64,000 nt of DNA from Citrobacter sp. MGH106 (GTDB lineage Bacteria; Pseudomonadota; Gammaproteobacteria; Enterobacterales; Enterobacteriaceae), in contig NZ_KQ089822.1 in assembly GCF_001037495.1 (NCBI RefSeq), positions 1,922,001-1,986,000 of the forward strand, given 5' to 3'. The notes beneath the pieces were generated by a model. That model ran no database searches and was not told where the DNA came from. It saw only the letters and a list, made by a program, of their open reading frames with translations. This document shows positions 1-64,000 of the stretch, piece after piece. The translations under genes were made by a program, and so were the position numbers. Position 1 is the stretch's first letter. The number at the start of each line of letters is the position of its first letter.

Positions 1-322
1 GGTTGGTGTAGTTGAAAAACCAAAAGCCGATGTTGCACCTTCTAATCTTGCTGTTGTCGGACGTTATGTTCTCAGCGCAGATATCTGGCCTCTGCTGGCA
101 AAAACACCTCCGGGAGCCGGTGATGAAATTCAGTTGACCGATGCCATCGATATGCTGATTGAAAAAGAAACAGTTGAAGCCTACCATATGAAGGGCAAAA
201 GCCATGACTGTGGTAATAAGCTAGGTTATATGCAGGCGTTCGTTGAATATGGTATTCGCCATAATACGCTTGGCGCTGAATTTAAAGCCTGGCTCGAAGA
301 CGAGATGGGTATTAAGAAGTAA
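1..322 (+). CDS. galU: UTP-glucose-1-phosphate uridylyltransferase GalU, C-terminal part (5' end outside window)
   Basis: This is the last 106 codons of a protein that is normally about 302 residues; the reading frame starts at base 2 and the start codon lies before the window. The visible part matches the C-terminus of enterobacterial GalU, including VEKPKAD near the left edge, the LTDAIDML segment and the terminal EMGIKK. GalU makes UDP-glucose from UTP and glucose 1-phosphate in the cytoplasm, feeding LPS core, trehalose and galactose metabolism. A strong hairpin terminator follows 24 bases after the stop. hns lies convergently downstream, as in E. coli. Identity is near certain. Confidence 0.97.
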
Positions 323-346
323 CAGTCCGGTATTAATCAGGACGAA

Positions 347-376
347 ACGGCGCTGTTAATCCAGCGCCGTTTTTTT
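347..376 (+). terminator. Rho-independent terminator of galU
   Basis: A perfect 9-bp stem (ACGGCGCTG at 347-355 with CAGCGCCGT at 362-370) and a 6-base loop are followed directly by a run of T. Confidence 0.93.
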
Positions 377-411
377 ATACCTAATCCGGGTGGGGTGTTG
401 TACGAAGTACA

Positions 412-441
412 GATAAAAAAAATCCCGCCACAGGCGGGATT
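412..441 (-). terminator. Rho-independent terminator of hns
   Basis: A 9-bp stem (AATCCCGCC 421-429 with GGCGGGATT 433-441) has a 3-base loop. On the minus strand it is followed by a U-run, seen as A-rich sequence at 414-422. It sits 20 bases after the hns stop. Confidence 0.92.
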
Positions 442-461
442 TTAAGCAAACTAATTCTGAA

Positions 462-875
462 TTAATCCTTGATCAGGAAATCGTCCAGTTGTTTACCTTG
501 TTCTTCCATTGCTTTCTTGATCACAGCCGGTGTACGACCCTGACCAGTCCAGGTTTTGGTTTCACCATTTTCGTCTACATAGCTATATTTAGCCGGACGT
601 GCTGCGCGCTTAGCTTTGGTGCCAGATTTAACAGCAGCCATGCTATTCAGCAGTTCGTTAGGGTCAATACCGTCAGCAATCAGCATTTCACGATATTGTT
701 GCAGTTTACGAGTACGCTCTTCAACTTCAGCAGCGGCAGCGCTTTCTTCTTCGCGACGCTCGCTAACGACAACTTCTAATTTTTCCAGCATTTCTTCAAG
801 CGTTTCCAGAGTACATTCTCTTGCCTGCGCACGAAGAGTACGGATGTTGTTCAGAATTTTAAGTGCTTCGCTCAT
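462..875 (-). CDS. hns: Nucleoid-associated silencer protein H-NS
   Basis: 137 residues, the usual length. The N-terminal 80 residues are helical and charged (oligomerisation region). A basic linker follows at about 82-95, and the DNA-binding domain carries TWTGQGRTP, with the QGR minor-groove loop at 112-114. H-NS binds curved AT-rich DNA, bridges it, and silences horizontally acquired genes; the AT-rich accessory block between ompW and trpA in this window is the kind of target it controls. The gene has its own promoter and terminator and is convergent with galU. H-NS represses its own gene in E. coli. Identity is certain from sequence. Confidence 0.98.
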
Positions 876-917
876 TTTAGTAATCTCAAACTTATATTGG
901 GGTGGTTTGTTGAGCTA

Positions 918-946
918 ATAATAGAGCTATAAATTCAGTTGTGCAA
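918..946 (-). promoter_or_regulatory. hns promoter (-10/-35)
   Basis: Read on the minus strand, TTGCAC (946-941) and TATTAT (923-918) are separated by exactly 17 bases and lie about 45 bases upstream of the hns ATG. This matches the E. coli hns promoter as I remember it. Confidence 0.8.
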
Positions 947-1410
947 TAGCCAGGAATGTAAGGAATTCAAAATTGCGCTTTATTTAGTATCATTATTTAT
1001 TCTCCAGTCTTAAATTTTACCTGATGAACGGCATAAAAAAGGCTTATTGGTGAGGGGGCTTCTCATCAGGGGAGAGTAAAAATTCAGGATTCAGGTCACA
1101 TTTTTACCGTGTTGTAATAGTATCTCTTTGCAGCAATTTCAACCTTTTGTATTAGTTTTGCTTACGGAAATTCGCTATTACGATGTTGTCACAGCGAGTG
1201 GCAATAACAATAAGAGCAAGGGTTCTTTATTGATCTGTGACGATAAGTAGCATTGATGAATTTTGTTAGCACTATTTGTGAAAGAGTGTGTATATACGCG
1301 TCATACTTCATGTCACTTGCACTTTGGTTGTGCGCATTTACACCATTACACACTTAAGAATGCTCCCGCGAACACTTACTGTACCCACATTATTTAGGGG
1401 GAGGAGGGTG
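947..1410. other. Long hns-tdk intergenic region, AT-rich
   Basis: No protein gene is supported here. The region is AT-rich, with many A and T tracts, consistent with the H-NS autoregulatory zone upstream of the divergently transcribed hns. The tdk promoter should lie in the right half, but I could not pick a convincing -10/-35 pair. Confidence 0.5.
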
Positions 1411-1506
1411 ATGAGTGTCCGCTCTTTTATACCTTCTGGTGACGACGAACACCGACAAGTTTGCGAGTTATGCTACAATCCTGCGCATATTTATTTCCCC
1501 AGGTGA
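1411..1506 (+). CDS. Possible 31-residue leader or small protein upstream of tdk
   Basis: An ATG at 1411 is preceded by very purine-rich sequence containing two overlapping GGAGG motifs (1400-1404, spacing 6; 1403-1407, spacing 3). This is one of the strongest ribosome-binding sites in the window. The frame runs 31 codons and stops at 1504-1506, 13 bases before the tdk ATG; the stop overlaps the region that should serve as the tdk ribosome-binding site. The peptide contains CELCYNP, a CxxC pair. I do not recognise it. It could be a translated leader coupled to tdk, or simply a chance frame behind a purine tract. Confidence 0.4.
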
Positions 1507-1519
1507 GGGCTTACGGTCA

Positions 1520-2137
1520 ATGGCACAGCTATATTTTTACTATTCTGCAATGAATGCAGGTAAGTCGACTGCATTGCTGCAATCTTCGTACAATTATCAG
1601 GAACGCGGTATGCGTGCTGTTGTATATACAGCGGAAATTGATGATCGCTTTGGTGCGGGAAAAGTAAGTTCACGTATAGGACTGTCGTCACCTGCAAAAT
1701 TGTTTAACCAAAATTCATCATTGTTCGAAGAGATTCGTGCGGAGAATGCGCAGCAAAGAATACATTGTGTGCTGGTGGACGAGTCTCAGTTTTTGACACG
1801 ACAACAGGTTTATGAATTATCAGAGGTGGTCGATCAGCTCGATATTCCTGTTTTATGTTACGGTTTACGCACCGATTTTCGTGGTGAATTATTTGGTGGC
1901 AGCGAATACCTGCTCGCATGGTCAGATAAGCTGGTTGAATTAAAGACCATTTGCTTCTGTGGCCGCAAGGCGAGCATGGTATTACGACTTGATCAGGCTG
2001 GGCGACCTTTTAATGAGGGCGAGCAGGTCGTAATAGGCGGGAATGAGCGTTATGTATCGGTATGCCGCAAGCATTATAAAGAAGCGCAGTCTGAAGGCTC
2101 TTTAACGGCCATTCAGGAACGACACAACCACAATTAA
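1520..2137 (+). CDS. tdk: Thymidine kinase
   Basis: 205 residues with the ATG at 1520, the usual length of type II thymidine kinases. The P-loop NAGKST is at residues 12-17, the Walker B / catalytic Glu segment is VDESQF near residue 88, and the C-terminal half holds the zinc-binding cysteines (CFCG and a later Cys-Arg-Lys-His). It phosphorylates thymidine and deoxyuridine with ATP in the salvage pathway. The frame is open further upstream from a GTG at 1415, but homologues begin with MAQLYFYYS, and AGGTGAGG at 1501-1508 is a suitable ribosome-binding site for 1520. It is convergent with adhE. Confidence 0.96.
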
Positions 2138-2306
2138 TCCCTCAAACGCTCATAAGCGCTGATACACCCTGGGTAGGTCTATTGGTCTACCCTGACCATA
2201 CTCTCTCTTCTGACGCCGTTCTTGCCTTCTATGTACGATTTTCTGTTAGTGCCATTGACCTACAATGTCTGATGCCAGAACCGTTTGAATTTGTAAGATT
2301 CAGACG

Positions 2307-2333
2307 AAAAAAAACGGTCCCATCGGGACCGTT
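2307..2333 (-). terminator. Rho-independent terminator of adhE
   Basis: A 9-bp stem (AACGGTCCC 2313-2321 with GGGACCGTT 2325-2333) is followed on the minus strand by a U-run (A-run at 2307-2312). It lies about 30 bases past the adhE stop. Confidence 0.92.
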
Positions 2334-2363
2334 TATGGTGATGCTAAAACTTATGCGTGGGAA

Positions 2364-5042
2364 TTAAGCGGATTTTTTCGCTTTTTTCTCAGCTTTTGGC
2401 GCAGCAGTTACTTCTGTTTTAGCGACAGTTTCACCTTCGTTGTATTCACGACCGTAGTAAGTATCCATCAGGATCTGTTTCAGTTCAGAAATCAGCGGAT
2501 AACGCGGGTTAGCACCGGTACACTGGTCATCAAACGCATCTTCAGACAGTTTGTCAACGTGTGCCAGGAAGTCAGCTTCCTGAACGCCAGCTTCACGGAT
2601 AGACTTAGGAATACCCAGCTCAGCTTTGATTTCTTCCAGCCATGCCAGCAGTTTCTGGATTTTTGCTGCCGTACGGTCGCCCGGAGCACTCAGACCCAGA
2701 TGATCTGCGATTTCAGCGTAGCGACGACGTGCCTGAGGGCGGTCGTATTGGCTGAATGCAGTCTGCTTAGTTGGGTTGTCGTTCGCGTTATAGCGGATAA
2801 CGTTGCTGATCAACAGGGCGTTCGCCAGACCGTGAGGAATGTGGAACTGAGAACCCAATTTGTGCGCCATTGAGTGACATACGCCCAGGAAGGCGTTAGC
2901 AAACGCGATACCGGCAATAGTCGCTGCACTGTGTACACGTTCACGTGCTACCGGGTTCTTAGAACCTTCATGGTAGGACGCTGGCAGGTTTTCTTTCAGC
3001 AGTTTCAGCGCTTGCAGAGCCTGGCCATCGGAGAATTCAGAAGCCAGCACGGAAACGTAAGCTTCCAGAGCGTGAGTTACAGCATCCAGACCACCGAAAG
3101 CACACAGAGACTTCGGCATATCCATCACCAGGTTGGCGTCGACAATCGCCATATCCGGGGTCAGAGCGTAATCTGCCAGCGGATATTTCTGACCGGTTGC
3201 ATCGTCGGTAACAACCGCAAACGGCGTTACTTCAGAACCCGTACCGGAAGTGGTAGTGACAGCGATCATTTTCGCTTTCACACCCATTTTCGGGAACTTG
3301 TAGATACGTTTACGAATATCCATAAAGCGCAGCGCCAGTTCTTCGAAGTGGGTTTCCGGATGTTCGTACATTACCCACATGATCTTCGCGGCGTCCATTG
3401 GGGAACCACCACCCAGCGCAATGATAACGTCTGGTTTGAAGGAGTTAGCCAGCTCAGCGCCTTTGCGAACAACGGTCAGAGTCGGGTCAGCTTCAACTTC
3501 AAAGAACACTTCAGTTTCAACGCCAGCAGCTTTCAGAACGGAGGTGATCTGATCAGCGTAACCGTTGTTGAACAGGAAGCGGTCGGTCACGATCAGAGCA
3601 CGTTTGTGACCATCGGTAATCACTTCATCCAGTGCGATTGGCAGTGAGCCACGACGGAAGTAGATAGATTTCGGAAGTTTGTGCCACAACATGTTTTCAG
3701 CTCGCTTAGCAACGGTTTTCTTGTTGATCAGGTGCTTAGGACCAACGTTTTCAGAGATGGAGTTACCACCCCAGGAACCACAACCCAGAGTCAGGGAAGG
3801 CGCGAGTTTAAAGTTGTACAGGTCACCGATACCACCCTGAGAAGCAGGGGTGTTAATCAGGATACGCGCGGTTTTCATCATCTGACCGAAGTGAGCAACG
3901 CGTTCTGGCTGGTTGTCCTGGTCAGTGTACAGGCACGAGGTGTGACCGATACCGCCCATTGCAACCAATTTTTCTGCTTTCTCAACAGCGTCTTCGAAGT
4001 CTTTAGCACGGTACATTGCCAGCGTTGGTGACAGTTTCTCGTGTGCAAACGGTTCGCTTTCATCAACAACTTTAACTTCACCAATCAGAATCTTGGTGGT
4101 AGTCGGTACTGAGAAACCTGCCAGCTCAGCAATTTTGTATGCCGGTTGACCAACGATAGCAGCATTCAGCGCGCCATTTTTCAGGATAACATCCTGAACA
4201 GCTTTCAGCTCTTTGCCCTGCAGCATGTAGCCGCCGTGGCTGGCGAAACGTTCGCGAACAGCGTCATAGACAGAATCAACAACCACAACGGACTGCTCGG
4301 AAGCACAGATTACGCCGTTATCGAAGGTTTTGGACATCAGTACAGATGCAACAGCACGTTTGATATCAGCCGTTTCGTCGATAACAACAGGAGTGTTACC
4401 TGCGCCTACGCCGATTGCCGGTTTACCAGAGCTGTATGCTGCTTTAACCATGCCTGGACCACCGGTCGCAAGGATCAGGTTGATGTCCGGGTGATGCATC
4501 AGGGCGTTAGACAGTTCAACGGAAGGTTGATCGATCCAGCCGATCAGATCTTTCGGTGCACCAGCAGCGATAGCAGCCTGCAGAACAATATCAGCTGCTT
4601 TGTTGGTTGCATCTTTAGCACGTGGGTGCGGAGAAAAGATGATGGCGTTACGGGTCTTCAGGCTGATCAGCGATTTGAAGATAGCGGTAGAAGTCGGGTT
4701 AGTAGTTGGTACGATACCGCAGATGATGCCGATAGGTTCAGCAATAGTGATAGTACCGAAGGTGTGGTCTTCAGCTAAGACACCACAGGTTTTTTCATCT
4801 TTATAAGCGTTATAGATGTATTCGGAAGCAAAGTGGTTTTTAATCACTTTATCTTCGACGATACCCATGCCGGATTCGGCAACGGCCATCTTCGCGAGAG
4901 GGATTCGAGCATCTGCGGCAGCCAGAGCGGCGGCGCGGAAGATTTTGTCGACTTGTTCTTGAGTGAAACTGGCATATTCACGCTGGGCTTTTTTTACGCG
5001 CTCTACAAGTGCGTTAAGTTCAGCGACATTAGTAACAGCCAT
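2364..5042 (-). CDS. adhE: Bifunctional acetaldehyde-CoA / alcohol dehydrogenase AdhE
   Basis: 892 residues, matching the E. coli protein of about 891. The N-terminal half (about 1-440) is a CoA-acylating aldehyde dehydrogenase with its active-site Cys in VICASEQ near residue 246. The C-terminal half (about 450-870) is an iron-dependent alcohol dehydrogenase with the [10 protein letters not shown] nucleotide motif and the His-rich metal site around CHSMAHKLG. It reduces acetyl-CoA to ethanol during fermentation, regenerating NAD+, and assembles into helical spirosomes. It is a single-gene unit with its own terminator and a long upstream region. The extreme C-terminus is Lys/Ala-rich. Confidence 0.98.
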
Positions 5043-5529
5043 AATGCTCTCCTGATAATGTTAAACTTTTTTAGTAAATCATCTGCTCGATACGAGAGTA
5101 TAGACAGATCGACGAAAATTTGTGTAACGTTTTGAAAATCAAACGGTTAATTAACGTCCATTTACATTGATTTACTAAAAGAGCTTATACGCTAGCGTCA
5201 TTTAACTCTAACGCGTTACCTCCAGGTGGCGTAAGCAAGGTTACTCACTTCTGAGTAGTAATTGCGTGATCTGGATCAAAATTACGCAAAGCTGACACCT
5301 TTCAGCAGGCCCTTTTAGCGTTTATCGGCAAGTGTTAATAAATTGATGTGATGGATGGGTGTAACATTATCATATTTAATACATATTAATAACACTGAGT
5401 AATGGTAGCGTGTTTACACACATATACACAGATAGAAGGTGAACTATGCTGCTAAAAGGCGTATCTTCAGCGCGGTTTTAATCAATTTTTATGACTCATT
5501 TTTATCCGGCTAACGCTTCGGAGCTAACC
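5043..5529. other. adhE-ychE divergent regulatory region
   Basis: 487 bases without a gene. The adhE ribosome-binding site (complement of CTCTCC near 5046) is next to the adhE start. E. coli adhE has a long leader and several regulators (Fis, Cra, NarL, Fnr). An FNR-like palindrome is listed separately. No small gene is supported here. Confidence 0.6.
5266..5279 (-). promoter_or_regulatory. FNR-like palindrome upstream of adhE
   Basis: GTGAT-CTGG-ATCAA differs by one base from the FNR consensus TTGAT-N4-ATCAA. It lies 224-237 bases upstream of the adhE start. Anaerobic induction of adhE is established; binding at this exact site is an inference. Confidence 0.45.
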
Positions 5530-6177
5530 GTGATCCAAACGCTATTTGATTTTCCTGTTTATTTTAAATTTTTCATTGGGTTATTTGCGTTGGTCAACCC
5601 CGTAGGGATCATCCCTGTTTTCATCAGCATGACCAGCTACCAAACCGCTGCGGCGCGTAATAAAACAAACCTCACGGCGAACCTGTCAGTTGCTATCATC
5701 CTGTGGACCTCTTTGTTCCTTGGCGACGGTATTCTACAACTCTTCGGTATTTCGATTGATTCGTTCAGGATTGCCGGTGGGATTCTGGTTGTCACCATTG
5801 CTATGTCGATGATCAGCGGAAAACTCGGGGAAGATAAGCAAAACAAACAGGAAAAATCAGAGACCGCCATACGTGAAAGTATCGGTGTTGTCCCGCTGGC
5901 ATTGCCGTTGATGGCGGGGCCGGGGGCGATAAGTTCAACCATCGTCTGGGGAACTCGTTATCACAGTGCAATAAACCTGTTCGGTTTCTTTGTAGCAATT
6001 GCGTTGTTTGCCTTGTGTTGTTGGGGACTTTTCCGCATGGCACCCTGGCTGGTTCGCCTGCTGGGGCAAACAGGTATCAACGTCATTACGCGAATTATGG
6101 GGTTATTGCTTATGGCATTGGGTATCGAATTCATTGTCACCGGGATCAAATCCATCTTCCCTGGCTTGCTTGCCTGA
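5530..6177 (+). CDS. ychE: MarC-family inner membrane protein YchE
   Basis: 215 residues from the GTG at 5530. I chose this over the ATG at 5491 because GGAG at 5520-5523 sits 6 bases before the GTG, the upstream ATG has no ribosome-binding site, and 215 residues from this position matches E. coli YchE. The protein has about six membrane segments with conserved ALVNPVGIIPVF and the second-half repeat PLALPLMAGPGAI. These motifs place it in the MarC/UPF0056 family, whose function is unknown; the old link to multiple antibiotic resistance was not upheld. It is followed by its own terminator, so it is probably monocistronic. Confidence 0.92.
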   Translation: MIQTLFDFPVYFKFFIGLFALVNPVGIIPVFISMTSYQTAAARNKTNLTANLSVAIILWTSLFLGDGILQLFGISIDSFRIAGGILVVTIAMSMISGKLGEDKQNKQEKSETAIRESIGVVPLALPLMAGPGAISSTIVWGTRYHSAINLFGFFVAIALFALCCWGLFRMAPWLVRLLGQTGINVITRIMGLLLMALGIEFIVTGIKSIFPGLLA

Positions 6178-6193
6178 CGAGTTTGTTTACCGC

Positions 6194-6224
6194 AAACGGA
6201 GCTGATTCCAGCTCCGTTTCTTTT
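6194..6224 (+). terminator. Rho-independent terminator of ychE
   Basis: A perfect 11-bp stem (AAACGGAGCTG 6194-6204 with CAGCTCCGTTT 6209-6219) with a 4-base loop is followed by T-rich sequence. It starts 16 bases after the ychE stop. Confidence 0.93.
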
Positions 6225-6950
6225 CATTATTAGTAAAACCTCTCACTAAAGTTGAAAACCAGCAATGGAATGATCGAAGCTGCTGGTTGCGTATATTTAC
6301 ATTATGTATTGATTTTAAAGATAATTATTTTAAAGGCATTACGGTTGAGCTGCGGAGTCATTGTTATTTTATTAACATCATACTCTGGGGCTTGCTGTAG
6401 GATTATCGAAATGTTATTAGTTATTTCAGCATCTATTTTAGATGAATGTGCTAATTAATAACCAATTGTTAATTTTATGTACATTTTGACGTCAAGCAGA
6501 GACCGGACAGGGTTGTTTACTGCGAATTCGTCGTATCTGGTTGATTTTTTTGTTTTTATTGTAAGCCATCTCTTTTGTTGAGACTCTGTTTAGTGCGATT
6601 TATTTTCGATAAAAGAGAATTGGTTAACAAATCTGTAAAATGTATTGGCGGTTAAGAAACGCATTTGGTACTTTCCGGCCAGGTATTTTGCAGAAGATTT
6701 CACGTTGATGAGAATAATTTTCAATTAGTTTCTCACAGCAAAAGTAGTAGCGTGCTTCCGGCAGGGGAGGTACGTAGATAATCGACGCAAGGCGGTCGTA
6801 CGAATCGCCAGAATAAATAAAGTCGGTGATAGCGAGCAGTAAACAATAAACCACCTGACGGCAGAAAATCTCCGGTGCTGTACAGGAATCCTAACAGGAT
6901 TAACAGTCTGGTTATAAAACCAGCCATAATAATGAGGGAGTACAAACACA
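6225..6950 (+). other. Long AT-rich leader/regulatory region upstream of oppA
   Basis: About 725 bases with no supported gene; the small frames on either strand lack ribosome-binding sites. E. coli has a similarly long gap here. Close to oppA there are two small hairpins: AATCCT with AGGATT around 6889-6903, and CTGGTT with AACCAG at 6908-6923. The first lies just upstream of the second, within 65 bases of the start codon, so both are probably in the mRNA leader. The oppA operon is known to respond to Lrp and to the small RNA GcvB. Confidence 0.55.
6942..6950 (+). promoter_or_regulatory. CA-rich GcvB-type pairing site before oppA start
   Basis: ACAAACACA immediately precedes the oppA ATG and lies just after the GAGGGAG ribosome-binding site. 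It is complementary in character to the GU-rich R1 region of GcvB, which is known to repress oppA translation in E. coli and Salmonella. The gcvB gene itself is not in the window. Confidence 0.6.
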
Positions 6951-8582
6951 ATGTCTAACATCACAAAAAAAAGTTTAGTAGCTGCGGGGATCCTAACTGC
7001 GCTAATAGCCGGGAATGTTGCTACGGCGGCAGTTGTGCCAGCTGGTGTTCAGCTTGCTGAAAAACAGACGCTGGTGCGTAATAATGGCTCGGAAGTTCAG
7101 TCACTCGATCCACATAAAATCGAAGGTGTACCGGAATCCAACATTAACCGTGACTTATTCGAAGGTTTATTAATCAGTGACGTTGATGGCAAACCATCAC
7201 CAGGCGTGGCTGAGAAATGGGAAAATAAAGATTTTAAAGTCTGGACATTCCATCTGCGTAAAGACGCAAAATGGTCTGACGGAACACCTGTTACTGCACA
7301 AGATTTCGTCTATAGCTGGCAGCGTCTGGCCAATCCGAATACCGCATCACCGTATGCCAGTTATTTGCAGTACGGTCATATTGTCAATATTGATGATATT
7401 ATCGCCGGTAAAAAGCCGGTAACAGACCTCGGTGTAAAAGCGGTTGATGACCATACCTTTGAAGTGACCCTTAGTGAACCAGTTCCTTATTTTTATAAAC
7501 TGCTTGTTCACTCTTCCGTTTCACCAGTCCCTAAAGCCGTTGTTGAAAAATTTGGTGATAAATGGACCCAGCCAGCTAACATCGTTTCTAACGGTTCATA
7601 CAAACTGAAAGATTGGGTAGTTAACGAACGCATTGTGCTTGAGCGTAATACCAACTACTGGGACAACGATAAAACGGTTATTAACCAGGTAACCTACCTG
7701 CCTATTTCCTCTGAAGTCACTGACGTTAACCGCTATCGCAGTGGTGAAATCGACATGACCTATAACAACATGCCGATTGAGTTATTCCAGAAGCTGAAAA
7801 AAGAGATCCCGAACGAAGTTCACGTTGATCCGTATCTGTGTACCTACTATTACGAAATTAATAACCAGAAAGCACCGTTCAACGATGTTCGTGTTCGTAC
7901 CGCACTGAAGCTGGCGCTGGATCGTGACATTATCGTCAACAAAGTAAAAAACCAGGGCGATCTACCGGCTTATAGCTTTACACCGCCATATACCGATGGC
8001 GCGAAACTGGTTGAACCAGAGTGGTTCAAATGGTCACAGGAAAAACGTAACGAAGAAGCTAAAAAACTGCTGGCTGAAGCAGGCTTCACTGCTGAAAAAC
8101 CACTGACCTTCGATCTGCTGTATAACACCTCTGATCTGCATAAGAAACTGGCTATCGCTGCGGCATCTATCTGGAAGAAAAATCTGGGCGCAAACGTGAA
8201 GCTGGAAAACCAGGAGTGGAAGACTTTCCTCGATACGCGTCATCAGGGCAACTATGATGTTTCGCGTGCAGGCTGGTGTGCGGATTACAACGAGCCGACC
8301 TCTTTCCTGAATATGGTACTGTCTGACAGCTCCAACAACACCGTCCACTATAAGAGCCCTGCATTTGACAAGCTGATTGCAGATACTCTGAAAGCTACGG
8401 ATGAAGCGCAGCGTAGTGAGCTGTATTCGAAAGCAGAACAGCAGCTTGATGCCGACTCTGCGATTGTACCGGTTTATTACTATGTTAACGCCCGCCTGGT
8501 GAAACCATGGGTAGGCGGATACTCCGGTAAAGACCCGATGGATAATATCCACGTTAAAGACTTGTATATTATCAAGCATTAA
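6951..8582 (+). CDS. oppA: Periplasmic oligopeptide-binding protein OppA
   Basis: 543 residues, the normal length. A Sec signal peptide (KKSLVAAGILTALIAGNVATA, cut after about residue 26) is followed by a class-C solute-binding protein. The mature region carries SLDPHKIEGVPESN and the family motif around GVAEKWE...WTFHLR. OppA captures peptides of two to five residues almost independently of sequence and delivers them to OppBCDF. It is first in the operon. A hairpin with a T-run directly follows the gene and probably lets OppA be made in excess over the membrane components. Start: ATG at 6951 after GAGGGAG. Confidence 0.98.
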   Translation: MSNITKKSLVAAGILTALIAGNVATAAVVPAGVQLAEKQTLVRNNGSEVQSLDPHKIEGVPESNINRDLFEGLLISDVDGKPSPGVAEKWENKDFKVWTFHLRKDAKWSDGTPVTAQDFVYSWQRLANPNTASPYASYLQYGHIVNIDDIIAGKKPVTDLGVKAVDDHTFEVTLSEPVPYFYKLLVHSSVSPVPKAVVEKFGDKWTQPANIVSNGSYKLKDWVVNERIVLERNTNYWDNDKTVINQVTYLPISSEVTDVNRYRSGEIDMTYNNMPIELFQKLKKEIPNEVHVDPYLCTYYYEINNQKAPFNDVRVRTALKLALDRDIIVNKVKNQGDLPAYSFTPPYTDGAKLVEPEWFKWSQEKRNEEAKKLLAEAGFTAEKPLTFDLLYNTSDLHKKLAIAAASIWKKNLGANVKLENQEWKTFLDTRHQGNYDVSRAGWCADYNEPTSFLNMVLSDSSNNTVHYKSPAFDKLIADTLKATDEAQRSELYSKAEQQLDADSAIVPVYYYVNARLVKPWVGGYSGKDPMDNIHVKDLYIIKH

Positions 8583-8587
8583 TGGCA

Positions 8588-8627
8588 AGACGTGGGGCAA
8601 TCTTTTTTTGCCCCACAGTGTCTTTTT
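8588..8627 (+). terminator. Partial terminator / processing hairpin between oppA and oppB
   Basis: GTGGGGCAA (8592-8600) pairs with TTGCCCCAC (8608-8616); flanking AAGAC and GTCTT extend the stem after a bulge, and TTTTTT follows. Because oppBCDF has no other obvious promoter, this is probably a leaky terminator or mRNA-stabilising structure that gives high OppA relative to OppBCDF. Confidence 0.85.
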
Positions 8628-8641
8628 TCATTGAACTATAA

Positions 8642-8678
8642 ACACCTCTTTGCCATGACGTTTGGGTGAAAGAGGTGT
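8642..8678 (+). repeat. Second inverted repeat in oppA-oppB spacer
   Basis: A perfect 10-bp inverted repeat (ACACCTCTTT 8642-8651, AAAGAGGTGT 8669-8678) with a 17-base loop lies 28 bases before the oppB start. It has no T-run, so it is not a terminator. It might be an mRNA stability element or a protein or small-RNA site. Confidence 0.6.
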
Positions 8679-8705
8679 AAAGGCACACGCCAGAAGGTAC
8701 GGGCA

Positions 8706-9626
8706 ATGTTGAAATTTATATTACGCCGCTGTCTGGAAGCGATTCCGACGCTGTTTATTCTTATTACGATTTCATTCTTTATGATGCGCCTTGCACCGGG
8801 AAGTCCTTTCACCGGGGAGCGCGCGCTGCCGCCAGAAGTTCTGGCGAATATTGAAGCTAAATACCATCTTAATGACCCGATCTCGACACAGTACTTCAGC
8901 TACCTGAAGCAACTGGCGCATGGTGATTTTGGACCCTCATTTAAATATAAAGACTACACGGTTAATGACCTGGTCGCTTCAAGCTTTCCGGTTTCTGCGA
9001 AGTTGGGTGCTGCCGCCTTTATTCTCGCGGTTGTTATCGGGGTGAGTGCTGGTGTGATTGCCGCATTGAAGCAAAATACCCGCTGGGATTACACGGTAAT
9101 GGGGGTAGCGATGACCGGGGTGGTGATCCCCAGTTTCGTTGTTGCTCCCTTATTAGTCATGATATTTGCGATAACGCTGAAATGGTTACCCGGCGGAGGC
9201 TGGAACGGTGGGGCGCTGAAATTCATGATCCTGCCGATGGTGGCGTTATCACTCGCTTATATCGCCAGTATCGCCCGTATTACTCGCGGCTCGATGATTG
9301 AAGTGTTGCACTCTAACTTTATTCGTACTGCGCGAGCCAAAGGGCTGCCGATGCGACGCATTATTTTCCGCCACGCATTAAAACCCGCGCTGTTGCCTGT
9401 ACTGTCCTATATGGGCCCGGCATTCGTCGGTATTATTACCGGTTCAATGGTTATTGAAACTATTTATGGCTTACCAGGTATTGGACAGTTGTTCGTGAAT
9501 GGCGCGCTGAACCGCGATTACTCGCTGGTATTGAGTCTGACCATCCTGGTGGGGGCGCTGACCATCGTGTTTAATGCGATTGTCGATGTGCTGTATGCCG
9601 TTATCGACCCGAAAATTCGTTACTGA
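8706..9626 (+). CDS. oppB: Oligopeptide ABC transporter permease OppB
   Basis: 306 residues with about six membrane segments. The N-terminal motif LKFILRRCLEAIPTLF is typical of DppB/OppB permeases. The EAA loop that contacts the ATPases is seen as FIRTARAKGLPMRRIIFRHALKPALLP near residues 201-227. It forms the inner-membrane channel with OppC. It lies in the oppABCDF operon, 123 bases after oppA and 14 bases before oppC. Confidence 0.97.
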   Translation: MLKFILRRCLEAIPTLFILITISFFMMRLAPGSPFTGERALPPEVLANIEAKYHLNDPISTQYFSYLKQLAHGDFGPSFKYKDYTVNDLVASSFPVSAKLGAAAFILAVVIGVSAGVIAALKQNTRWDYTVMGVAMTGVVIPSFVVAPLLVMIFAITLKWLPGGGWNGGALKFMILPMVALSLAYIASIARITRGSMIEVLHSNFIRTARAKGLPMRRIIFRHALKPALLPVLSYMGPAFVGIITGSMVIETIYGLPGIGQLFVNGALNRDYSLVLSLTILVGALTIVFNAIVDVLYAVIDPKIRY

Positions 9627-9640
9627 TACTGGAGCTCGCT

Positions 9641-10549
9641 ATGATGTTAAGTAAGAAAAACAGCGAGACACTGGAGAATTTCAGTGAAAAGCTGGAGGTC
9701 GAAGGTCGCAGCCTTTGGCAGGATGCTCGTCGACGCTTTATGCATAACCGCGCGGCGGTGGCAAGCCTGATAGTGCTGGTCATCATTGCGCTCTTTGTAA
9801 CGCTGGCGCCTATGTTGTCGCAGTTTACCTACTTCGATACCGACTGGGGAATGATGTCCAGCGCGCCGGATACAGAGTCCGGACACTATTTCGGTACTGA
9901 CTCCTCAGGACGCGATCTGCTGGTGCGTGTGGCGATTGGCGGGCGTATCTCGCTGATGGTTGGGATTGCTGCGGCGCTGGTGGCGGTGATTGTGGGCACA
10001 TTGTACGGGTCGCTGTCGGGTTATCTGGGCGGCAAAATTGACTCTGTAATGATGCGTCTGCTGGAAATTCTCAACTCCTTCCCGTTTATGTTCTTCGTGA
10101 TTTTGTTGGTCACCTTCTTTGGACAGAATATCCTGCTGATTTTTGTGGCGATTGGGATGGTATCCTGGTTGGATATGGCACGTATCGTGCGTGGCCAAAC
10201 CCTGAGTCTGAAGCGCAAGGAGTTTATCGAAGCGGCGCAGGTGGGTGGGGTGTCTACCGTGCGTATCGTTATCCGTCACATTGTGCCGAACGTGTTGGGT
10301 GTGGTGGTGGTTTACGCTTCGCTACTGGTACCAAGCATGATCCTGTTTGAATCCTTCCTGAGTTTTCTCGGCTTAGGTACTCAGGAACCGTTAAGCAGTT
10401 GGGGCGCACTACTAAGCGATGGCGCTAACTCGATGGAAGTCTCTCCGTGGCTGCTGTTGTTCCCGGCAGGTTTCCTGGTGGTCACTTTGTTCTGTTTCAA
10501 CTTTATTGGCGATGGCTTGCGTGATGCCCTCGATCCGAAAGACCGTTAA
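9641..10549 (+). CDS. oppC: Oligopeptide ABC transporter permease OppC
   Basis: 302 residues. A cytoplasmic N-terminal tail of about 40 residues precedes about six membrane segments. The motif GTDSSGRDLLVR is characteristic of DppC/OppC-type permeases, and the EAA loop is EFIEAAQVGGVSTVRIVIRHIVPN. It pairs with OppB. The start at ATG 9641 follows GGAGCTCGCT; a second ATG is in the next codon (9644). Confidence 0.97.
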   Translation: MMLSKKNSETLENFSEKLEVEGRSLWQDARRRFMHNRAAVASLIVLVIIALFVTLAPMLSQFTYFDTDWGMMSSAPDTESGHYFGTDSSGRDLLVRVAIGGRISLMVGIAAALVAVIVGTLYGSLSGYLGGKIDSVMMRLLEILNSFPFMFFVILLVTFFGQNILLIFVAIGMVSWLDMARIVRGQTLSLKRKEFIEAAQVGGVSTVRIVIRHIVPNVLGVVVVYASLLVPSMILFESFLSFLGLGTQEPLSSWGALLSDGANSMEVSPWLLLFPAGFLVVTLFCFNFIGDGLRDALDPKDR

Positions 10550-10560
10550 GGAGTGCTGCC

Positions 10561-11574
10561 ATGAGCGTAATTGAAACCTCAACCGTGCCGCTCGCGCAAC
10601 AACAGGCTAACGCACTGCTGGACGTTAAAGACCTTCGCGTGACGTTTGAAACCCCTGATGGTGACGTAACTGCGGTAAACGATTTGAACTTCACGCTGCG
10701 TGCCGGTGAAACGCTGGGCATTGTGGGAGAGTCTGGTTCAGGGAAATCACAAACGGCGTTTGCCCTGATGGGATTGCTGGCGGCGAATGGCCGCATTGGT
10801 GGATCTGCAACATTTAACGGGCGTGAAATTCTGAATTTACCCGAACGCGAGCTGAACAAACTGCGTGCCGAGCAAATTTCGATGATCTTTCAGGACCCGA
10901 TGACCTCTCTGAATCCGTATATGCGGGTCGGGGAGCAGTTAATGGAAGTTCTGATGCTACACAAAGGCATGAGTAAAGCGGAAGCCTTTGAAGAATCCGT
11001 CAGAATGCTGGATGCGGTAAAAATGCCGGAAGCACGCAAGCGCATGAAAATGTATCCGCATGAATTCTCCGGCGGGATGCGCCAGCGTGTGATGATTGCC
11101 ATGGCGCTGCTCTGTCGGCCAAAGCTACTGATAGCTGATGAGCCGACTACTGCGCTGGATGTGACGGTTCAGGCACAAATAATGACGCTACTGAATGAGC
11201 TTAAAAGTGAATTCAATACCGCGATCATTATGATCACCCACGACCTGGGTGTGGTCGCGGGTATCTGCGACAAGGTTCTGGTGATGTATGCCGGGCGTAC
11301 CATGGAATATGGCAGCGCGCGCGATGTCTTTTATAAGCCCGTTCATCCGTATTCTATCGGCTTGCTCAATGCGGTGCCGCGCCTGGATGCTGAAGGCGAA
11401 GAGATGCTGACTATCCCGGGCAATCCACCAAACCTGTTGCGTTTGCCAAAAGGGTGTCCGTTCCAGCCACGTTGTCCGCATGCTATGGAAATTTGTAGCA
11501 GTGCTCCGCCACTGGAAGAGTTTAGTCCGGGCCGTCTGCGCGCCTGCTTTAAACCGGTGGAGGAACTGGTATGA
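10561..11574 (+). CDS. oppD: Oligopeptide ABC transporter ATPase OppD
   Basis: 337 residues. Walker A is GESGSGKS near residue 59, the signature motif is FSGGMRQR, and Walker B is LLIADEPTTALD. The C-terminal extension has the Cys cluster CPFQPRCPHAMEIC typical of oligopeptide/dipeptide ATPases, which can bind an iron-sulfur cluster in related proteins. With OppF it powers peptide import. It overlaps oppF by 4 bases (ATGA type). Confidence 0.97.
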   Translation: MSVIETSTVPLAQQQANALLDVKDLRVTFETPDGDVTAVNDLNFTLRAGETLGIVGESGSGKSQTAFALMGLLAANGRIGGSATFNGREILNLPERELNKLRAEQISMIFQDPMTSLNPYMRVGEQLMEVLMLHKGMSKAEAFEESVRMLDAVKMPEARKRMKMYPHEFSGGMRQRVMIAMALLCRPKLLIADEPTTALDVTVQAQIMTLLNELKSEFNTAIIMITHDLGVVAGICDKVLVMYAGRTMEYGSARDVFYKPVHPYSIGLLNAVPRLDAEGEEMLTIPGNPPNLLRLPKGCPFQPRCPHAMEICSSAPPLEEFSPGRLRACFKPVEELV

Positions 11575-12575
11575 CAGCGGTTACTGAACAACGTAAAGTG
11601 CTCCTCGAAATAGCCGACCTCAAAGTCCATTTCGATATCAAAGACGGTAAACAGTGGTTTTGGCAGCCATCGAAAACCCTGAAGGCAGTTGATGGCGTAA
11701 CCCTGCGACTGTATGAAGGTGAAACGTTAGGCGTAGTGGGTGAGTCCGGTTGTGGTAAATCGACGTTTGCGCGGGCGATTATCGGCCTGGTGAAAGCCAC
11801 CGATGGCAAGGTTGCCTGGCTGGGTAAAGATCTGCTGGGTATGAAGCCTGATGAGTGGCGGGAAGTACGCAGCGACATTCAGATGATTTTCCAGGATCCG
11901 CTGGCATCATTAAATCCGCGTATGACCATTGGCGAAATTATTGCCGAACCGCTACGAACTTATCATCCTGGTCTGCCTGGTCAGGAAGTTCGCGATCGCG
12001 TGAAGGCTATGATGATGAAGGTCGGTTTGCTGCCAAACCTGATTAACCGTTACCCGCATGAGTTTTCGGGCGGACAATGCCAGCGTATCGGTATTGCTCG
12101 TGCACTTATCCTTGAGCCGAAGCTGATTATTTGCGATGAACCGGTTTCCGCGTTGGACGTGTCAATTCAGGCGCAGGTGGTAAACCTGCTGCAACAGCTA
12201 CAGCGTGAAATGGGATTGTCGTTAATCTTTATTGCCCACGATTTGGCAGTGGTTAAACACATTTCCGATCGCGTGCTGGTGATGTATCTGGGGCATGCGG
12301 TGGAATTAGGCACTTATGATGAGGTGTACCATAATCCGCTGCATCCTTACACCAAAGCCCTGATGTCGGCGGTGCCAATTCCCGACCCTGATCTGGAAAG
12401 GAACAAGACTATCCAGTTGCTGGAAGGCGAACTGCCGTCACCGATTAATCCTCCGTCAGGTTGCGTGTTCCGCACGCGCTGCCCGATTGCCGGACCTGAA
12501 TGTGCGAAAACGCGGCCGGTTCTTGAGGGGAGTTTCCGCCATGCGGTTTCCTGCCTGAAAGTAGACCCGCTATAA
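11571..12575 (+). CDS. oppF: Oligopeptide ABC transporter ATPase OppF
   Basis: 334 residues. Walker A is GESGCGKST, the signature FSGGQCQRIGIARAL, Walker B LIICDEPVSALD, and the C-terminal Cys motif SGCVFRTRCPIAGPEC. It is the second ATPase of the permease and the last gene of the operon. Its start overlaps the oppD end by 4 bases, implying translational coupling. A hairpin follows the gene. Confidence 0.97.
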   Translation: MTAVTEQRKVLLEIADLKVHFDIKDGKQWFWQPSKTLKAVDGVTLRLYEGETLGVVGESGCGKSTFARAIIGLVKATDGKVAWLGKDLLGMKPDEWREVRSDIQMIFQDPLASLNPRMTIGEIIAEPLRTYHPGLPGQEVRDRVKAMMMKVGLLPNLINRYPHEFSGGQCQRIGIARALILEPKLIICDEPVSALDVSIQAQVVNLLQQLQREMGLSLIFIAHDLAVVKHISDRVLVMYLGHAVELGTYDEVYHNPLHPYTKALMSAVPIPDPDLERNKTIQLLEGELPSPINPPSGCVFRTRCPIAGPECAKTRPVLEGSFRHAVSCLKVDPL

Positions 12576-12580
12576 TCGAG

Positions 12581-12607
12581 AGGGCTGACAAAAGTCAGCC
12601 CTTCTTT
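12581..12607 (+). terminator. Hairpin after oppF
   Basis: A 9-bp stem (AGGGCTGAC 12581-12589 with GTCAGCCCT 12594-12602) is followed by TCTTTC. The T-run is weak, and the next gene starts about 15 bases later, so read-through into the channel gene is possible. Confidence 0.65.
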
Positions 12608-12621
12608 CAGGTGAGGTGAAT

Positions 12622-13458
12622 GTGTCTGGCTTAGTGTCTTCTGTCCGGCGTGCGCTCTATCGTAAATTATTCGATTTAAACACGCGTTCAGGCCGTCGTT
12701 TTGAAGGCATGTGTGCGCTGTTTGCGTTGCTCAGCGTCATTGTTATCTTCGTTGAGTCAGGCGTTGGGACGCAATACCATTTAACTTTTGATGAATGGCG
12801 TTCTTTCGTTTGGCTGGAGATATTTATTACCCTGGTTTTCACAATCGAATACCTGCTTCGATTGTGCTGCTGGGCTAATCCAGCTAAATACGTGTTTAGC
12901 TTTTGGGGAATTATTGATCTGGCCACCATATTACCGCTGTATGTGATGTGGCTATGGCCTGAAATCAGTCTTAATTATGTTTTTGCCTGGCGAGCGATGC
13001 GTGCCATTCGTGTGCTGCGTATCCTCAAACTCCTGCGCTTTATGCCATCATTGCGCGTATTCTGGAGTGCCATCAAAAGTGCGCGTCATCAGCTGATCCT
13101 GTTCTATTCATTTATTGCCATTCTGATGATTATTTTCGGCGCGTTGATGTACCTTATTGAAGGGCCAAAATATGGCTTTACTACGCTGAATGCGTCGGTC
13201 TACTGGGCAATAGTGACGGTAACGACGGTGGGGTATGGCGACATCACTCCACATACGCCATTAGGTCGCATGGTAGCGTCGGTGCTTATTTTGATTGGTT
13301 ATTCGGTGATTGCGATACCGACGGGGTTGATTACGACGCATATGAGCAGTGCGTTTCAACATCGCCAGAATCAACGTAAATGCTCTCAGTGCCAGCAGAG
13401 CCAGCACGAACACAGTGCACAATTTTGTAATCGCTGTGGAAGTAAACTGCCTGATTAA
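12622..13458 (+). CDS. Small voltage-gated potassium channel with C-terminal zinc-ribbon-like tail
   Basis: 278 residues from GTG 12622 (GAGG at 12613-12616); an in-frame GTG at 12616 would add two residues. Six membrane segments are visible. S4 has basic residues at every third position (R124, R127, R130, R133, K136, R139), the mark of a voltage sensor. The pore has the K+ selectivity filter TVGYGD at 202-207. The short C-terminus has two CxxC pairs (C254/C257 and C269/C272), resembling a zinc ribbon in place of the RCK domain of E. coli Kch. It occupies the kch position after oppF but is not kch. An inner-membrane K+ channel is secure; its trigger and role are unknown. Confidence 0.88.
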   Translation: MSGLVSSVRRALYRKLFDLNTRSGRRFEGMCALFALLSVIVIFVESGVGTQYHLTFDEWRSFVWLEIFITLVFTIEYLLRLCCWANPAKYVFSFWGIIDLATILPLYVMWLWPEISLNYVFAWRAMRAIRVLRILKLLRFMPSLRVFWSAIKSARHQLILFYSFIAILMIIFGALMYLIEGPKYGFTTLNASVYWAIVTVTTVGYGDITPHTPLGRMVASVLILIGYSVIAIPTGLITTHMSSAFQHRQNQRKCSQCQQSQHEHSAQFCNRCGSKLPD

Positions 13459-13460
13459 AT

Positions 13461-13488
13461 AAAAAAAGCTGCGAGAGCAGCTTTTTTG
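13461..13488. terminator. Bidirectional terminator between the channel gene and yciU
   Basis: A 10-bp stem (AAAAAGCTGC 13463-13472 with GCAGCTTTTT 13477-13486) with a GAGA loop has A- and T-runs on the two sides, so it can serve both converging genes. Confidence 0.92.
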
Positions 13489-13493
13489 TTTGA

Positions 13494-15318
<1,825 letters not shown>

Positions 15319-15424
15319 AAATTTAAAAATCCTTTTGAAAGCGTATTGTTAAGAGTTTACGCATCAAGATTCATCTGGCAAATAAAAACACGGGAAAACC
15401 ACTGGTCTGCGTTCGGTCTGGCGG

Positions 15425-15430
15425 TATAAT
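15425..15430 (+). promoter_or_regulatory. Candidate -10 element of yciY
   Basis: A perfect TATAAT lies 31 bases before the yciY ATG. No clear -35 box is visible at the right spacing. Confidence 0.45.
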
Positions 15431-15460
15431 GCCCACTCTGTGACTGGAAGAGTAGTTAAC

Positions 15461-15634
15461 ATGAAGCGTAGTAGAACGGAAGTGGGGCGCTGGCGGATGC
15501 AGCGTCAGGCCAGCCGCCGTAAAGCGCGTTGGCTTGAAGGACAATCGCGTCGTAATATGCGTATCCATACCATCAGAAAGTGTATTCTCAACCATCAACG
15601 TAACTCGTTACTGTTTGCGATCCACGGAATCTGA
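15461..15634 (+). CDS. yciY: Small basic protein YciY
   Basis: 57 residues, the same length as E. coli YciY and very similar to it (MKRSRTEVGRWRMQRQ at the start). It is strongly basic (Arg/Lys-rich in residues 1-45). The function is unknown. The start at 15461 follows GGAAG at 15446-15450 and agrees with the homologue; the frame is open to an earlier ATG at 15440. It is divergent from clsA. Confidence 0.9.
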   Translation: MKRSRTEVGRWRMQRQASRRKARWLEGQSRRNMRIHTIRKCILNHQRNSLLFAIHGI

Positions 15635-15642
15635 TCGAAAAA

Positions 15643-15661
15643 GGGCACCCCAGTGGTGCCC
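15643..15661 (+). terminator. Hairpin after yciY
   Basis: A 7-bp stem (GGGCACC 15643-15649 with GGTGCCC 15655-15661) lies 8 bases after the yciY stop. The downstream T-run is poor, so termination strength is uncertain. Confidence 0.5.
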
Positions 15662-15689
15662 AATGTATTTCTATCGCTTTCTTTCTAAA

Positions 15690-15986
15690 TCAAAATACTT
15701 TTTTGTACGGCTTCACTGAAACCTGTGCATAGACCCCTGCTGCCACGTACGGGTCCGCTTCAGCCCACGCTTGTGCTGCTTCTAAAGATTCAAATTCGGC
15801 AATCACTGTTGAACCCGTAAATCCCGCAGCTCCCGGATCGTTGCTGTCAACTGCCGGCATTGGGCCTGCGGTCAGAAGACGACCTTCGTCATGGAGAAGC
15901 TGTAGACGAGCCAGATGAGCTGGACGCACGGAAAGACGTTTTTCGAGAGAGTCGGCGATATCTTGAGCATAAATAACGTACAGCAC
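15690..15986 (-). CDS. yciI: YciI-family protein
   Basis: 98 residues with the ferredoxin-like YciI fold. The first strand is MLYVIYAQD and the conserved His is in [18 protein letters not shown] is the other family motif. The catalytic role in E. coli is unknown, although a relative fused to dehalogenase-like domains suggests small-molecule chemistry. It stands alone between yciY and tonB. Confidence 0.93.
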
Positions 15987-16144
15987 GGGAAGAGCTCCTT
16001 AATCGGTAAAAGTCGTTAATTACGTTATTGGAAAGGTCTGGTAACTGCAACGTAAAGATAACCGATTTGTTAAGACCACATTATAATGATGGTTTATTTA
16101 CATGAAATTGCGTTTTAAATGCCGCTTACTTCACTGGCCTTATT

Positions 16145-16163
16145 GAATATGATTGCTATTTGC
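16145..16163 (+). promoter_or_regulatory. Fur box / promoter region of tonB
   Basis: A 19-base stretch from 16145 (GAATATGATTGC...TTTGC) matches the Fur consensus at about 11 of 19 positions by eye. It sits 48-66 bases before the tonB start, at the position of the known iron-responsive tonB promoter of E. coli. Confidence 0.6.
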
Positions 16164-16210
16164 ATTTAAAATCAGGGCCTGGTTTTTTAACTGAAACGAT
16201 TATGACTTCA

Positions 16211-16927
16211 ATGACCCTTGATTTACCTCGTCGCTTTCCCTGGCCGACGTTACTTTCCGTCGGCATTCACGGTGCTGTAGTGGCAGGTCTGCTGTATACC
16301 TCGGTACATCAGGTTATTGAACTGCCTGCGCCTGCGCAGCCAATCTCCATCACAATGGTTGCGCCCGCCGATCTCGAACCACCTCAGGTAGTTCAGCCGC
16401 CGCCGGAACCTGTCGTGGAGCCTGAACCGGAACCTGAGCCAATCCCGGAGCCACCGAAAGAGGCGCCGGTAGTGATTGAGAAACCGAAGCCTAAACCAAA
16501 ACCGAAACCAAAACCGGTGAAAAAGGTACAAGAACAGCCGAAGCGTGACGTTAAACCGGCTGAACCACGTACGGCTTCGCTGTTTGAAAATACCGCGCCT
16601 GCTCGTCCGACTACCAGTACCGCGTCGGCAACCAGTAAACCTGCAGTGAGCGTACCCGCTGGTCCGCGTGCGTTGAGCCGTAATCAACCGCAGTATCCGC
16701 CGCGTGCGCAGGCCCTGCGTATTGAAGGCCGCGTAAAAGTTAAATTTGACGTCACATCAGATGGTCGGGTGGAGAATGTGGAAGTACTTTCCGCACAGCC
16801 TGCCAATATGTTTGAGCGTGAAGTGAAGAATGCGATGCGCAGATGGCGCTATGAGGCAGGAAAACCTGGATCTGGCCTGGTGGTGAACATTGTCTTCCGA
16901 ATGAATGGCACCACACAAATAGAGTAA
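16211..16927 (+). CDS. tonB: Energy-transducing protein TonB
   Basis: 238 residues from ATG 16211, giving the MTLDLPRRF start of mature homologues; an in-frame ATG at 16202 (three residues longer) is the alternative. One membrane anchor (about 12-32) carries the ExbD-contacting SxxxH motif (SVGIHG). The periplasm-spanning Pro-rich region has Glu-Pro repeats (about 65-85) followed by Lys-Pro repeats (about 95-110). The C-terminal domain contains the YP motif (QPQYPPRAQ) that contacts TonB boxes. TonB transmits proton-motive force to outer-membrane siderophore and B12 receptors. It is expected to be derepressed by low iron through Fur. It is more like the Salmonella than the E. coli sequence. 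Confidence 0.97.
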
Positions 16928-16937
16928 GAAAAACAAA

Positions 16938-16966
16938 CAAAAAAGCCTCCATTGGAGGCTTTTTTG
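16938..16966. terminator. Bidirectional tonB/yciA terminator
   Basis: An 11-bp stem (AAAAAGCCTCC ending at 16950 with GGAGGCTTTTT from 16954) is flanked by A- and T-runs. The shared tonB terminator is known to be bidirectional in E. coli. Confidence 0.93.
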
Positions 16967-16968
16967 TA

Positions 16969-17370
16969 TTACGCCTGAACCGGTATCGGACGAGGCTTGC
17001 CGTCTTTATCAACCGCGACGTAGATAAACAGGGCTTCAGTAGCCTTATAGCGCTGACCGATAGGCTCTGACGCCACTTTCTTTACCCAGACTTCAATATT
17101 AATGCTGATTGAAGTAGTGCCGCGTTTCACGCAACGTGCATAGCAGCAGACTACATCACCCACGGCAACCGGGCGCAAAAAACTCATTCCTTCAACTCGC
17201 ACCGTCACCACACGGCCATGTGCGATCTCTTTGGCCTGAATAGCGCCACCAATATCCATCTGTGACATCAGCCAGCCGCCAAAAATATCGCCGTTAGCAT
17301 TTGTATCAGCAGGCATGGCCAGAGTGCGTAAAACCAGTTCACCCTGAGGGGTGTTATTCGTTGTTGTCAT
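16969..17370 (-). CDS. yciA: Acyl-CoA thioesterase YciA
   Basis: 133 residues with a hot-dog fold. The active-site Asp and helix are in ANGDIFGGWLMSQMD. It matches YciA of E. coli and Haemophilus, hexameric thioesterases active on many acyl-CoAs and possibly linked to membrane-lipid supply, which would fit its position after the membrane genes yciC and yciB. It is convergent with tonB across the shared terminator. Confidence 0.95.
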   Translation of the reverse strand: MTTTNNTPQGELVLRTLAMPADTNANGDIFGGWLMSQMDIGGAIQAKEIAHGRVVTVRVEGMSFLRPVAVGDVVCCYARCVKRGTTSISINIEVWVKKVASEPIGQRYKATEALFIYVAVDKDGKPRPIPVQA

Positions 17371-17503
17371 TGTAGAACCGACTGTAGAGAAAGATTACAG
17401 GCGCGATGCTACTATGATTTGCGGGCTGAGAACAGAGCTGATGCGGTGTGCAGAGCAGTGGAAAAGAGGGGATATGGCAATGAGGAATGCTTCCGGATGA
17501 AAA

Positions 17504-17529
17504 TTCGCCAGATCCGCAGATCTGGCGAA
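17504..17529 (-). terminator. Hairpin after yciB
   Basis: A perfect 11-bp inverted repeat (TTCGCCAGATC 17504-17514 with GATCTGGCGAA 17519-17529) with a 4-base loop begins 6 bases past the yciB stop and is followed on the minus strand by TTTTC. Confidence 0.75.
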
Positions 17530-17534
17530 AGATA

Positions 17535-18074
17535 TTACGATTTGTCTTCCTGCGGCAGGTGGCGGTAAATATAAACTCCGCTCAGCAGCGTGAAGAACAG
17601 CGTTAGCGCGGTCAAACCAAATACTTTGAAATTGACCCAAATGTTTTGTGGTAGCCAAAATGCGATGTAGATATTTGCAAGGCCGCACAGGATGAAAAAG
17701 ACGGCCCAGGCTAAGTTAAGCTTTGACCATACCGGCTGTGGCAGCGTCAACTCTTTGCCTAACATGCGCTGAATCAGCGGTTTTTTCATCACCCACTGGC
17801 TAAACAACAGCGCGCCAGCAAACAGACCATAAATCACAGTTACCTTCCATTTAATGAATTCATCGTTGTGGAAGAAAATGGTCAGGCCGCCAAATACGGC
17901 AACCAGAACAAAAGTGATTAACGCCATCTTCTCGACCTTGCGATAGCGGACCCAACTGTAAATCAAAACCACTGCGGTAGCGACAATGAGCGCTGTAGTC
18001 GCCGCATAGATGTCGTAGAGCTTATAAAAAGCGAAAAAGACAACCAGCGGTAAAAAATCAAGAAACTGCTTCAT
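17535..18074 (-). CDS. yciB: Inner membrane septation protein A homologue YciB
   Basis: 179 residues with five predicted membrane segments, beginning [25 protein letters not shown], a highly conserved signature. The family (IspZ/YciB) is linked to cell division and envelope maintenance; Shigella mutants fail to septate in host cells. It lies between yciC and yciA in the usual order. Confidence 0.95.
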
Positions 18075-18091
18075 TCTTCAATTCCGTAATC

Positions 18092-18120
18092 AAAAAAGCA
18101 CCGGCCAGGAAGGCCGGATG
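18092..18120 (-). terminator. Terminator between yciC and yciB
   Basis: CCGGCC (18101-18106) and GGCCGG (18112-18117), extended by GCA/TGC on the flanks, form a GC-rich stem. On the minus strand it is followed by TTTTTT (A-run 18092-18097). It may attenuate transcription from yciC into yciB. Confidence 0.82.
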
Positions 18121-18130
18121 CGTTCAGGGT

Positions 18131-19245
<1,115 letters not shown>

Positions 19246-19884
19246 ATGAAAAAATTAACAGTTGCAGCATTGGCTTTAACAACTCTTCTCTCTGGAAACG
19301 CATTTGCGCATGAAGCCGGGGAGTTCTTTATTCGTGCAGGTTCTGCAACAGTAAGACCAACGGAAGGCGCGGGTGGTACGCTGGGAAGCTTAGGCGGCTT
19401 TGATGTCAGCAATAACACTCAGTTGGGACTGACATTCACCTATATGGCAACTGACAATATTGGTGTTGAATTGCTGGCAGCGACGCCGTTCCGTCATAAA
19501 ATCGGAACGGCAACAACGGGAGATATTGCAACCGTTCATCACTTACCGCCGACGTTAATGGCGCAGTGGTACTTTGGTGACTCCAGCAGCAAACTGCGTC
19601 CTTATGTTGGTGTCGGTGTTAACTACACCACTTTCTTCGACGAAGGATTTAATAATAACGGCAAAGAAACCGGATTATCGGACCTGAGCCTGAAAGACTC
19701 CTGGGGCGCAGCGGGGCAGGTGGGTATGGATTATCTGATCGATCGTGACTGGTTGATTAACATGTCTGTGTGGTACATGGATATCGATACCACCGCGAGC
19801 TATAAACTGGCTGGTGCTCAGCAGCATGACAGTGTGCGCCTCGATCCGTGGGTATTTATGTTCTCTGCGGGTTATCGTTTTTAA
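19246..19884 (+). CDS. ompW: Outer membrane protein OmpW
   Basis: 212 residues, the usual length. The signal peptide (1-21, cut after AFA) is followed by HEAGEFFIRAGSATV and an eight-stranded beta-barrel ending in the C-terminal Phe (SAGYRF) needed for outer-membrane assembly. OmpW has a narrow hydrophobic channel and is the colicin S4 receptor in E. coli. The last 29 bases overlap the frame of the integrase fossil on the other strand, so the accessory block begins exactly here. Confidence 0.97.
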   Translation: MKKLTVAALALTTLLSGNAFAHEAGEFFIRAGSATVRPTEGAGGTLGSLGGFDVSNNTQLGLTFTYMATDNIGVELLAATPFRHKIGTATTGDIATVHHLPPTLMAQWYFGDSSSKLRPYVGVGVNYTTFFDEGFNNNGKETGLSDLSLKDSWGAAGQVGMDYLIDRDWLINMSVWYMDIDTTASYKLAGAQQHDSVRLDPWVFMFSAGYRF

Positions 19885-20525
19885 GCTCTTCTGCAAAACT
19901 CCTCTGTAAAACTGGTCGTTTATCGGCCAGTTTTACCCACTCTTTCCCACGTGTATCGTTGTAATGTTCACGTATTGCTTTACTGCGATGACCTAACAAA
20001 ATTTGTATGTCGATCCCTTGCTCACTGGATATCCTTTCAGCCAAAGAACGTTGCTCATGGAAAGAACAAGGGCTCTGGTGGTAGAGTAAATACGGGCTAA
20101 GTATCCTGTCCCGGCACTGAGCGATCACATCCTCAAGAGAAATGTTGGACTTGTTACAGTGTCACTTTAAAGGTGTCGTGATTTTTGCACCTGTTTGCTT
20201 TGTTCAACGAAGAGGTGATTATCTCGGATATCTGAACATTTCATATTACAAAGATCGGCCAACCGCTGCCCTGTGATGATGGCCAGCAACATCCTTTGTC
20301 TGCAGGAAGTCATTATCTTTAGCGGTAAGTGGGGCGTTTTCCTGTTTAAGCGTTTCTCCGGTTTCGTAGATGTGGGTTCTTAAAGGAGATTATTGTCCGC
20401 ATGAAAGGATTTGCACCTCCACTGCCGATACCTCCATAACGGTGCGCTACCTCACCAGGGCTGATAAGTGCCAGGAGCGTCCGTCACTATCCTCACGCGA
20501 GTTTAGTGATAGGATGCGTCAGACT
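19856..20525 (-). pseudogene. Decayed phage-type tyrosine integrase
   Basis: Read on the minus strand, this stretch holds pieces of one integrase in successive frames. Upstream is YRTVMEVSAVEVQILSCG with THIYETGETLKQEN, resembling the core-binding part. Then comes MLLAIITGQRLADLCNMK with DIRDNHLFVEQSK (20292-20167), the first catalytic Arg region. Last is FHEQRSLAERISSEQGID with ILLGHRSKAIREHYND (20128-19856), holding the His-x-x-Arg box, the LLGH box and the nucleophile Tyr. The pieces are separated by stops and frameshifts, and about a third of the usual 330-400 codons is missing. The final frame runs into ompW, so the natural stop is gone. It is a prophage or island remnant and not functional. 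Confidence 0.85.
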
Positions 20526-20585
20526 AATAATTTATCCCTTGATGCCGATACCTTTATTTCTTAATCAATATATGAAGGAACATAT

Positions 20586-21998
20586 ATGTATTGTATTCGA
20601 CCTTTAGTGCGTCCACTTTGTTTTCTGGCGCTGTTGCCGTTTTCTCTCGTTCAGGCTACTGATAAACCTGCATTGATAGGTGGTGGTGTTAACCCCTTGT
20701 CTGTAACCAGAATTCACGATCGTGTGAATTATATGGTGTCGCTAAACTTCAATAACGGAAAAACGGCTCAGCAATGGCGTTCCGTTGATTGTAAACAGGG
20801 TAAGGCACAGCTTCTCTACAAGGATTTATTGAATGAGGAGGGATTTACCAAAGCTCGCTATTACGGCAACAGTTACCTCCGTTATGCTCCTGCTCAAGAT
20901 GATAAGCAAATGACGGAAGAGGATATACGCGCGGTTTGCCAGCTACCGATAAAAGATGCAATCTGGGAAAGATTATCTCCCACGGATACAGTCGGCATTA
21001 CCGAACTTGTCGATGTTAATAACATCCAGCGCATTGGTGATATTTTGTCGGTACGTATGGGGTATGACTTTGCTGATATCATCTGGGAACCGCCTTATGA
21101 TGCACCGTTGGAATTAAAGATTGAGCATTACTTATATAATTGTAAAACGCATCAAGGAGATGCTGTAGCGTTAATGAACTTCGACAGTGAGGGGCGCGTT
21201 ACGGACTCACTTATCACTGCTGATATTGTCCGTCGTAAGAGTGACTTCAAAATTAACACGCAAAAGGCACAACGCTTTGAGCAACTCTGCCAGTTACCCG
21301 CGGGGAAATCATTCAAAGCCGAAGGGCATTTTATACCCGCCGCTAACAAGCAAGCCTCAACATTGATGGGGCCATCAATGCCCGAACTGAGTAATAATAA
21401 TCCGCAGTGGCTGAATAAATTCCCTCTGTCTGCTGCTATTGAACACCAGACTCAGTCATTGATCAAACCATGGGCGATTCCTCGCTTTAAACAGATTCGT
21501 TATACCGAAGTTAGTGCGCTTGGCAAGACCAAAGTACAACTGGATGCACAACCGGATGGATATATACGCAAGCTGGAAGATTATGGTATCTGGACGGTGC
21601 AACGTTTAACTCTGGGTAATCAGCTACAGCTGAAGTTCACCATGTCTATTAGTAGTAGCACTACATTGCTTAACACATTGCAGACGGACCTGCGTTTCCC
21701 GTTAGTGGCTGGTCAACAATATCAGGCTCAATGGGACAGTATTGACTCCAATAAGAAAGTCACTGCATCAGCGCTACGTTGCGACGTAACGGAAGAGGGA
21801 GATGCACATAGCATTGCACCTGAGTTTAGTGGGAAATATCTATTAGTGGAGTGTCATGCAACTAATGAAGGGCAACCGGGAAGTCGTGACAAACTTGCCT
21901 GGCTGCAAGATCTCAACGTCTTCGTGCCGGTTACTCAGCAATTGGGAGATAAACCTGAAAATCCAGTGAAACTGGAAAATGTTAGTGTGATACGTTAA
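20586..21998 (+). CDS. Secreted protein of unknown function (470 residues)
   Basis: The ATG at 20586 follows GAAGGAACATAT, a good ribosome-binding site. The first about 24 residues form a signal peptide (basic, then RPLCFLALLPFSLVQA), so the product is periplasmic or exported. The rest has no membrane segment and no C-terminal beta-barrel signature; it contains five scattered Cys after the signal peptide. I recognise no domain. It lies between two integrase fossils, has its own terminator, and is convergent with a colicin-type immunity gene, but lacks any hydrophobic pore hairpin, so it is not itself a pore-forming colicin. Its base composition looks lower in G+C than nearby core genes. Confidence 0.75.
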   Translation: MYCIRPLVRPLCFLALLPFSLVQATDKPALIGGGVNPLSVTRIHDRVNYMVSLNFNNGKTAQQWRSVDCKQGKAQLLYKDLLNEEGFTKARYYGNSYLRYAPAQDDKQMTEEDIRAVCQLPIKDAIWERLSPTDTVGITELVDVNNIQRIGDILSVRMGYDFADIIWEPPYDAPLELKIEHYLYNCKTHQGDAVALMNFDSEGRVTDSLITADIVRRKSDFKINTQKAQRFEQLCQLPAGKSFKAEGHFIPAANKQASTLMGPSMPELSNNNPQWLNKFPLSAAIEHQTQSLIKPWAIPRFKQIRYTEVSALGKTKVQLDAQPDGYIRKLEDYGIWTVQRLTLGNQLQLKFTMSISSSTTLLNTLQTDLRFPLVAGQQYQAQWDSIDSNKKVTASALRCDVTEEGDAHSIAPEFSGKYLLVECHATNEGQPGSRDKLAWLQDLNVFVPVTQQLGDKPENPVKLENVSVIR

Positions 21999-22009
21999 TA
22001 ACCAAACGA

Positions 22010-22037
22010 GCTCACCGCTTTAGCCGGTGAGCCTTTT
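22010..22037 (+). terminator. Terminator after the 470-residue secreted protein
   Basis: An 8-bp stem (GCTCACCG 22010-22017 with CGGTGAGC 22025-22032) with a 7-base loop is followed by CTTTT, starting 12 bases past the stop codon. Confidence 0.85.
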
Positions 22038-22089
22038 ATGACCGGCTCCCCATTTGATTAAGAGACCGAGACATTTAAGCATTAAAATC

Positions 22090-22437
22090 TCATAATTTTG
22101 AAAGGGTTTTAACAGATTTCACAGCTAAAAATAATATGCAAACTGGAATTGTCAGGATAAAACAGAAAAATTCAAAAATAACGACTAAACTGCCACCTGT
22201 GGAGCTAGTGAAGAAGTCTCGTTGCCAGAATTCTTTTTTTGAAAACAAAAGGGCGGTTTTTTCAATAATATACTTTGAAAAAGGGAATAAAAACGAGTTA
22301 ATCAACACAGCGAGGAATAACTGATATGTCAACTCACTCTCGGGGTTGTTCATCCAGGAATAGAAAAATACACCAATTACTATTACGCTCCACACACTAT
22401 TTTTAAGATAGTATTTGAGTGTCATCCCTGATTCCAT
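22090..22437 (-). CDS. Orphan colicin E1-type immunity protein
   Basis: 115 residues with three or four hydrophobic segments. It resembles the colicin E1 immunity family (colicins E1, 5, 10, K): TLKYYLKN at the start, PFSKYIIEKTALLF in the centre, the basic loop FSKKEFWQRDFF, and CFILTIPVCILF near the end, in the same order and spacing as I recall for ImmE1 (113 residues). Such proteins sit in the inner membrane and block the pore-forming domain of their colicin. No colicin or lysis gene is in the window, so it is an orphan. The ATG at 22437 follows GGAGCGGAG; the ATG at 22425 is the start that aligns with ImmE1. It is AT-rich, typical of transferred DNA. A strong Fur-box match lies 71-89 bases upstream. 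Confidence 0.75.
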   Translation of the reverse strand: MESGMTLKYYLKNSVWSVIVIGVFFYSWMNNPESELTYQLFLAVLINSFLFPFSKYIIEKTALLFSKKEFWQRDFFTSSTGGSLVVIFEFFCFILTIPVCILFLAVKSVKTLSKL

Positions 22438-22507
22438 AAGGCTCCGCTCCTGTAGTTAACAACGTTCCATCCGCAAGCAGCATGCTAACAAGATCGAAGG
22501 GAAAATC

Positions 22508-22526
22508 AATAACGATAATCATTCTC
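22508..22526. promoter_or_regulatory. Strong Fur-box match
   Basis: The 19-mer beginning AATAACGATAATCATT matches the Fur consensus at 16 of 19 positions (counted by eye), much better than the tonB box in this window. The nearest intact gene is the immunity gene on the minus strand. On the plus side only fossil sequence follows before nikA. Confidence 0.7.
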
Positions 22527-22643
22527 AGTCGTGATGATGGTATCTCGCAGGGGCATTATTGATTGCGGACTTCTCACTTAACCCATACGACGATTTGGTT
22601 CTGATTTGTGATCTTGATGATAGCCAGGCGATATGAAGGCCTT

Positions 22644-22735
22644 TTACCGACCAGTTTTCTCTATTCTTTCCCACATGTCGCTGTCGTAGCCAGTCGCGAA
22701 TTTCCTGCTACTTCCCAACAAAATTTATTGATAAC
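22644..22735 (-). pseudogene. Second integrase C-terminal fossil
   Basis: On the minus strand the frame reads LLGSSRKFATGYDSDMWERI and then stops at 22644. This lines up with the LLGH...YxDDRGxEW end of tyrosine integrases. At DNA level it parallels the first fossil: CCAGTTTT, CTTTCCCAC and AACAAAATTT occur in the same order, with 68 bases from first to last motif at 19927-20004 and 66 at 22651-22726. It lacks the rest of the gene. Confidence 0.65.
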
Positions 22736-22757
22736 GAAAAGCTTATTTATCCTGGCA

Positions 22758-22806
22758 TTGATCCTGAACAATTAAAAAGTATGATGAATTACTAAAATCA
22801 TCATAC
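22758..22806 (+). promoter_or_regulatory. nik promoter: FNR box and perfect NikR operator
   Basis: TTGAT-CCTG-AACAA (22758-22771) is an FNR box with one mismatch. It is followed by GTATGA (22779-22784), 16 bases, TCATAC (22801-22806), an exact match to the E. coli NikR operator GTATGA-N16-TCATAC. The operator lies inside a perfect 14-bp inverted repeat (22774-22787 and 22798-22811). TAAAAT at 22793-22798 fits a -10 box. A start near 22806 would put the FNR centre at -41.5, a class II arrangement, with NikR blocking the -10. Confidence 0.88.
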
Positions 22807-22844
22807 TTTTTTAACTTACATCTATCGTCTTCGGGGGCACCATC

Positions 22845-24416
22845 TTGTCCAGACTAAACCGCACACTCATAGCGCTGCTGGCATGCGCGCCTTTTTTTGC
22901 ACAGGCAGCAGCCTCCGATGAAATCACCACTGCATGGCCGGTGAATGTGGGGCCGTTAAACCCACATCTTTATACACCTAACCAGATGTTTGCTCAGAGC
23001 ATGGTTTATGAGCCGTTGGTGAAATATCAGGCGGATGGTTCGGTAATTCCGTGGCTGGCAAAAAGCTGGAGTCACTCGGAAGACGGTAAAACCTGGACTT
23101 TCAACTTACGTGATGATGTTAAATTCTCTAACGGTGAAGAATTTGATGCTCAGGCCGCAGTGGAAAACTTCCGCGCAGTACTGGATAACCGTAAACGGCA
23201 TGCCTGGCTGGAGTTAACCAATCAAATCACGGATGTTAAAGCGTTAAGTAAAAATGAACTGCAAATCACACTGAAGGATGCGTACTATCCTTTCCTGCAA
23301 GAGTTGACCCTGCCGCGACCTTTCCGTTTTATTGCACCTTCTCAGTTTAAAAATAACGAAACCCTGAACGGAATTAAAGCGCCGGTTGGCACCGGGCCCT
23401 GGGTGCTGAAAGAATCGAAACTCAACCAGTATGATGTGCTGGTGCGCAATGAGCATTACTGGGGTGGAAAACCTCAAATTCAAAAGGTTACTGTCAAAGT
23501 GATCCCGGATCCAACCACACGGGCTGTCGCTTTTGAAACAGGTAATATCGATCTGTTATATGGAAATGAAGGGCTACTGCCTCTTGATACCTTCGCACGC
23601 TTCAGTCAGAACCCTGAATACAGAACGCAGCTTTCAGCACCTGTTGAAACCGTGATGCTGGCGCTCAACTCAGCAAAAGCACCAACTAATGAACTGGCTG
23701 TGCGTGAAGCATTAAATTATGCAGTTGATAAAAAAACGCTGATAAAAAATGCGTTGTACGGTACTCAGCAGGTAGCAGATACGCTGTTTGCGCCATCCGT
23801 CCCTTACGCCAATATCGGTTTGAAGCCGCGCGAATACGATCCACAGCACGCAAAATCTTTGCTGGAACAAGCTGGCTGGACTCTGCCCGCCGGAAAAACA
23901 ATTCGAGAAAAAGCCGGTCAACCGTTACATATCGAACTGGCCTATGTCGGTACCGATGCGCTCAGCAAATCAATGTCTGAGATTATGCAGGCAAATATGC
24001 GCCAGATTGGTGTGGATGTTGCTCTGGTCGGGGAAGAGGAGAGCAGTATATACGCCCGTCAGCGCGATGGTCGCTTTGGTATGATTTTCAATCGCACCTG
24101 GGGGGCGCCGTATGATCCACATGCTTTCATGAGTTCAATGCGTGTACCATCCCATGCTGACTACCAGGCCCAGCTTGGTCTTCCCGACAAAGCGCAAATC
24201 GACAAAGAGATTGGTGACGTGCTGATTTCCACAGATAAAACTCAGCGCCAGGAGCTGTATCGTGACATTCTGACCCGTTTGCATAATGAAGCGGTTTACT
24301 TACCAATCAGTTATATGTCGATGATGGTGGTCGCTAAACCTGGCCTGGGGGAGATCCCTTACGCACCGATTGCCTCGGAAATCCCGTTTGAACAGATAAA
24401 ACCGGTGAAACACTGA
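22845..24416 (+). CDS. nikA: Periplasmic nickel-binding protein NikA
   Basis: 523 residues, matching E. coli NikA (524). The TTG at 22845 is the only sensible start (no nearby in-frame ATG; GGGGG at 22833-22837). The signal peptide ends near residue 22 (FFAQAAA), followed by [19 protein letters not shown], a NikA signature not shared by OppA or DppA. It binds Ni(II) in a small chelator complex and passes it to NikBC. It is first of five tightly overlapping genes; its stop overlaps the nikB start by one base. Nickel supplies anaerobic NiFe hydrogenases and, in some relatives, urease. Confidence 0.96.
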
Positions 24417-25360
24417 TGCTGCGTTATGCTATACGGCGAATTCTGCTGCTGATTCCGATGATTTTCGCCGCGTCAGTGGTTATCTTTTTAATGTTGCGTT
24501 TGGGAACCGGCGACCCGGCACTTGATTACTTACGTTTATCTAACCTGCCCCCAACGCCTGATATGGTGGCTTCCACACGAGTCATGCTTGGGTTGGATCA
24601 ACCACTCATTGTGCAGTACGGTCGCTGGCTGTGGAAGGCCGTGCATCTGGATTTTGGTATCTCTTTTGCTACTCAGCGCCCGGTGCTGGATGATGTGATG
24701 CACTTTCTGCCTGCCACTTTACAGCTGGCGGGCGCTGCACTGGTACTGATCCTGCTAACTTCTGTACCGTTGGGAATTTGGGCTGCTCGTCATCGCGACC
24801 GCCTGCCAGATTTTGTTGTGCGGATAATCGCCTTTCTTGGTGTATCAATGCCCAACTTCTGGCTCGCTTTTCTGCTGGTCATGTTCTTCTCGGTTTATTT
24901 GAAGTGGCTGCCCGCGCTGGGCTACGGCGGCTGGCAGTACATCATTCTTCCTGCTGTGTCGATTGCTTTTATGTCGCTGGCGATTAATGCCCGCTTGCTG
25001 CGTGCAAGCATGCTAGAGGTTGCCGGGCAGCGTCATGTTACCTGGGCGCGTCTGCGCGGCCTGAACGAGAAGCAAATCGAACGCCGTCATATTCTGCGTA
25101 ATGCCTCGTTACCGATGATCACCGCTGTGGGAATGCACATTGGCGAATTGATTGGTGGAACGATGATTATTGAGAATATCTTTGCCTGGCCAGGCGTTGG
25201 ACGTTATGCCGTATCGGCAATTTTCAACCGTGATTATCCGGTGATCCAATGCTTTACGCTAATTATGGTGGTGGTATTTGTTGTTTGTAATCTGGTGGTT
25301 GATTTACTGAATGCCGCAGTAGATCCACGTATTCGCCGTCATGAAGGAGCGCATTCTTGA
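24416..25360 (+). CDS. nikB: Nickel ABC transporter permease NikB
   Basis: 314 residues, six membrane segments, N-terminal [16 protein letters not shown] typical of DppB-type permeases. The cytoplasmic EAA loop is [23 protein letters not shown]. It overlaps nikA by 1 base and nikC by 4 bases. It forms the nickel channel with NikC. Confidence 0.96.
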
Positions 25361-26190
25361 ACTTTTACCTCTCTTCACGCTGGTCGGTACGTCTGGCACT
25401 GATCGTTATTGTTTTGCTGGCTGTGATTGCGCTTACCAGCCAGTGGTGGTTACCCTATGATCCGCAGTCAATTGATTTACCATCGCGTCTGTTAGCCCCC
25501 GATAGCCAGCATTGGCTGGGGACTGATCATCTGGGGCGCGATATCTTCTCCCGCTTGCTGGCAGCAACCCGGGTGTCGCTCGGTTCGGTCATGGCCTGTT
25601 TAATTCTGGTACTGACATTGGGGCTGATCGTCGGAGGAAGCGCAGGATTGATTGGCGGCCGTGTCGATCAGGCCACAATGCGTGTCGCGGATATGTTTAT
25701 GACTTTTCCGACTTCAATCCTCTCTTTTTTCCTCGTCGGTGTGCTGGGTACAGGACTGACCAATGTCATTATAGCTATCGCTCTGTCGCATTGGGCATGG
25801 TATGCACGAATGGTACGTAGCCTGGTTATCTCCTTACGCCAACGTGAATTTGTGCTCGCTTCCCGACTTTCCGGCGCCGGTAATGTCAGAATATTTATCG
25901 ACCATCTGGCCGGAGCGGTGATCCCCTCATTGCTCGTCCTGGCAACTCTGGATATTGGTCATATGATGCTGCACGTGGCGGGAATGTCATTTCTTGGCCT
26001 CGGTGTGACCGCGCCAACTGCCGAATGGGGTGTCATGATCAACGACGCTCGCCAGTATATCTGGACTCAGCCGCTACAAATGTTCTGGCCAGGGTTGGCG
26101 CTGTTTATCAGCGTAATGGCCTTCAATCTGGTGGGGGATGCACTGCGTGATCATCTGGATCCCCATCTCGTCACGGAGCATGCCCACTGA
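25357..26190 (+). CDS. nikC: Nickel ABC transporter permease NikC
   Basis: 277 residues from TTG 25357, placed right after AAGGAG; the product begins [15 protein letters not shown] like E. coli NikC. DppC-type motif [14 protein letters not shown] near residue 55; EAA loop [23 protein letters not shown]. It overlaps nikB by 4 bases and nikD by 1, so translation of the operon is coupled throughout. Confidence 0.96.
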
Positions 26191-26954
26191 TGCCACAACA
26201 AATTGAGCTGCAAAATCTTGTTCTGCATGCAGAGAAACCGCTGGTCAACGGCGTGTCACTGTCGCTTAAACGCGGACGTGTACTGGCACTGGTAGGGGGA
26301 AGTGGAAGCGGAAAATCGCTAACCTGTGCCGCCGCGCTCGGCATTCTTCCGTCGGGTGTCCATCAAACTGCGGGAGCCGTTCTTGCAGATGGTAAACCGG
26401 TTTCCCCTGGCGATCTGCGTGGTGTAAAAGTTGCGACAATTATGCAGAACCCACGCAGCGCATTTAATCCGCTGCGAACCATGGCTGCACATGCGCGGGA
26501 AACCTGCATCGTGCTTGGGAAACCTGCAGATGATGCCACGCTTATCACGACTCTGGAGGCCGTGGGGTTAGAGGATGCCGCTCGTGTTCTCACTCTTTAT
26601 CCCTTTGAAATGAGTGGTGGTATGTTGCAACGCATGATGATTGCAATGGCGGTGCTGTGTGATGCGCCGTTTATTGTGGCAGATGAACCGACAACCGATC
26701 TGGACGTGGTCGCGCAAGCGCGCATTCTCGATTTGCTGGACAGCATTATGCAAACTCGTGCGCCAGGGATGCTGCTGGTGACCCATGATATGGGCGTAGT
26801 GGCGCGACTGGCCGACGAGGTGGCGGTAATGGATCATGGCAATATCGTTGAGTACGGCGACGTTCAAACTCTGTTTCGGACGCCTCAACATACCGTCACG
26901 CGTAATCTGGTTTCTGCACATCTTGCTTTGTACGGCATGGAGTTAGTCTTATGA
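26190..26954 (+). CDS. nikD: Nickel ABC transporter ATPase NikD
   Basis: 254 residues. Walker A GGSGSGKS near residue 36, signature MSGGMLQR, Walker [13 protein letters not shown]. One of two ATPases energising NikBC. It overlaps nikE by 4 bases. Confidence 0.96.
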
Positions 26955-27751
26955 CACTACTGACGGTCACGGGTATTTCACATCAGTATGCCCATGCGAA
27001 TTTGAGCGGCAGACACCAGCATCAGTCTGTATTAAAGGATGTTTCATTAACACTTAAAAGCGGTGAAACGGTTGCTTTGCTGGGGCGCAGTGGTTGTGGC
27101 AAAAGCACACTGGCACGTTTGCTTGTTGGTTTAGAATCTCCGACTCAGGGTTGCGTCAGTTGGCGGGGAGAGCCACTCACCCGGTTGAATCGGACAAAGC
27201 AAAAAGCATTTCGCCGGGATATTCAGATGGTATTTCAGGACTCCATTAGTGCCGTTAACCCACGTAAAACCGTACGTGATATTTTACGTGAACCCATGCG
27301 CCACCTGCTATCACTTAGTAAAACAGAACAACTCGCGCGTGCAAACGAAATGCTTAAAGCGGTTGATCTGGACGACAGCATACTCGACAAACGTCCGCCA
27401 CAGCTCAGCGGTGGTCAGCTACAGCGTGTCTGTCTCGCACGGGCATTGAGCGTTGAGCCTAAGCTATTAATTCTGGACGAAGCGGTGTCTAACCTTGATC
27501 TGGTGCTGCAAGCTGGCGTAATTCGCTTGCTCAAAAAACTGCAACAGCAGTTTGGCACTGCCTGCCTGTTTATTACCCATGATTTACGCCTTGTCGAACG
27601 TTTTTGCCACCGGGTGATGGTGATGGACGACGGGAGAATTGTTGAAACGCAAATCGTGGGTGAGACACTAACTTTCTCTTCTGATGCCGGACGAGTACTA
27701 CAGAATGCGGTACTCCCCGCATTCCCTGTGCGTCACACTCAGGCATCATAA
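26951..27751 (+). CDS. nikE: Nickel ABC transporter ATPase NikE
   Basis: 266 residues. Walker [10 protein letters not shown], signature [15 protein letters not shown], Walker [13 protein letters not shown]. It is the last nik gene here. In E. coli nikR follows nikE; in this window a MocR-type gene on the opposite strand follows instead, 31 bases away, and no nikR-like frame is found. No clear terminator is visible in the short gap. Confidence 0.96.
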
Positions 27752-27782
27752 GGTTTAAATTGGATGTTACGTACGCTCACGC

Positions 27783-29261
27783 TTAACTGCGGCATGTTTT
27801 GACGTTCCGCCCTTGTTTAATCAGGTCTGTAAGCATGCCGATCGCCGCCGGAATATCGTTACTGGAGGTATTTCCGTAGCCAATCACAAGACCAGAAACC
27901 GCGCCGGGCCTCGTACAGAATGATGACAAAGCCTGAACGCCCAGACCATGCTGGTGGGCTAATTCAGCGATCCTTTTGTCATCATCTCCCGCTGCCAGCT
28001 TCAGCGTCAGGTGCATTCCTGATTTACCCCCGAGAATCTGATCTGGTGAAAAGTCGGCTATCAGCGCCTCGCGTAAAATACGCTGGCGCTCGCGGTAGAG
28101 TCGTCGCATCCGCCCCAGATGTCGGCCAAACTCTCCACTTTTCATGAAATCAGCCATAGCCATCTGCTGCAATTGTTGGCCATTTCGGAGAATTTCATTC
28201 AATACCGTTTTTGCCTGTGCCATTACGCGCGCAGGAAGTACAAGGAATCCCAGCTTTAAGGAGGGAAACATCGTCTTACTGAACGAGCCGATGTAGAGTA
28301 CAGGCGTATGTGATACGAGTCCCTGCATGCTGGCTATCGGTCCGCCAGAGTGCCTGAAGTCGCCATCGTAGTCGTCTTCTATCAACCATGCTCCGGTGCG
28401 GCTGGCTTTTGAAATCAGCGCCAGTCGTCTGGCGACGGACATCACCGCCCCGGTGGGATATTGATGGGCAGGGGAGGTATAAATTAGCCTTGGTGTATGG
28501 GTCGTCCATGCATCCTTTGGTACGCGTATACCTTCTTCGTCCACCGCCATCAATACCGTATGCAAATTACCAGCAGAGAATGCTGCCTTTGCCCCACGAT
28601 AGCCGGGGTCTTCCATCCAGACTGTATCGCCAGGATCTGTCAGCAGCGTTACGCAAAGCTCCAGCGCCTGTTTTGCTCCCTCAGTCACGATTATCTGGGA
28701 AACATCGCAACGCACTCCGCGCGCAACATACAGATGCGTTGCTATCGCTTCTCGTAGAGTGCGTTCGCCTGCCGGTTCGCTATAGCCCAGCGAGTGGGAT
28801 TGCAACTGTCTGACCGCCCGGTCAAGGGAGCGTCGCCAGGCAGCCAGCGGAAATTCCCTGATTGCGGGCATGCCGGGAGATAACAGTGCATCGTGTACCG
28901 GTTGTAACGGGGTTTCCAGAATCGGTCTGAGGCGATCAGCCAGACGGACTGCGGGCGTGTCCGGCGATACCGGGGAGACGTTTTTGCGGTCGGCGCCTGA
29001 CAGGGATGCCACACGAGTGCCCTGGCGATCGGCCAGAATATACCCTTCTGCTGCCAGGTGTTCATAAACGTTCACAACGGTATTTCGCGATACACCGAGC
29101 TCTTTTGCCAGCGTTCGGGATGATATCAGGCTCGAGCCCGCCGGCAGGTGGCCACTCAGAATCGCCTGCTGAATACGCTCTGTAAGCTGTTTTTGCAGAG
29201 ATAGCGGTTCACCGCCTGGGGAGATTGCCCCCGGCGTCAGAGGGGCGGTGATATCAAACAT
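27783..29261 (-). CDS. MocR/PdxR-type regulator (GntR HTH fused to aminotransferase domain)
   Basis: 492 residues from ATG 29261; a TTG at 29279 would add six. The N-terminal winged helix-turn-helix of the GntR family is seen as SSRTLAKELGVSRNTVVNVYEHLAAEGY (about 45-75). The rest is a fold-type I aminotransferase domain with EDPGYRGAK, the EDDYDGDFR cofactor Asp, and the PLP Lys in GSFSKTMFPSLKLGF. Such proteins bind DNA and sense PLP or an amino compound. It is divergent from an acetyltransferase gene, its likely target. The effector is unknown; PdxR-type control of vitamin B6 synthesis is possible, but no pdx gene is nearby. Confidence 0.88.
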   Translation of the reverse strand: MFDITAPLTPGAISPGGEPLSLQKQLTERIQQAILSGHLPAGSSLISSRTLAKELGVSRNTVVNVYEHLAAEGYILADRQGTRVASLSGADRKNVSPVSPDTPAVRLADRLRPILETPLQPVHDALLSPGMPAIREFPLAAWRRSLDRAVRQLQSHSLGYSEPAGERTLREAIATHLYVARGVRCDVSQIIVTEGAKQALELCVTLLTDPGDTVWMEDPGYRGAKAAFSAGNLHTVLMAVDEEGIRVPKDAWTTHTPRLIYTSPAHQYPTGAVMSVARRLALISKASRTGAWLIEDDYDGDFRHSGGPIASMQGLVSHTPVLYIGSFSKTMFPSLKLGFLVLPARVMAQAKTVLNEILRNGQQLQQMAMADFMKSGEFGRHLGRMRRLYRERQRILREALIADFSPDQILGGKSGMHLTLKLAAGDDDKRIAELAHQHGLGVQALSSFCTRPGAVSGLVIGYGNTSSNDIPAAIGMLTDLIKQGRNVKTCRS

Positions 29262-29370
29262 ATGTCGTGGACCTATCAAAAACTAAAACCGTGGCTCTTT
29301 TCAGGATACCACAATTATTTCATCCTCTGACTCTGTTAATGATCCCGTCTCAAAGGAGCTGATCGTCACC

Positions 29371-30108
29371 ATGACTAATATAATGAATCGCTTTAACCAG
29401 CCTGTCGGCGCCGAACTCTCTGGCTGGAGTGGCGCGAAACTTCCCGGTGAAAAATCACTGGAAGGTCGCTATTGTCGGCTTGAACGCATCAGCGCTGAAC
29501 GTCATGCAGCTGATCTTTATGAGGCATACTGCGAAGCGCCGGATGAGCGCGACTGGACCTATCTGCCGTCAGGACCTTTCGAGAGTGAAGTATCCTACCG
29601 CACCAGTCTGCTGAGTGCCAAAACGTTGCGCGATCCGCTGCATTACGCTGTGATTGATAAGGCCAGCGGCAAGCCGTCTGGTACGGTTGCACTTATGCGG
29701 ATTGATCCCGCTAACGGGGTCATTGAGGTCGGCTATGTGACCTATTCGCCGCGCATGAAGCGTACGCGTATATCTACGGAGGTTATGGCGCTGCTGCTTC
29801 GCTATGTTTTTGAGGAGCTCCGTTATCGCCGGCTGGAATGGAAGTGCGACTCACTCAATGCTCCGTCCCGAGCGGCGGCAGAACGCTTCGGCTTCCGATT
29901 TGAAGGCATTTTCCGCCAGGCCGTTGTGTACCGCGGGCGCAACCGTGACACCGCCTGGTATTCAATCATTGACGGTGAGTATCCTGCGTTGCGCATCGCC
30001 TACGAAAAATGGTTAGCGGCAGATAACTTCGATGATGATGGTAATCAACAGGAAAAACTCGGTAACTTGATTGCAAAAATGCGACAGGATGAACCGCAAT
30101 ATCGTTAA
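29371..30108 (+). CDS. RimJ/RimL-family GNAT acetyltransferase
   Basis: 245 residues. The ATG at 29371 follows AAGGAG. The N-terminal part has GRYCRLERISAERHAADLYEA; the acetyl-CoA-binding region is around TRISTEVMALLLRYVFEELRYRRLEWKCDSLN with SRAAAERFGFRFEG, the hallmark of RimL/RimJ-type acetyltransferases. The acceptor is unknown. Divergent pairing with the MocR regulator (109 bases between starts) suggests the two form a regulated unit. Confidence 0.85.
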   Translation: MTNIMNRFNQPVGAELSGWSGAKLPGEKSLEGRYCRLERISAERHAADLYEAYCEAPDERDWTYLPSGPFESEVSYRTSLLSAKTLRDPLHYAVIDKASGKPSGTVALMRIDPANGVIEVGYVTYSPRMKRTRISTEVMALLLRYVFEELRYRRLEWKCDSLNAPSRAAAERFGFRFEGIFRQAVVYRGRNRDTAWYSIIDGEYPALRIAYEKWLAADNFDDDGNQQEKLGNLIAKMRQDEPQYR

Positions 30109-30145
30109 GCCTGCAGCAGGCAAAATCAGCATGGACATCCCTTTC

Positions 30146-30186
30146 TTGATCTGTTTTCCATAAAATACTACTGTATATAAATACAG
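30146..30186 (+). promoter_or_regulatory. LexA box and promoter of umuDC
   Basis: CTGTATATAAATACAG (30171-30186) is a perfect CTG-N10-CAG LexA operator with an AT-rich centre, 21 bases before the umuD start. TTGATC at 30146-30151 is a candidate -35. The arrangement resembles the E. coli umuDC promoter. Confidence 0.9.
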
Positions 30187-30207
30187 TTATTGTGAAGGCA
30201 GATCATC

Positions 30208-30627
30208 ATGTTGTTTTTCCAGCCTGCGGAACTCCGCGAAATCAAAAGCTTCCCGCTATTCAGTGACCATGTGCCCTGCGGATTCCCCTCGCCAGCTCAG
30301 GACTATGTTGAGAAGCGTATTGACCTGAATGAGTTGTTAGTGCGTCACCCCAGCGCAACGTATTTTGTAAAATCTTCCGGGGATTCCATGATTGGGGCAG
30401 GGATCAGTAATGGTGATTTGCTGGTCGTCGACAGTTCCAGAAAAGCAGTTCATGGCGATATTGTTATTGCTGCTATCGATGGTGAATTCACGGTTAAACG
30501 TCTGCAACTTCACCCGACAGTTATGCTTAAACCGGAGAACAGCGCCTACGCTCCCATTCTGCTGGGTAGCGAGGAGACGCTGGATGTCTTTGGTGTGGTG
30601 ACGTTTATCGTAAAAGCGACTGTCTAA
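30208..30627 (+). CDS. umuD: UmuD, SOS mutagenesis protein and self-cleaving polymerase V subunit
   Basis: 139 residues, the E. coli length. The RecA-stimulated cleavage site Cys24-Gly25 (VPCGFPSP) is intact. The Ser of the Ser-Lys dyad is in SSGDSMIG (about 60) and the Lys in FTVKRLQ (about 97). After DNA damage UmuD cleaves itself to UmuD', which joins UmuC as DNA polymerase V. It sits directly under a LexA box and two bases ahead of umuC. In E. coli this pair lies elsewhere on the chromosome. Confidence 0.96.
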
Positions 30628-30629
30628 TC

Positions 30630-31898
30630 ATGTTTGCACTGGTTGATGTGAACGCGTTTTATGCCAGGTGTGAGACGGCATTCCGGCCAGATTTGAAGGG
30701 AAGGCCGGTTGTCGTTCTGTCAAACAACGATGGCTGTGTTATAGCCCGAAGTCCTGAAGCAAAAGCCGTTGGGGTAAAAATGGGCGATCCATATTTCAAA
30801 CAAAAGGATTTGTTTCGCCGCTGCGGAGTAGTGTGTTTTAGCAGTAATTATGAACTCTACGCGGATATGAGTCTCCGGGTGATGTCCACACTGGAAGAGT
30901 TGTCCCCCCGCGTGGAGATGTACAGTATAGATGAGGCGTTCTGCGATCTGACGGGCGTAAGGAATTGTCGTGATCTGACCGACTTCGGCAGGGAAATCTG
31001 TGCAACGATACAACAGCGCACTCACCTCGCTGTCGGGGTCGGCATTGCCCAGACCAAAACGTTGGCCAAGCTGGCTAACCATGCGGCAAAAAAGTGGCCG
31101 CGGCAGACGGGCGGTGTTGTGGACTTATCGAATCTTGAGCGACAGCGCAAACTCATGGCTGCATTGCCTGTCGATGAAGTCTGGGGGGTGGGGCGCCGTA
31201 TCAGCAAAAAACTGGACAGCATGGGGATTAAAACGGTTCTGGATCTGGCTGATACCGACATCCGTTTTATTCGCAAGCATTTCACTGTCGTACTCGAAAG
31301 AACGGTACGTGAATTGCGTGCTGAACCTTGTCTGGCGCTGGAAGAATTTGCACCGGCTAAACAGGAAATAGTCTGTTCCCGGTCGTTTGGTGAATGGATC
31401 ACCGGATATGAGGCTATGCGTCAGGCTATCTGCAGCTATGCGTCGCGAGCTGCGGAAAAACTGCGTAGCGAACATCAATATTGCCGGTTCATATCCGTTT
31501 TCGTTAAAACCTCGCCATTTGCGCTGAATGAACCGTTTTACAGTAACAGTGCATCGGTGAAGCTGCTTACTCCAACTCAGGACAGCAGGGATATCATTGC
31601 TGCAGCGATACGAAGCCTGGATGCCATATGGAAAACTGGATATCGCTATCAGAAAGCGGGAGTCATGCTGGGTGATTTTTACAGCCAGGGCGTGGCCCAG
31701 CTCAATTTGTTTGATGATAACGCACCGCGTGCAGGCAGTGAAAAATTGATGGAGGTACTGGATCTCCTGAATGCTAAAGAGGGCAGAGGGACGTTGTATT
31801 TCGCCGGGCAGGGGATCCAGCAACAGTGGCAGATGAAGCGAGAAATGCTCTCTCCTCGTTATACCACCAGATACGCAGATCTTCTTCGAGTCCGCTAG
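30630..31898 (+). CDS. umuC: UmuC, catalytic subunit of error-prone DNA polymerase V
   Basis: 422 residues, full length. Y-family polymerase motifs: FALVDVNAFYARCE at the start with the first catalytic Asp, and YSIDEAFCDL (about 99-108) with the catalytic Asp-Glu pair. The C-terminal clamp-binding motif is QLNLFDD (about 356). It performs translesion synthesis with UmuD'2 under SOS control and is co-transcribed with umuD. Confidence 0.96.
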   Translation: MFALVDVNAFYARCETAFRPDLKGRPVVVLSNNDGCVIARSPEAKAVGVKMGDPYFKQKDLFRRCGVVCFSSNYELYADMSLRVMSTLEELSPRVEMYSIDEAFCDLTGVRNCRDLTDFGREICATIQQRTHLAVGVGIAQTKTLAKLANHAAKKWPRQTGGVVDLSNLERQRKLMAALPVDEVWGVGRRISKKLDSMGIKTVLDLADTDIRFIRKHFTVVLERTVRELRAEPCLALEEFAPAKQEIVCSRSFGEWITGYEAMRQAICSYASRAAEKLRSEHQYCRFISVFVKTSPFALNEPFYSNSASVKLLTPTQDSRDIIAAAIRSLDAIWKTGYRYQKAGVMLGDFYSQGVAQLNLFDDNAPRAGSEKLMEVLDLLNAKEGRGTLYFAGQGIQQQWQMKREMLSPRYTTRYADLLRVR

Positions 31899-31976
31899 AC
31901 TTATGAAGCCAGGAAAGTCCGGTGATTCACACCCAGACAGCTACGCTTATAGAGGTATCAAATATCGGGAGGGGTT

Positions 31977-32189
31977 ATGCTAACTCACTCTGAAGCAAAA
32001 CGATGGGCCACCTTAATGCTCAAGGCAGCATTATGTGATGGTATGAAGCACGACGAAATTTCCCGACAGGTGCATCTTGTCTGTGATCATCATGGAAAGG
32101 AGTGCCTTGAAGAACTCATAGAGGAAATTCTGATAGAGGCAGGTCGAATAGGACCTAAACATAGCAATGGACAACTGAGACATCATTGA
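31977..32189 (+). CDS. Small protein of unknown function downstream of umuC
   Basis: 70 residues. The ATG at 31977 follows GGGAGGGG with good spacing, supporting translation. The sequence is helical and charged, with an EELIEEILIEAGR stretch and a His-rich end; a Cys-His-containing segment (VCDHHGKEC) is in the middle. I recognise no family. It starts 78 bases after umuC and could share the SOS transcript. Confidence 0.55.
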   Translation: MLTHSEAKRWATLMLKAALCDGMKHDEISRQVHLVCDHHGKECLEELIEEILIEAGRIGPKHSNGQLRHH

Positions 32190-32763
32190 GTCTCAACTTC
32201 CGCTGCTTCCCTCTCAAAGCGTTTAATTTAGGGGGGAACCAAAGCAAGGGGAAATCGGCGCGGTATTGACAGAGGATGCACCCATTCTGGTCCCTGATTT
32301 TCTGTATTGCCAACGACTTATGTCACGAGGGTAATGCGAATTGGCCAGCCAGTGCCGCGCCATCATTACTGGCACTTCCGTCTCCTTTTTTTTATGTTCT
32401 GTACTTCTCATCCGGCCTTTTCCCCTTCAATGTAATGCTACTCTTTAAGCAAATTTATCGCCTGAAACAAATTCTCGCTGCAGCGCCAGCCCTGTCTATG
32501 AAATCGAAACTGGTTATGTTGCGGGCGTAAGCGATTGTCGGGCGGCCTGTCCGATCGCTGGTGATAGCTAACTTGTGATTTTTGTTAACAAAAAATGTGC
32601 TTTTTTTAAATAAATCTGTAACTTTATCTCTCGGAGACGGTGTGACTTCACCTTATCATCAGTAACAGAATAATTGACATCTTTGACAAGCACTCAGGGC
32701 TGTTATGCAACAATATAAGCGGGTAATTGGTTTGGTCATACTGTTAACTATCAGGGTGGGTTC
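32190..32763. other. Non-coding stretch between the small gene and the diguanylate cyclase
   Basis: 574 bases. The one longer frame (32276-32530) has no ribosome-binding site and looks spurious. The right half is AT-rich and probably regulatory: a 16-bp perfect palindrome TTTTTGTTAACAAAAA at 32579-32594, and two overlapping TTGACA-like -35 candidates around 32672-32690. In E. coli and Salmonella the yciGFE genes lie in this interval; none is seen here. Confidence 0.5.
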
Positions 32764-34230
32764 GTGAAGATTGTGCAGGATAAGCTCAGAAACAGGCAGG
32801 CATTGCTGGTATCGGGCCTGATTACTCTGATATTTACCTCGTTGTTCCTGTTTATCATTTACGAACAACGTATGGCCACTGCGAGTGAAGGGATCAACCG
32901 TCTGCAATCGCGCATGATGGACATTTTTAACGACAATGAACTTCTCTCTGATGCAATTGGGGAACGCTATCATCACATCAGAAATGCCGGGCAATGTGGC
33001 GATATGTCGCAATTCGTTCCGCGGAATAAGGACGAATGGGGAATCAATGCCGATCGAGCGCGTGTACATTCGGCATCGGGGAGTATTATCGCCAAAAAAA
33101 TCAGTAGTCAGGCTCTGTGTATGTACACGGCGGCTGAGTTTATTCGAGGGAAGGTGAACGAGCTGAATCCGGGGACCTTCGATGCACATCGTTATATCAT
33201 CGCCAAGGATGCTGACTATTTTTACTGGTTTATGCCTGCCGATGCTCGTAACTTCAATTATTCTGATTCTGAGATGGCGAAGGATGTTTCCAGTTTTTTC
33301 TATCCGCCCGTCGATTTTTATACCCGATTACTGCAAAAAAATGTCAAAAACAAAGCTCTCAGTTCAACGAACTTTTATACCGATAAAATTACCGGTGAAA
33401 AGGCGTTTAGCGTGGTGAGTTATATCTACGATCTTTCAGGTAAAGAAGTCACTGACCATATTGTGGCGTACCTGGTTTATGACCATGCGAAGCCGGAACT
33501 AAAGGAGGCGCTGGCGAACGCGTTTGAGTATCGGATCCCGGCGGGACTTAACGTGGCGCTGGTCAATTTACTCAACCTGGAGAGTCTTTGTTTATCCGGA
33601 AAATGTAATGGCGCCCACTACTCGGTCAGAAGTTTGTCAGAAAAATATGCCCTGCATTATTCAATCTCACTCAGCCGATTTATGGTGCGGGATCCCCAGG
33701 CCGGGATTGTTATTCTCCTGGCGCCATTCTTCTTCATTATGATCAGCTTTTCGTTGAAAACATGGCTTAATGAGAGTGATCTCAAGGTATATATCGACTC
33801 CCTGACCGGCTGTTTTAATCGCAAGATCCTCGACATTATCAAACGACGGGATTTATCACACTGTTCAGTGGTGCTGCTGGACTGTAATAAGTTCAAGGCT
33901 GTCAACGACACCTGGGGTCATGCGGCTGGGGATCGTGCGCTGCAAACTATTGCCAACAGAATGCTGTCTAACACCCGAACCAGTCACGATATCGTGATCC
34001 GCACCGGTGGGGATGAATTTATGATCCTGCTGTTTCGCTCCCAGGCGAGTGATGCTCTTGCCATAGCCGAGCGTATTAGTGGGCAGGTCAACAGCCACGT
34101 ATTTGTGGTGGATGGCCATACAGTGCCGCTGTCGGTGTCATGGGGTATTGCAGAAGTTAATGGTGAGCTGGATGTGGCAATCCAGAATGCGGATAACGAA
34201 ATGTATAAGATGAAACTGGCAAAAGTATAA
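32764..34230 (+). CDS. Membrane-bound diguanylate cyclase (GGDEF)
   Basis: 488 residues from GTG 32764, with AGGGTGG just upstream. A membrane helix at about 15-37, a long periplasmic sensor region (about 40-315) and a second helix (QAGIVILLAPFFFIMISF, about 318-336) precede a GGDEF domain. The catalytic motif is intact (IRTGGDEFMILLF), preceded by DSLTGCFNRK and NKFKAVNDTWGHAAGDRAL. There is no upstream RxxD inhibition site that I can place. It should make c-di-GMP in response to an unknown periplasmic signal. Architecture resembles DgcJ/YeaJ-type cyclases, but orthology is not claimed. It is convergent with trpA. Confidence 0.88.
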   Translation: MKIVQDKLRNRQALLVSGLITLIFTSLFLFIIYEQRMATASEGINRLQSRMMDIFNDNELLSDAIGERYHHIRNAGQCGDMSQFVPRNKDEWGINADRARVHSASGSIIAKKISSQALCMYTAAEFIRGKVNELNPGTFDAHRYIIAKDADYFYWFMPADARNFNYSDSEMAKDVSSFFYPPVDFYTRLLQKNVKNKALSSTNFYTDKITGEKAFSVVSYIYDLSGKEVTDHIVAYLVYDHAKPELKEALANAFEYRIPAGLNVALVNLLNLESLCLSGKCNGAHYSVRSLSEKYALHYSISLSRFMVRDPQAGIVILLAPFFFIMISFSLKTWLNESDLKVYIDSLTGCFNRKILDIIKRRDLSHCSVVLLDCNKFKAVNDTWGHAAGDRALQTIANRMLSNTRTSHDIVIRTGGDEFMILLFRSQASDALAIAERISGQVNSHVFVVDGHTVPLSVSWGIAEVNGELDVAIQNADNEMYKMKLAKV

Positions 34231-34259
34231 AAGCCGCCAGAGGAAGTTCTGGCGGCTTT
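34231..34259. terminator. Shared terminator of the diguanylate cyclase gene and trpA
   Basis: A perfect 10-bp stem (AAGCCGCCAG 34231-34240 with CTGGCGGCTT 34249-34258) lies between the converging stops. On the minus strand it is followed by TTTTATACTTTT, suitable for ending the trp transcript. Confidence 0.85.
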
Positions 34260-34264
34260 ATAAA

Positions 34265-35071
34265 TTACTGACGGGTGGCGGCTTTCATCGCACTGGCAAA
34301 AGCTTTCAGTTCAGACAGCATCTGTTCCGGAGCTGAAACATTTTTTTCGATGATTTTTACAACCGCTGAGCCGGAAATGGCGCCAGCAGCACCTGCTTCA
34401 ATCGCCCCTTTTACCTGCTCAGGCGCAGAGATACCAAAGCCCTGTAAGGCGGGAGGCGCATTGTATTCTTTCAATTTTTCGACCAGATGGTGCAACGGTA
34501 ACGCTGCCCGATTTTCTGCACCTGTTACGCCTGCCCGCGAAAGCAGGTAGGTATAACCGCGTCCACTGGCGGCAATCTGTTGTAACAGTTCGTCGTCAGC
34601 GTTCGGCGGGCAGATGAAAATAGGTGCAACGTTATGGCGTAATGCAGCAGCCCTGAACGGTGCTGACTCTTCAATTGGCACATCAGCCACTAACACAGAA
34701 TCCACGCCGACTTTTTCACACTGAGCGTAAAACTCGTCAATACCTTTGCTGAAGACCAGATTGGCGTACATCAGCAAGCCAATAGGAATGGCAGGGTGCT
34801 TCTGACGAATCAGCGCCAGCATTTCAAAACACTGCGACGGCGTGACGCCTGCTGCAAACGCACGTAATGTGGCTTCCTGAATTGTCGGGCCGTCAGCCAG
34901 TGGGTCAGAGAACGGAATACCAAGTTCAAGTGCGTCGGCACCGGCGTCGATTAATGTATCAATAATTTTCAGTGACTGTTCAACAGAAGGATCGCCGAGG
35001 GTGACGAAAGGGACAAAAGCGCCTTCCTTGCGGTCTTTCAACTGGGTAAACAGGCTTTCATAACGTTCCAT
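34265..35071 (-). CDS. trpA: Tryptophan synthase alpha subunit
   Basis: 268 residues, exact family length. The catalytic Glu is in [20 protein letters not shown] (about 49) and the Asp in the same segment (about 60). It splits indole-3-glycerol phosphate to indole and glyceraldehyde 3-phosphate; indole tunnels to TrpB. Last gene of the trp operon; its start overlaps the trpB stop by one base. Confidence 0.98.
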
Positions 35072-36264
35072 CAGATTTCCCCTCGCGCTTTCAGAATATC
35101 GTGTACGGTGAAAATGTCTTTGTCGCCGCGACCGGAGAGATTGACCACCAGCAACTGCTCTTTTTCCGGGTTTTCATGCATCATTTTCAATGCGTGTGCC
35201 AGGGCGTGAGAAGATTCCAGTGCCGGAATAATTCCCTCATGGAGACACAGCGTTTTAAAGGCTTCCAGCGCTTCGTCATCGGTAATCGAAACATAGTCAG
35301 CACGACCGATGCTGTTCAGATAAGCATGCTGTGGCCCGACTGACGGGAAGTCCAGGCCCGCGGAAATCGAGTAGGACTCTTCAATCTGTCCCTCTTCGGT
35401 CTGCATCATGGGGGATTTCATACCGAAGTAAATCCCGACGCGACCATGCTTTAATGGTGCGCCGTGTTCACCGGATTCAATTCCGTGACCACCCGGCTCA
35501 ACGCCAATCAGACCGACGCTGGCGTCGTTTATGAAATCAGCAAACATGCCAATAGCATTTGAACCACCGCCGACACAAGCGATAACCGCATCCGGCAGGC
35601 GTCCTTCTTTTTCCAGGATCTGCGCTTTGGTTTCTTCCCCGATCATGCGCTGGAATTCACGCACAATGGTTGGGAATGGGTGCGGGCCAGCCGCCGTACC
35701 GAGCATATAGTGCGCGGTATCGTAACTGCCAGACCAGTCGCGCAGCGCTTCGTTACATGCATCTTTCAGCGTGGCGGAACCGCTGTGTACCGGGATCACT
35801 TCTGCACCCATCAGGCGCATACGGAAGACGTTTGGCGACTGGCGTTCGACGTCTTTTGCACCCATGTAAATGCGGCACTTCAGGCCCAGCAGAGCACTGG
35901 CGAGAGCAGACGCAACACCGTGCTGACCCGCGCCGGTCTCCGCGATGATTTCGGTTTTCCCCATGCGTTTTGCCAGTAACGCCTGGCCCAACACCTGGTT
36001 GGTTTTGTGCGCACCGCCGTGCAGCAGATCTTCACGCTTGAGATACAGCGTGGTGTTTGTGCCTGCGGTGATGTTCTGGCATTTGGTCAGTGCAGTAGGG
36101 CGACCCGCATAGTTTTTCAGCAGATCGGTAAACTGAGCCTGAAACTCAGGGTCTTTCTGCGCACTGACGAATGCTTCTTCCAGTTGACGCAGCGCTGGCA
36201 TCAGAATCTGCGGCACATACATGCCACCAAATTCACCAAAATAGGGGTTGAGTAATGTTGTCAT
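35071..36264 (-). CDS. trpB: Tryptophan synthase beta subunit
   Basis: 397 residues. The PLP Lys is in [12 protein letters not shown] (about 87) and the phosphate loop is [12 protein letters not shown] (about 230-241). It joins indole with serine to form tryptophan. Overlaps trpA by one base and follows trpC after 10 bases. Confidence 0.98.
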
Positions 36265-36274
36265 GTCCTTTTCC

Positions 36275-37636
36275 TTAATATGCGCGCAGTGTTTGAAAGA
36301 CCGAAGCCAGAAGACGAGCGTCTTTGATGCCCGGCTGCGACTCTACGCCAGAATTGAAATCGAGACCGGCACAGCCGGTTTTAGCTGCCTCAACGCAGTT
36401 ATCTGCGCCAAGTCCGCCAGCCAGAAGAACGTTATCCAGCGATTGTCCGCCTAAAAGTGTCCAGTCAAAACGTTGACCGCTGCCGCCGAGCCCGTTGTCG
36501 AAAATGTATTTATCAACATGTTGATAGCTCCGGGCAGGCAGTGACTCACCAACGCTTAACGCTTTCCAGATTTGCACGTGTTCCGGCAATGCGGCGCGCA
36601 GCGTATCGATATATGTCTGATCTTCGTTGCCGTGTAATTGCACGGCTGTGAGCGCCAGATTTTTGACTTTTACACACACGTCATCAATATCGTGATGACG
36701 AAACACGCCGACATACTGTAGTGGTGCGCCTGCCATGACCTCACGTGCCTGCTCAACACCAACGACGCGCGGAGAAGAGGGGACAAAAATTAACCCGCCA
36801 TAGATCGCACCTGCTTCATACGCAGCTTTTGCATCCTGCGCCCGGGTCAGGCCGCACACTTTATTTTCGCCGAGCAGAACGCGACGCACCGCGGCATGGA
36901 GATCGTCATGGGACATCAACGCGGATCCAATCAAGAAACCATTGGCGAAGTGGCTAAGTTCACGTACCTGGCCGTAGGTATTGATGCCGGACTCGCTGAT
37001 GACGGTTACGCCGTGACCCAGTCGCGGTGCCAGCTGGCGGGTGCGATTCAGGTCAATCGACAGGTCACGTAAATCACGGTTGTTAATACCGACGACTTTT
37101 GCGCCAAGTGCAATCGCGCGTTCCAGTTCCTCTTCGTTACTGACTTCCGTCAGTACGCCCATTTTCAGACTGTGAGCCACGGCGGAGAGCTGGCGATATT
37201 GCTCGTCGTCTAATACCGATAACATCAGCAGACAGGCATCCGCCTGGTAATAACGCGCCAGGTAAATCTGGTAAGGATCGATAATAAAGTCCTTACACAG
37301 GATCGGCTGCGGTGCGATGCGGCTAACAATTGGCAGGAAATCAAAGCTTCCCTGAAAATATTTCTCGTCGGTCAGTACAGAAATCGCTGAAGCATAATGT
37401 TTATACACACCCGCAATTTGAGCCGGATCGAAGTTATCGCGGATCACGCCTTTTGACGGGGACGCTTTTTTACACTCCAGAATAAACGCGGTGCGGGTCC
37501 CCTGCAGCGCATCGTAGAAATGACGGGAGCTCGGCTGAACGTCATTTTGAAAGCTGGCCAGTGGTTGCTGCTGTTTGCGGGCGTCTACCCAAATCGCCTT
37601 GTCTGCGACAATTTTCGCTAAAACGGTTTGCATCAT
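36275..37636 (-). CDS. trpC: Bifunctional indole-3-glycerol phosphate synthase / phosphoribosylanthranilate isomerase
   Basis: 453 residues; enteric TrpC(F) fusion. The N-terminal synthase domain has [10 protein letters not shown] (about 52) and VGINNRDL; the C-terminal isomerase domain starts near 256 ([11 protein letters not shown]) with its catalytic Cys and ends near LDFNSGVE. Two successive TIM barrels catalyse steps 3 and 4 of tryptophan synthesis. The start is immediately next to the trpD stop. Two Met codons lead the frame; the second is the start in E. coli. Confidence 0.98.
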
Positions 37637-39232
37637 TTACCCTCTTGCTGCCAGTGCAGTGACACGGTCATAAGCCGCTCCGCTGCGCAGTACATTAATC
37701 ACAGTTTGCGCATTGGCTTTTAAATCTTCTTCACCGTGCAGGCGCATTAACATGGCGACATTCGCGGCAACAGCAGCCTCGTGAGCGGCTTCACCTTTAC
37801 CTTGTAACAAGCGACTGAGAATGTCACGGTTTTCTTCCGGAGTGCCGCCTGCCAGCTGTTCCTGATGGTATGGCGTTAGGCCAAAGTCATCCGCTGTCAG
37901 CTGATAACTCTTGATTTCGCCATCATGCAGCTCAGCTACGATGGTTGGCGCATGCAGTGAAACTTCATCCATTCCGCCGCTATGAACCACGGCCGCACGC
38001 TGATATCCCAGTACGCGCAGCGTTTCGGCAATCGGCAGTACCAGTTCCGGACTGTAGACACCGATCAGCGCCAGCGGCGGATGCGCCGGGTTAATCAGCG
38101 GCCCAAGTACGTTAAACAGCGTGCGGGTTTTTAGCTGCTGGCGGACCGGCATTGCGTGACGAAAACCGGTGTGGTACTTCGGCGCAAACAGAAAGCAGAC
38201 GCCCAGTTCATCGAGCGCCAGCCGGGATTTATCGGCGTTCATATCCAGATTGATGCCAAATGCCGCCAGCAGATCCGAGGATCCAGACTTACTGGATACG
38301 CTACGGTTACCGTGTTTAGCTACTTTTAACCCACAGGCTGCGGCGACGAACGCGCTGGCGGTGGAAATATTGATACTGTTGCTGCCGTCGCCGCCGGTAC
38401 CAACGATATCGGCGAACAGATAGTCCGGACGCGGGAACGGTGCGGCATTTTCCAGCAGAGCGGTGGCTGCACCAGCGATTTCATTTGGATGCTCACCACG
38501 CACTTTCATACTCACCAGCGCAGCGGCCAGTTGTTCGGGCTTCAGTTCACCACGTACTACGGCGGAAAAAAGCTGGTGGCTCTCCTGTTGTGTGAGCGTT
38601 TGAGCCTGGTACAGTTTCTCCAGAATTGGCTGCAGGATGTTGGTTTGTTCTAGCTTCTGTTGCGCCCAGGCCAGCGTTTGTTCCAGTAAACGTGCGCCCT
38701 GGGTGGTGAGAATCGACTCAGGATGGAACTGGAAACCGCACACGCGATCGGTGTCATGGCGCACCGCCATCACCATGCCGTTAAAGTGGGCGTTAATGGT
38801 CAGTCCGGCTGGAACGTTACTGCCTACCAGCGAGTGATAGCGCGCTACCGGCAGCGGATTCGCCAGACCTGCGAACATAGCCTGGCCGTCATGCTCAATG
38901 CTGGAGGCTTTGCCGTGCAAAATTTCACCAGCCTGACCCACATATCCACCGTAGGCTTCGACAATCGCCTGATGTCCCAGACAAATGCCGATGATCGGCA
39001 GCTTACCGCGCAGACGGGTTAACAGCTCCGGCATACAGCCTGCTTCGCTTGGCGCACCGGGGCCTGGCGAGAGCATCAGTACCGGGTTTTTCATAGTCGC
39101 TAACCGGTCAATTAACGTCTGTGCCGGAATATGGTTACGGTAAATGACGACGTTATGACCGTTAGTACGCAGCTGATCTGCCAGGTTATAGGTGAAAGAG
39201 TCGATGTTATCGAGCAGCAGAATATCAGCCAT
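37637..39232 (-). CDS. trpD: Bifunctional anthranilate synthase glutaminase / anthranilate phosphoribosyltransferase (TrpGD)
   Basis: 531 residues; enteric fusion. The glutamine amidotransferase domain (about 1-195) has the nucleophile Cys in GICLGHQ (about 84) and the His-x-Glu in FQFHPES. The phosphoribosyltransferase domain has [15 protein letters not shown] (about 280) and KHGNRS. It supplies ammonia to TrpE and then transfers phosphoribosyl to anthranilate. One-base overlap with trpE implies coupled translation. Confidence 0.98.
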
Positions 39233-40794
39233 TAGAATGTCTCCTGTGCATGGTGCGCGGTAGCGATAGCACGCAGAACCGCACGTGCTTTATTACGAGT
39301 TTCATCGGCTTCAGACTGCGGAACAGAATCCAGAACAATCCCGGCACCGGCCTGTACGGTGGCAATGCCGTCTTCCACCAGCGCGGAGCGGATCACAATG
39401 CAGGTGTCCAGATCGCCATGGGCAGTGAAATAGCCTACTGCTCCGCCATAGCTACCGCGGCGGCGACCTTCCGCTTCCGCGATAAGCTGCATGGCGCGAA
39501 CTTTTGGCGCACCGCTCAGCGTACCCATGTTCATACAGGCGCGGTAAGCATGCAGGACATCTAAATCGTTACGCAGTTCGCCCACGACGCGGGAGACCAG
39601 GTGCATAACAAATGAATAGCGGTCAACTTTGGTCAGATCAGCAACGTAGCGGCTGCCCGGTGTACAGATTCGTGCCAGGTCGTTACGTGCAAGGTCCACC
39701 AACATCAGGTGCTCAGAAAGTTCTTTGTGATCGGTGCGCATCTCCAGTTCAATACGACTGTCGAGATCGCGATCCAGCGTTCCGTCTGCACGACGACCGC
39801 GAGGGCGGGTCCCGGCAATCGGGTAGATCTCAATCTGGCGGCTGGTGGCATCGTATTTCAGTGAGCTTTCCGGGGATGCACCGAACAGTGTGAAATCATT
39901 ATCCTGCATGAAAAACATGTACGGGCTGGGATTGCTCTTCTTCAGCACATAGTAAGCGGCCAGTGGTGACGGGCAAGGAAGCGAAAAACGGCGGGAAGGG
40001 ACCACCTGGAAAATTTCGCCTGCACGAATGGCTTTTTGCAAGCTACGTACGACTGCACCGAACTCTTCGTCGCTCTGATTGCACTCGCAGCGCATGTCTG
40101 GTACATCCGTGACCGGTAGCGGCGGCGCAGGTTCGGTTAACTGCTGGCTCAGCTGTGCCAGACGCGCATTCAGACGGCGTTTTTCCTCTTCACTGGGGGT
40201 GAATACGCTGGCCTGGATGCGAGTGCTTTTTTTCTGGTGGTCGATGACCATCAGTGTTTCAGCCAGGTAGAAGCAGTAGTCAGGGCAACGGTTACCCGCT
40301 TCAAGCTGAGGTAAATCTTCAAATCCGGAGACTAAATCGTAGGAAAACAGACCGCCGAAGAACATCGCCTCACGCTCTTGCGCCGGAACGTTGACCAGTT
40401 CCTGCAATAAACGAAAAGCATCGAAAACGGAAAGCGAACATAAGCGGGCATCTTCATCCAGCAATGGGCTTACGGCCGGAAAACGCAACTGGCGGACGTT
40501 TGGCTGTTTCTCATTGTCAACACCTGCGGGCAGGGCGGCATCCAACAGAGGGAGCAGCGATGCACCGTTAGCAGATAACGCCTGAATGGTGACAGTGTCA
40601 CCTAAAGCGGTAATACGCAACGCGCTGTCGACCAGCAGCAGGCTTTTCAGATCATTTTTGCTGTCGATATCGGCAGACTCCAGCAACAACGTCGCCGGGC
40701 GAGCGCCGCAGACCTGATGGAACAATGCTGTCGGATTCTCACGATAGGCGGCATCACAGGCCAGCAGTTCAAGTGTCGGTTTTTGTGTTTGCAT
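39232..40794 (-). CDS. trpE: Anthranilate synthase component I
   Basis: 520 residues from ATG 40794 ([11 protein letters not shown]), with GAGAATAACG upstream as in E. coli; four more codons are open upstream. The feedback site for tryptophan includes LLLESADI near residue 40; the chorismate-binding core has IAGTRPRGR, the conserved [11 protein letters not shown] and GSYGGAVGY. It makes anthranilate from chorismate with TrpD. First structural gene, 94 bases past the leader peptide stop. Confidence 0.98.
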
Positions 40795-40816
40795 CGTTAT
40801 TCTCATTAATTTTGTT

Positions 40817-40845
40817 CAAAAAAAAGCCCGCTCATTTAGCGGGCC
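40817..40845 (-). terminator. trp attenuator terminator
   Basis: On the minus strand GCCCGCT (40844-40838) pairs with AGCGGGC (40832-40826), followed by an eight-base U-run (A-run 40818-40825). It lies between trpL and trpE, the normal place of the attenuator, and competes with an antiterminator formed with the upstream leader. Confidence 0.95.
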
Positions 40846-40888
40846 TGGTATCTGGTTGCATATTGCAGACGTAAGACACTGCCCGAAA

Positions 40889-40933
40889 TCAGGAAGTGCG
40901 CCACCAACCATGCAGTACAAATGTTGCTTTCAT
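40889..40933 (-). CDS. trpL: trp operon leader peptide
   Basis: 14 codons reading MKATFVLHGWWRTS, with tandem Trp codons at 10-11. Ribosome stalling at these codons when charged tRNA-Trp is scarce prevents the attenuator hairpin. The sequence lies between the E. coli form ([14 protein letters not shown]) and the Salmonella form (MAATFALHGWWRTS), consistent with a Citrobacter-like host. Confidence 0.96.
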   Translation of the reverse strand: MKATFVLHGWWRTS

Positions 40934-40960
40934 CTCAGATACCTTCTTCATGTGAACTTG

Positions 40961-40995
40961 CGTACTAGTTAACTAGTTCGATGGAATAAAGTCAA
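40961..40995 (-). promoter_or_regulatory. trp promoter and TrpR operator
   Basis: Minus strand: -35 TTGACT (40995-40990), 17 bases, -10 TTAACT (40972-40967). The -10 lies inside the palindrome GAACTAGTTAACTAGTAC (40979-40962), the TrpR operator, nearly identical to E. coli. Confidence 0.96.
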
Positions 40996-41068
40996 CACCT
41001 GATTTCAGTAAATTTGTCGGAACCGCTATGATGAGCGTGATACGACATTTATAGAAACGGGAGCCGCC

Positions 41069-41947
41069 TTGAGCGACACGAATTACGCAGTGATTTACGA
41101 CCTGCACAGTCATACAACGGCGTCCGACGGACGATTGACGCCAGAAGCGTTGGTACACCGTGCGGTAGAGATGCGAGTCGGTACACTGGCGATCACCGAT
41201 CATGACACCACGGCAGCTATTGCGGCGGCAAGAGAAGAAATTTCACGTTCGGGTTTGGCGTTAAACCTGATCTCTGGCGTTGAAATTTCAACAGTCTGGG
41301 AGAATCATGAGATTCATATTGTGGGTCTGAATATTGATATTACACACCCCATGATGCGTGAATTCCTGGCAGAACAAACGGAGCGTCGTCAGCAGCGAGC
41401 GCGGTTGATTGCTGAACGACTGGATAAAGCCCATATTCCGGGAGCATGGGAAGGGGCGTTGCGTCTGGCTGATGGCGGAGCTGTCACGCGGGGGCATTTT
41501 GCGCGTTTCCTGGTGGAGTGTGGAAAAGCCACCACTATGGCCGATGTATTTAAAAAATATCTTGCCCGCGGGAAAACCGGTTACGTTCCGCCGCAGTGGT
41601 GTACAATAGAACAAGCTATTGATGTCATTCATCATTCTGGCGGTAAGGCGGTGCTGGCTCATCCTGGCCGGTACGATCTTAGCGCTAAGTGGCTGAAAAG
41701 ACTGGTTGCACATTTTGCTGAACATCACGGTGACGCGATGGAAGTCGCGCAGTGTCAACAGTCTCCCAATGAGCGTACCCATCTGGCAACGTTAGCACGC
41801 CAGCATCAGTTGTGGGCATCACAAGGGTCTGATTTTCATCAGCCATGCCCGTGGATTGAATTGGGTCGTAAACTCTGGTTGCCCGCAGGCGTTGAAGGCG
41901 TCTGGCAGCTTTGGGAACAGCCCGAGACTACAGAGAGGAAAGTATGA
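41069..41947 (+). CDS. rnm: 5'-3' exoribonuclease Rnm (RNase AM, YciV/TrpH)
   Basis: 292 residues from TTG 41069 with GGGAG at 41058-41062. PHP-domain metal ligands are visible in DLHSHTTASDG (about 11-21), ITDHDT (about 46-51) and SQGSDFHQP near the end. In E. coli the enzyme matures the 5' ends of rRNAs and removes nucleotides from short RNAs and 3',5'-bisphosphates. Divergent from trp; overlaps yciO by ATGA. Confidence 0.95.
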   Translation: MSDTNYAVIYDLHSHTTASDGRLTPEALVHRAVEMRVGTLAITDHDTTAAIAAAREEISRSGLALNLISGVEISTVWENHEIHIVGLNIDITHPMMREFLAEQTERRQQRARLIAERLDKAHIPGAWEGALRLADGGAVTRGHFARFLVECGKATTMADVFKKYLARGKTGYVPPQWCTIEQAIDVIHHSGGKAVLAHPGRYDLSAKWLKRLVAHFAEHHGDAMEVAQCQQSPNERTHLATLARQHQLWASQGSDFHQPCPWIELGRKLWLPAGVEGVWQLWEQPETTERKV

Positions 41948-42564
41948 GCCAGTTTTTTTATATTCATCCTGATAACCCACAACAGCGACTGATCAACCAG
42001 GCCGTTGAGATTGTGCGTAAAGGTGGGGTGATTGTTTATCCAACCGATTCCGGCTATGCGTTAGGCTGTAAAATTGAAGATAAAAGTGCCATGGAGCGCA
42101 TTTGTCGTATCCGTCATCTGCCCGATGGGCACAATTTTACGCTGATGTGCCGCGATCTGTCCGAGCTGTCGACCTATTCTTTTGTGGATAACGTTGCCTT
42201 TCGTTTAATTAAAAACAATACGCCAGGCAACTACACGTTCATCCTGAAAGGGACGAAAGAGGTGCCGCGCCGACTGCTGCAGGAAAAACGCAAAACTATC
42301 GGCCTGCGCGTACCATCAAATCCAATCGCGCTGGCGCTGCTGGAGGCGCTGGGTGAGCCAATGCTCTCCACGTCGCTGATGTTGCCGGGCAGTGAATTTA
42401 CCGAGTCCGATCCGGAAGAGATCAAAGATCGTCTGGAGAAGCTGGTTGATTTGATTATCCACGGCGGTTATCTCGGGCAGCAGCCGACAACGGTTATCGA
42501 TTTAACCGATGATTCTCCGGTGGTATTGCGTGAAGGCGTCGGCGACGTTAAACCTTTCTTATAA
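41944..42564 (+). CDS. yciO: YrdC/Sua5-family protein YciO
   Basis: 206 residues from ATG 41944, which overlaps the rnm stop by 4 bases; the frame is open upstream, but homologues begin MSQFFYIHPDNPQQR. YrdC fold with GGVIVYPTDSGYALGC and the nucleotide-binding KRKTIGLRVP-like segment. It is a paralogue of the threonylcarbamoyl-AMP synthase TsaC but cannot replace it efficiently; the role is unclear. Confidence 0.94.
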   Translation: MSQFFYIHPDNPQQRLINQAVEIVRKGGVIVYPTDSGYALGCKIEDKSAMERICRIRHLPDGHNFTLMCRDLSELSTYSFVDNVAFRLIKNNTPGNYTFILKGTKEVPRRLLQEKRKTIGLRVPSNPIALALLEALGEPMLSTSLMLPGSEFTESDPEEIKDRLEKLVDLIIHGGYLGQQPTTVIDLTDDSPVVLREGVGDVKPFL

Positions 42565-42664
42565 GGGCGCAACTCGGTATACTACGCGGCCTTAAAATGG
42601 CGCTGACTGGCGCCGTTGATTCTCCTGTTCGACGCCTGTGAAGGCGACACCTAAAGGAAGCTCT

Positions 42665-43540
42665 ATGAGCGAAAAGTTACAAAAAGTGCTGGCGCGCGCT
42701 GGCCACGGTTCTCGCCGTGAAATTGAATCCATTATTGCAGCGGGTCGCGTGAGCGTTGATGGCAAAATCGCCACGCTCGGCGATCGCGTTGAAGTGACTC
42801 CTGGTCTGAAAATCCGTATCGATGGTCATCTGATTTCGGTGAAAGAATCTGCGGAGCAAATCTGTCGCGTTCTGGCGTATTACAAGCCGGAAGGTGAACT
42901 GTGTACCCGTAATGACCCGGAAGGTCGCCCGACCGTTTTTGACCGTTTGCCAAAACTGCGCGATGCGCGCTGGATTGCAGTTGGTCGTCTGGATGTGAAT
43001 ACCTGTGGTTTACTGCTGTTTACCACCGATGGTGAGCTGGCGAACCGTCTGATGCACCCAAGCCGCGAAGTTGAACGTGAATACGCGGTGCGCGTGTTCG
43101 GCCAGGTTGATGATGCAAAACTGCGTGATCTGAGTCGTGGCGTGCAACTGGAAGATGGTCCGGCTGCATTTAAAACGATCAAATTCAGCGGTGGTGAAGG
43201 GATTAACCAGTGGTATAACGTCACGTTGACTGAAGGGCGTAACCGCGAAGTGCGTCGCTTGTGGGAAGCTGTAGGCGTACAGGTTAGTCGTTTGATCCGC
43301 GTGCGTTATGGCGATATCCCGCTGCCAAAAGGTTTGCCACGTGGTGGCTGGACCGAGCTGGACCTGGCGCAGACAAACTATTTGCGTGAGCTGGTGGAGT
43401 TAAAGCCGGAAACCTCATCGAAAGTCGCCGTTGAGAAAGATCGACGTCGTATGAAAGCGAACCAGATCCGCCGTGCGGTTAAGCGCCACACCCAGGTCGG
43501 CAGCAGTCGTCGTCCGGGTGGTCGCAGCAACAACGGTTAA
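42665..43540 (+). CDS. rluB: 23S rRNA pseudouridine-2605 synthase RluB
   Basis: 291 residues from ATG 42665 after AAGGAAGCTCT. N-terminal S4 RNA-binding domain ([23 protein letters not shown]), then the RsuA-type catalytic domain with Asp in [11 protein letters not shown] (about 110) and [15 protein letters not shown]. The basic C-terminal tail ([16 protein letters not shown]) is typical. It modifies U2605 of 23S rRNA. Confidence 0.96.
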
Positions 43541-43546
43541 TCATGA

Positions 43547-43624
43547 GTAGGCCTGATAAGCAACGCGCCATCAGGCGTTAGCGCGTGGAGCCGGATGCGG
43601 CGTAAGCGCCTTATCCGGCCTACT
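43547..43624. repeat. BIME: two REP units in opposite orientation
   Basis: A short REP-like unit (GCCTGATAAGC...ATCAGGC, 43551-43575) is followed by a full unit (GCCGGATGCGGCGTAAGCGC...TTATCCGGCC, 43590-43620). They lie between the convergent rluB and btuR, a usual location. Such elements bind gyrase, IHF or Pol I and stabilise transcripts. Confidence 0.9.
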
Positions 43625-43625
43625 G

Positions 43626-44216
43626 TTAGTAATCGATCCCCATCTGGGCTTTCACGCCAGCTTCAAAGGCGTGCTTAACCGGGCGCAGCTCGCTGACCGT
43701 ATCCGCTAACTCCAGAATATCGCGATGACATCCACGGCCGGTAATAATGACCGTCTGATGCGAAGGGCGGGTATTTAAGGCGTTGAGAACCTCTTCAAGC
43801 GGCAAATAGTCATATGCCACCATATACGTCAGTTCATCCAGTACCACCATATCCAGCTCAGGATCGGCCAGCATGCGTTTACCATGTTCCCACACGGCCA
43901 GACAGGCGGCAGTGTCTGATTCACGGTTTTGGGTTTCCCAGGTAAATCCTGTCGCCATTACCTGAAACTCCACGCCGTGGGGTTCCAGTAAGTTTCTTTC
44001 ACCGTTCGGCCACGTACCTTTAATGAATTGCACTACGCCGACTTTTTTTCCATGACCGACTGCACGCGTGGCGGTACCAAACGCAGCGGTGGTTTTCCCC
44101 TTACCGTTGCCGGTAAAGACAATAATAATTCCGCGTTCATCACTGGCTGCGGCAACGCGTGCGTCAACCCGCTCTTTTACGCGTTGTTGGCGCTGCTGAT
44201 AGCGTTCTTCACTCAT
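43626..44216 (-). CDS. btuR: Cob(I)alamin adenosyltransferase BtuR (CobA/CobO type)
   Basis: 196 residues. P-loop FTGNGKGKTTAAFG (about 34-47) and VLDELTYMV Walker-B-like motif. It transfers adenosyl from ATP to cob(I)alamin in B12 assimilation. It overlaps yciK by 4 bases. Confidence 0.96.
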   Translation of the reverse strand: MSEERYQQRQQRVKERVDARVAAASDERGIIIVFTGNGKGKTTAAFGTATRAVGHGKKVGVVQFIKGTWPNGERNLLEPHGVEFQVMATGFTWETQNRESDTAACLAVWEHGKRMLADPELDMVVLDELTYMVAYDYLPLEEVLNALNTRPSHQTVIITGRGCHRDILELADTVSELRPVKHAFEAGVKAQMGIDY

Positions 44217-44974
44217 TGGGCTATTCCTGGTTTACGGCCCGGTTGGGCGTCGAAGGTCATACCGGTTTTACGGCGGCTGTCGTCGCCCATCAGCCACAGG
44301 TAGAGCGGCATAATATCGGCGGGTGTTTTTAATTTTAGCGGATCTTCTGTCGGGAATGCGCTGGCTCGCATGCTGGTACGTGTACCGCCGGGATTGATAC
44401 AGTTAACACGCAGATGGCGGTTCTGGTACTCATCTGCCAGAACCTGCATCATTCCTTCAGTAGCAAACTTGGAGGTAGCATATGCTCCCCAGTTGGCTCG
44501 TCCCTGGCGACCGACACTAGAAGACGTAAACACCAGCGACCCGGAATCAGACTGGAGTAATAAAGGTAACAGTGCCTGAGTCAGCATAAAAGTGGCATTC
44601 ACGTTAACCTGCATCACATCCTGCCAGACCTGTGGATTTTGCTCACTCATAGGGCAGATATCGCCCAGTAATCCGGCATTGTGCAGAACGCCATCCAGGC
44701 GTGGATAATGCGCGGCGATACGCTGTGCCAGTTGGTGACACTCTTCAGAAGTGCAGGTCAGCAGATCCAGCGTAAACCACAGTGCTGTAGAGCTACTTTC
44801 AGCGGAAATTGCATGGGCGACCTGGCGCAGTTTATCTTCGTTGCGACCCAGCAGAATAACGGTCGCACCGTAGCGCGCGTAGGTTAGTGCGGCTTCACGT
44901 CCGATGCCATCACTGGCACCGGTGACCAGAATAATGCGATCGTGTAACAGATCTTGTTTAGGTTGGTAATGCAC
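44213..44974 (-). CDS. yciK: Short-chain dehydrogenase YciK
   Basis: 253 residues. SDR Rossmann motif VTGASDGIGREAA (about 18-30), NAG in LHNAGLL, catalytic Ser in FTSSSVG and YxxxK in YATSK. The substrate is unknown. Co-transcribed with btuR. Confidence 0.94.
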   Translation of the reverse strand: MHYQPKQDLLHDRIILVTGASDGIGREAALTYARYGATVILLGRNEDKLRQVAHAISAESSSTALWFTLDLLTCTSEECHQLAQRIAAHYPRLDGVLHNAGLLGDICPMSEQNPQVWQDVMQVNVNATFMLTQALLPLLLQSDSGSLVFTSSSVGRQGRANWGAYATSKFATEGMMQVLADEYQNRHLRVNCINPGGTRTSMRASAFPTEDPLKLKTPADIMPLYLWLMGDDSRRKTGMTFDAQPGRKPGIAQ

Positions 44975-45196
44975 GGCTACTCCTCGGCGACGCTCTGGCC
45001 ATCCCGTTCGCTATAACTTGTCGGCTTTATGCCTTAAACCCTGCTATTTTTCAATCAGCCAAAGGTAATAACACCGCAAAATGAACACTTTGTCATGCTT
45101 TTTGCTGATTCTGCTGCCGAATGGATGAAGCAAGACGAGCAAACACGCCTGTTGTACACTGAGCAAAAGTAGCGTTGTTAAACCAAGGTGGGATAC

Positions 45197-46243
45197 GTGG
45201 AATTGTTGTCTGAATATGGGCTGTTTTTGGCAAAAATCATCACTGTCGTGGTGGCAATTGCGGTTATTGTCATGCTGATTGTGAATGCTACTCAACGCAA
45301 ACGTCAGCGTGGGGAATTACGGGTCATCAATCTCAGTGAGCAATATAAAGAGATGAAAGAGGATCTGTCGATGGCCCTGTTGGACGGTCATCAGCAAAAA
45401 CTGTGGCATAAAGCGCAGAAAAAAAAGCACAAGCTGGAAGCGAAAGCTGCCAAAGCAAAAGCGAAGCTGGGGGAAAGTGCATCATCAGACAAACCCCGCG
45501 TCTGGGTGCTCGATTTTAAAGGTAGTATGGATGCCCACGAAGTCAGTGCGTTACGCGAAGAGGTCACGGCGGTACTCGCGGTAGTAAAACCTCAGGATCA
45601 GGTGGTTGTTCGTCTGGAAAGTCCTGGCGGTGTGGTTCATGGTTATGGACTGGCTGCATCACAGTTACAGCGTCTGCGCGATAAGCAGATCCCGTTGACG
45701 GTAACGGTGGATAAAGTTGCGGCCAGCGGCGGATATATGATGGCCTGCGTGGCGGATAAAATTGTCTCAGCGCCGTTTGCCATTGTCGGCTCAATTGGGG
45801 TTGTTGCGCAGATCCCTAACTTTAACCGTTTTCTGAAAGGCAAAGACATTGATATTGAGCTACATACTGCCGGACAGTACAAACGGACGCTGACGTTGCT
45901 CGGTGAAAATACGGAAGAAGGGCGACAGAAGTTCCGCGAAGATCTGAACGAAACCCATCAGTTGTTTAAAGATTTTGTTCATCGCATGCGTCCGACGTTG
46001 GATATTGAACAGGTTGCCACCGGGGAGCACTGGTTTGGACAACAGGCGCTGGAAAATGGGCTGGTGGATGAGGTGAATACCAGCGACGAGGTGATCCTGA
46101 GCCTGATGGACGGTCGTGAGGTGCTTAACGTTCGCTATATGCAGCGTAAAAAGCTGATGGACCGCTTCACCGGTAGTGCGGCTGAAAGTGCCGATCGCAT
46201 ATTGCTGCGTTGGTGGCAGCGTGGGCAAAAACCACTGATGTAA
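45197..46243 (+). CDS. sohB: S49-family inner membrane peptidase SohB
   Basis: 348 residues from GTG 45197 (AAGG at 45185-45188, spacing 8), matching the MELLSEYG start of E. coli SohB; a GTG at 45188 adds three residues. N-terminal membrane helix (about 8-28), a Lys/Ala-rich coiled segment (about 60-95), and the peptidase core with the catalytic Ser in VAASGGYMMAC and the general-base Lys near GQYKRTLT. It faces the periplasm and was found as a suppressor of degP mutants. Confidence 0.94.
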   Translation: MELLSEYGLFLAKIITVVVAIAVIVMLIVNATQRKRQRGELRVINLSEQYKEMKEDLSMALLDGHQQKLWHKAQKKKHKLEAKAAKAKAKLGESASSDKPRVWVLDFKGSMDAHEVSALREEVTAVLAVVKPQDQVVVRLESPGGVVHGYGLAASQLQRLRDKQIPLTVTVDKVAASGGYMMACVADKIVSAPFAIVGSIGVVAQIPNFNRFLKGKDIDIELHTAGQYKRTLTLLGENTEEGRQKFREDLNETHQLFKDFVHRMRPTLDIEQVATGEHWFGQQALENGLVDEVNTSDEVILSLMDGREVLNVRYMQRKKLMDRFTGSAAESADRILLRWWQRGQKPLM

Positions 46244-46263
46244 GCTTTAAGACTATACAAATG

Positions 46264-46292
46264 AAAACGCGAGGCCTGTGCCTCGCGTTTTG
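46264..46292. terminator. Bidirectional terminator between sohB and yciN
   Basis: A perfect 12-bp stem (AAAACGCGAGGC 46264-46275 with GCCTCGCGTTTT 46280-46291) with a CTGT loop lies between the converging genes. Confidence 0.94.
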
Positions 46293-46295
46293 CTT

Positions 46296-46547
46296 TTAAT
46301 CGATCAGGTGATACTTCTCAGAAAGTACGTGTGCCAGATGTTTAAACATATTAAACACAGCTGTACTTTTGGGCGTCGGTAGCCCTTGCTCGTCTAAAAA
46401 GTAATCTCCGCTGAAAACCAGCACACCATTACGCTGCGTGACTCCAGTGGCGACAATCCCCGCCAGCGTGTCCTCATGCTCACGAATGATTTTGTTGGCT
46501 TCAATCAGCAGTGTTTCGCGATCGATGGGTTGAGTGTCTTTATGCAT
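46296..46547 (-). CDS. yciN: Small cytoplasmic protein YciN
   Basis: 83 residues, same length and sequence type as E. coli YciN (DUF2498). It starts [20 protein letters not shown]; the function is unknown. Monocistronic and upstream of the topA regulatory region. Confidence 0.93.
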
Positions 46548-46946
46548 TATTTACTCCTTAAACAAGGACATTAGTCTACGCCGAGCCCGGCTTTTGGGCA
46601 AATATTCCCTGACAAAAACGGTGGTTTTACGACAGTGTCGTTACTGGCGAGATTTGTTTTTGCATGCTAATAAAGTTGCGTAACGCATTTTATCAGGTAC
46701 AGTGTGACGCTTTCGTCAATCTGGCAACAGATTTGCTTGACATTCGACCAACATTCCGTCGTGCTATAGCGTTTTCGTGCAAAAAATCCTGTTAACTCAG
46801 TTACATGAGAGTTACATTACGAACGCGCAATCAGTACAAGGGTTGATATCCGCCGACGCAGAGACCATATCGATGTCTCGTCGCCAGTGGAAGGTGAATC
46901 AACGCGCGGCGTATTCCTGGAAGAATCAAATTAGGTAAAGGTGAAT
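46548..46946 (+). other. topA upstream regulatory region
   Basis: 399 bases without a gene. E. coli topA has several supercoiling-sensitive promoters here. A candidate -35 TTGACA is at 46737-46742 with TGCTATAGC around 46762-46770, but the spacing is long (19-22 bases), so I do not assign a promoter firmly. Confidence 0.45.
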
Positions 46947-49544
46947 ATGGGTAAAGCTCTTGTCATCGTTGAGTCCCCGGCAAAAGCCAAAACGATCAAC
47001 AAGTATCTGGGTAATGACTACGTGGTTAAATCCAGCGTCGGTCATATCCGTGATTTGCCGACCAGTGGCTCAGCAACTAAAAAGAGCGCCGACTCAACCT
47101 CCACCAAAACGGCTAAAAAGCCCAAAAAGGATGAACGTGGCGCTCTCGTCAATCGTATGGGTGTTGACCCGTGGCACAACTGGGATGCGCGCTATGAAGT
47201 GCTGCCTGGTAAAGAGAAGGTTGTTTCTGAACTGAAACAACTGGCTGAAAAGGCCGACCACATCTATCTCGCAACCGACCTTGACCGCGAAGGGGAAGCC
47301 ATTGCATGGCACCTGCGGGAAGTGATCGGGGGCGATGACACCCGCTATAGTCGCGTGGTGTTTAACGAAATCACCAAAAATGCGATTCGTCAGGCGTTTG
47401 AAAAACCGGGCGAACTGAACATTGATCGTGTTAATGCGCAACAGGCACGCCGCTTTATGGACCGTGTCGTGGGCTATATGGTTTCGCCGCTGCTGTGGAA
47501 AAAGATTGCGCGTGGCCTGTCTGCCGGTCGCGTACAGTCGGTAGCCGTGCGGCTGGTCGTTGAGCGTGAACGCGAAATCAAGGCATTCGTACCAGAAGAG
47601 TTCTGGGAAATTGATGCTAATACCACCACGCCATCCGGCGATGCATTGCCGCTGGAAGTGACGCATCAGAACGATAAACCGTTCCGCCCGGTTAACCGCG
47701 AACAGACGCTTGCCGCAGTAAGTTTGTTGGAGAAAGCGCGTTATAGCGTACTGGAACGTGAAGATAAGCCAACCAGCAGTAAACCTGGTGCGCCGTTCAT
47801 CACCTCCACGCTACAGCAGGCTGCCAGCACGCGTTTGGGCTTCGGCGTGAAGAAAACCATGATGATGGCGCAGCGCTTGTATGAAGCAGGCTACATCACC
47901 TATATGCGTACTGACTCAACGAATTTGAGCCAGGATGCTGTATCTATGGTTCGTGATTATATCAGCGACAATTTTGGCAAAAAATATCTGCCGGAGAGTG
48001 CGAACCAGTACGCAAGTAAAGAGAACTCACAGGAAGCGCACGAAGCAATCCGTCCTTCTGATGTCGCCGTGCAGGCGGAATCGCTGAAAGATATGGAAGC
48101 TGACGCGCAAAAACTGTATCAGCTGATCTGGCGCCAGTTTGTTGCCTGTCAGATGACACCGGCTAAATATGACTCCACCACGCTGACCGTGGGCGCAGGT
48201 GATTTCCGCCTGAAAGCGCGTGGACGTATTCTGCGCTTTGATGGCTGGACTAAAGTTATGCCAGCACTGCGTAAGGGCGATGAAGATCGTATTTTACCTG
48301 CAGTGGACAAAGGCGACGAGCTGACGCTAATCGAACTGACGCCAGCGCAACACTTTACCAAACCGCCAGCTCGTTTCAGTGAAGCGTCACTGGTTAAGGA
48401 ACTGGAAAAACGCGGGATTGGTCGCCCATCCACCTATGCGTCGATCATTTCTACGATCCAGGATCGCGGCTATGTTCGGGTTGAGAACCGTCGTTTCTAC
48501 GCTGAAAAAATGGGCGAAATCGTCACCGATCGTCTGGAAGAAAACTTCCGCGAACTGATGAATTACGATTTCACCGCACAGATGGAAAACAGTCTCGACC
48601 AGGTGGCTAACCACGAAGCCGAATGGAAGGGTGTGCTTGACAACTTCTTCAGTGATTTTACTCAGCAACTGGATAAAGCCGAGAAAGATCCTGAAGAGGG
48701 TGGCATGCGTCCTAACCAGATGGTACTGACCAGCATCGACTGCCCGACCTGTAGCCGTAAGATGGGTATTCGTACCGCCAGTACCGGTGTCTTCCTGGGC
48801 TGTTCCGGTTACGCACTTTCGCCGAAAGAACGTTGCAAAACCACCATTAACCTGGTGCCAGAAAACGAAGTGTTGAACGTGCTGGAAGGCGACGATGCAG
48901 AGACCAACGCCTTACGTGCGAAACGTCGCTGTCAGAAGTGTGGCACGGCGATGGACAGCTATCTCATCGATCCAAAACGTAAACTGCATGTATGTGGTAA
49001 TAATCCTACTTGCGACGGTTACGAAATCGAAGAGGGCGAGTTCCGTATCAAGGGTTATGACGGTCCGATCGTTGAGTGTGAGAAGTGTGGCTCTGAGATG
49101 CACCTGAAAATGGGGCGTTTTGGTAAATACATGGCTTGTACTAATGACGAGTGTAAAAACACCCGTAAGATCCTGCGTAACGGTGAAGTGGCCCCGCCGA
49201 AAGAAGATCCCGTTCCGCTACCGGAGCTGCCTTGCGAAAAATCGGACGCGTATTTTGTGTTACGTGACGGCGCAGCTGGTATCTTCCTGGCCGCCAATAC
49301 GTTCCCGAAATCACGTGAGACTCGCGCACCGTTAGTGGAAGAGCTGTACCGCTTCCGCGATCGTCTGCCGGAGAAACTGCGTTACCTTGCTGATGCACCG
49401 CAGACTGATCCAGACGGTAACAAAGCGATGGTACGTTTTAGCCGTAAAACTAAGCAGCAGTATGTTGCCGCTGAGAAAGACGGTAAAGCGACCGGATGGT
49501 CGGCGTTTTTCGTTGACGGAAAATGGGTGGAAGGTAAGAAATAA
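46947..49544 (+). CDS. topA: DNA topoisomerase I
   Basis: 865 residues from ATG 46947 ([15 protein letters not shown]); a GTG at 46941 is in frame but not the homologous start. N-terminal Toprim domain with [14 protein letters not shown] (acidic triad), active-site Tyr in [12 protein letters not shown] (about 319), and three C-terminal tetracysteine zinc motifs (CPTC...CSGY...C, CQKCG...CGNNPTC, CEKCG...CTNDEC) followed by zinc-ribbon-like domains. It relaxes negative supercoils. Full length; no anomalies. Confidence 0.98.
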
Positions 49545-49570
49545 CAACCTGTCAGCTGGATTTCTCCTGA

Positions 49571-49597
49571 AAGGGTCGCGAAAGCGGCCCTTTTTTA
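49571..49597 (+). terminator. Terminator of topA
   Basis: AAGGGTCGC (49571-49579) pairs with GCGGCCCTT (one G-T pair) around a GAAA loop, followed by six T. Confidence 0.9.
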
Positions 49598-49738
49598 TTG
49601 AAGGGTTATTATTTTTTGTCATCTCTATACAGCTCAAATTTAAATGATATAGTGGTTATAGTTAATAAGTTTTTTATTATTAAATCGTATTAGCAGCGCG
49701 ACACTGCCTGCTCTCAAACGATGATCTGATGGCGCTAA

Positions 49739-50728
<990 letters not shown>

Positions 50729-51041
50729 TAACGGATGTTACCTCAACGGTATCGCTAAGCGCATAGCGATACCGCTGGGAAATCTGAATGTATTTATGAT
50801 TATCCATAGGGTATATAAACCGTATATTATTTATGGGGAATACCCGCTAAAGTAGTGTCAAATTAGCAAGCTCGCCAAAAACCCTTTCAAATATTTATAT
50901 CCGATCAAAAAATTGATTTATTTACCTTACCGGATTCGAAAATTAACTGGCTTTTTTTCACCTTTTTCTTTAGGATTTCTCTCATCTGATGATTAATTGT
51001 ACCAATTGTTTGGTGCCTAAATGATAAGTGATTTCGATAGC
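50729..51041. other. cysB-ymiA spacer
   Basis: 313 bases without a gene. A hairpin lies just after cysB (50747-50774: CGGTATCGCTA with TAGCGATACCG, 6-base loop) without a T-run. The rest is AT-rich, with no further structure I can name. Confidence 0.5.
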
Positions 51042-51182
51042 ATGAGGTTAGCGATGCCTTCTGGAAATCAGCCACAACGCCGGGATCCCGCGCTGAAACG
51101 TAAAGCATGGTCCACGGTCTTTCTTGGCTCCGCAGTGTTCTGGATTGTGGTAGCGCTCGTGATTTGGCAAGTTTGGGGATAA
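51042..51182 (+). CDS. ymiA: Small membrane protein YmiA
   Basis: 46 residues. A polar basic N-terminus (MRLAMPSGNQPQRRDPALKR) precedes one membrane helix (about 24-45, FLGSAVFWIVVALVIWQV). Length and sequence match E. coli YmiA. Too short to show in a standard scan. Function unknown. yciX starts three bases after its stop. Confidence 0.88.
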   Translation: MRLAMPSGNQPQRRDPALKRKAWSTVFLGSAVFWIVVALVIWQVWG

Positions 51183-51184
51183 CC

Positions 51185-51352
51185 ATGTCCGCGCAGGAAC
51201 AACAATCCTCCTCTGTGCCATCTCATCAGGATAATGAGCAAGAGAAGGAGACCAACACTGAATATGTGATGGATATTCCCGATTCGTGGCAACTCTCACC
51301 ACAACAGCGGGCATTTATTGATTTGTTCGATGAAGAAGAACAGAAAAAATAA
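51185..51352 (+). CDS. yciX: Small acidic protein YciX
   Basis: 55 residues from ATG 51185; the earlier in-frame ATG at 51107 lies inside ymiA and is not used. It is polar and acidic, with many Gln and Glu residues, and ends DLFDEEEQKK. Same place and length as E. coli YciX; co-transcribed with ymiA. Function unknown. Confidence 0.82.
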   Translation: MSAQEQQSSSVPSHQDNEQEKETNTEYVMDIPDSWQLSPQQRAFIDLFDEEEQKK

Positions 51353-51379
51353 TCAATGTGTAGTTCATAATAATTATTA

Positions 51380-51475
51380 TTAACCTGCCTTTTTGAATTT
51401 GGGACGAATACGACGTCGCAGATCCCGTAGATAAAAAACAACGTGTAAGCGATTGCATAACGTACTCTGCTGCAT
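51380..51475 (-). CDS. Possible 31-residue basic small protein (YmiC-like position)
   Basis: On the minus strand ATG 51475 opens 31 codons ending in YLRDLRRRIRPKFKKAG, with GGAAG eight bases upstream. An in-frame ATG at 51490 directly follows AAAGGAGAT and would give 36 residues. The very basic C-terminus looks like real coding sequence. E. coli has a 31-residue ymiC near acnA; I believe this may be it, but I cannot confirm the sequence, so no symbol is given. Confidence 0.5.
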   Translation of the reverse strand: MQQSTLCNRLHVVFYLRDLRRRIRPKFKKAG

Positions 51476-51609
51476 ATTCGCAACTTCCATATCTCCTTTA
51501 CAGTTCATTTCTTTTTGCATAGTTCCCTGTCATTTTGCTGATCTCCTCTTTTATCAATTCGAGTTGTTATCAAAACGTTACATTTTGTTTGTGTTATCTT
51601 TAATACTAA

Positions 51610-51627
51610 CCCTGAGGAAAATCAGGG
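51610..51627 (+). other. Small hairpin in the acnA leader
   Basis: CCCTGA (51610-51615) pairs with TCAGGG (51622-51627) around GGAAAA, about 30 bases before the acnA start. It may simply shape the leader; a regulatory role is not shown. Confidence 0.4.
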
Positions 51628-51656
51628 GATCCAACCCTGTCATTTAAGGAGGAGCT

Positions 51657-54332
51657 ATGTCGTCGACCCTACGAGAAGCCAGTAAGGACACATTGCAGGT
51701 TAAAGATAAAACCTACCGCTACTACAGTTTACCTTTGGCTGCCAAATCATTGGGTGATCTCACCCGTTTACCGAAATCACTTAAAGTCTTGCTGGAAAAC
51801 CTGCTTCGCTGGCAGGACGGTGACTCAGTTACTGAAGAAGATATTCATGCTCTGGCGCGATGGCTGAACAATGCTCATGCCGATCGCGAAATTGCTTATC
51901 GACCTGCTCGTGTGCTGATGCAGGACTTTACTGGCGTGCCGGCAGTGGTTGATCTGGCGGCCATGCGCGAGGCGGTTAAGCGCCTGGGTGGTGATACGGC
52001 AAAAGTGAATCCGCTTTCACCTGTTGATCTCGTTATTGACCACTCGGTGACCGTCGATCGTTTTGGTGACGATGATGCTTTCGAAGAGAACGTCCGGCTG
52101 GAAATGGAGCGCAACCACGAGCGCTATGTGTTTCTGAAATGGGGACAGCAGGCATTCAGCCGCTTCCGTGTTGTGCCGCCGGGGACGGGGATCTGTCACC
52201 AGGTCAACCTTGAATACCTGGGAAAAGCGGTCTGGAGTGAACTGCAAAATGGCGAGTGGGTGGCTTACCCGGACACGCTGGTCGGTACAGATTCCCATAC
52301 CACGATGATCAATGGCCTTGGCGTACTGGGCTGGGGCGTTGGTGGAATTGAAGCCGAAGCCGCCATGCTGGGGCAGCCCGTTTCGATGCTGATCCCGGAC
52401 GTTGTCGGCTTCAAACTTGTTGGGAAATTACGTGAAGGGATCACTGCTACCGATCTGGTTCTGACCGTTACCCAGATGTTGCGTAAACACGGCGTGGTCG
52501 GAAAATTTGTGGAATTCTATGGCGACGGCCTGGATACCCTACCGTTGGCTGATCGGGCGACCATTGCGAATATGGCCCCAGAATATGGTGCAACCTGTGG
52601 TTTCTTCCCGATAGATGGAGTGACCCTCGAATACATGCGGCTGAGCGGCCGTAGCGAAGAACAGGTTGAACTGGTTGGTGCCTATGCCAAAGCGCAGGGG
52701 ATGTGGCGCAACCCTGGTGATGAGCCGGTATTTACCAGCTCTCTGGAACTGGACATGGGCGATGTGGAAGCAAGCCTGGCGGGACCAAAGCGTCCGCAGG
52801 ATCGCGTTGCATTAGGGGATGTCCCGAAAGCTTTTGCGGCAAGCAATGAACTTGAGGTGAATAGTTCGCAGAAAGACCGTCAACCTGTGGATTATGTGCT
52901 GAACGGGCATCAATATCAGTTGCCGGACGGTGCTGTGGTTATTGCGGCAATCACCTCCTGTACCAATACCTCGAACCCGAGTGTATTGATGGCGGCAGGA
53001 CTACTGGCGAAAAAAGCGGTCACACTCGGTCTGAAACGCCAGCCGTGGGTGAAAGCCTCGCTGGCACCAGGCTCAAAGGTGGTTTCTGATTATCTGGCGC
53101 AGGCAAGACTCACACCGTACCTTGATGAGCTGGGATTCAATCTGGTTGGCTATGGCTGTACCACCTGTATTGGCAACTCAGGTCCGTTACCTGACCCAAT
53201 CGAAACCGCGATTAAAAAAGGTGATCTGACGGTGGGGGCCGTACTTTCCGGCAACCGTAACTTTGAAGGTCGAATTCATCCGCTGGTAAAAACGAACTGG
53301 CTGGCGTCGCCGCCGCTGGTGGTTGCCTATGCGCTGGCGGGAAATATGAACATTGATCTGACGAAAGAGCCGCTCGGACATAACAGAAATGGTGACCCGG
53401 TTTATCTGAAAGATATCTGGCCATCTGCACGGGAAATTGCCCGTGCTGTTGAACAGGTCTCTACTGAGATGTTCCATAAAGAGTATGCGGAAGTGTTCGA
53501 AGGAACACCTGAATGGAAAACCATCAATGTTGACCGTGCAGACACCTATGGCTGGCAGTCCGACTCGACCTATATTCGCTTATCGCCATTCTTTGATGGC
53601 ATGCAGGCTAAACCGGATCCGGTACAGGATATTCATGGGGCACGAATCCTGGCGATGCTTGGGGATTCCGTGACGACTGACCATATTTCACCCGCAGGCA
53701 GCATTAAACCGGACAGTCCGGCAGGGCGTTATCTTCAGAACCACGGCGTTGAGCGCAAAGATTTTAACTCTTACGGTTCACGACGTGGAAATCACGAAGT
53801 GATGATGCGCGGTACGTTCGCCAATATTCGTATTCGTAACGAAATGGTGCCGGGCATTGAAGGGGGAATGACTCGTCATTTGCCGGGGACAGAAGTTGTG
53901 GCTATTTACGATGCCGCAATGCGTTATCAACAAGAGAAGGTTCCGTTGGCCGTGATTGCCGGCAAAGAATATGGCTCGGGCTCCAGTCGAGACTGGGCAG
54001 CGAAAGGACCACGTCTGCTGGGCATTCGGGTAGTTATCGCGGAGTCCTTTGAGCGAATTCACCGCTCTAATCTGATAGGTATGGGGATCCTGCCTCTGGA
54101 GTTCCCACAAGGCGTCACGCGAAAAACACTCGGATTAACCGGTGATGAAGTGATTGATATTACGGAATTGCAAGATATAAAACCGGGTGCAATTATTCCG
54201 GTGAATATGGTGCGGGCAGATGGCAGTAAAGAAGTGATTTTGTGTCGTTGTCGTATTGATACCGCCACGGAATTAACCTACTACCAGAACGACGGTATTT
54301 TGCACTATGTCATTCGTAATATGCTGAACTAA
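51657..54332 (+). CDS. acnA: Aconitate hydratase A
   Basis: 891 residues; the ATG at 51657 follows AAGGAGGAGCT. The 4Fe-4S ligands are Cys in SCTNTSNPS (about 435) and in [10 protein letters not shown] (about 501 and 504). [17 protein letters not shown] near the C-terminus carries the substrate-binding Ser/Arg. It interconverts citrate and isocitrate; AcnA is the stress- and stationary-phase form, and its apo-form binds mRNA. SoxRS control is known in E. coli; I did not fix the site. Confidence 0.98.
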
Positions 54333-54339
54333 AATGCGA

Positions 54340-54368
54340 AAAAGCCTGCAAATTAACTGCAGGCTTTT
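54340..54368. terminator. Terminator between acnA and ribA
   Basis: AAAAGCCTGCA ending at 54350 pairs with TGCAGGCTTTT from 54358, with a 7-base loop and a T-run on the acnA side. The A-run on the other flank may also serve ribA. Confidence 0.9.
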
Positions 54369-54401
54369 TTATATGCCGAATTATTCGACAATTATGTGAA
54401 A

Positions 54402-54992
54402 TCACTCGCTCAATAAGTGACCCATTTTGGCGGCTTTGGTGTCCAGATAATGTTCATTTTTGGGGTTGCGGCCAACAATCAGTGGTACACGCTCAACAAT
54501 ATTGATACCGGCTTCCGTCAGGATTTCAACTTTCTTCGGATTATTGGTCAACAAACGCACTTCGTCGACACCCAACAGCTTAAACATATCGGCACACAGA
54601 GTGAAATCTCGCTCATCTGCCGCGAATCCCAGCTGATGGTTGGCTTCAACGGTGTCATAGCCTTGATCCTGGAGCGCATAGGCGCGGATCTTGTTAAGCA
54701 GACCGATATTGCGACCTTCCTGGCGGTGATAGAGCAGAATACCGCGTCCTTCTTCAGCAATATGTGTGAGCGCGGCTTCAAGCTGGAAACCACAATCGCA
54801 ACGCAGGCTGAACAGTGCGTCGCCGGTCAGACATTCGGAATGGACGCGAGCCAGGACAGGCGTCTGGCCTGAGATATCGCCAAAAACCAGTGCGACATGA
54901 TCGTGTCCGGTTGCCAGTTCTTCAAATCCCACCATCAGGAAATCACCCCATGGGGTTGGCAGTTTGGCTTCTGCCACACGTTTAAGCTGCAT
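54402..54992 (-). CDS. ribA: GTP cyclohydrolase II
   Basis: 196 residues. The zinc ligands are the Cys residues in [17 protein letters not shown] (54, 65, 67). The segment [15 protein letters not shown] is the guanine/phosphate site. It opens the GTP ring in the first step of riboflavin synthesis. Convergent with acnA. Confidence 0.97.
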
Positions 54993-55189
54993 GTATTTCT
55001 CCAGATTATGCTGGCACCCTGAGTGCCGTCGCCTGTTGGCTTCTGTATTGCGCTATTTTGCCATAAGGCAACGGTGTTCACCTAATTGCGACAACGCATT
55101 CGTTTTTGGAATGGCACAAAATTGTCAATTTTCCCGATACATACTTTTTTCAGTTATGATTGTGAGACTTATCGACGAAAGGAGATGCA

Positions 55190-55954
55190 ATGCTGTCTAT
55201 TGCAAAGCGGACCGCCTCAGGAGCCGCACTGTTGCTTATCATGCCTGTTTCAGTATGGATATCGGGTTGGGAATGGCAACCAGGCCACAATGTCTGGTGG
55301 TTAAAATCCTTATATTGGATAACAGAAACGGTGACTCAGCCCTGGGGGATCATTACGCATGTCGTTCTCTGTGCCTGGTTTTTGTGGTGTCTGAGATTTC
55401 GTCTGAAAGCTGCACTTATGCTGTTTACTATCCTGGCAGGGGCAATATTACTGGGCCAGGGTGTGAAATCCTGGGTTAAAGACCGGGTACAGGAACCCCG
55501 GCCATTTGTTATTTGGCTGGAAAAAACACACCATGTTCCTGTTGATGAGTTCTACACTTTAAAACGTAAAGAACGTGGGCACTTAGTAAAAGAACAACTG
55601 TCAGGACAGCAGGATATTCCAACGTTTTTGCGTAAGCACTGGCAAAAAGAAACGGGATTTGCCTTTCCCTCCGGGCATACGATGTTTGCTGCAAGCTGGG
55701 CTTTACTGGCGGTAGGATTGTTGTGGCCGCGTAGACGTACTCTGACAATTGTTTTCTTGCTCATCTGGGCGACTGGAGTAATGGGCAGCCGCTTGCTTCT
55801 GGGAATGCACTGGCCACGTGATTTAGTCGTCGCAACGTTGATATCCTGGCTGCTAGTGACACTGGCAACCTGGCTTGCACAGCGGGTATGCGGGCCATTA
55901 ACACCGCCTGCGCAAGAGAAGCAGGAAATAGCAGAGCGCGAGCAAGAAAGCTGA
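55190..55954 (+). CDS. pgpB: Phosphatidylglycerophosphatase B
   Basis: 254 residues with six membrane segments. PAP2 phosphatase motifs: KDRVQEPRPF (about 97), PSGHTMFA (about 161) and SRLLLGMHWPRDLV (about 201). It removes phosphate from phosphatidylglycerophosphate, undecaprenyl pyrophosphate and related lipids at the periplasmic face. Confidence 0.96.
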   Translation: MLSIAKRTASGAALLLIMPVSVWISGWEWQPGHNVWWLKSLYWITETVTQPWGIITHVVLCAWFLWCLRFRLKAALMLFTILAGAILLGQGVKSWVKDRVQEPRPFVIWLEKTHHVPVDEFYTLKRKERGHLVKEQLSGQQDIPTFLRKHWQKETGFAFPSGHTMFAASWALLAVGLLWPRRRTLTIVFLLIWATGVMGSRLLLGMHWPRDLVVATLISWLLVTLATWLAQRVCGPLTPPAQEKQEIAEREQES

Positions 55955-56103
55955 CGACGATTGATTTTTCGAAATTTGCCCTCAAATCATAACGTGTAAG
56001 GCGCTTTTCCGTTTCGCACTCGTCGTGAAAATGGTAATTTAAAAGGCTTAACGCGGTAAGTTGTTCACGATTTATTCGCTCAAACCACATAACGGGAAGT
56101 AAT

Positions 56104-56412
56104 GTGAAATATTTACTCATTTTCTTACTGGTGTTGGCGATTTTTGTTATTTCGGTGACATTAGGTGCGCAAAACGATCAACAGGTAACGTTTAACTATC
56201 TGCTGGCTCAGGGTGAGTATCGTATATCTACGCTGCTTGCTGTATTGTTTGCTGCAGGTTTTGCTATTGGTTGGTTAATTTGCGGCCTTTTCTGGCTGAA
56301 GGTTCGTGTGTCTCTTGCGCGTGCCGAACGTAAAATCAAACGACTGGAAAACCAGCTTGCGCCTGCGACCGACGTTGCGGTATCTGCCGACTCGTCGGTT
56401 GTGAAGGAATAA
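56104..56412 (+). CDS. lapA: LPS assembly protein A (YciS)
   Basis: 102 residues with two membrane helices (about 1-22 and 43-66) and a short cytoplasmic coiled-coil tail rich in Arg, Lys and Glu. GTG start at 56104 (the first codons read VKYLLIFLLVLA). It is 6 bases before lapB and works with it in controlling LpxC through FtsH. Confidence 0.94.
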   Translation: MKYLLIFLLVLAIFVISVTLGAQNDQQVTFNYLLAQGEYRISTLLAVLFAAGFAIGWLICGLFWLKVRVSLARAERKIKRLENQLAPATDVAVSADSSVVKE

Positions 56413-56418
56413 ATATTT

Positions 56419-57588
56419 ATGCTGGAGTTGTTGTTTCTGCTTTTGCCTGTAGCCGCTGCCTATGGGTGGTATATGGGTCGCAGAAGTGCGCAACAAACAA
56501 AGCAGGATGAAGCTAACCGTCTGTCGCGTGACTACGTCGCCGGGGTTAACTTCCTCCTCAGCAATCAACAAGATAAAGCGGTGGATTTGTTCCTCGATAT
56601 GCTGAAAGAGGATACAGGCACCGTTGAGGCTCATCTCACCCTCGGAAACCTGTTCCGCTCTCGCGGTGAAGTCGATCGTGCAATCCGCATCCATCAAACT
56701 CTTATGGAAAGTGCATCGCTGACCTATGAGCAGCGTTTACTGGCGGTTCAGCAATTAGGACGCGACTACATGGCCGCGGGTTTATATGACCGCGCGGAGG
56801 ACATGTTTAATCAGCTGACCGATGAAACGGATTTCCGCGTGGGCGCATTGCAGCAATTATTGCAAATTTACCAGGCAACCAGCGAATGGCAGAAAGCCAT
56901 TGATGTGGCGGAACGTCTGGTCAAACTCGGCAAAGATAATCAGCGTATAGATATCGCGCATTTTTACTGTGAACTGGCCTTACAGCAAATGGGTAGCGAC
57001 GATATGGATCGCGCCATGACGTTGCTGAAAAAAGGGGCTGCGGCCGATAAAAACAGTGCCCGCGTTTCCATCATGATGGGGCGCGTGTATATGATGAATG
57101 GGGAATATGCAAAGGCAGTCGAAAGCCTGCAACGCGTAATTTCTCAGGATAAAGAGCTGGTCAGCGAAACGCTGGAAATGCTGCAAAGTTGCTATCAGCA
57201 GCTCGGTAAGAATGATGAGTGGGCGGAGTTTTTGCGTCGTGCAGTTGAGGAAAATACCGGTGCTGCCGCTGAGCTGATGCTGGCTGATATCCTTGAAGCT
57301 CGCGAAGGCAGTGATACCGCTCAGATCTACATTACCCGCCAGTTACAACGTCATCCCACAATGCGCGTTTTCCATAAGCTGATGGACTATCACCTTAATG
57401 AAGCGGAAGAAGGGCGCGCCAAAGAAAGTCTGATGGTTCTGCGTGATATGGTCGGTGAGCAGATCCGCAGTAAGCCACGCTATCGTTGCCATAAATGTGG
57501 ATTTACAGCTTATACGCTGTACTGGCATTGCCCGTCCTGCCGTTCGTGGTCAACCATTAAGCCAATTCGCGGCCTTGATGGACAGTAA
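56419..57588 (+). CDS. lapB: LPS assembly protein B (YciM)
   Basis: 389 residues. One N-terminal membrane anchor (about 1-18), then nine or so TPR repeats, then a C-terminal rubredoxin-type metal site with Cys pairs (CHKCG near 357 and CPSCR near 371). LapB presents LpxC to FtsH for degradation and so limits LPS synthesis; it is essential in E. coli. Co-transcribed with lapA. Confidence 0.97.
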   Translation: MLELLFLLLPVAAAYGWYMGRRSAQQTKQDEANRLSRDYVAGVNFLLSNQQDKAVDLFLDMLKEDTGTVEAHLTLGNLFRSRGEVDRAIRIHQTLMESASLTYEQRLLAVQQLGRDYMAAGLYDRAEDMFNQLTDETDFRVGALQQLLQIYQATSEWQKAIDVAERLVKLGKDNQRIDIAHFYCELALQQMGSDDMDRAMTLLKKGAAADKNSARVSIMMGRVYMMNGEYAKAVESLQRVISQDKELVSETLEMLQSCYQQLGKNDEWAEFLRRAVEENTGAAAELMLADILEAREGSDTAQIYITRQLQRHPTMRVFHKLMDYHLNEAEEGRAKESLMVLRDMVGEQIRSKPRYRCHKCGFTAYTLYWHCPSCRSWSTIKPIRGLDGQ

Positions 57589-57776
57589 TTTAAAAAAATG
57601 CCTTGTTTAGTTACAACATACTAATGAGTGGTTATCATTCACAGTGTCAAACACCTGTGCCACATCGCCTCGCAGAAATGTAAACGCGCCTGTTAATTTT
57701 CTATTACCGCAGGTAGAATGCACGCCGTTTACCCATTTTGTGCCGCAAGCGGCGCCATCTTCAAGAAGGTCTGGTC

Positions 57777-58514
57777 ATGACGTTTACTGCTTCATCTTCT
57801 TCCCGTGCTGTTACTGATTCTCCTGTCGTTGTCGCTCTGGATTACAATAACCGCGATAAAGCGTTAGCTTTTGTCGACAGAATTGATCCTCGTGATTGCC
57901 GTTTGAAAGTGGGCAAAGAGATGTTCACGCTTTTTGGACCGCAGTTGGTTCGTGACTTACAACAGCGTGGATTCGACGTCTTTCTTGATTTGAAATTTCA
58001 TGATATTCCCAATACTACGGCGCATGCCGTTGCAGCGGCGGCAGATCTTGGTGTGTGGATGGTAAACGTTCATGCTTCAGGCGGGGCACGCATGATGACT
58101 GCAGCGCGTGAAGCATTGGTACCTTTCGGCAAAGACGCTCCGCTACTGATTGCAGTGACGGTTCTGACCAGTATGGAAGCCAGCGATCTGGCAGACCTTG
58201 GTGTGACATTGTCACCGGCTGAGCATGCCGAAAGACTGGCACGTTTAACCCAGAATTGTGGGCTGGATGGTGTTGTATGCTCGGCGCAGGAGGCGGTACG
58301 ATTCAAGCAAGCGTTTGGTCAACCGTTTAAACTGGTCACCCCGGGGATTCGCCCTGCAGGTAGTGAGGCGGGTGATCAACGCCGCATTATGACGCCAGAG
58401 CAGGCGCTTTCCGCTGGTGTAGATTACATGGTGATTGGTCGTCCGGTCACACAGTCGAATGATCCGGCGCAGACCTTGAAGATGATCAATGCCTCCCTGA
58501 AACGAGGTGCATAA
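57777..58514 (+). CDS. pyrF: Orotidine 5'-phosphate decarboxylase
   Basis: 245 residues from ATG 57777 ([12 protein letters not shown]); the frame is open 13 codons upstream, but the length and E. coli start support 57777. The catalytic Asp-Lys-Asp-His set is in [12 protein letters not shown] (about 70-81). Last step of UMP synthesis. Directly adjacent to yciH. Confidence 0.97.
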
Positions 58515-58841
58515 ATGAACGACTCTAATTCTCGCCTGGTTTACTCAACTGAGTCCGGACGTATTGATGAACCCAAAGTGGTGCCTGACCGCCCGAAGGG
58601 TGATGGCATTGTCCGTATTCAGCGTCAAACTAGCGGTCGGAAAGGTAAGGGTGTTTGCCTGATTACCGGGATTGATCAGGATGATGCTGAATTGGTTAAA
58701 TTAGCCGCTGAGCTGAAGAAAAAATGTGGCTGTGGTGGTGCAGTGAAAGATGGCGTAATAGAAATTCAGGGTGATAAACGCGACCTGATAAAATCGTTGC
58801 TGGAAGCCAAGGGAATGAAAGTTAAATTGGCGGGCGGTTAA
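58515..58841 (+). CDS. yciH: SUI1/eIF1-like protein YciH
   Basis: 108 residues. The SUI1 fold shows in VRIQRQTSGRKGKGVCLITGID and KKCGCGGAVKDGVIEIQGD. It is a bacterial relative of eIF1 that can bind the 30S subunit and discriminate initiation complexes. It begins right after the pyrF stop, forming a two-gene operon. Confidence 0.95.
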   Translation: MNDSNSRLVYSTESGRIDEPKVVPDRPKGDGIVRIQRQTSGRKGKGVCLITGIDQDDAELVKLAAELKKKCGCGGAVKDGVIEIQGDKRDLIKSLLEAKGMKVKLAGG

Positions 58842-58843
58842 TC

Positions 58844-58877
58844 AAAAAAAGCCACGGAATTCGACCGTGGCTTTTTT
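58844..58877 (+). terminator. Terminator of pyrF-yciH
   Basis: GCCACGG (58851-58857) pairs with CCGTGGC (58865-58871); flanking A- and T-runs lengthen the stem and supply the U-tract. Confidence 0.92.
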
Positions 58878-58949
58878 ATAAATAACGAACTAATGGTACA
58901 GAGCTGAGAAAAGTAAACGTCTTATTATATCGAGCCAGTCAACAGTAGA

Positions 58950-59168
58950 TTATTTACCCACCTGATGGCCAATAATACCACCTACCGCAGCACCACCCAG
59001 CGTCCCCAGCGTGCTGCCATCCGTCAGGACTGCACCACCGATAGCACCTGCACCAGCACCGATCGCGGTGTTACGGTCACGTTTGGACCAGTTGGAGCAA
59101 GCGCTCAGAGACATTGCCAGAGTAATCGCCAGAACAGCAGCGGTCATTTTTTTGCTCGTTACAAACAT
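58950..59168 (-). CDS. osmB: Osmotically inducible lipoprotein OsmB
   Basis: 72 residues, the E. coli length. Lipoprotein signal with lipobox LSAC ending at Cys23, then a Gly-rich glycine-zipper region (GAGAGAIGGAVLTDGS and GGAAVGGIIGHQVGK). Expressed in hyperosmotic or stationary conditions through RpoS and Rcs in E. coli. Function in the envelope unknown. Confidence 0.95.
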   Translation of the reverse strand: MFVTSKKMTAAVLAITLAMSLSACSNWSKRDRNTAIGAGAGAIGGAVLTDGSTLGTLGGAAVGGIIGHQVGK

Positions 59169-59432
59169 AATACTTTCTCCTGAATTATTGATTCACGGGA
59201 TCCAGTTCTCTTTAATGATACGCCATATCAGGACGATTAAAGATATTTCCGTGAACTATGTTGCGCAGGGATGACAACTAAATCACGCAGGTGATAGTCA
59301 CTTCCTGTTATATCGCTAATAGTAATTTTACGACTTTATCCTGTTAACGACAGGTAAAAAGTCTTAATTGGACCGTCAGATAAGTCTCAGAGAGAAGATG
59401 ATTTGCCTGCTGACAAATCATCTGGTGAAGTA

Positions 59433-60185
59433 TTATGCTTGGGTATCAATGATGTTTACCGTTAATCCCGAGTGTTCTAGCTGCATTTGCACGCTGGAAC
59501 TGAGTTTTGCATCCGTCACTACGCGGCTGAACCGATCTAACGGACCCAGTGTGTAAGGGTGAATTGCCTCAAATTTTGAGCTGTCGGTAAGCACAATCAC
59601 CTCTGCACCTTTTTCCAGCACAGCATTGACTACGTCAGAGCGCATCATGTCGCGGCCGGTAAAGCCGGTATCAGCCTGCCAGCCATCAATACCGATAAAT
59701 GCCTTACTAAAGTGAACCTGCTGAATAAACTGGCGAGTTAGCGGTCCGACCATGCTTTCACTTTTTTTCTGATAGATCCCACCGAGAAGAATGACTTCAC
59801 AGGGAGTTTCTTTGAGCAGATGAGCGATATAGCTGCTGACCGTAATGATGGTGACGTCTTTTTGTTCCGCCAGTGTTCTGGCCAGAAGCGCATTACTGCT
59901 GCCATTCTCAATAAAGACTGATTCGCCAGGATTGACCAGTGATGCGGCAAATTCGGCCAGTTCACGTTTCAGCGTGAAATTGGTCATCATGCGCGTTTCT
60001 ACATCATCACTGTTCAATGAGACAGCGAAGCCGTGCGCACGGCGTAAATAACTCTGTTTTTCCAGTGTGTTCAGATCCTGTCGAATCGTCACTTCTGAAA
60101 CGCCGGTGACTTTAGCAAGCTCAGCTACACTCATCTGGCCTTTATCGGTCACCATCTGCAAAATAGATTGTTGTCGGGAATTCAT
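59433..60185 (-). CDS. yciT: DeoR-family regulator YciT
   Basis: 250 residues. N-terminal DeoR-type helix-turn-helix ([24 protein letters not shown], about 19-42) and a C-terminal sugar-phosphate-sensing domain ([23 protein letters not shown]). It is said to act as a global regulator linked to osmotic stress in E. coli; the effector is not known. Confidence 0.93.
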
Positions 60186-60282
60186 AGTATTAATTTTTTA
60201 TAGCGATATCGTATCGGAAATTAAACGGAGACTGCGTTATCTGAAATCTGATGATAGCAATCACATACAGAGAACGATGCCA

Positions 60283-60465
60283 TCAGATCTCCCACGGGGC
60301 CCTGGCTTTTTTTGACAAAGATTCTGTATCTTCTTTGACCGTATTTAACAGTTCAGCCTTAAGAATCTCGAGGTTGTGGATGGCTGAGTGGTAATCGCCA
60401 GCAACGAGGATATCCAGCACGGTATCAATACGTTCGGCCAGACGCTGTGCGTCGATATCAGACAT
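60283..60465 (-). CDS. yciZ: Small protein YciZ
   Basis: 60 residues from ATG 60465 with AGGA about eight bases upstream; three more codons are open upstream. [20 protein letters not shown] and the central [18 protein letters not shown] match E. coli YciZ (57 residues, UPF0509). The tail differs and is slightly longer. Function unknown. Confidence 0.88.
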
Positions 60466-60648
60466 GTTCGTCATCCTAATGTCAAAATAGTTAGAATTTC
60501 ATGATGCAGAAATTCATGACAAAAGAGAAGGGAAAAATAGTATTATCCCGAACGATCGGAGAATAATATATATTCTGTAATTACATACAGATATGATCCA
60601 TCCAGGAATGTCCATTTTTCCATATTCAATATGTTTACTCCTTCCGCT

Positions 60649-62640
60649 TTAACGCAACTTTTTATTCAGATAACGCTTATACCAGCGTTCAAATGCGGCG
60701 GCCGGCATTGGCTTGGCGAACAAAAAGCCCTGACGCTCGTTGACACCGTTCTTGGTCAGAAAGGCGTCCTCTTTCGCGCTTTCAACACCCTCGGCTATGA
60801 CTTGTAGATTCAGCGCTTGCGCCACCGCGACAATGGCTCGTACCAACGACTGTGAAATAGATTGTTTGTGAATATCTCTAACAAAGGCCTGATCCAGTTT
60901 GATCGCATCAAGTGGGAAGCGGGCAAGTTGCGACAGTGATGAGTATCCTGTCCCAAAATCATCCAAATGAATCTGCGCTCCAAGCTGGCTAAACTGCTGA
61001 ATAACCGACAGCGCAAGTTGTTCATTTTCAATCAAACTGCTTTCTGTTAGCTCGACGTCGATTGGACAATATTCAAAATTCAGTTCATGAAGCACCTGCT
61101 TCAAATCGGTAAAAAGCGTCTGGTCGGCAAGCTGACGAGCCGATACGTTTACCGCTACACGCAGATTTATTCCCTTATCACGCCATTTAGCCACCTGGCG
61201 CACGACGTCCAGAATAACCCAGCGTCCCAGCGGAACAATCAGCCCCGACTCTTCGGCATAAGAGATAAACTCCAATGGTGGGATTAGCCCGCGCTCGGGC
61301 GATTGCCAACGCACCAGAGCCTCCACGCTACGCACTTCGCCACGCCATGTTATTTTCGGCTGGTAATGAATAAGCAATTGATCATTTTCCAGGGCTTTAC
61401 GCAGATTGGTATCCAGCCAAAGGTATTCGAATACCCGTTGATTCATTTCAGGGGAGAATACGCAAAATTGTCCGCGGCCACCTTCTTTGGCCGTATACAT
61501 TGCCGTATCTGCATTGCGAATTACACTTTCGCTATCATTTCCATGCTGAGGGGCGAGGGAAATACCAATAGAACATCCGGTATACACTTCAATAAGGCCG
61601 ATACGGAAAGGCAGACGCAGGCGTGTCAAAATACGCGATGCCGTGGCCTCCAGTGCGCTCTGGGACGTTTTAGTGGCAAGGACAATAAACTCATCGCCGC
61701 CAAAACGAGCCAATAATTGATCTTCCTCGAGACAACTGAGGATTGCCAGCGACACGCTCTGTAACAGCTGATCGCCAAACATGTGCCCGTAGGCATCGTT
61801 AACCTTTTTGAAATTATCCAGATCGAGGTAAACAATACCTACCTGGGTGTCTCCCGCGTTGTCGATCGCCTCGCTAATCAATTCATGAATTGCGTTACGG
61901 TTGGGTAATCCGGTAATGGAATCGGTATTCGCCAGCACGCGCAGACGCTCCTGAGCGCGTCGTTCTTCAGTGATGTCGGTACCTGAACAGATCAGGAAAA
62001 TTTCGTTCTTACCGCTGCCGTTATGCACAAACTTATTGCGAAACAGAAACAGGCGCTGACCCTTACAGGTCTTCACCCACCGTTCGACTTCATACGAATT
62101 GCCTTCGCGAAAAAAAACGTCGATGTTACGTCTTGAAGCGGCTGCTTCACGGCGGCTCATAAAGAGTGTGAAGACGCTTTGCCCGATCACTTCGCGCTCT
62201 CTTAGCCCGGTGTACTCTTCGCACAATCGATTAAATCGCTGAATATTGCCCTGACGATCAAGGATAACGATAACTGAATTAGCCTCAGAGACGACCTGTT
62301 CAGCAAAAGAGAGTCCTTGTGCCAGATCGCGCGCAACAGAAGGGGTGTCATCCCACGCGGATGCGCTACCGGCCCATTCGCGTTTATTAATTTTCCGTCC
62401 GACCAGGTGAACGGGAATATCATCGTCATCAATGGGAAGAGTCATTAACAGGCTGGACGTAATGACTGTCATCTCCCGAATACGATCGGCTTGTTCCGGT
62501 GAGAGCTCGATGGTTTGGTCGGTATCAGTCGCTTCGGCGATAGAAAAATGCAGGATGTTGCAATCCTCTGACAAACGCCAGTAGGGGGTGTGAGTGCCTA
62601 TATAGCTATACAACGTAACCCTCTCCCGAACGTCTTTCAT
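60649..62640 (-). CDS. pdeR: c-di-GMP phosphodiesterase PdeR (Gmr)
   Basis: 663 residues from ATG 62640; a TTG at 62613 has a better ribosome-binding site (GGGAGAGGG) and is the alternative. PAS domain at about 110-225, GGDEF domain with RFGGDEFIVL, and C-terminal EAL domain (SVEALVRWQ, ELTESS, LDDFGTGYSSL) with the catalytic set intact. In E. coli PdeR inhibits DgcM and MlrA, holding back csgD until c-di-GMP rises. Confidence 0.95.
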   Translation of the reverse strand: MKDVRERVTLYSYIGTHTPYWRLSEDCNILHFSIAEATDTDQTIELSPEQADRIREMTVITSSLLMTLPIDDDDIPVHLVGRKINKREWAGSASAWDDTPSVARDLAQGLSFAEQVVSEANSVIVILDRQGNIQRFNRLCEEYTGLREREVIGQSVFTLFMSRREAAASRRNIDVFFREGNSYEVERWVKTCKGQRLFLFRNKFVHNGSGKNEIFLICSGTDITEERRAQERLRVLANTDSITGLPNRNAIHELISEAIDNAGDTQVGIVYLDLDNFKKVNDAYGHMFGDQLLQSVSLAILSCLEEDQLLARFGGDEFIVLATKTSQSALEATASRILTRLRLPFRIGLIEVYTGCSIGISLAPQHGNDSESVIRNADTAMYTAKEGGRGQFCVFSPEMNQRVFEYLWLDTNLRKALENDQLLIHYQPKITWRGEVRSVEALVRWQSPERGLIPPLEFISYAEESGLIVPLGRWVILDVVRQVAKWRDKGINLRVAVNVSARQLADQTLFTDLKQVLHELNFEYCPIDVELTESSLIENEQLALSVIQQFSQLGAQIHLDDFGTGYSSLSQLARFPLDAIKLDQAFVRDIHKQSISQSLVRAIVAVAQALNLQVIAEGVESAKEDAFLTKNGVNERQGFLFAKPMPAAAFERWYKRYLNKKLR

Positions 62641-62848
62641 GATGTGTACTATCCCGTTTAAAGCGCATACAGCCACAAAAATAAGGGTAGCCATGATTCA
62701 TACAGGTTGATTATGGCTGAACGTATTGTTTTATTTATATATTTATGTGTAATCCAGATTCAGGAAAAAGCAAAGTCAGTGTGCTGAAAATAGAAAAAAT
62801 AATTCTGACTGGATGAAAGAAGTGTAGTGCGTGGCAGCTAATTGCGCG

Positions 62849-62890
62849 GAAAAAAAGAAAACGGCCTTTTCGTTACAGAAAAAGGCCGTT
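62849..62890 (-). terminator. Terminator of rnb
   Basis: ACGGCCTTTT (62861-62870) pairs with AAAAGGCCGT (62880-62889); on the minus strand a U-rich tail follows (A-rich 62850-62860). Confidence 0.9.
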
Positions 62891-62903
62891 GAATCGATGT
62901 GTG

Positions 62904-64000
62904 TTACACGGCAGGACGAGCGATAACGCTGCGGGTTTCCATCCGAACTTCAGCAATAGTTACGTCAATCACGTCAGTGACTTTGTAAACCACTTCACCT
63001 TTAATTTGCACCGTGCCGCTTTCCTGGCTACATACCAGTTCATCACGGACAGCGTGCAGGAATGGTGCCGGAATAAATGCAACAGCGCCATTATCGACTA
63101 AACGAACGCGCATACCGCCACGGCTGACGTCAATGATTTCAGCTGCAAAACGGATATCGGTATCGACTTTGTCCTTCAGGAAACGCGCGTACAGCCAGTC
63201 ACCTACATCACGTTCGGCCATACGGTTCAGGCGACGACGGTCTGCCATTTGCAGGGTGATATCATCCTGCGGACGAGCGATGGTTTCACCTTTGATAACA
63301 GCCTTCAGCAGGCGGTGGTTGATCATATCGCCATACTTACGGATAGGGGAAGTCCATGTGGCATATGCTTCCAGACCTAACCCAAAGTGCGGTCCTGGCT
63401 CGGTGCTAATCTCTGCATAAGACTGGAACCGGCGAATACGGCTGTCGAGGAAACCAGAAGGCTGGGCATCCAGCTCACGACGCAGTTTGCAGAAGCCTTC
63501 CAGGGTTAATACTTCTTCGGCATCGACGTGCATACCATGGGTTTTCAGCAGTGCGGCCAGCGCTTCAGCATTCGCCGGATCGAATCCCATGTGTACGTTA
63601 TAAATACCAAAGCCCAGTTTGTCGCGAAGCACACGTGCCGCACAAATATTTGCCGCAATCATGGACTCTTCCACAATACGGTTTGCGATGCGGCGCGGCT
63701 CAGCCACGATGTCCAGGACTTCACCTTTTTCACCCAGAACAAAACGATAATCCGGGCGATCTTTAAATACCAGAGCATGGTTATGACGCCATTCACCACG
63801 ACTCAGGCAAATGCGCTGTAGCAGACGGATCTGACCGGCAATCGCGTCGTTTTCAGGCTGCCAGTCCCCGGTGCCTTCCAGCCAGTCGGAAACGTTGTCA
63901 TACGCCAGCTTGGCTTTGGATTCGATAGTGGCTGCAAAGAAGGTGATGTTGTCCTCGATCGTACCGTCAGCAGCAATAATCATGCGACAAGCCAGAACCG
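62904..64000 (-). CDS. rnb: Exoribonuclease II, C-terminal part (5' end outside window)
   Basis: About 365 of the usual 644 codons are present; the frame continues past the right edge (VLACRM precedes the first Met inside the window). The visible part holds the end of the RNB catalytic domain ([22 protein letters not shown], with the catalytic-site Arg) and the C-terminal S1 domain (about the last 85 residues). It degrades single-stranded RNA 3' to 5'. Confidence 0.97.

Follow-up and report, generated by a model that had tools for sequence, protein, structure and literature searches.

A chromosomal orphan colicin immunity gene beside ompW in Citrobacter, probably left by a decayed prophage colicin module

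Introduction

Orphan immunity genes, that is immunity genes without a toxin, are already known on E. coli plasmids: one survey, which counted 243 plasmids with such genes, states that it is not known whether loss of the toxin or gain of the immunity is their source (PMC12546727). Orphan immunity genes have also been described in Pseudomonas (PMC5358913). Among paired systems, colicin Ib is regulated by LexA and Fur and its receptor CirA by Fur, and the Ia/Ib immunity acts in the inner membrane (PMC3879352), while colicins of the Ib/FY group are reported to enter via TonB (PMC4675545, PMC3858286).

Here we describe an immunity gene of Citrobacter sp. MGH106 that is a chromosomal, divergent representative of this known class; the prophage route proposed for it is the newer part. 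The gene lies in a stretch of 64,000 nucleotides that was analysed as a whole (the window). It shares with the E. coli plasmid orphans the state of an immunity without a toxin and the same question of toxin loss or immunity gain, but those are plasmid-borne and more than 99% identical to known immunities. PMC12546727 defines an orphan by that degree of identity to a toxin-paired immunity together with a missing toxin; the window gene lacks the toxin but its best paired relative is 76% identical, which makes it an orphan in a looser sense only. CfyI, the colicin FY immunity of Yersinia frederiksenii pYF27601, is 47.7% identical to the window protein and convergent with its colicin, but it is plasmid-borne and paired, and no Fur-like box was found at its gene. 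The colicin Ib immunity (Imm) is 40.7% identical, has a Fur-like box upstream and falls into the same clade (99/93), but sits on a conjugative plasmid and is paired with its colicin. Closest are immunities from prophages, one in a genome of the same genus (G012) and three on IMG/VR contigs (L057, L058 and L059), which have the same length and about 76% identity, with a Fur-like box in G012, L057 and L058 and, in G012, the same ompW site. Unlike the window gene, they adjoin a colicin gene and phage genes, as seen in G012 and L057, the phage status of L058 and L059 being the IMG/VR label.

Results and Discussion

An immunity gene without its colicin

The gene is an open reading frame with an ATG start that encodes 115 residues (Table 1). 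E1-type immunity proteins have about 110–115 residues and three membrane spans, and the hydropathy of the window protein peaks at residues 11–29 (1.25), 40–58 (1.79) and 84–102 (2.76), the first below the usual 1.6. A Pfam search bore out the colicin E1 immunity family named in the initial annotation: the protein scored 38.4 bits with PF03526 (“Colicin E1 (microcin) immunity protein”; cut-off 25, E = 1.1e-9), whereas the Colicin-K immunity model PF17500 reached 15.7, below its cut-off of 27. The PHROGs phage-protein family phrog_22982, which has no assigned function, also matches (43.3 bits). Two NCBIfam matches were both far under cut-off, and the best hit among PDB sequences (E = 0.7) was unrelated.

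The window protein has a single match in its own genome (E ≤ 0.001), on a contig of 4.2 Mb with yciB, yciC and ompW as neighbours. The pore-forming colicin domain PF01024 is absent from this genome at E ≤ 1, and the flanks of the gene hold no adjacent convergent pore-forming colicin gene, so the window has no complete colicin module. These results confirm an orphan colicin immunity gene in the chromosome, as first proposed. The gene was also said to lie on the strand opposite its neighbour, and it is indeed convergent with the gene to its left; that neighbour encodes a 470-residue protein and not a colicin. A part in defence, as first suggested, is plausible. Small membrane proteins are in general known to be reused, and with no colicin domain left the product might no longer be an immunity protein and instead serve as a membrane protein in another use, for example anti-phage defence; the 76% identity to paired immunities and the lack of a PADLOC match at E ≤ 0.1 make this very improbable.

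Table 1. Features of the ompW site in the window, with strand and supporting evidence.
Feature	Position	Strand	Evidence
ompW, conserved edge of the variable site	19246-19884	+	PF03922; present in 17/17 genomes of the genus, own included
Decayed lambda-type integrase adjoining the ompW 3' end, in collinear, internally deleted pieces	19927-20353	-	Alignment to the G012 prophage integrase
Cassette of the 470-aa gene plus terminator, where relatives have the colicin gene	20540-22034 (gene 20586-21998)	+	81% DNA identity to a Pantoea agglomerans plasmid, flanks included
Homology to the prophage colicin–immunity intergenic region	22070-22089		Colicin's final codon and stop still alignable
Putative E1-type (Ib/FY-like) orphan colicin immunity gene	22090-22437	-	PF03526 38.4 bits; 76% to two prophage immunities
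Upstream region homologous to prophage immunity upstream	22438-22527	-	Homology stops at 22527
Fur-box-like element	22513-22527	-	12/14 consensus positions, ~90 bp upstream of the start
Further fragment resembling the integrase 3' end, far side of the immunity gene	22649-22726	-	59/80 identical

Relationship to the colicin Ib and FY immunities

Relatives of the window protein at E ≤ 0.01 were found by tblastn in 2,044 plasmid records, each below 60% identity; beyond CfyI and the Ib immunity, the Ia immunity stands at about 31% and the E1 immunity at about 28%. A tree was built from 34 rows (the window protein, four prophage immunities, six plasmid or phage rows and 23 other genome loci), leaving out L005 with an internal stop, L086, which shares genome and score with L069, L059 with its interrupted frame, and L001/L002, second entries for the window and G012 genes. 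The window protein and three prophage immunities form a clade (99/99), to which the next fork adds the colicin Ib immunity and a fourth prophage immunity, giving the six-row clade mentioned above; CfyI joins at a weaker fork (95/76), and the E1 immunity is placed elsewhere. On this sequence comparison the window protein groups with the immunities to colicin Ib and, less firmly, FY, and not with those to E1 or K, the two members of the E1/5/10/K set that were compared. The E1/5/10/K layout proposed at first therefore stands as to family; its E1/K label does not, since the K model stays below cut-off and the E1 immunity lies outside the clade.

The colicin of the G012 prophage is 42% identical to colicin FY over its full length and 61% identical to colicin Ib over the last 209 residues. 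Because of the grouping of the immunity and this likeness of the prophage colicin, the expected target class would be the Ib/FY group in place of the E1/5/10/K class predicted initially. The product would then be an inner-membrane E1-type immunity protein near the colicin Ib group which, judged by its family, blocks the pore-forming domain of an incoming colicin.

Paired relatives in prophages

Five of 119 genomes, the own genome included, had a match to the window protein, among them G012 at 76% protein identity. In G012 the immunity gene is convergent with a gene for a 424-residue protein carrying PF01024 (176.5 bits), and the pair is surrounded by the genes of a lambdoid prophage, namely an integrase (PF09003 and PF00589), a CII-like activator, replication proteins, RusA, a holin and an endolysin. 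Three IMG/VR contigs hold close copies of the colicin–immunity pair, with immunities 76–78% identical to the window protein, and a fourth is more distant; gene neighbourhoods of the pair were listed for L057 and L060 only. The colicin frame is open over 424 residues in L057, L058 and L060 and covers only 339 of the 424 in L059, where the immunity frame is interrupted as well. One further IMG/VR match (L095, 44%) lies near a contig end. LexA-like boxes were found upstream of the three prophage colicins examined.

In L060 (IMG/VR contig 3300011456, 9293-9640) a gene that by eye resembles a CI-type repressor is immediately followed, in the same direction, by the immunity gene; given this position, the immunity gene might be expressed in the lysogen.

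A variable site beside ompW

Leaving aside the own genome and G012, all 15 other genomes of the genus have, within about 0.3–3 kb after ompW, the sequence that the window shows from position 32478 on, which makes the stretch in between a variable site. The immunity genes of the window and of G012 share their orientation and are 2.2 kb and about 10 kb, respectively, away from ompW. Next to ompW, the first integrase piece matches the G012 prophage integrase at 123 of 139 aligned bases, and the other pieces at 86% over 20076-20320 and 29/33 over 20321-20353. The fragment on the far side of the immunity gene gave an alignment score of 54, and none of 1000 resampled sequences scored above 30; here, as in the Fur-box comparison, the null sequences were first-order resamples and not exact shuffles. 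Around the immunity gene itself, blastn aligned 22088-22527 at 78% to L032, L057 and L059 and 22073-22527 at 75% to L058, and of the colicin end only about two codons are retained. Besides the integrase pieces and the immunity module, blastn and alignment to the prophage relatives recognised no phage gene between 20354 and 22772.

We consider it likely that a prophage colicin module at ompW decayed here, that the toxin was lost down to about its last codon, and that an immunity gene, possibly iron-regulated, stayed. Most likely, a temperate phage with a colicin and immunity module inserted beside ompW. Decay of this one prophage, from which the remnants would all descend, would then have left the integrase in pieces and the colicin gone to about its last codon, with foreign cassettes filling the site. 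The immunity gene would have outlasted it, together with the upstream region that contains the Fur-box-like element.

In one E. coli genome, too, genes for an integrase and an excisionase lie at ompW. A tRNA gene as insertion site was considered and rejected, the window holding none.

Six Pantoea plasmid records contain the 470-residue gene at about 80% identity, and the 16 other genomes of the genus lack it. It was rejected as a colicin: no Pfam model scored above cut-off (there was only a weak Adhesin_E stretch), PF01024 is absent from the genome, and by eye its start resembles a signal peptide. An immunity partner for it in Pantoea was likewise rejected, as the convergent 117-residue protein there, judged by eye, does not resemble an immunity protein. 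About 100 bp at 20375-20479 resemble a stretch in G012 (L062); part of them also resembles sequence without annotation on four Salmonella plasmid records. The remainder of the variable site (22773-32453) holds a nickel-uptake operon, with nikA in 2 of 17 genomes of the genus, and by eye a umuDC-like pair, which is found at ompW in G013 too.

Upstream element and constraint on the gene

The Fur-box-like element upstream of the gene was found with a Fur consensus pattern, and the LexA-like boxes with a LexA one. None of 200 resampled copies of the 200-bp upstream region scores as well, and equally good sites elsewhere in the window lie at 6709 and 51365/51368. The element is identical, at −90, upstream of three prophage immunity genes, and Fur-like boxes precede the Ib/Ia immunities at −70/−80. 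In the motif scan, in which match ends instead of verified start codons defined some of the starts among L067–L087, the box was missing from several relatives, including cfyI, the E1 immunity and the L060 prophage immunity. The sequence thus suggests that the window immunity is possibly iron-regulated via Fur. If the element works, the protein would be made in iron starvation, when the receptors of such colicins are also made. The gene may still protect its host today.

Against the G012 immunity gene, the window gene has a dN/dS of 0.13. Among codons common to two prophage genes but altered in the window gene, 23 changes are synonymous and 13 are not, while random single changes would be about 22% synonymous. 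As read from these codons, the changes show constraint on the lineage of the window gene, which cannot be dated to before or after the loss of the colicin and may predate it. The dS between window and G012 is 0.99 for the immunity gene, higher than for yciC (0.47) and ompW (0.63), which points to related phages using one site rather than a single ancestral insertion.

A rather unlikely alternative is that the gene is a neutral leftover of a lost colicin module, still open but without use and heading for decay. The broken integrase and the absence of any colicin domain would fit this, as would other states of decay among the 27 loci compared below, with the colicin domain shortened in L067 and L082, split in L076 and frameshifted in L005, and, outside that set, the viral contig L059 with both frames interrupted. 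The window gene is nonetheless open, its codon changes are mostly synonymous, and despite the rotted integrase adjoining it the Fur-like element matches that of the prophage genes exactly, all of which speak against this reading.

Orphan immunity genes more widely

A search of the family gave matches in 23 of 392 genomes (own included) at 26 places, which with G012 make 27 loci. No colicin domain lies within 1.5 kb at 10 of these, and four more, L005, L067, L076 and L082, have the damaged domains named above. Orphans are therefore frequent here, in agreement with what PMC12546727 reports for plasmids. Nine other orphan-bearing genomes were searched for PF01024 at E ≤ 0.001: four (G149, G250, G258 and G347) have none, and in five it occurs elsewhere. 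One scan of genome contigs found no relatives; a second found three loci, two in Enterobacter sp. BIGb0383 and one in Arsenophonus.

Mobile elements do carry immunity genes without an adjacent colicin, as in Klebsiella phage pJN2-26, where one lies near an integrase. The pJN2-26 gene and four genome copies form a clade (100/98) without an adjoining colicin at any of its five members, although a colicin domain occurs elsewhere in two of these four genomes, and PMC12546727 argues for immunity gain on plasmids. The window gene could similarly have arrived alone, as phage or plasmid cargo without a colicin, and been selected for protection. We hold this unlikely, since bases aligning with the colicin stop region persist past the immunity stop and the close prophage relatives have the colicin gene.

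Loss of the toxin from a prophage module thus remains our preferred reading, and a paired prophage copy and an orphan copy at one chromosomal site in one genus make the toxin-loss route testable.

The pJN2-26 gene (L066, 5001-5357) is of E1 type and is annotated as hypothetical.

Prophages as carriers of pore-forming colicins

The pairs described here indicate prophages as carriers of pore-forming colicins. Pseudomonas prophages are reported to carry bacteriocin genes, one of them colicin M-like (PMC2647930), and our search of the open-licence literature turned up no description of a pore-forming colicin gene on an enterobacterial prophage. Plasmid-borne colicin Ib, which comes without a lysis gene, is reported to be released by temperate phage lysis (PMC7374059); a colicin linked on the phage itself would neatly solve release for a class without a lysis gene. 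We give an even chance to the general proposal that temperate phages carry Ib/FY-type colicin and immunity modules with LexA- and Fur-like sites, that phage lysis genes could release the colicin, and that prophage decay leaves an iron-regulated immunity. If true, prophage decay would be a route to chromosomal colicin immunity independent of plasmids.

Among phage records, Klebsiella phage 48ST307, which has a protelomerase gene, encodes a 377-residue “hypothetical protein” (L107, 3123-4256) with PF01024 at 30.8 bits against a cut-off of 23.4, and the prophage colicin has matches as good as that to 48ST307 in three further Klebsiella phage records.
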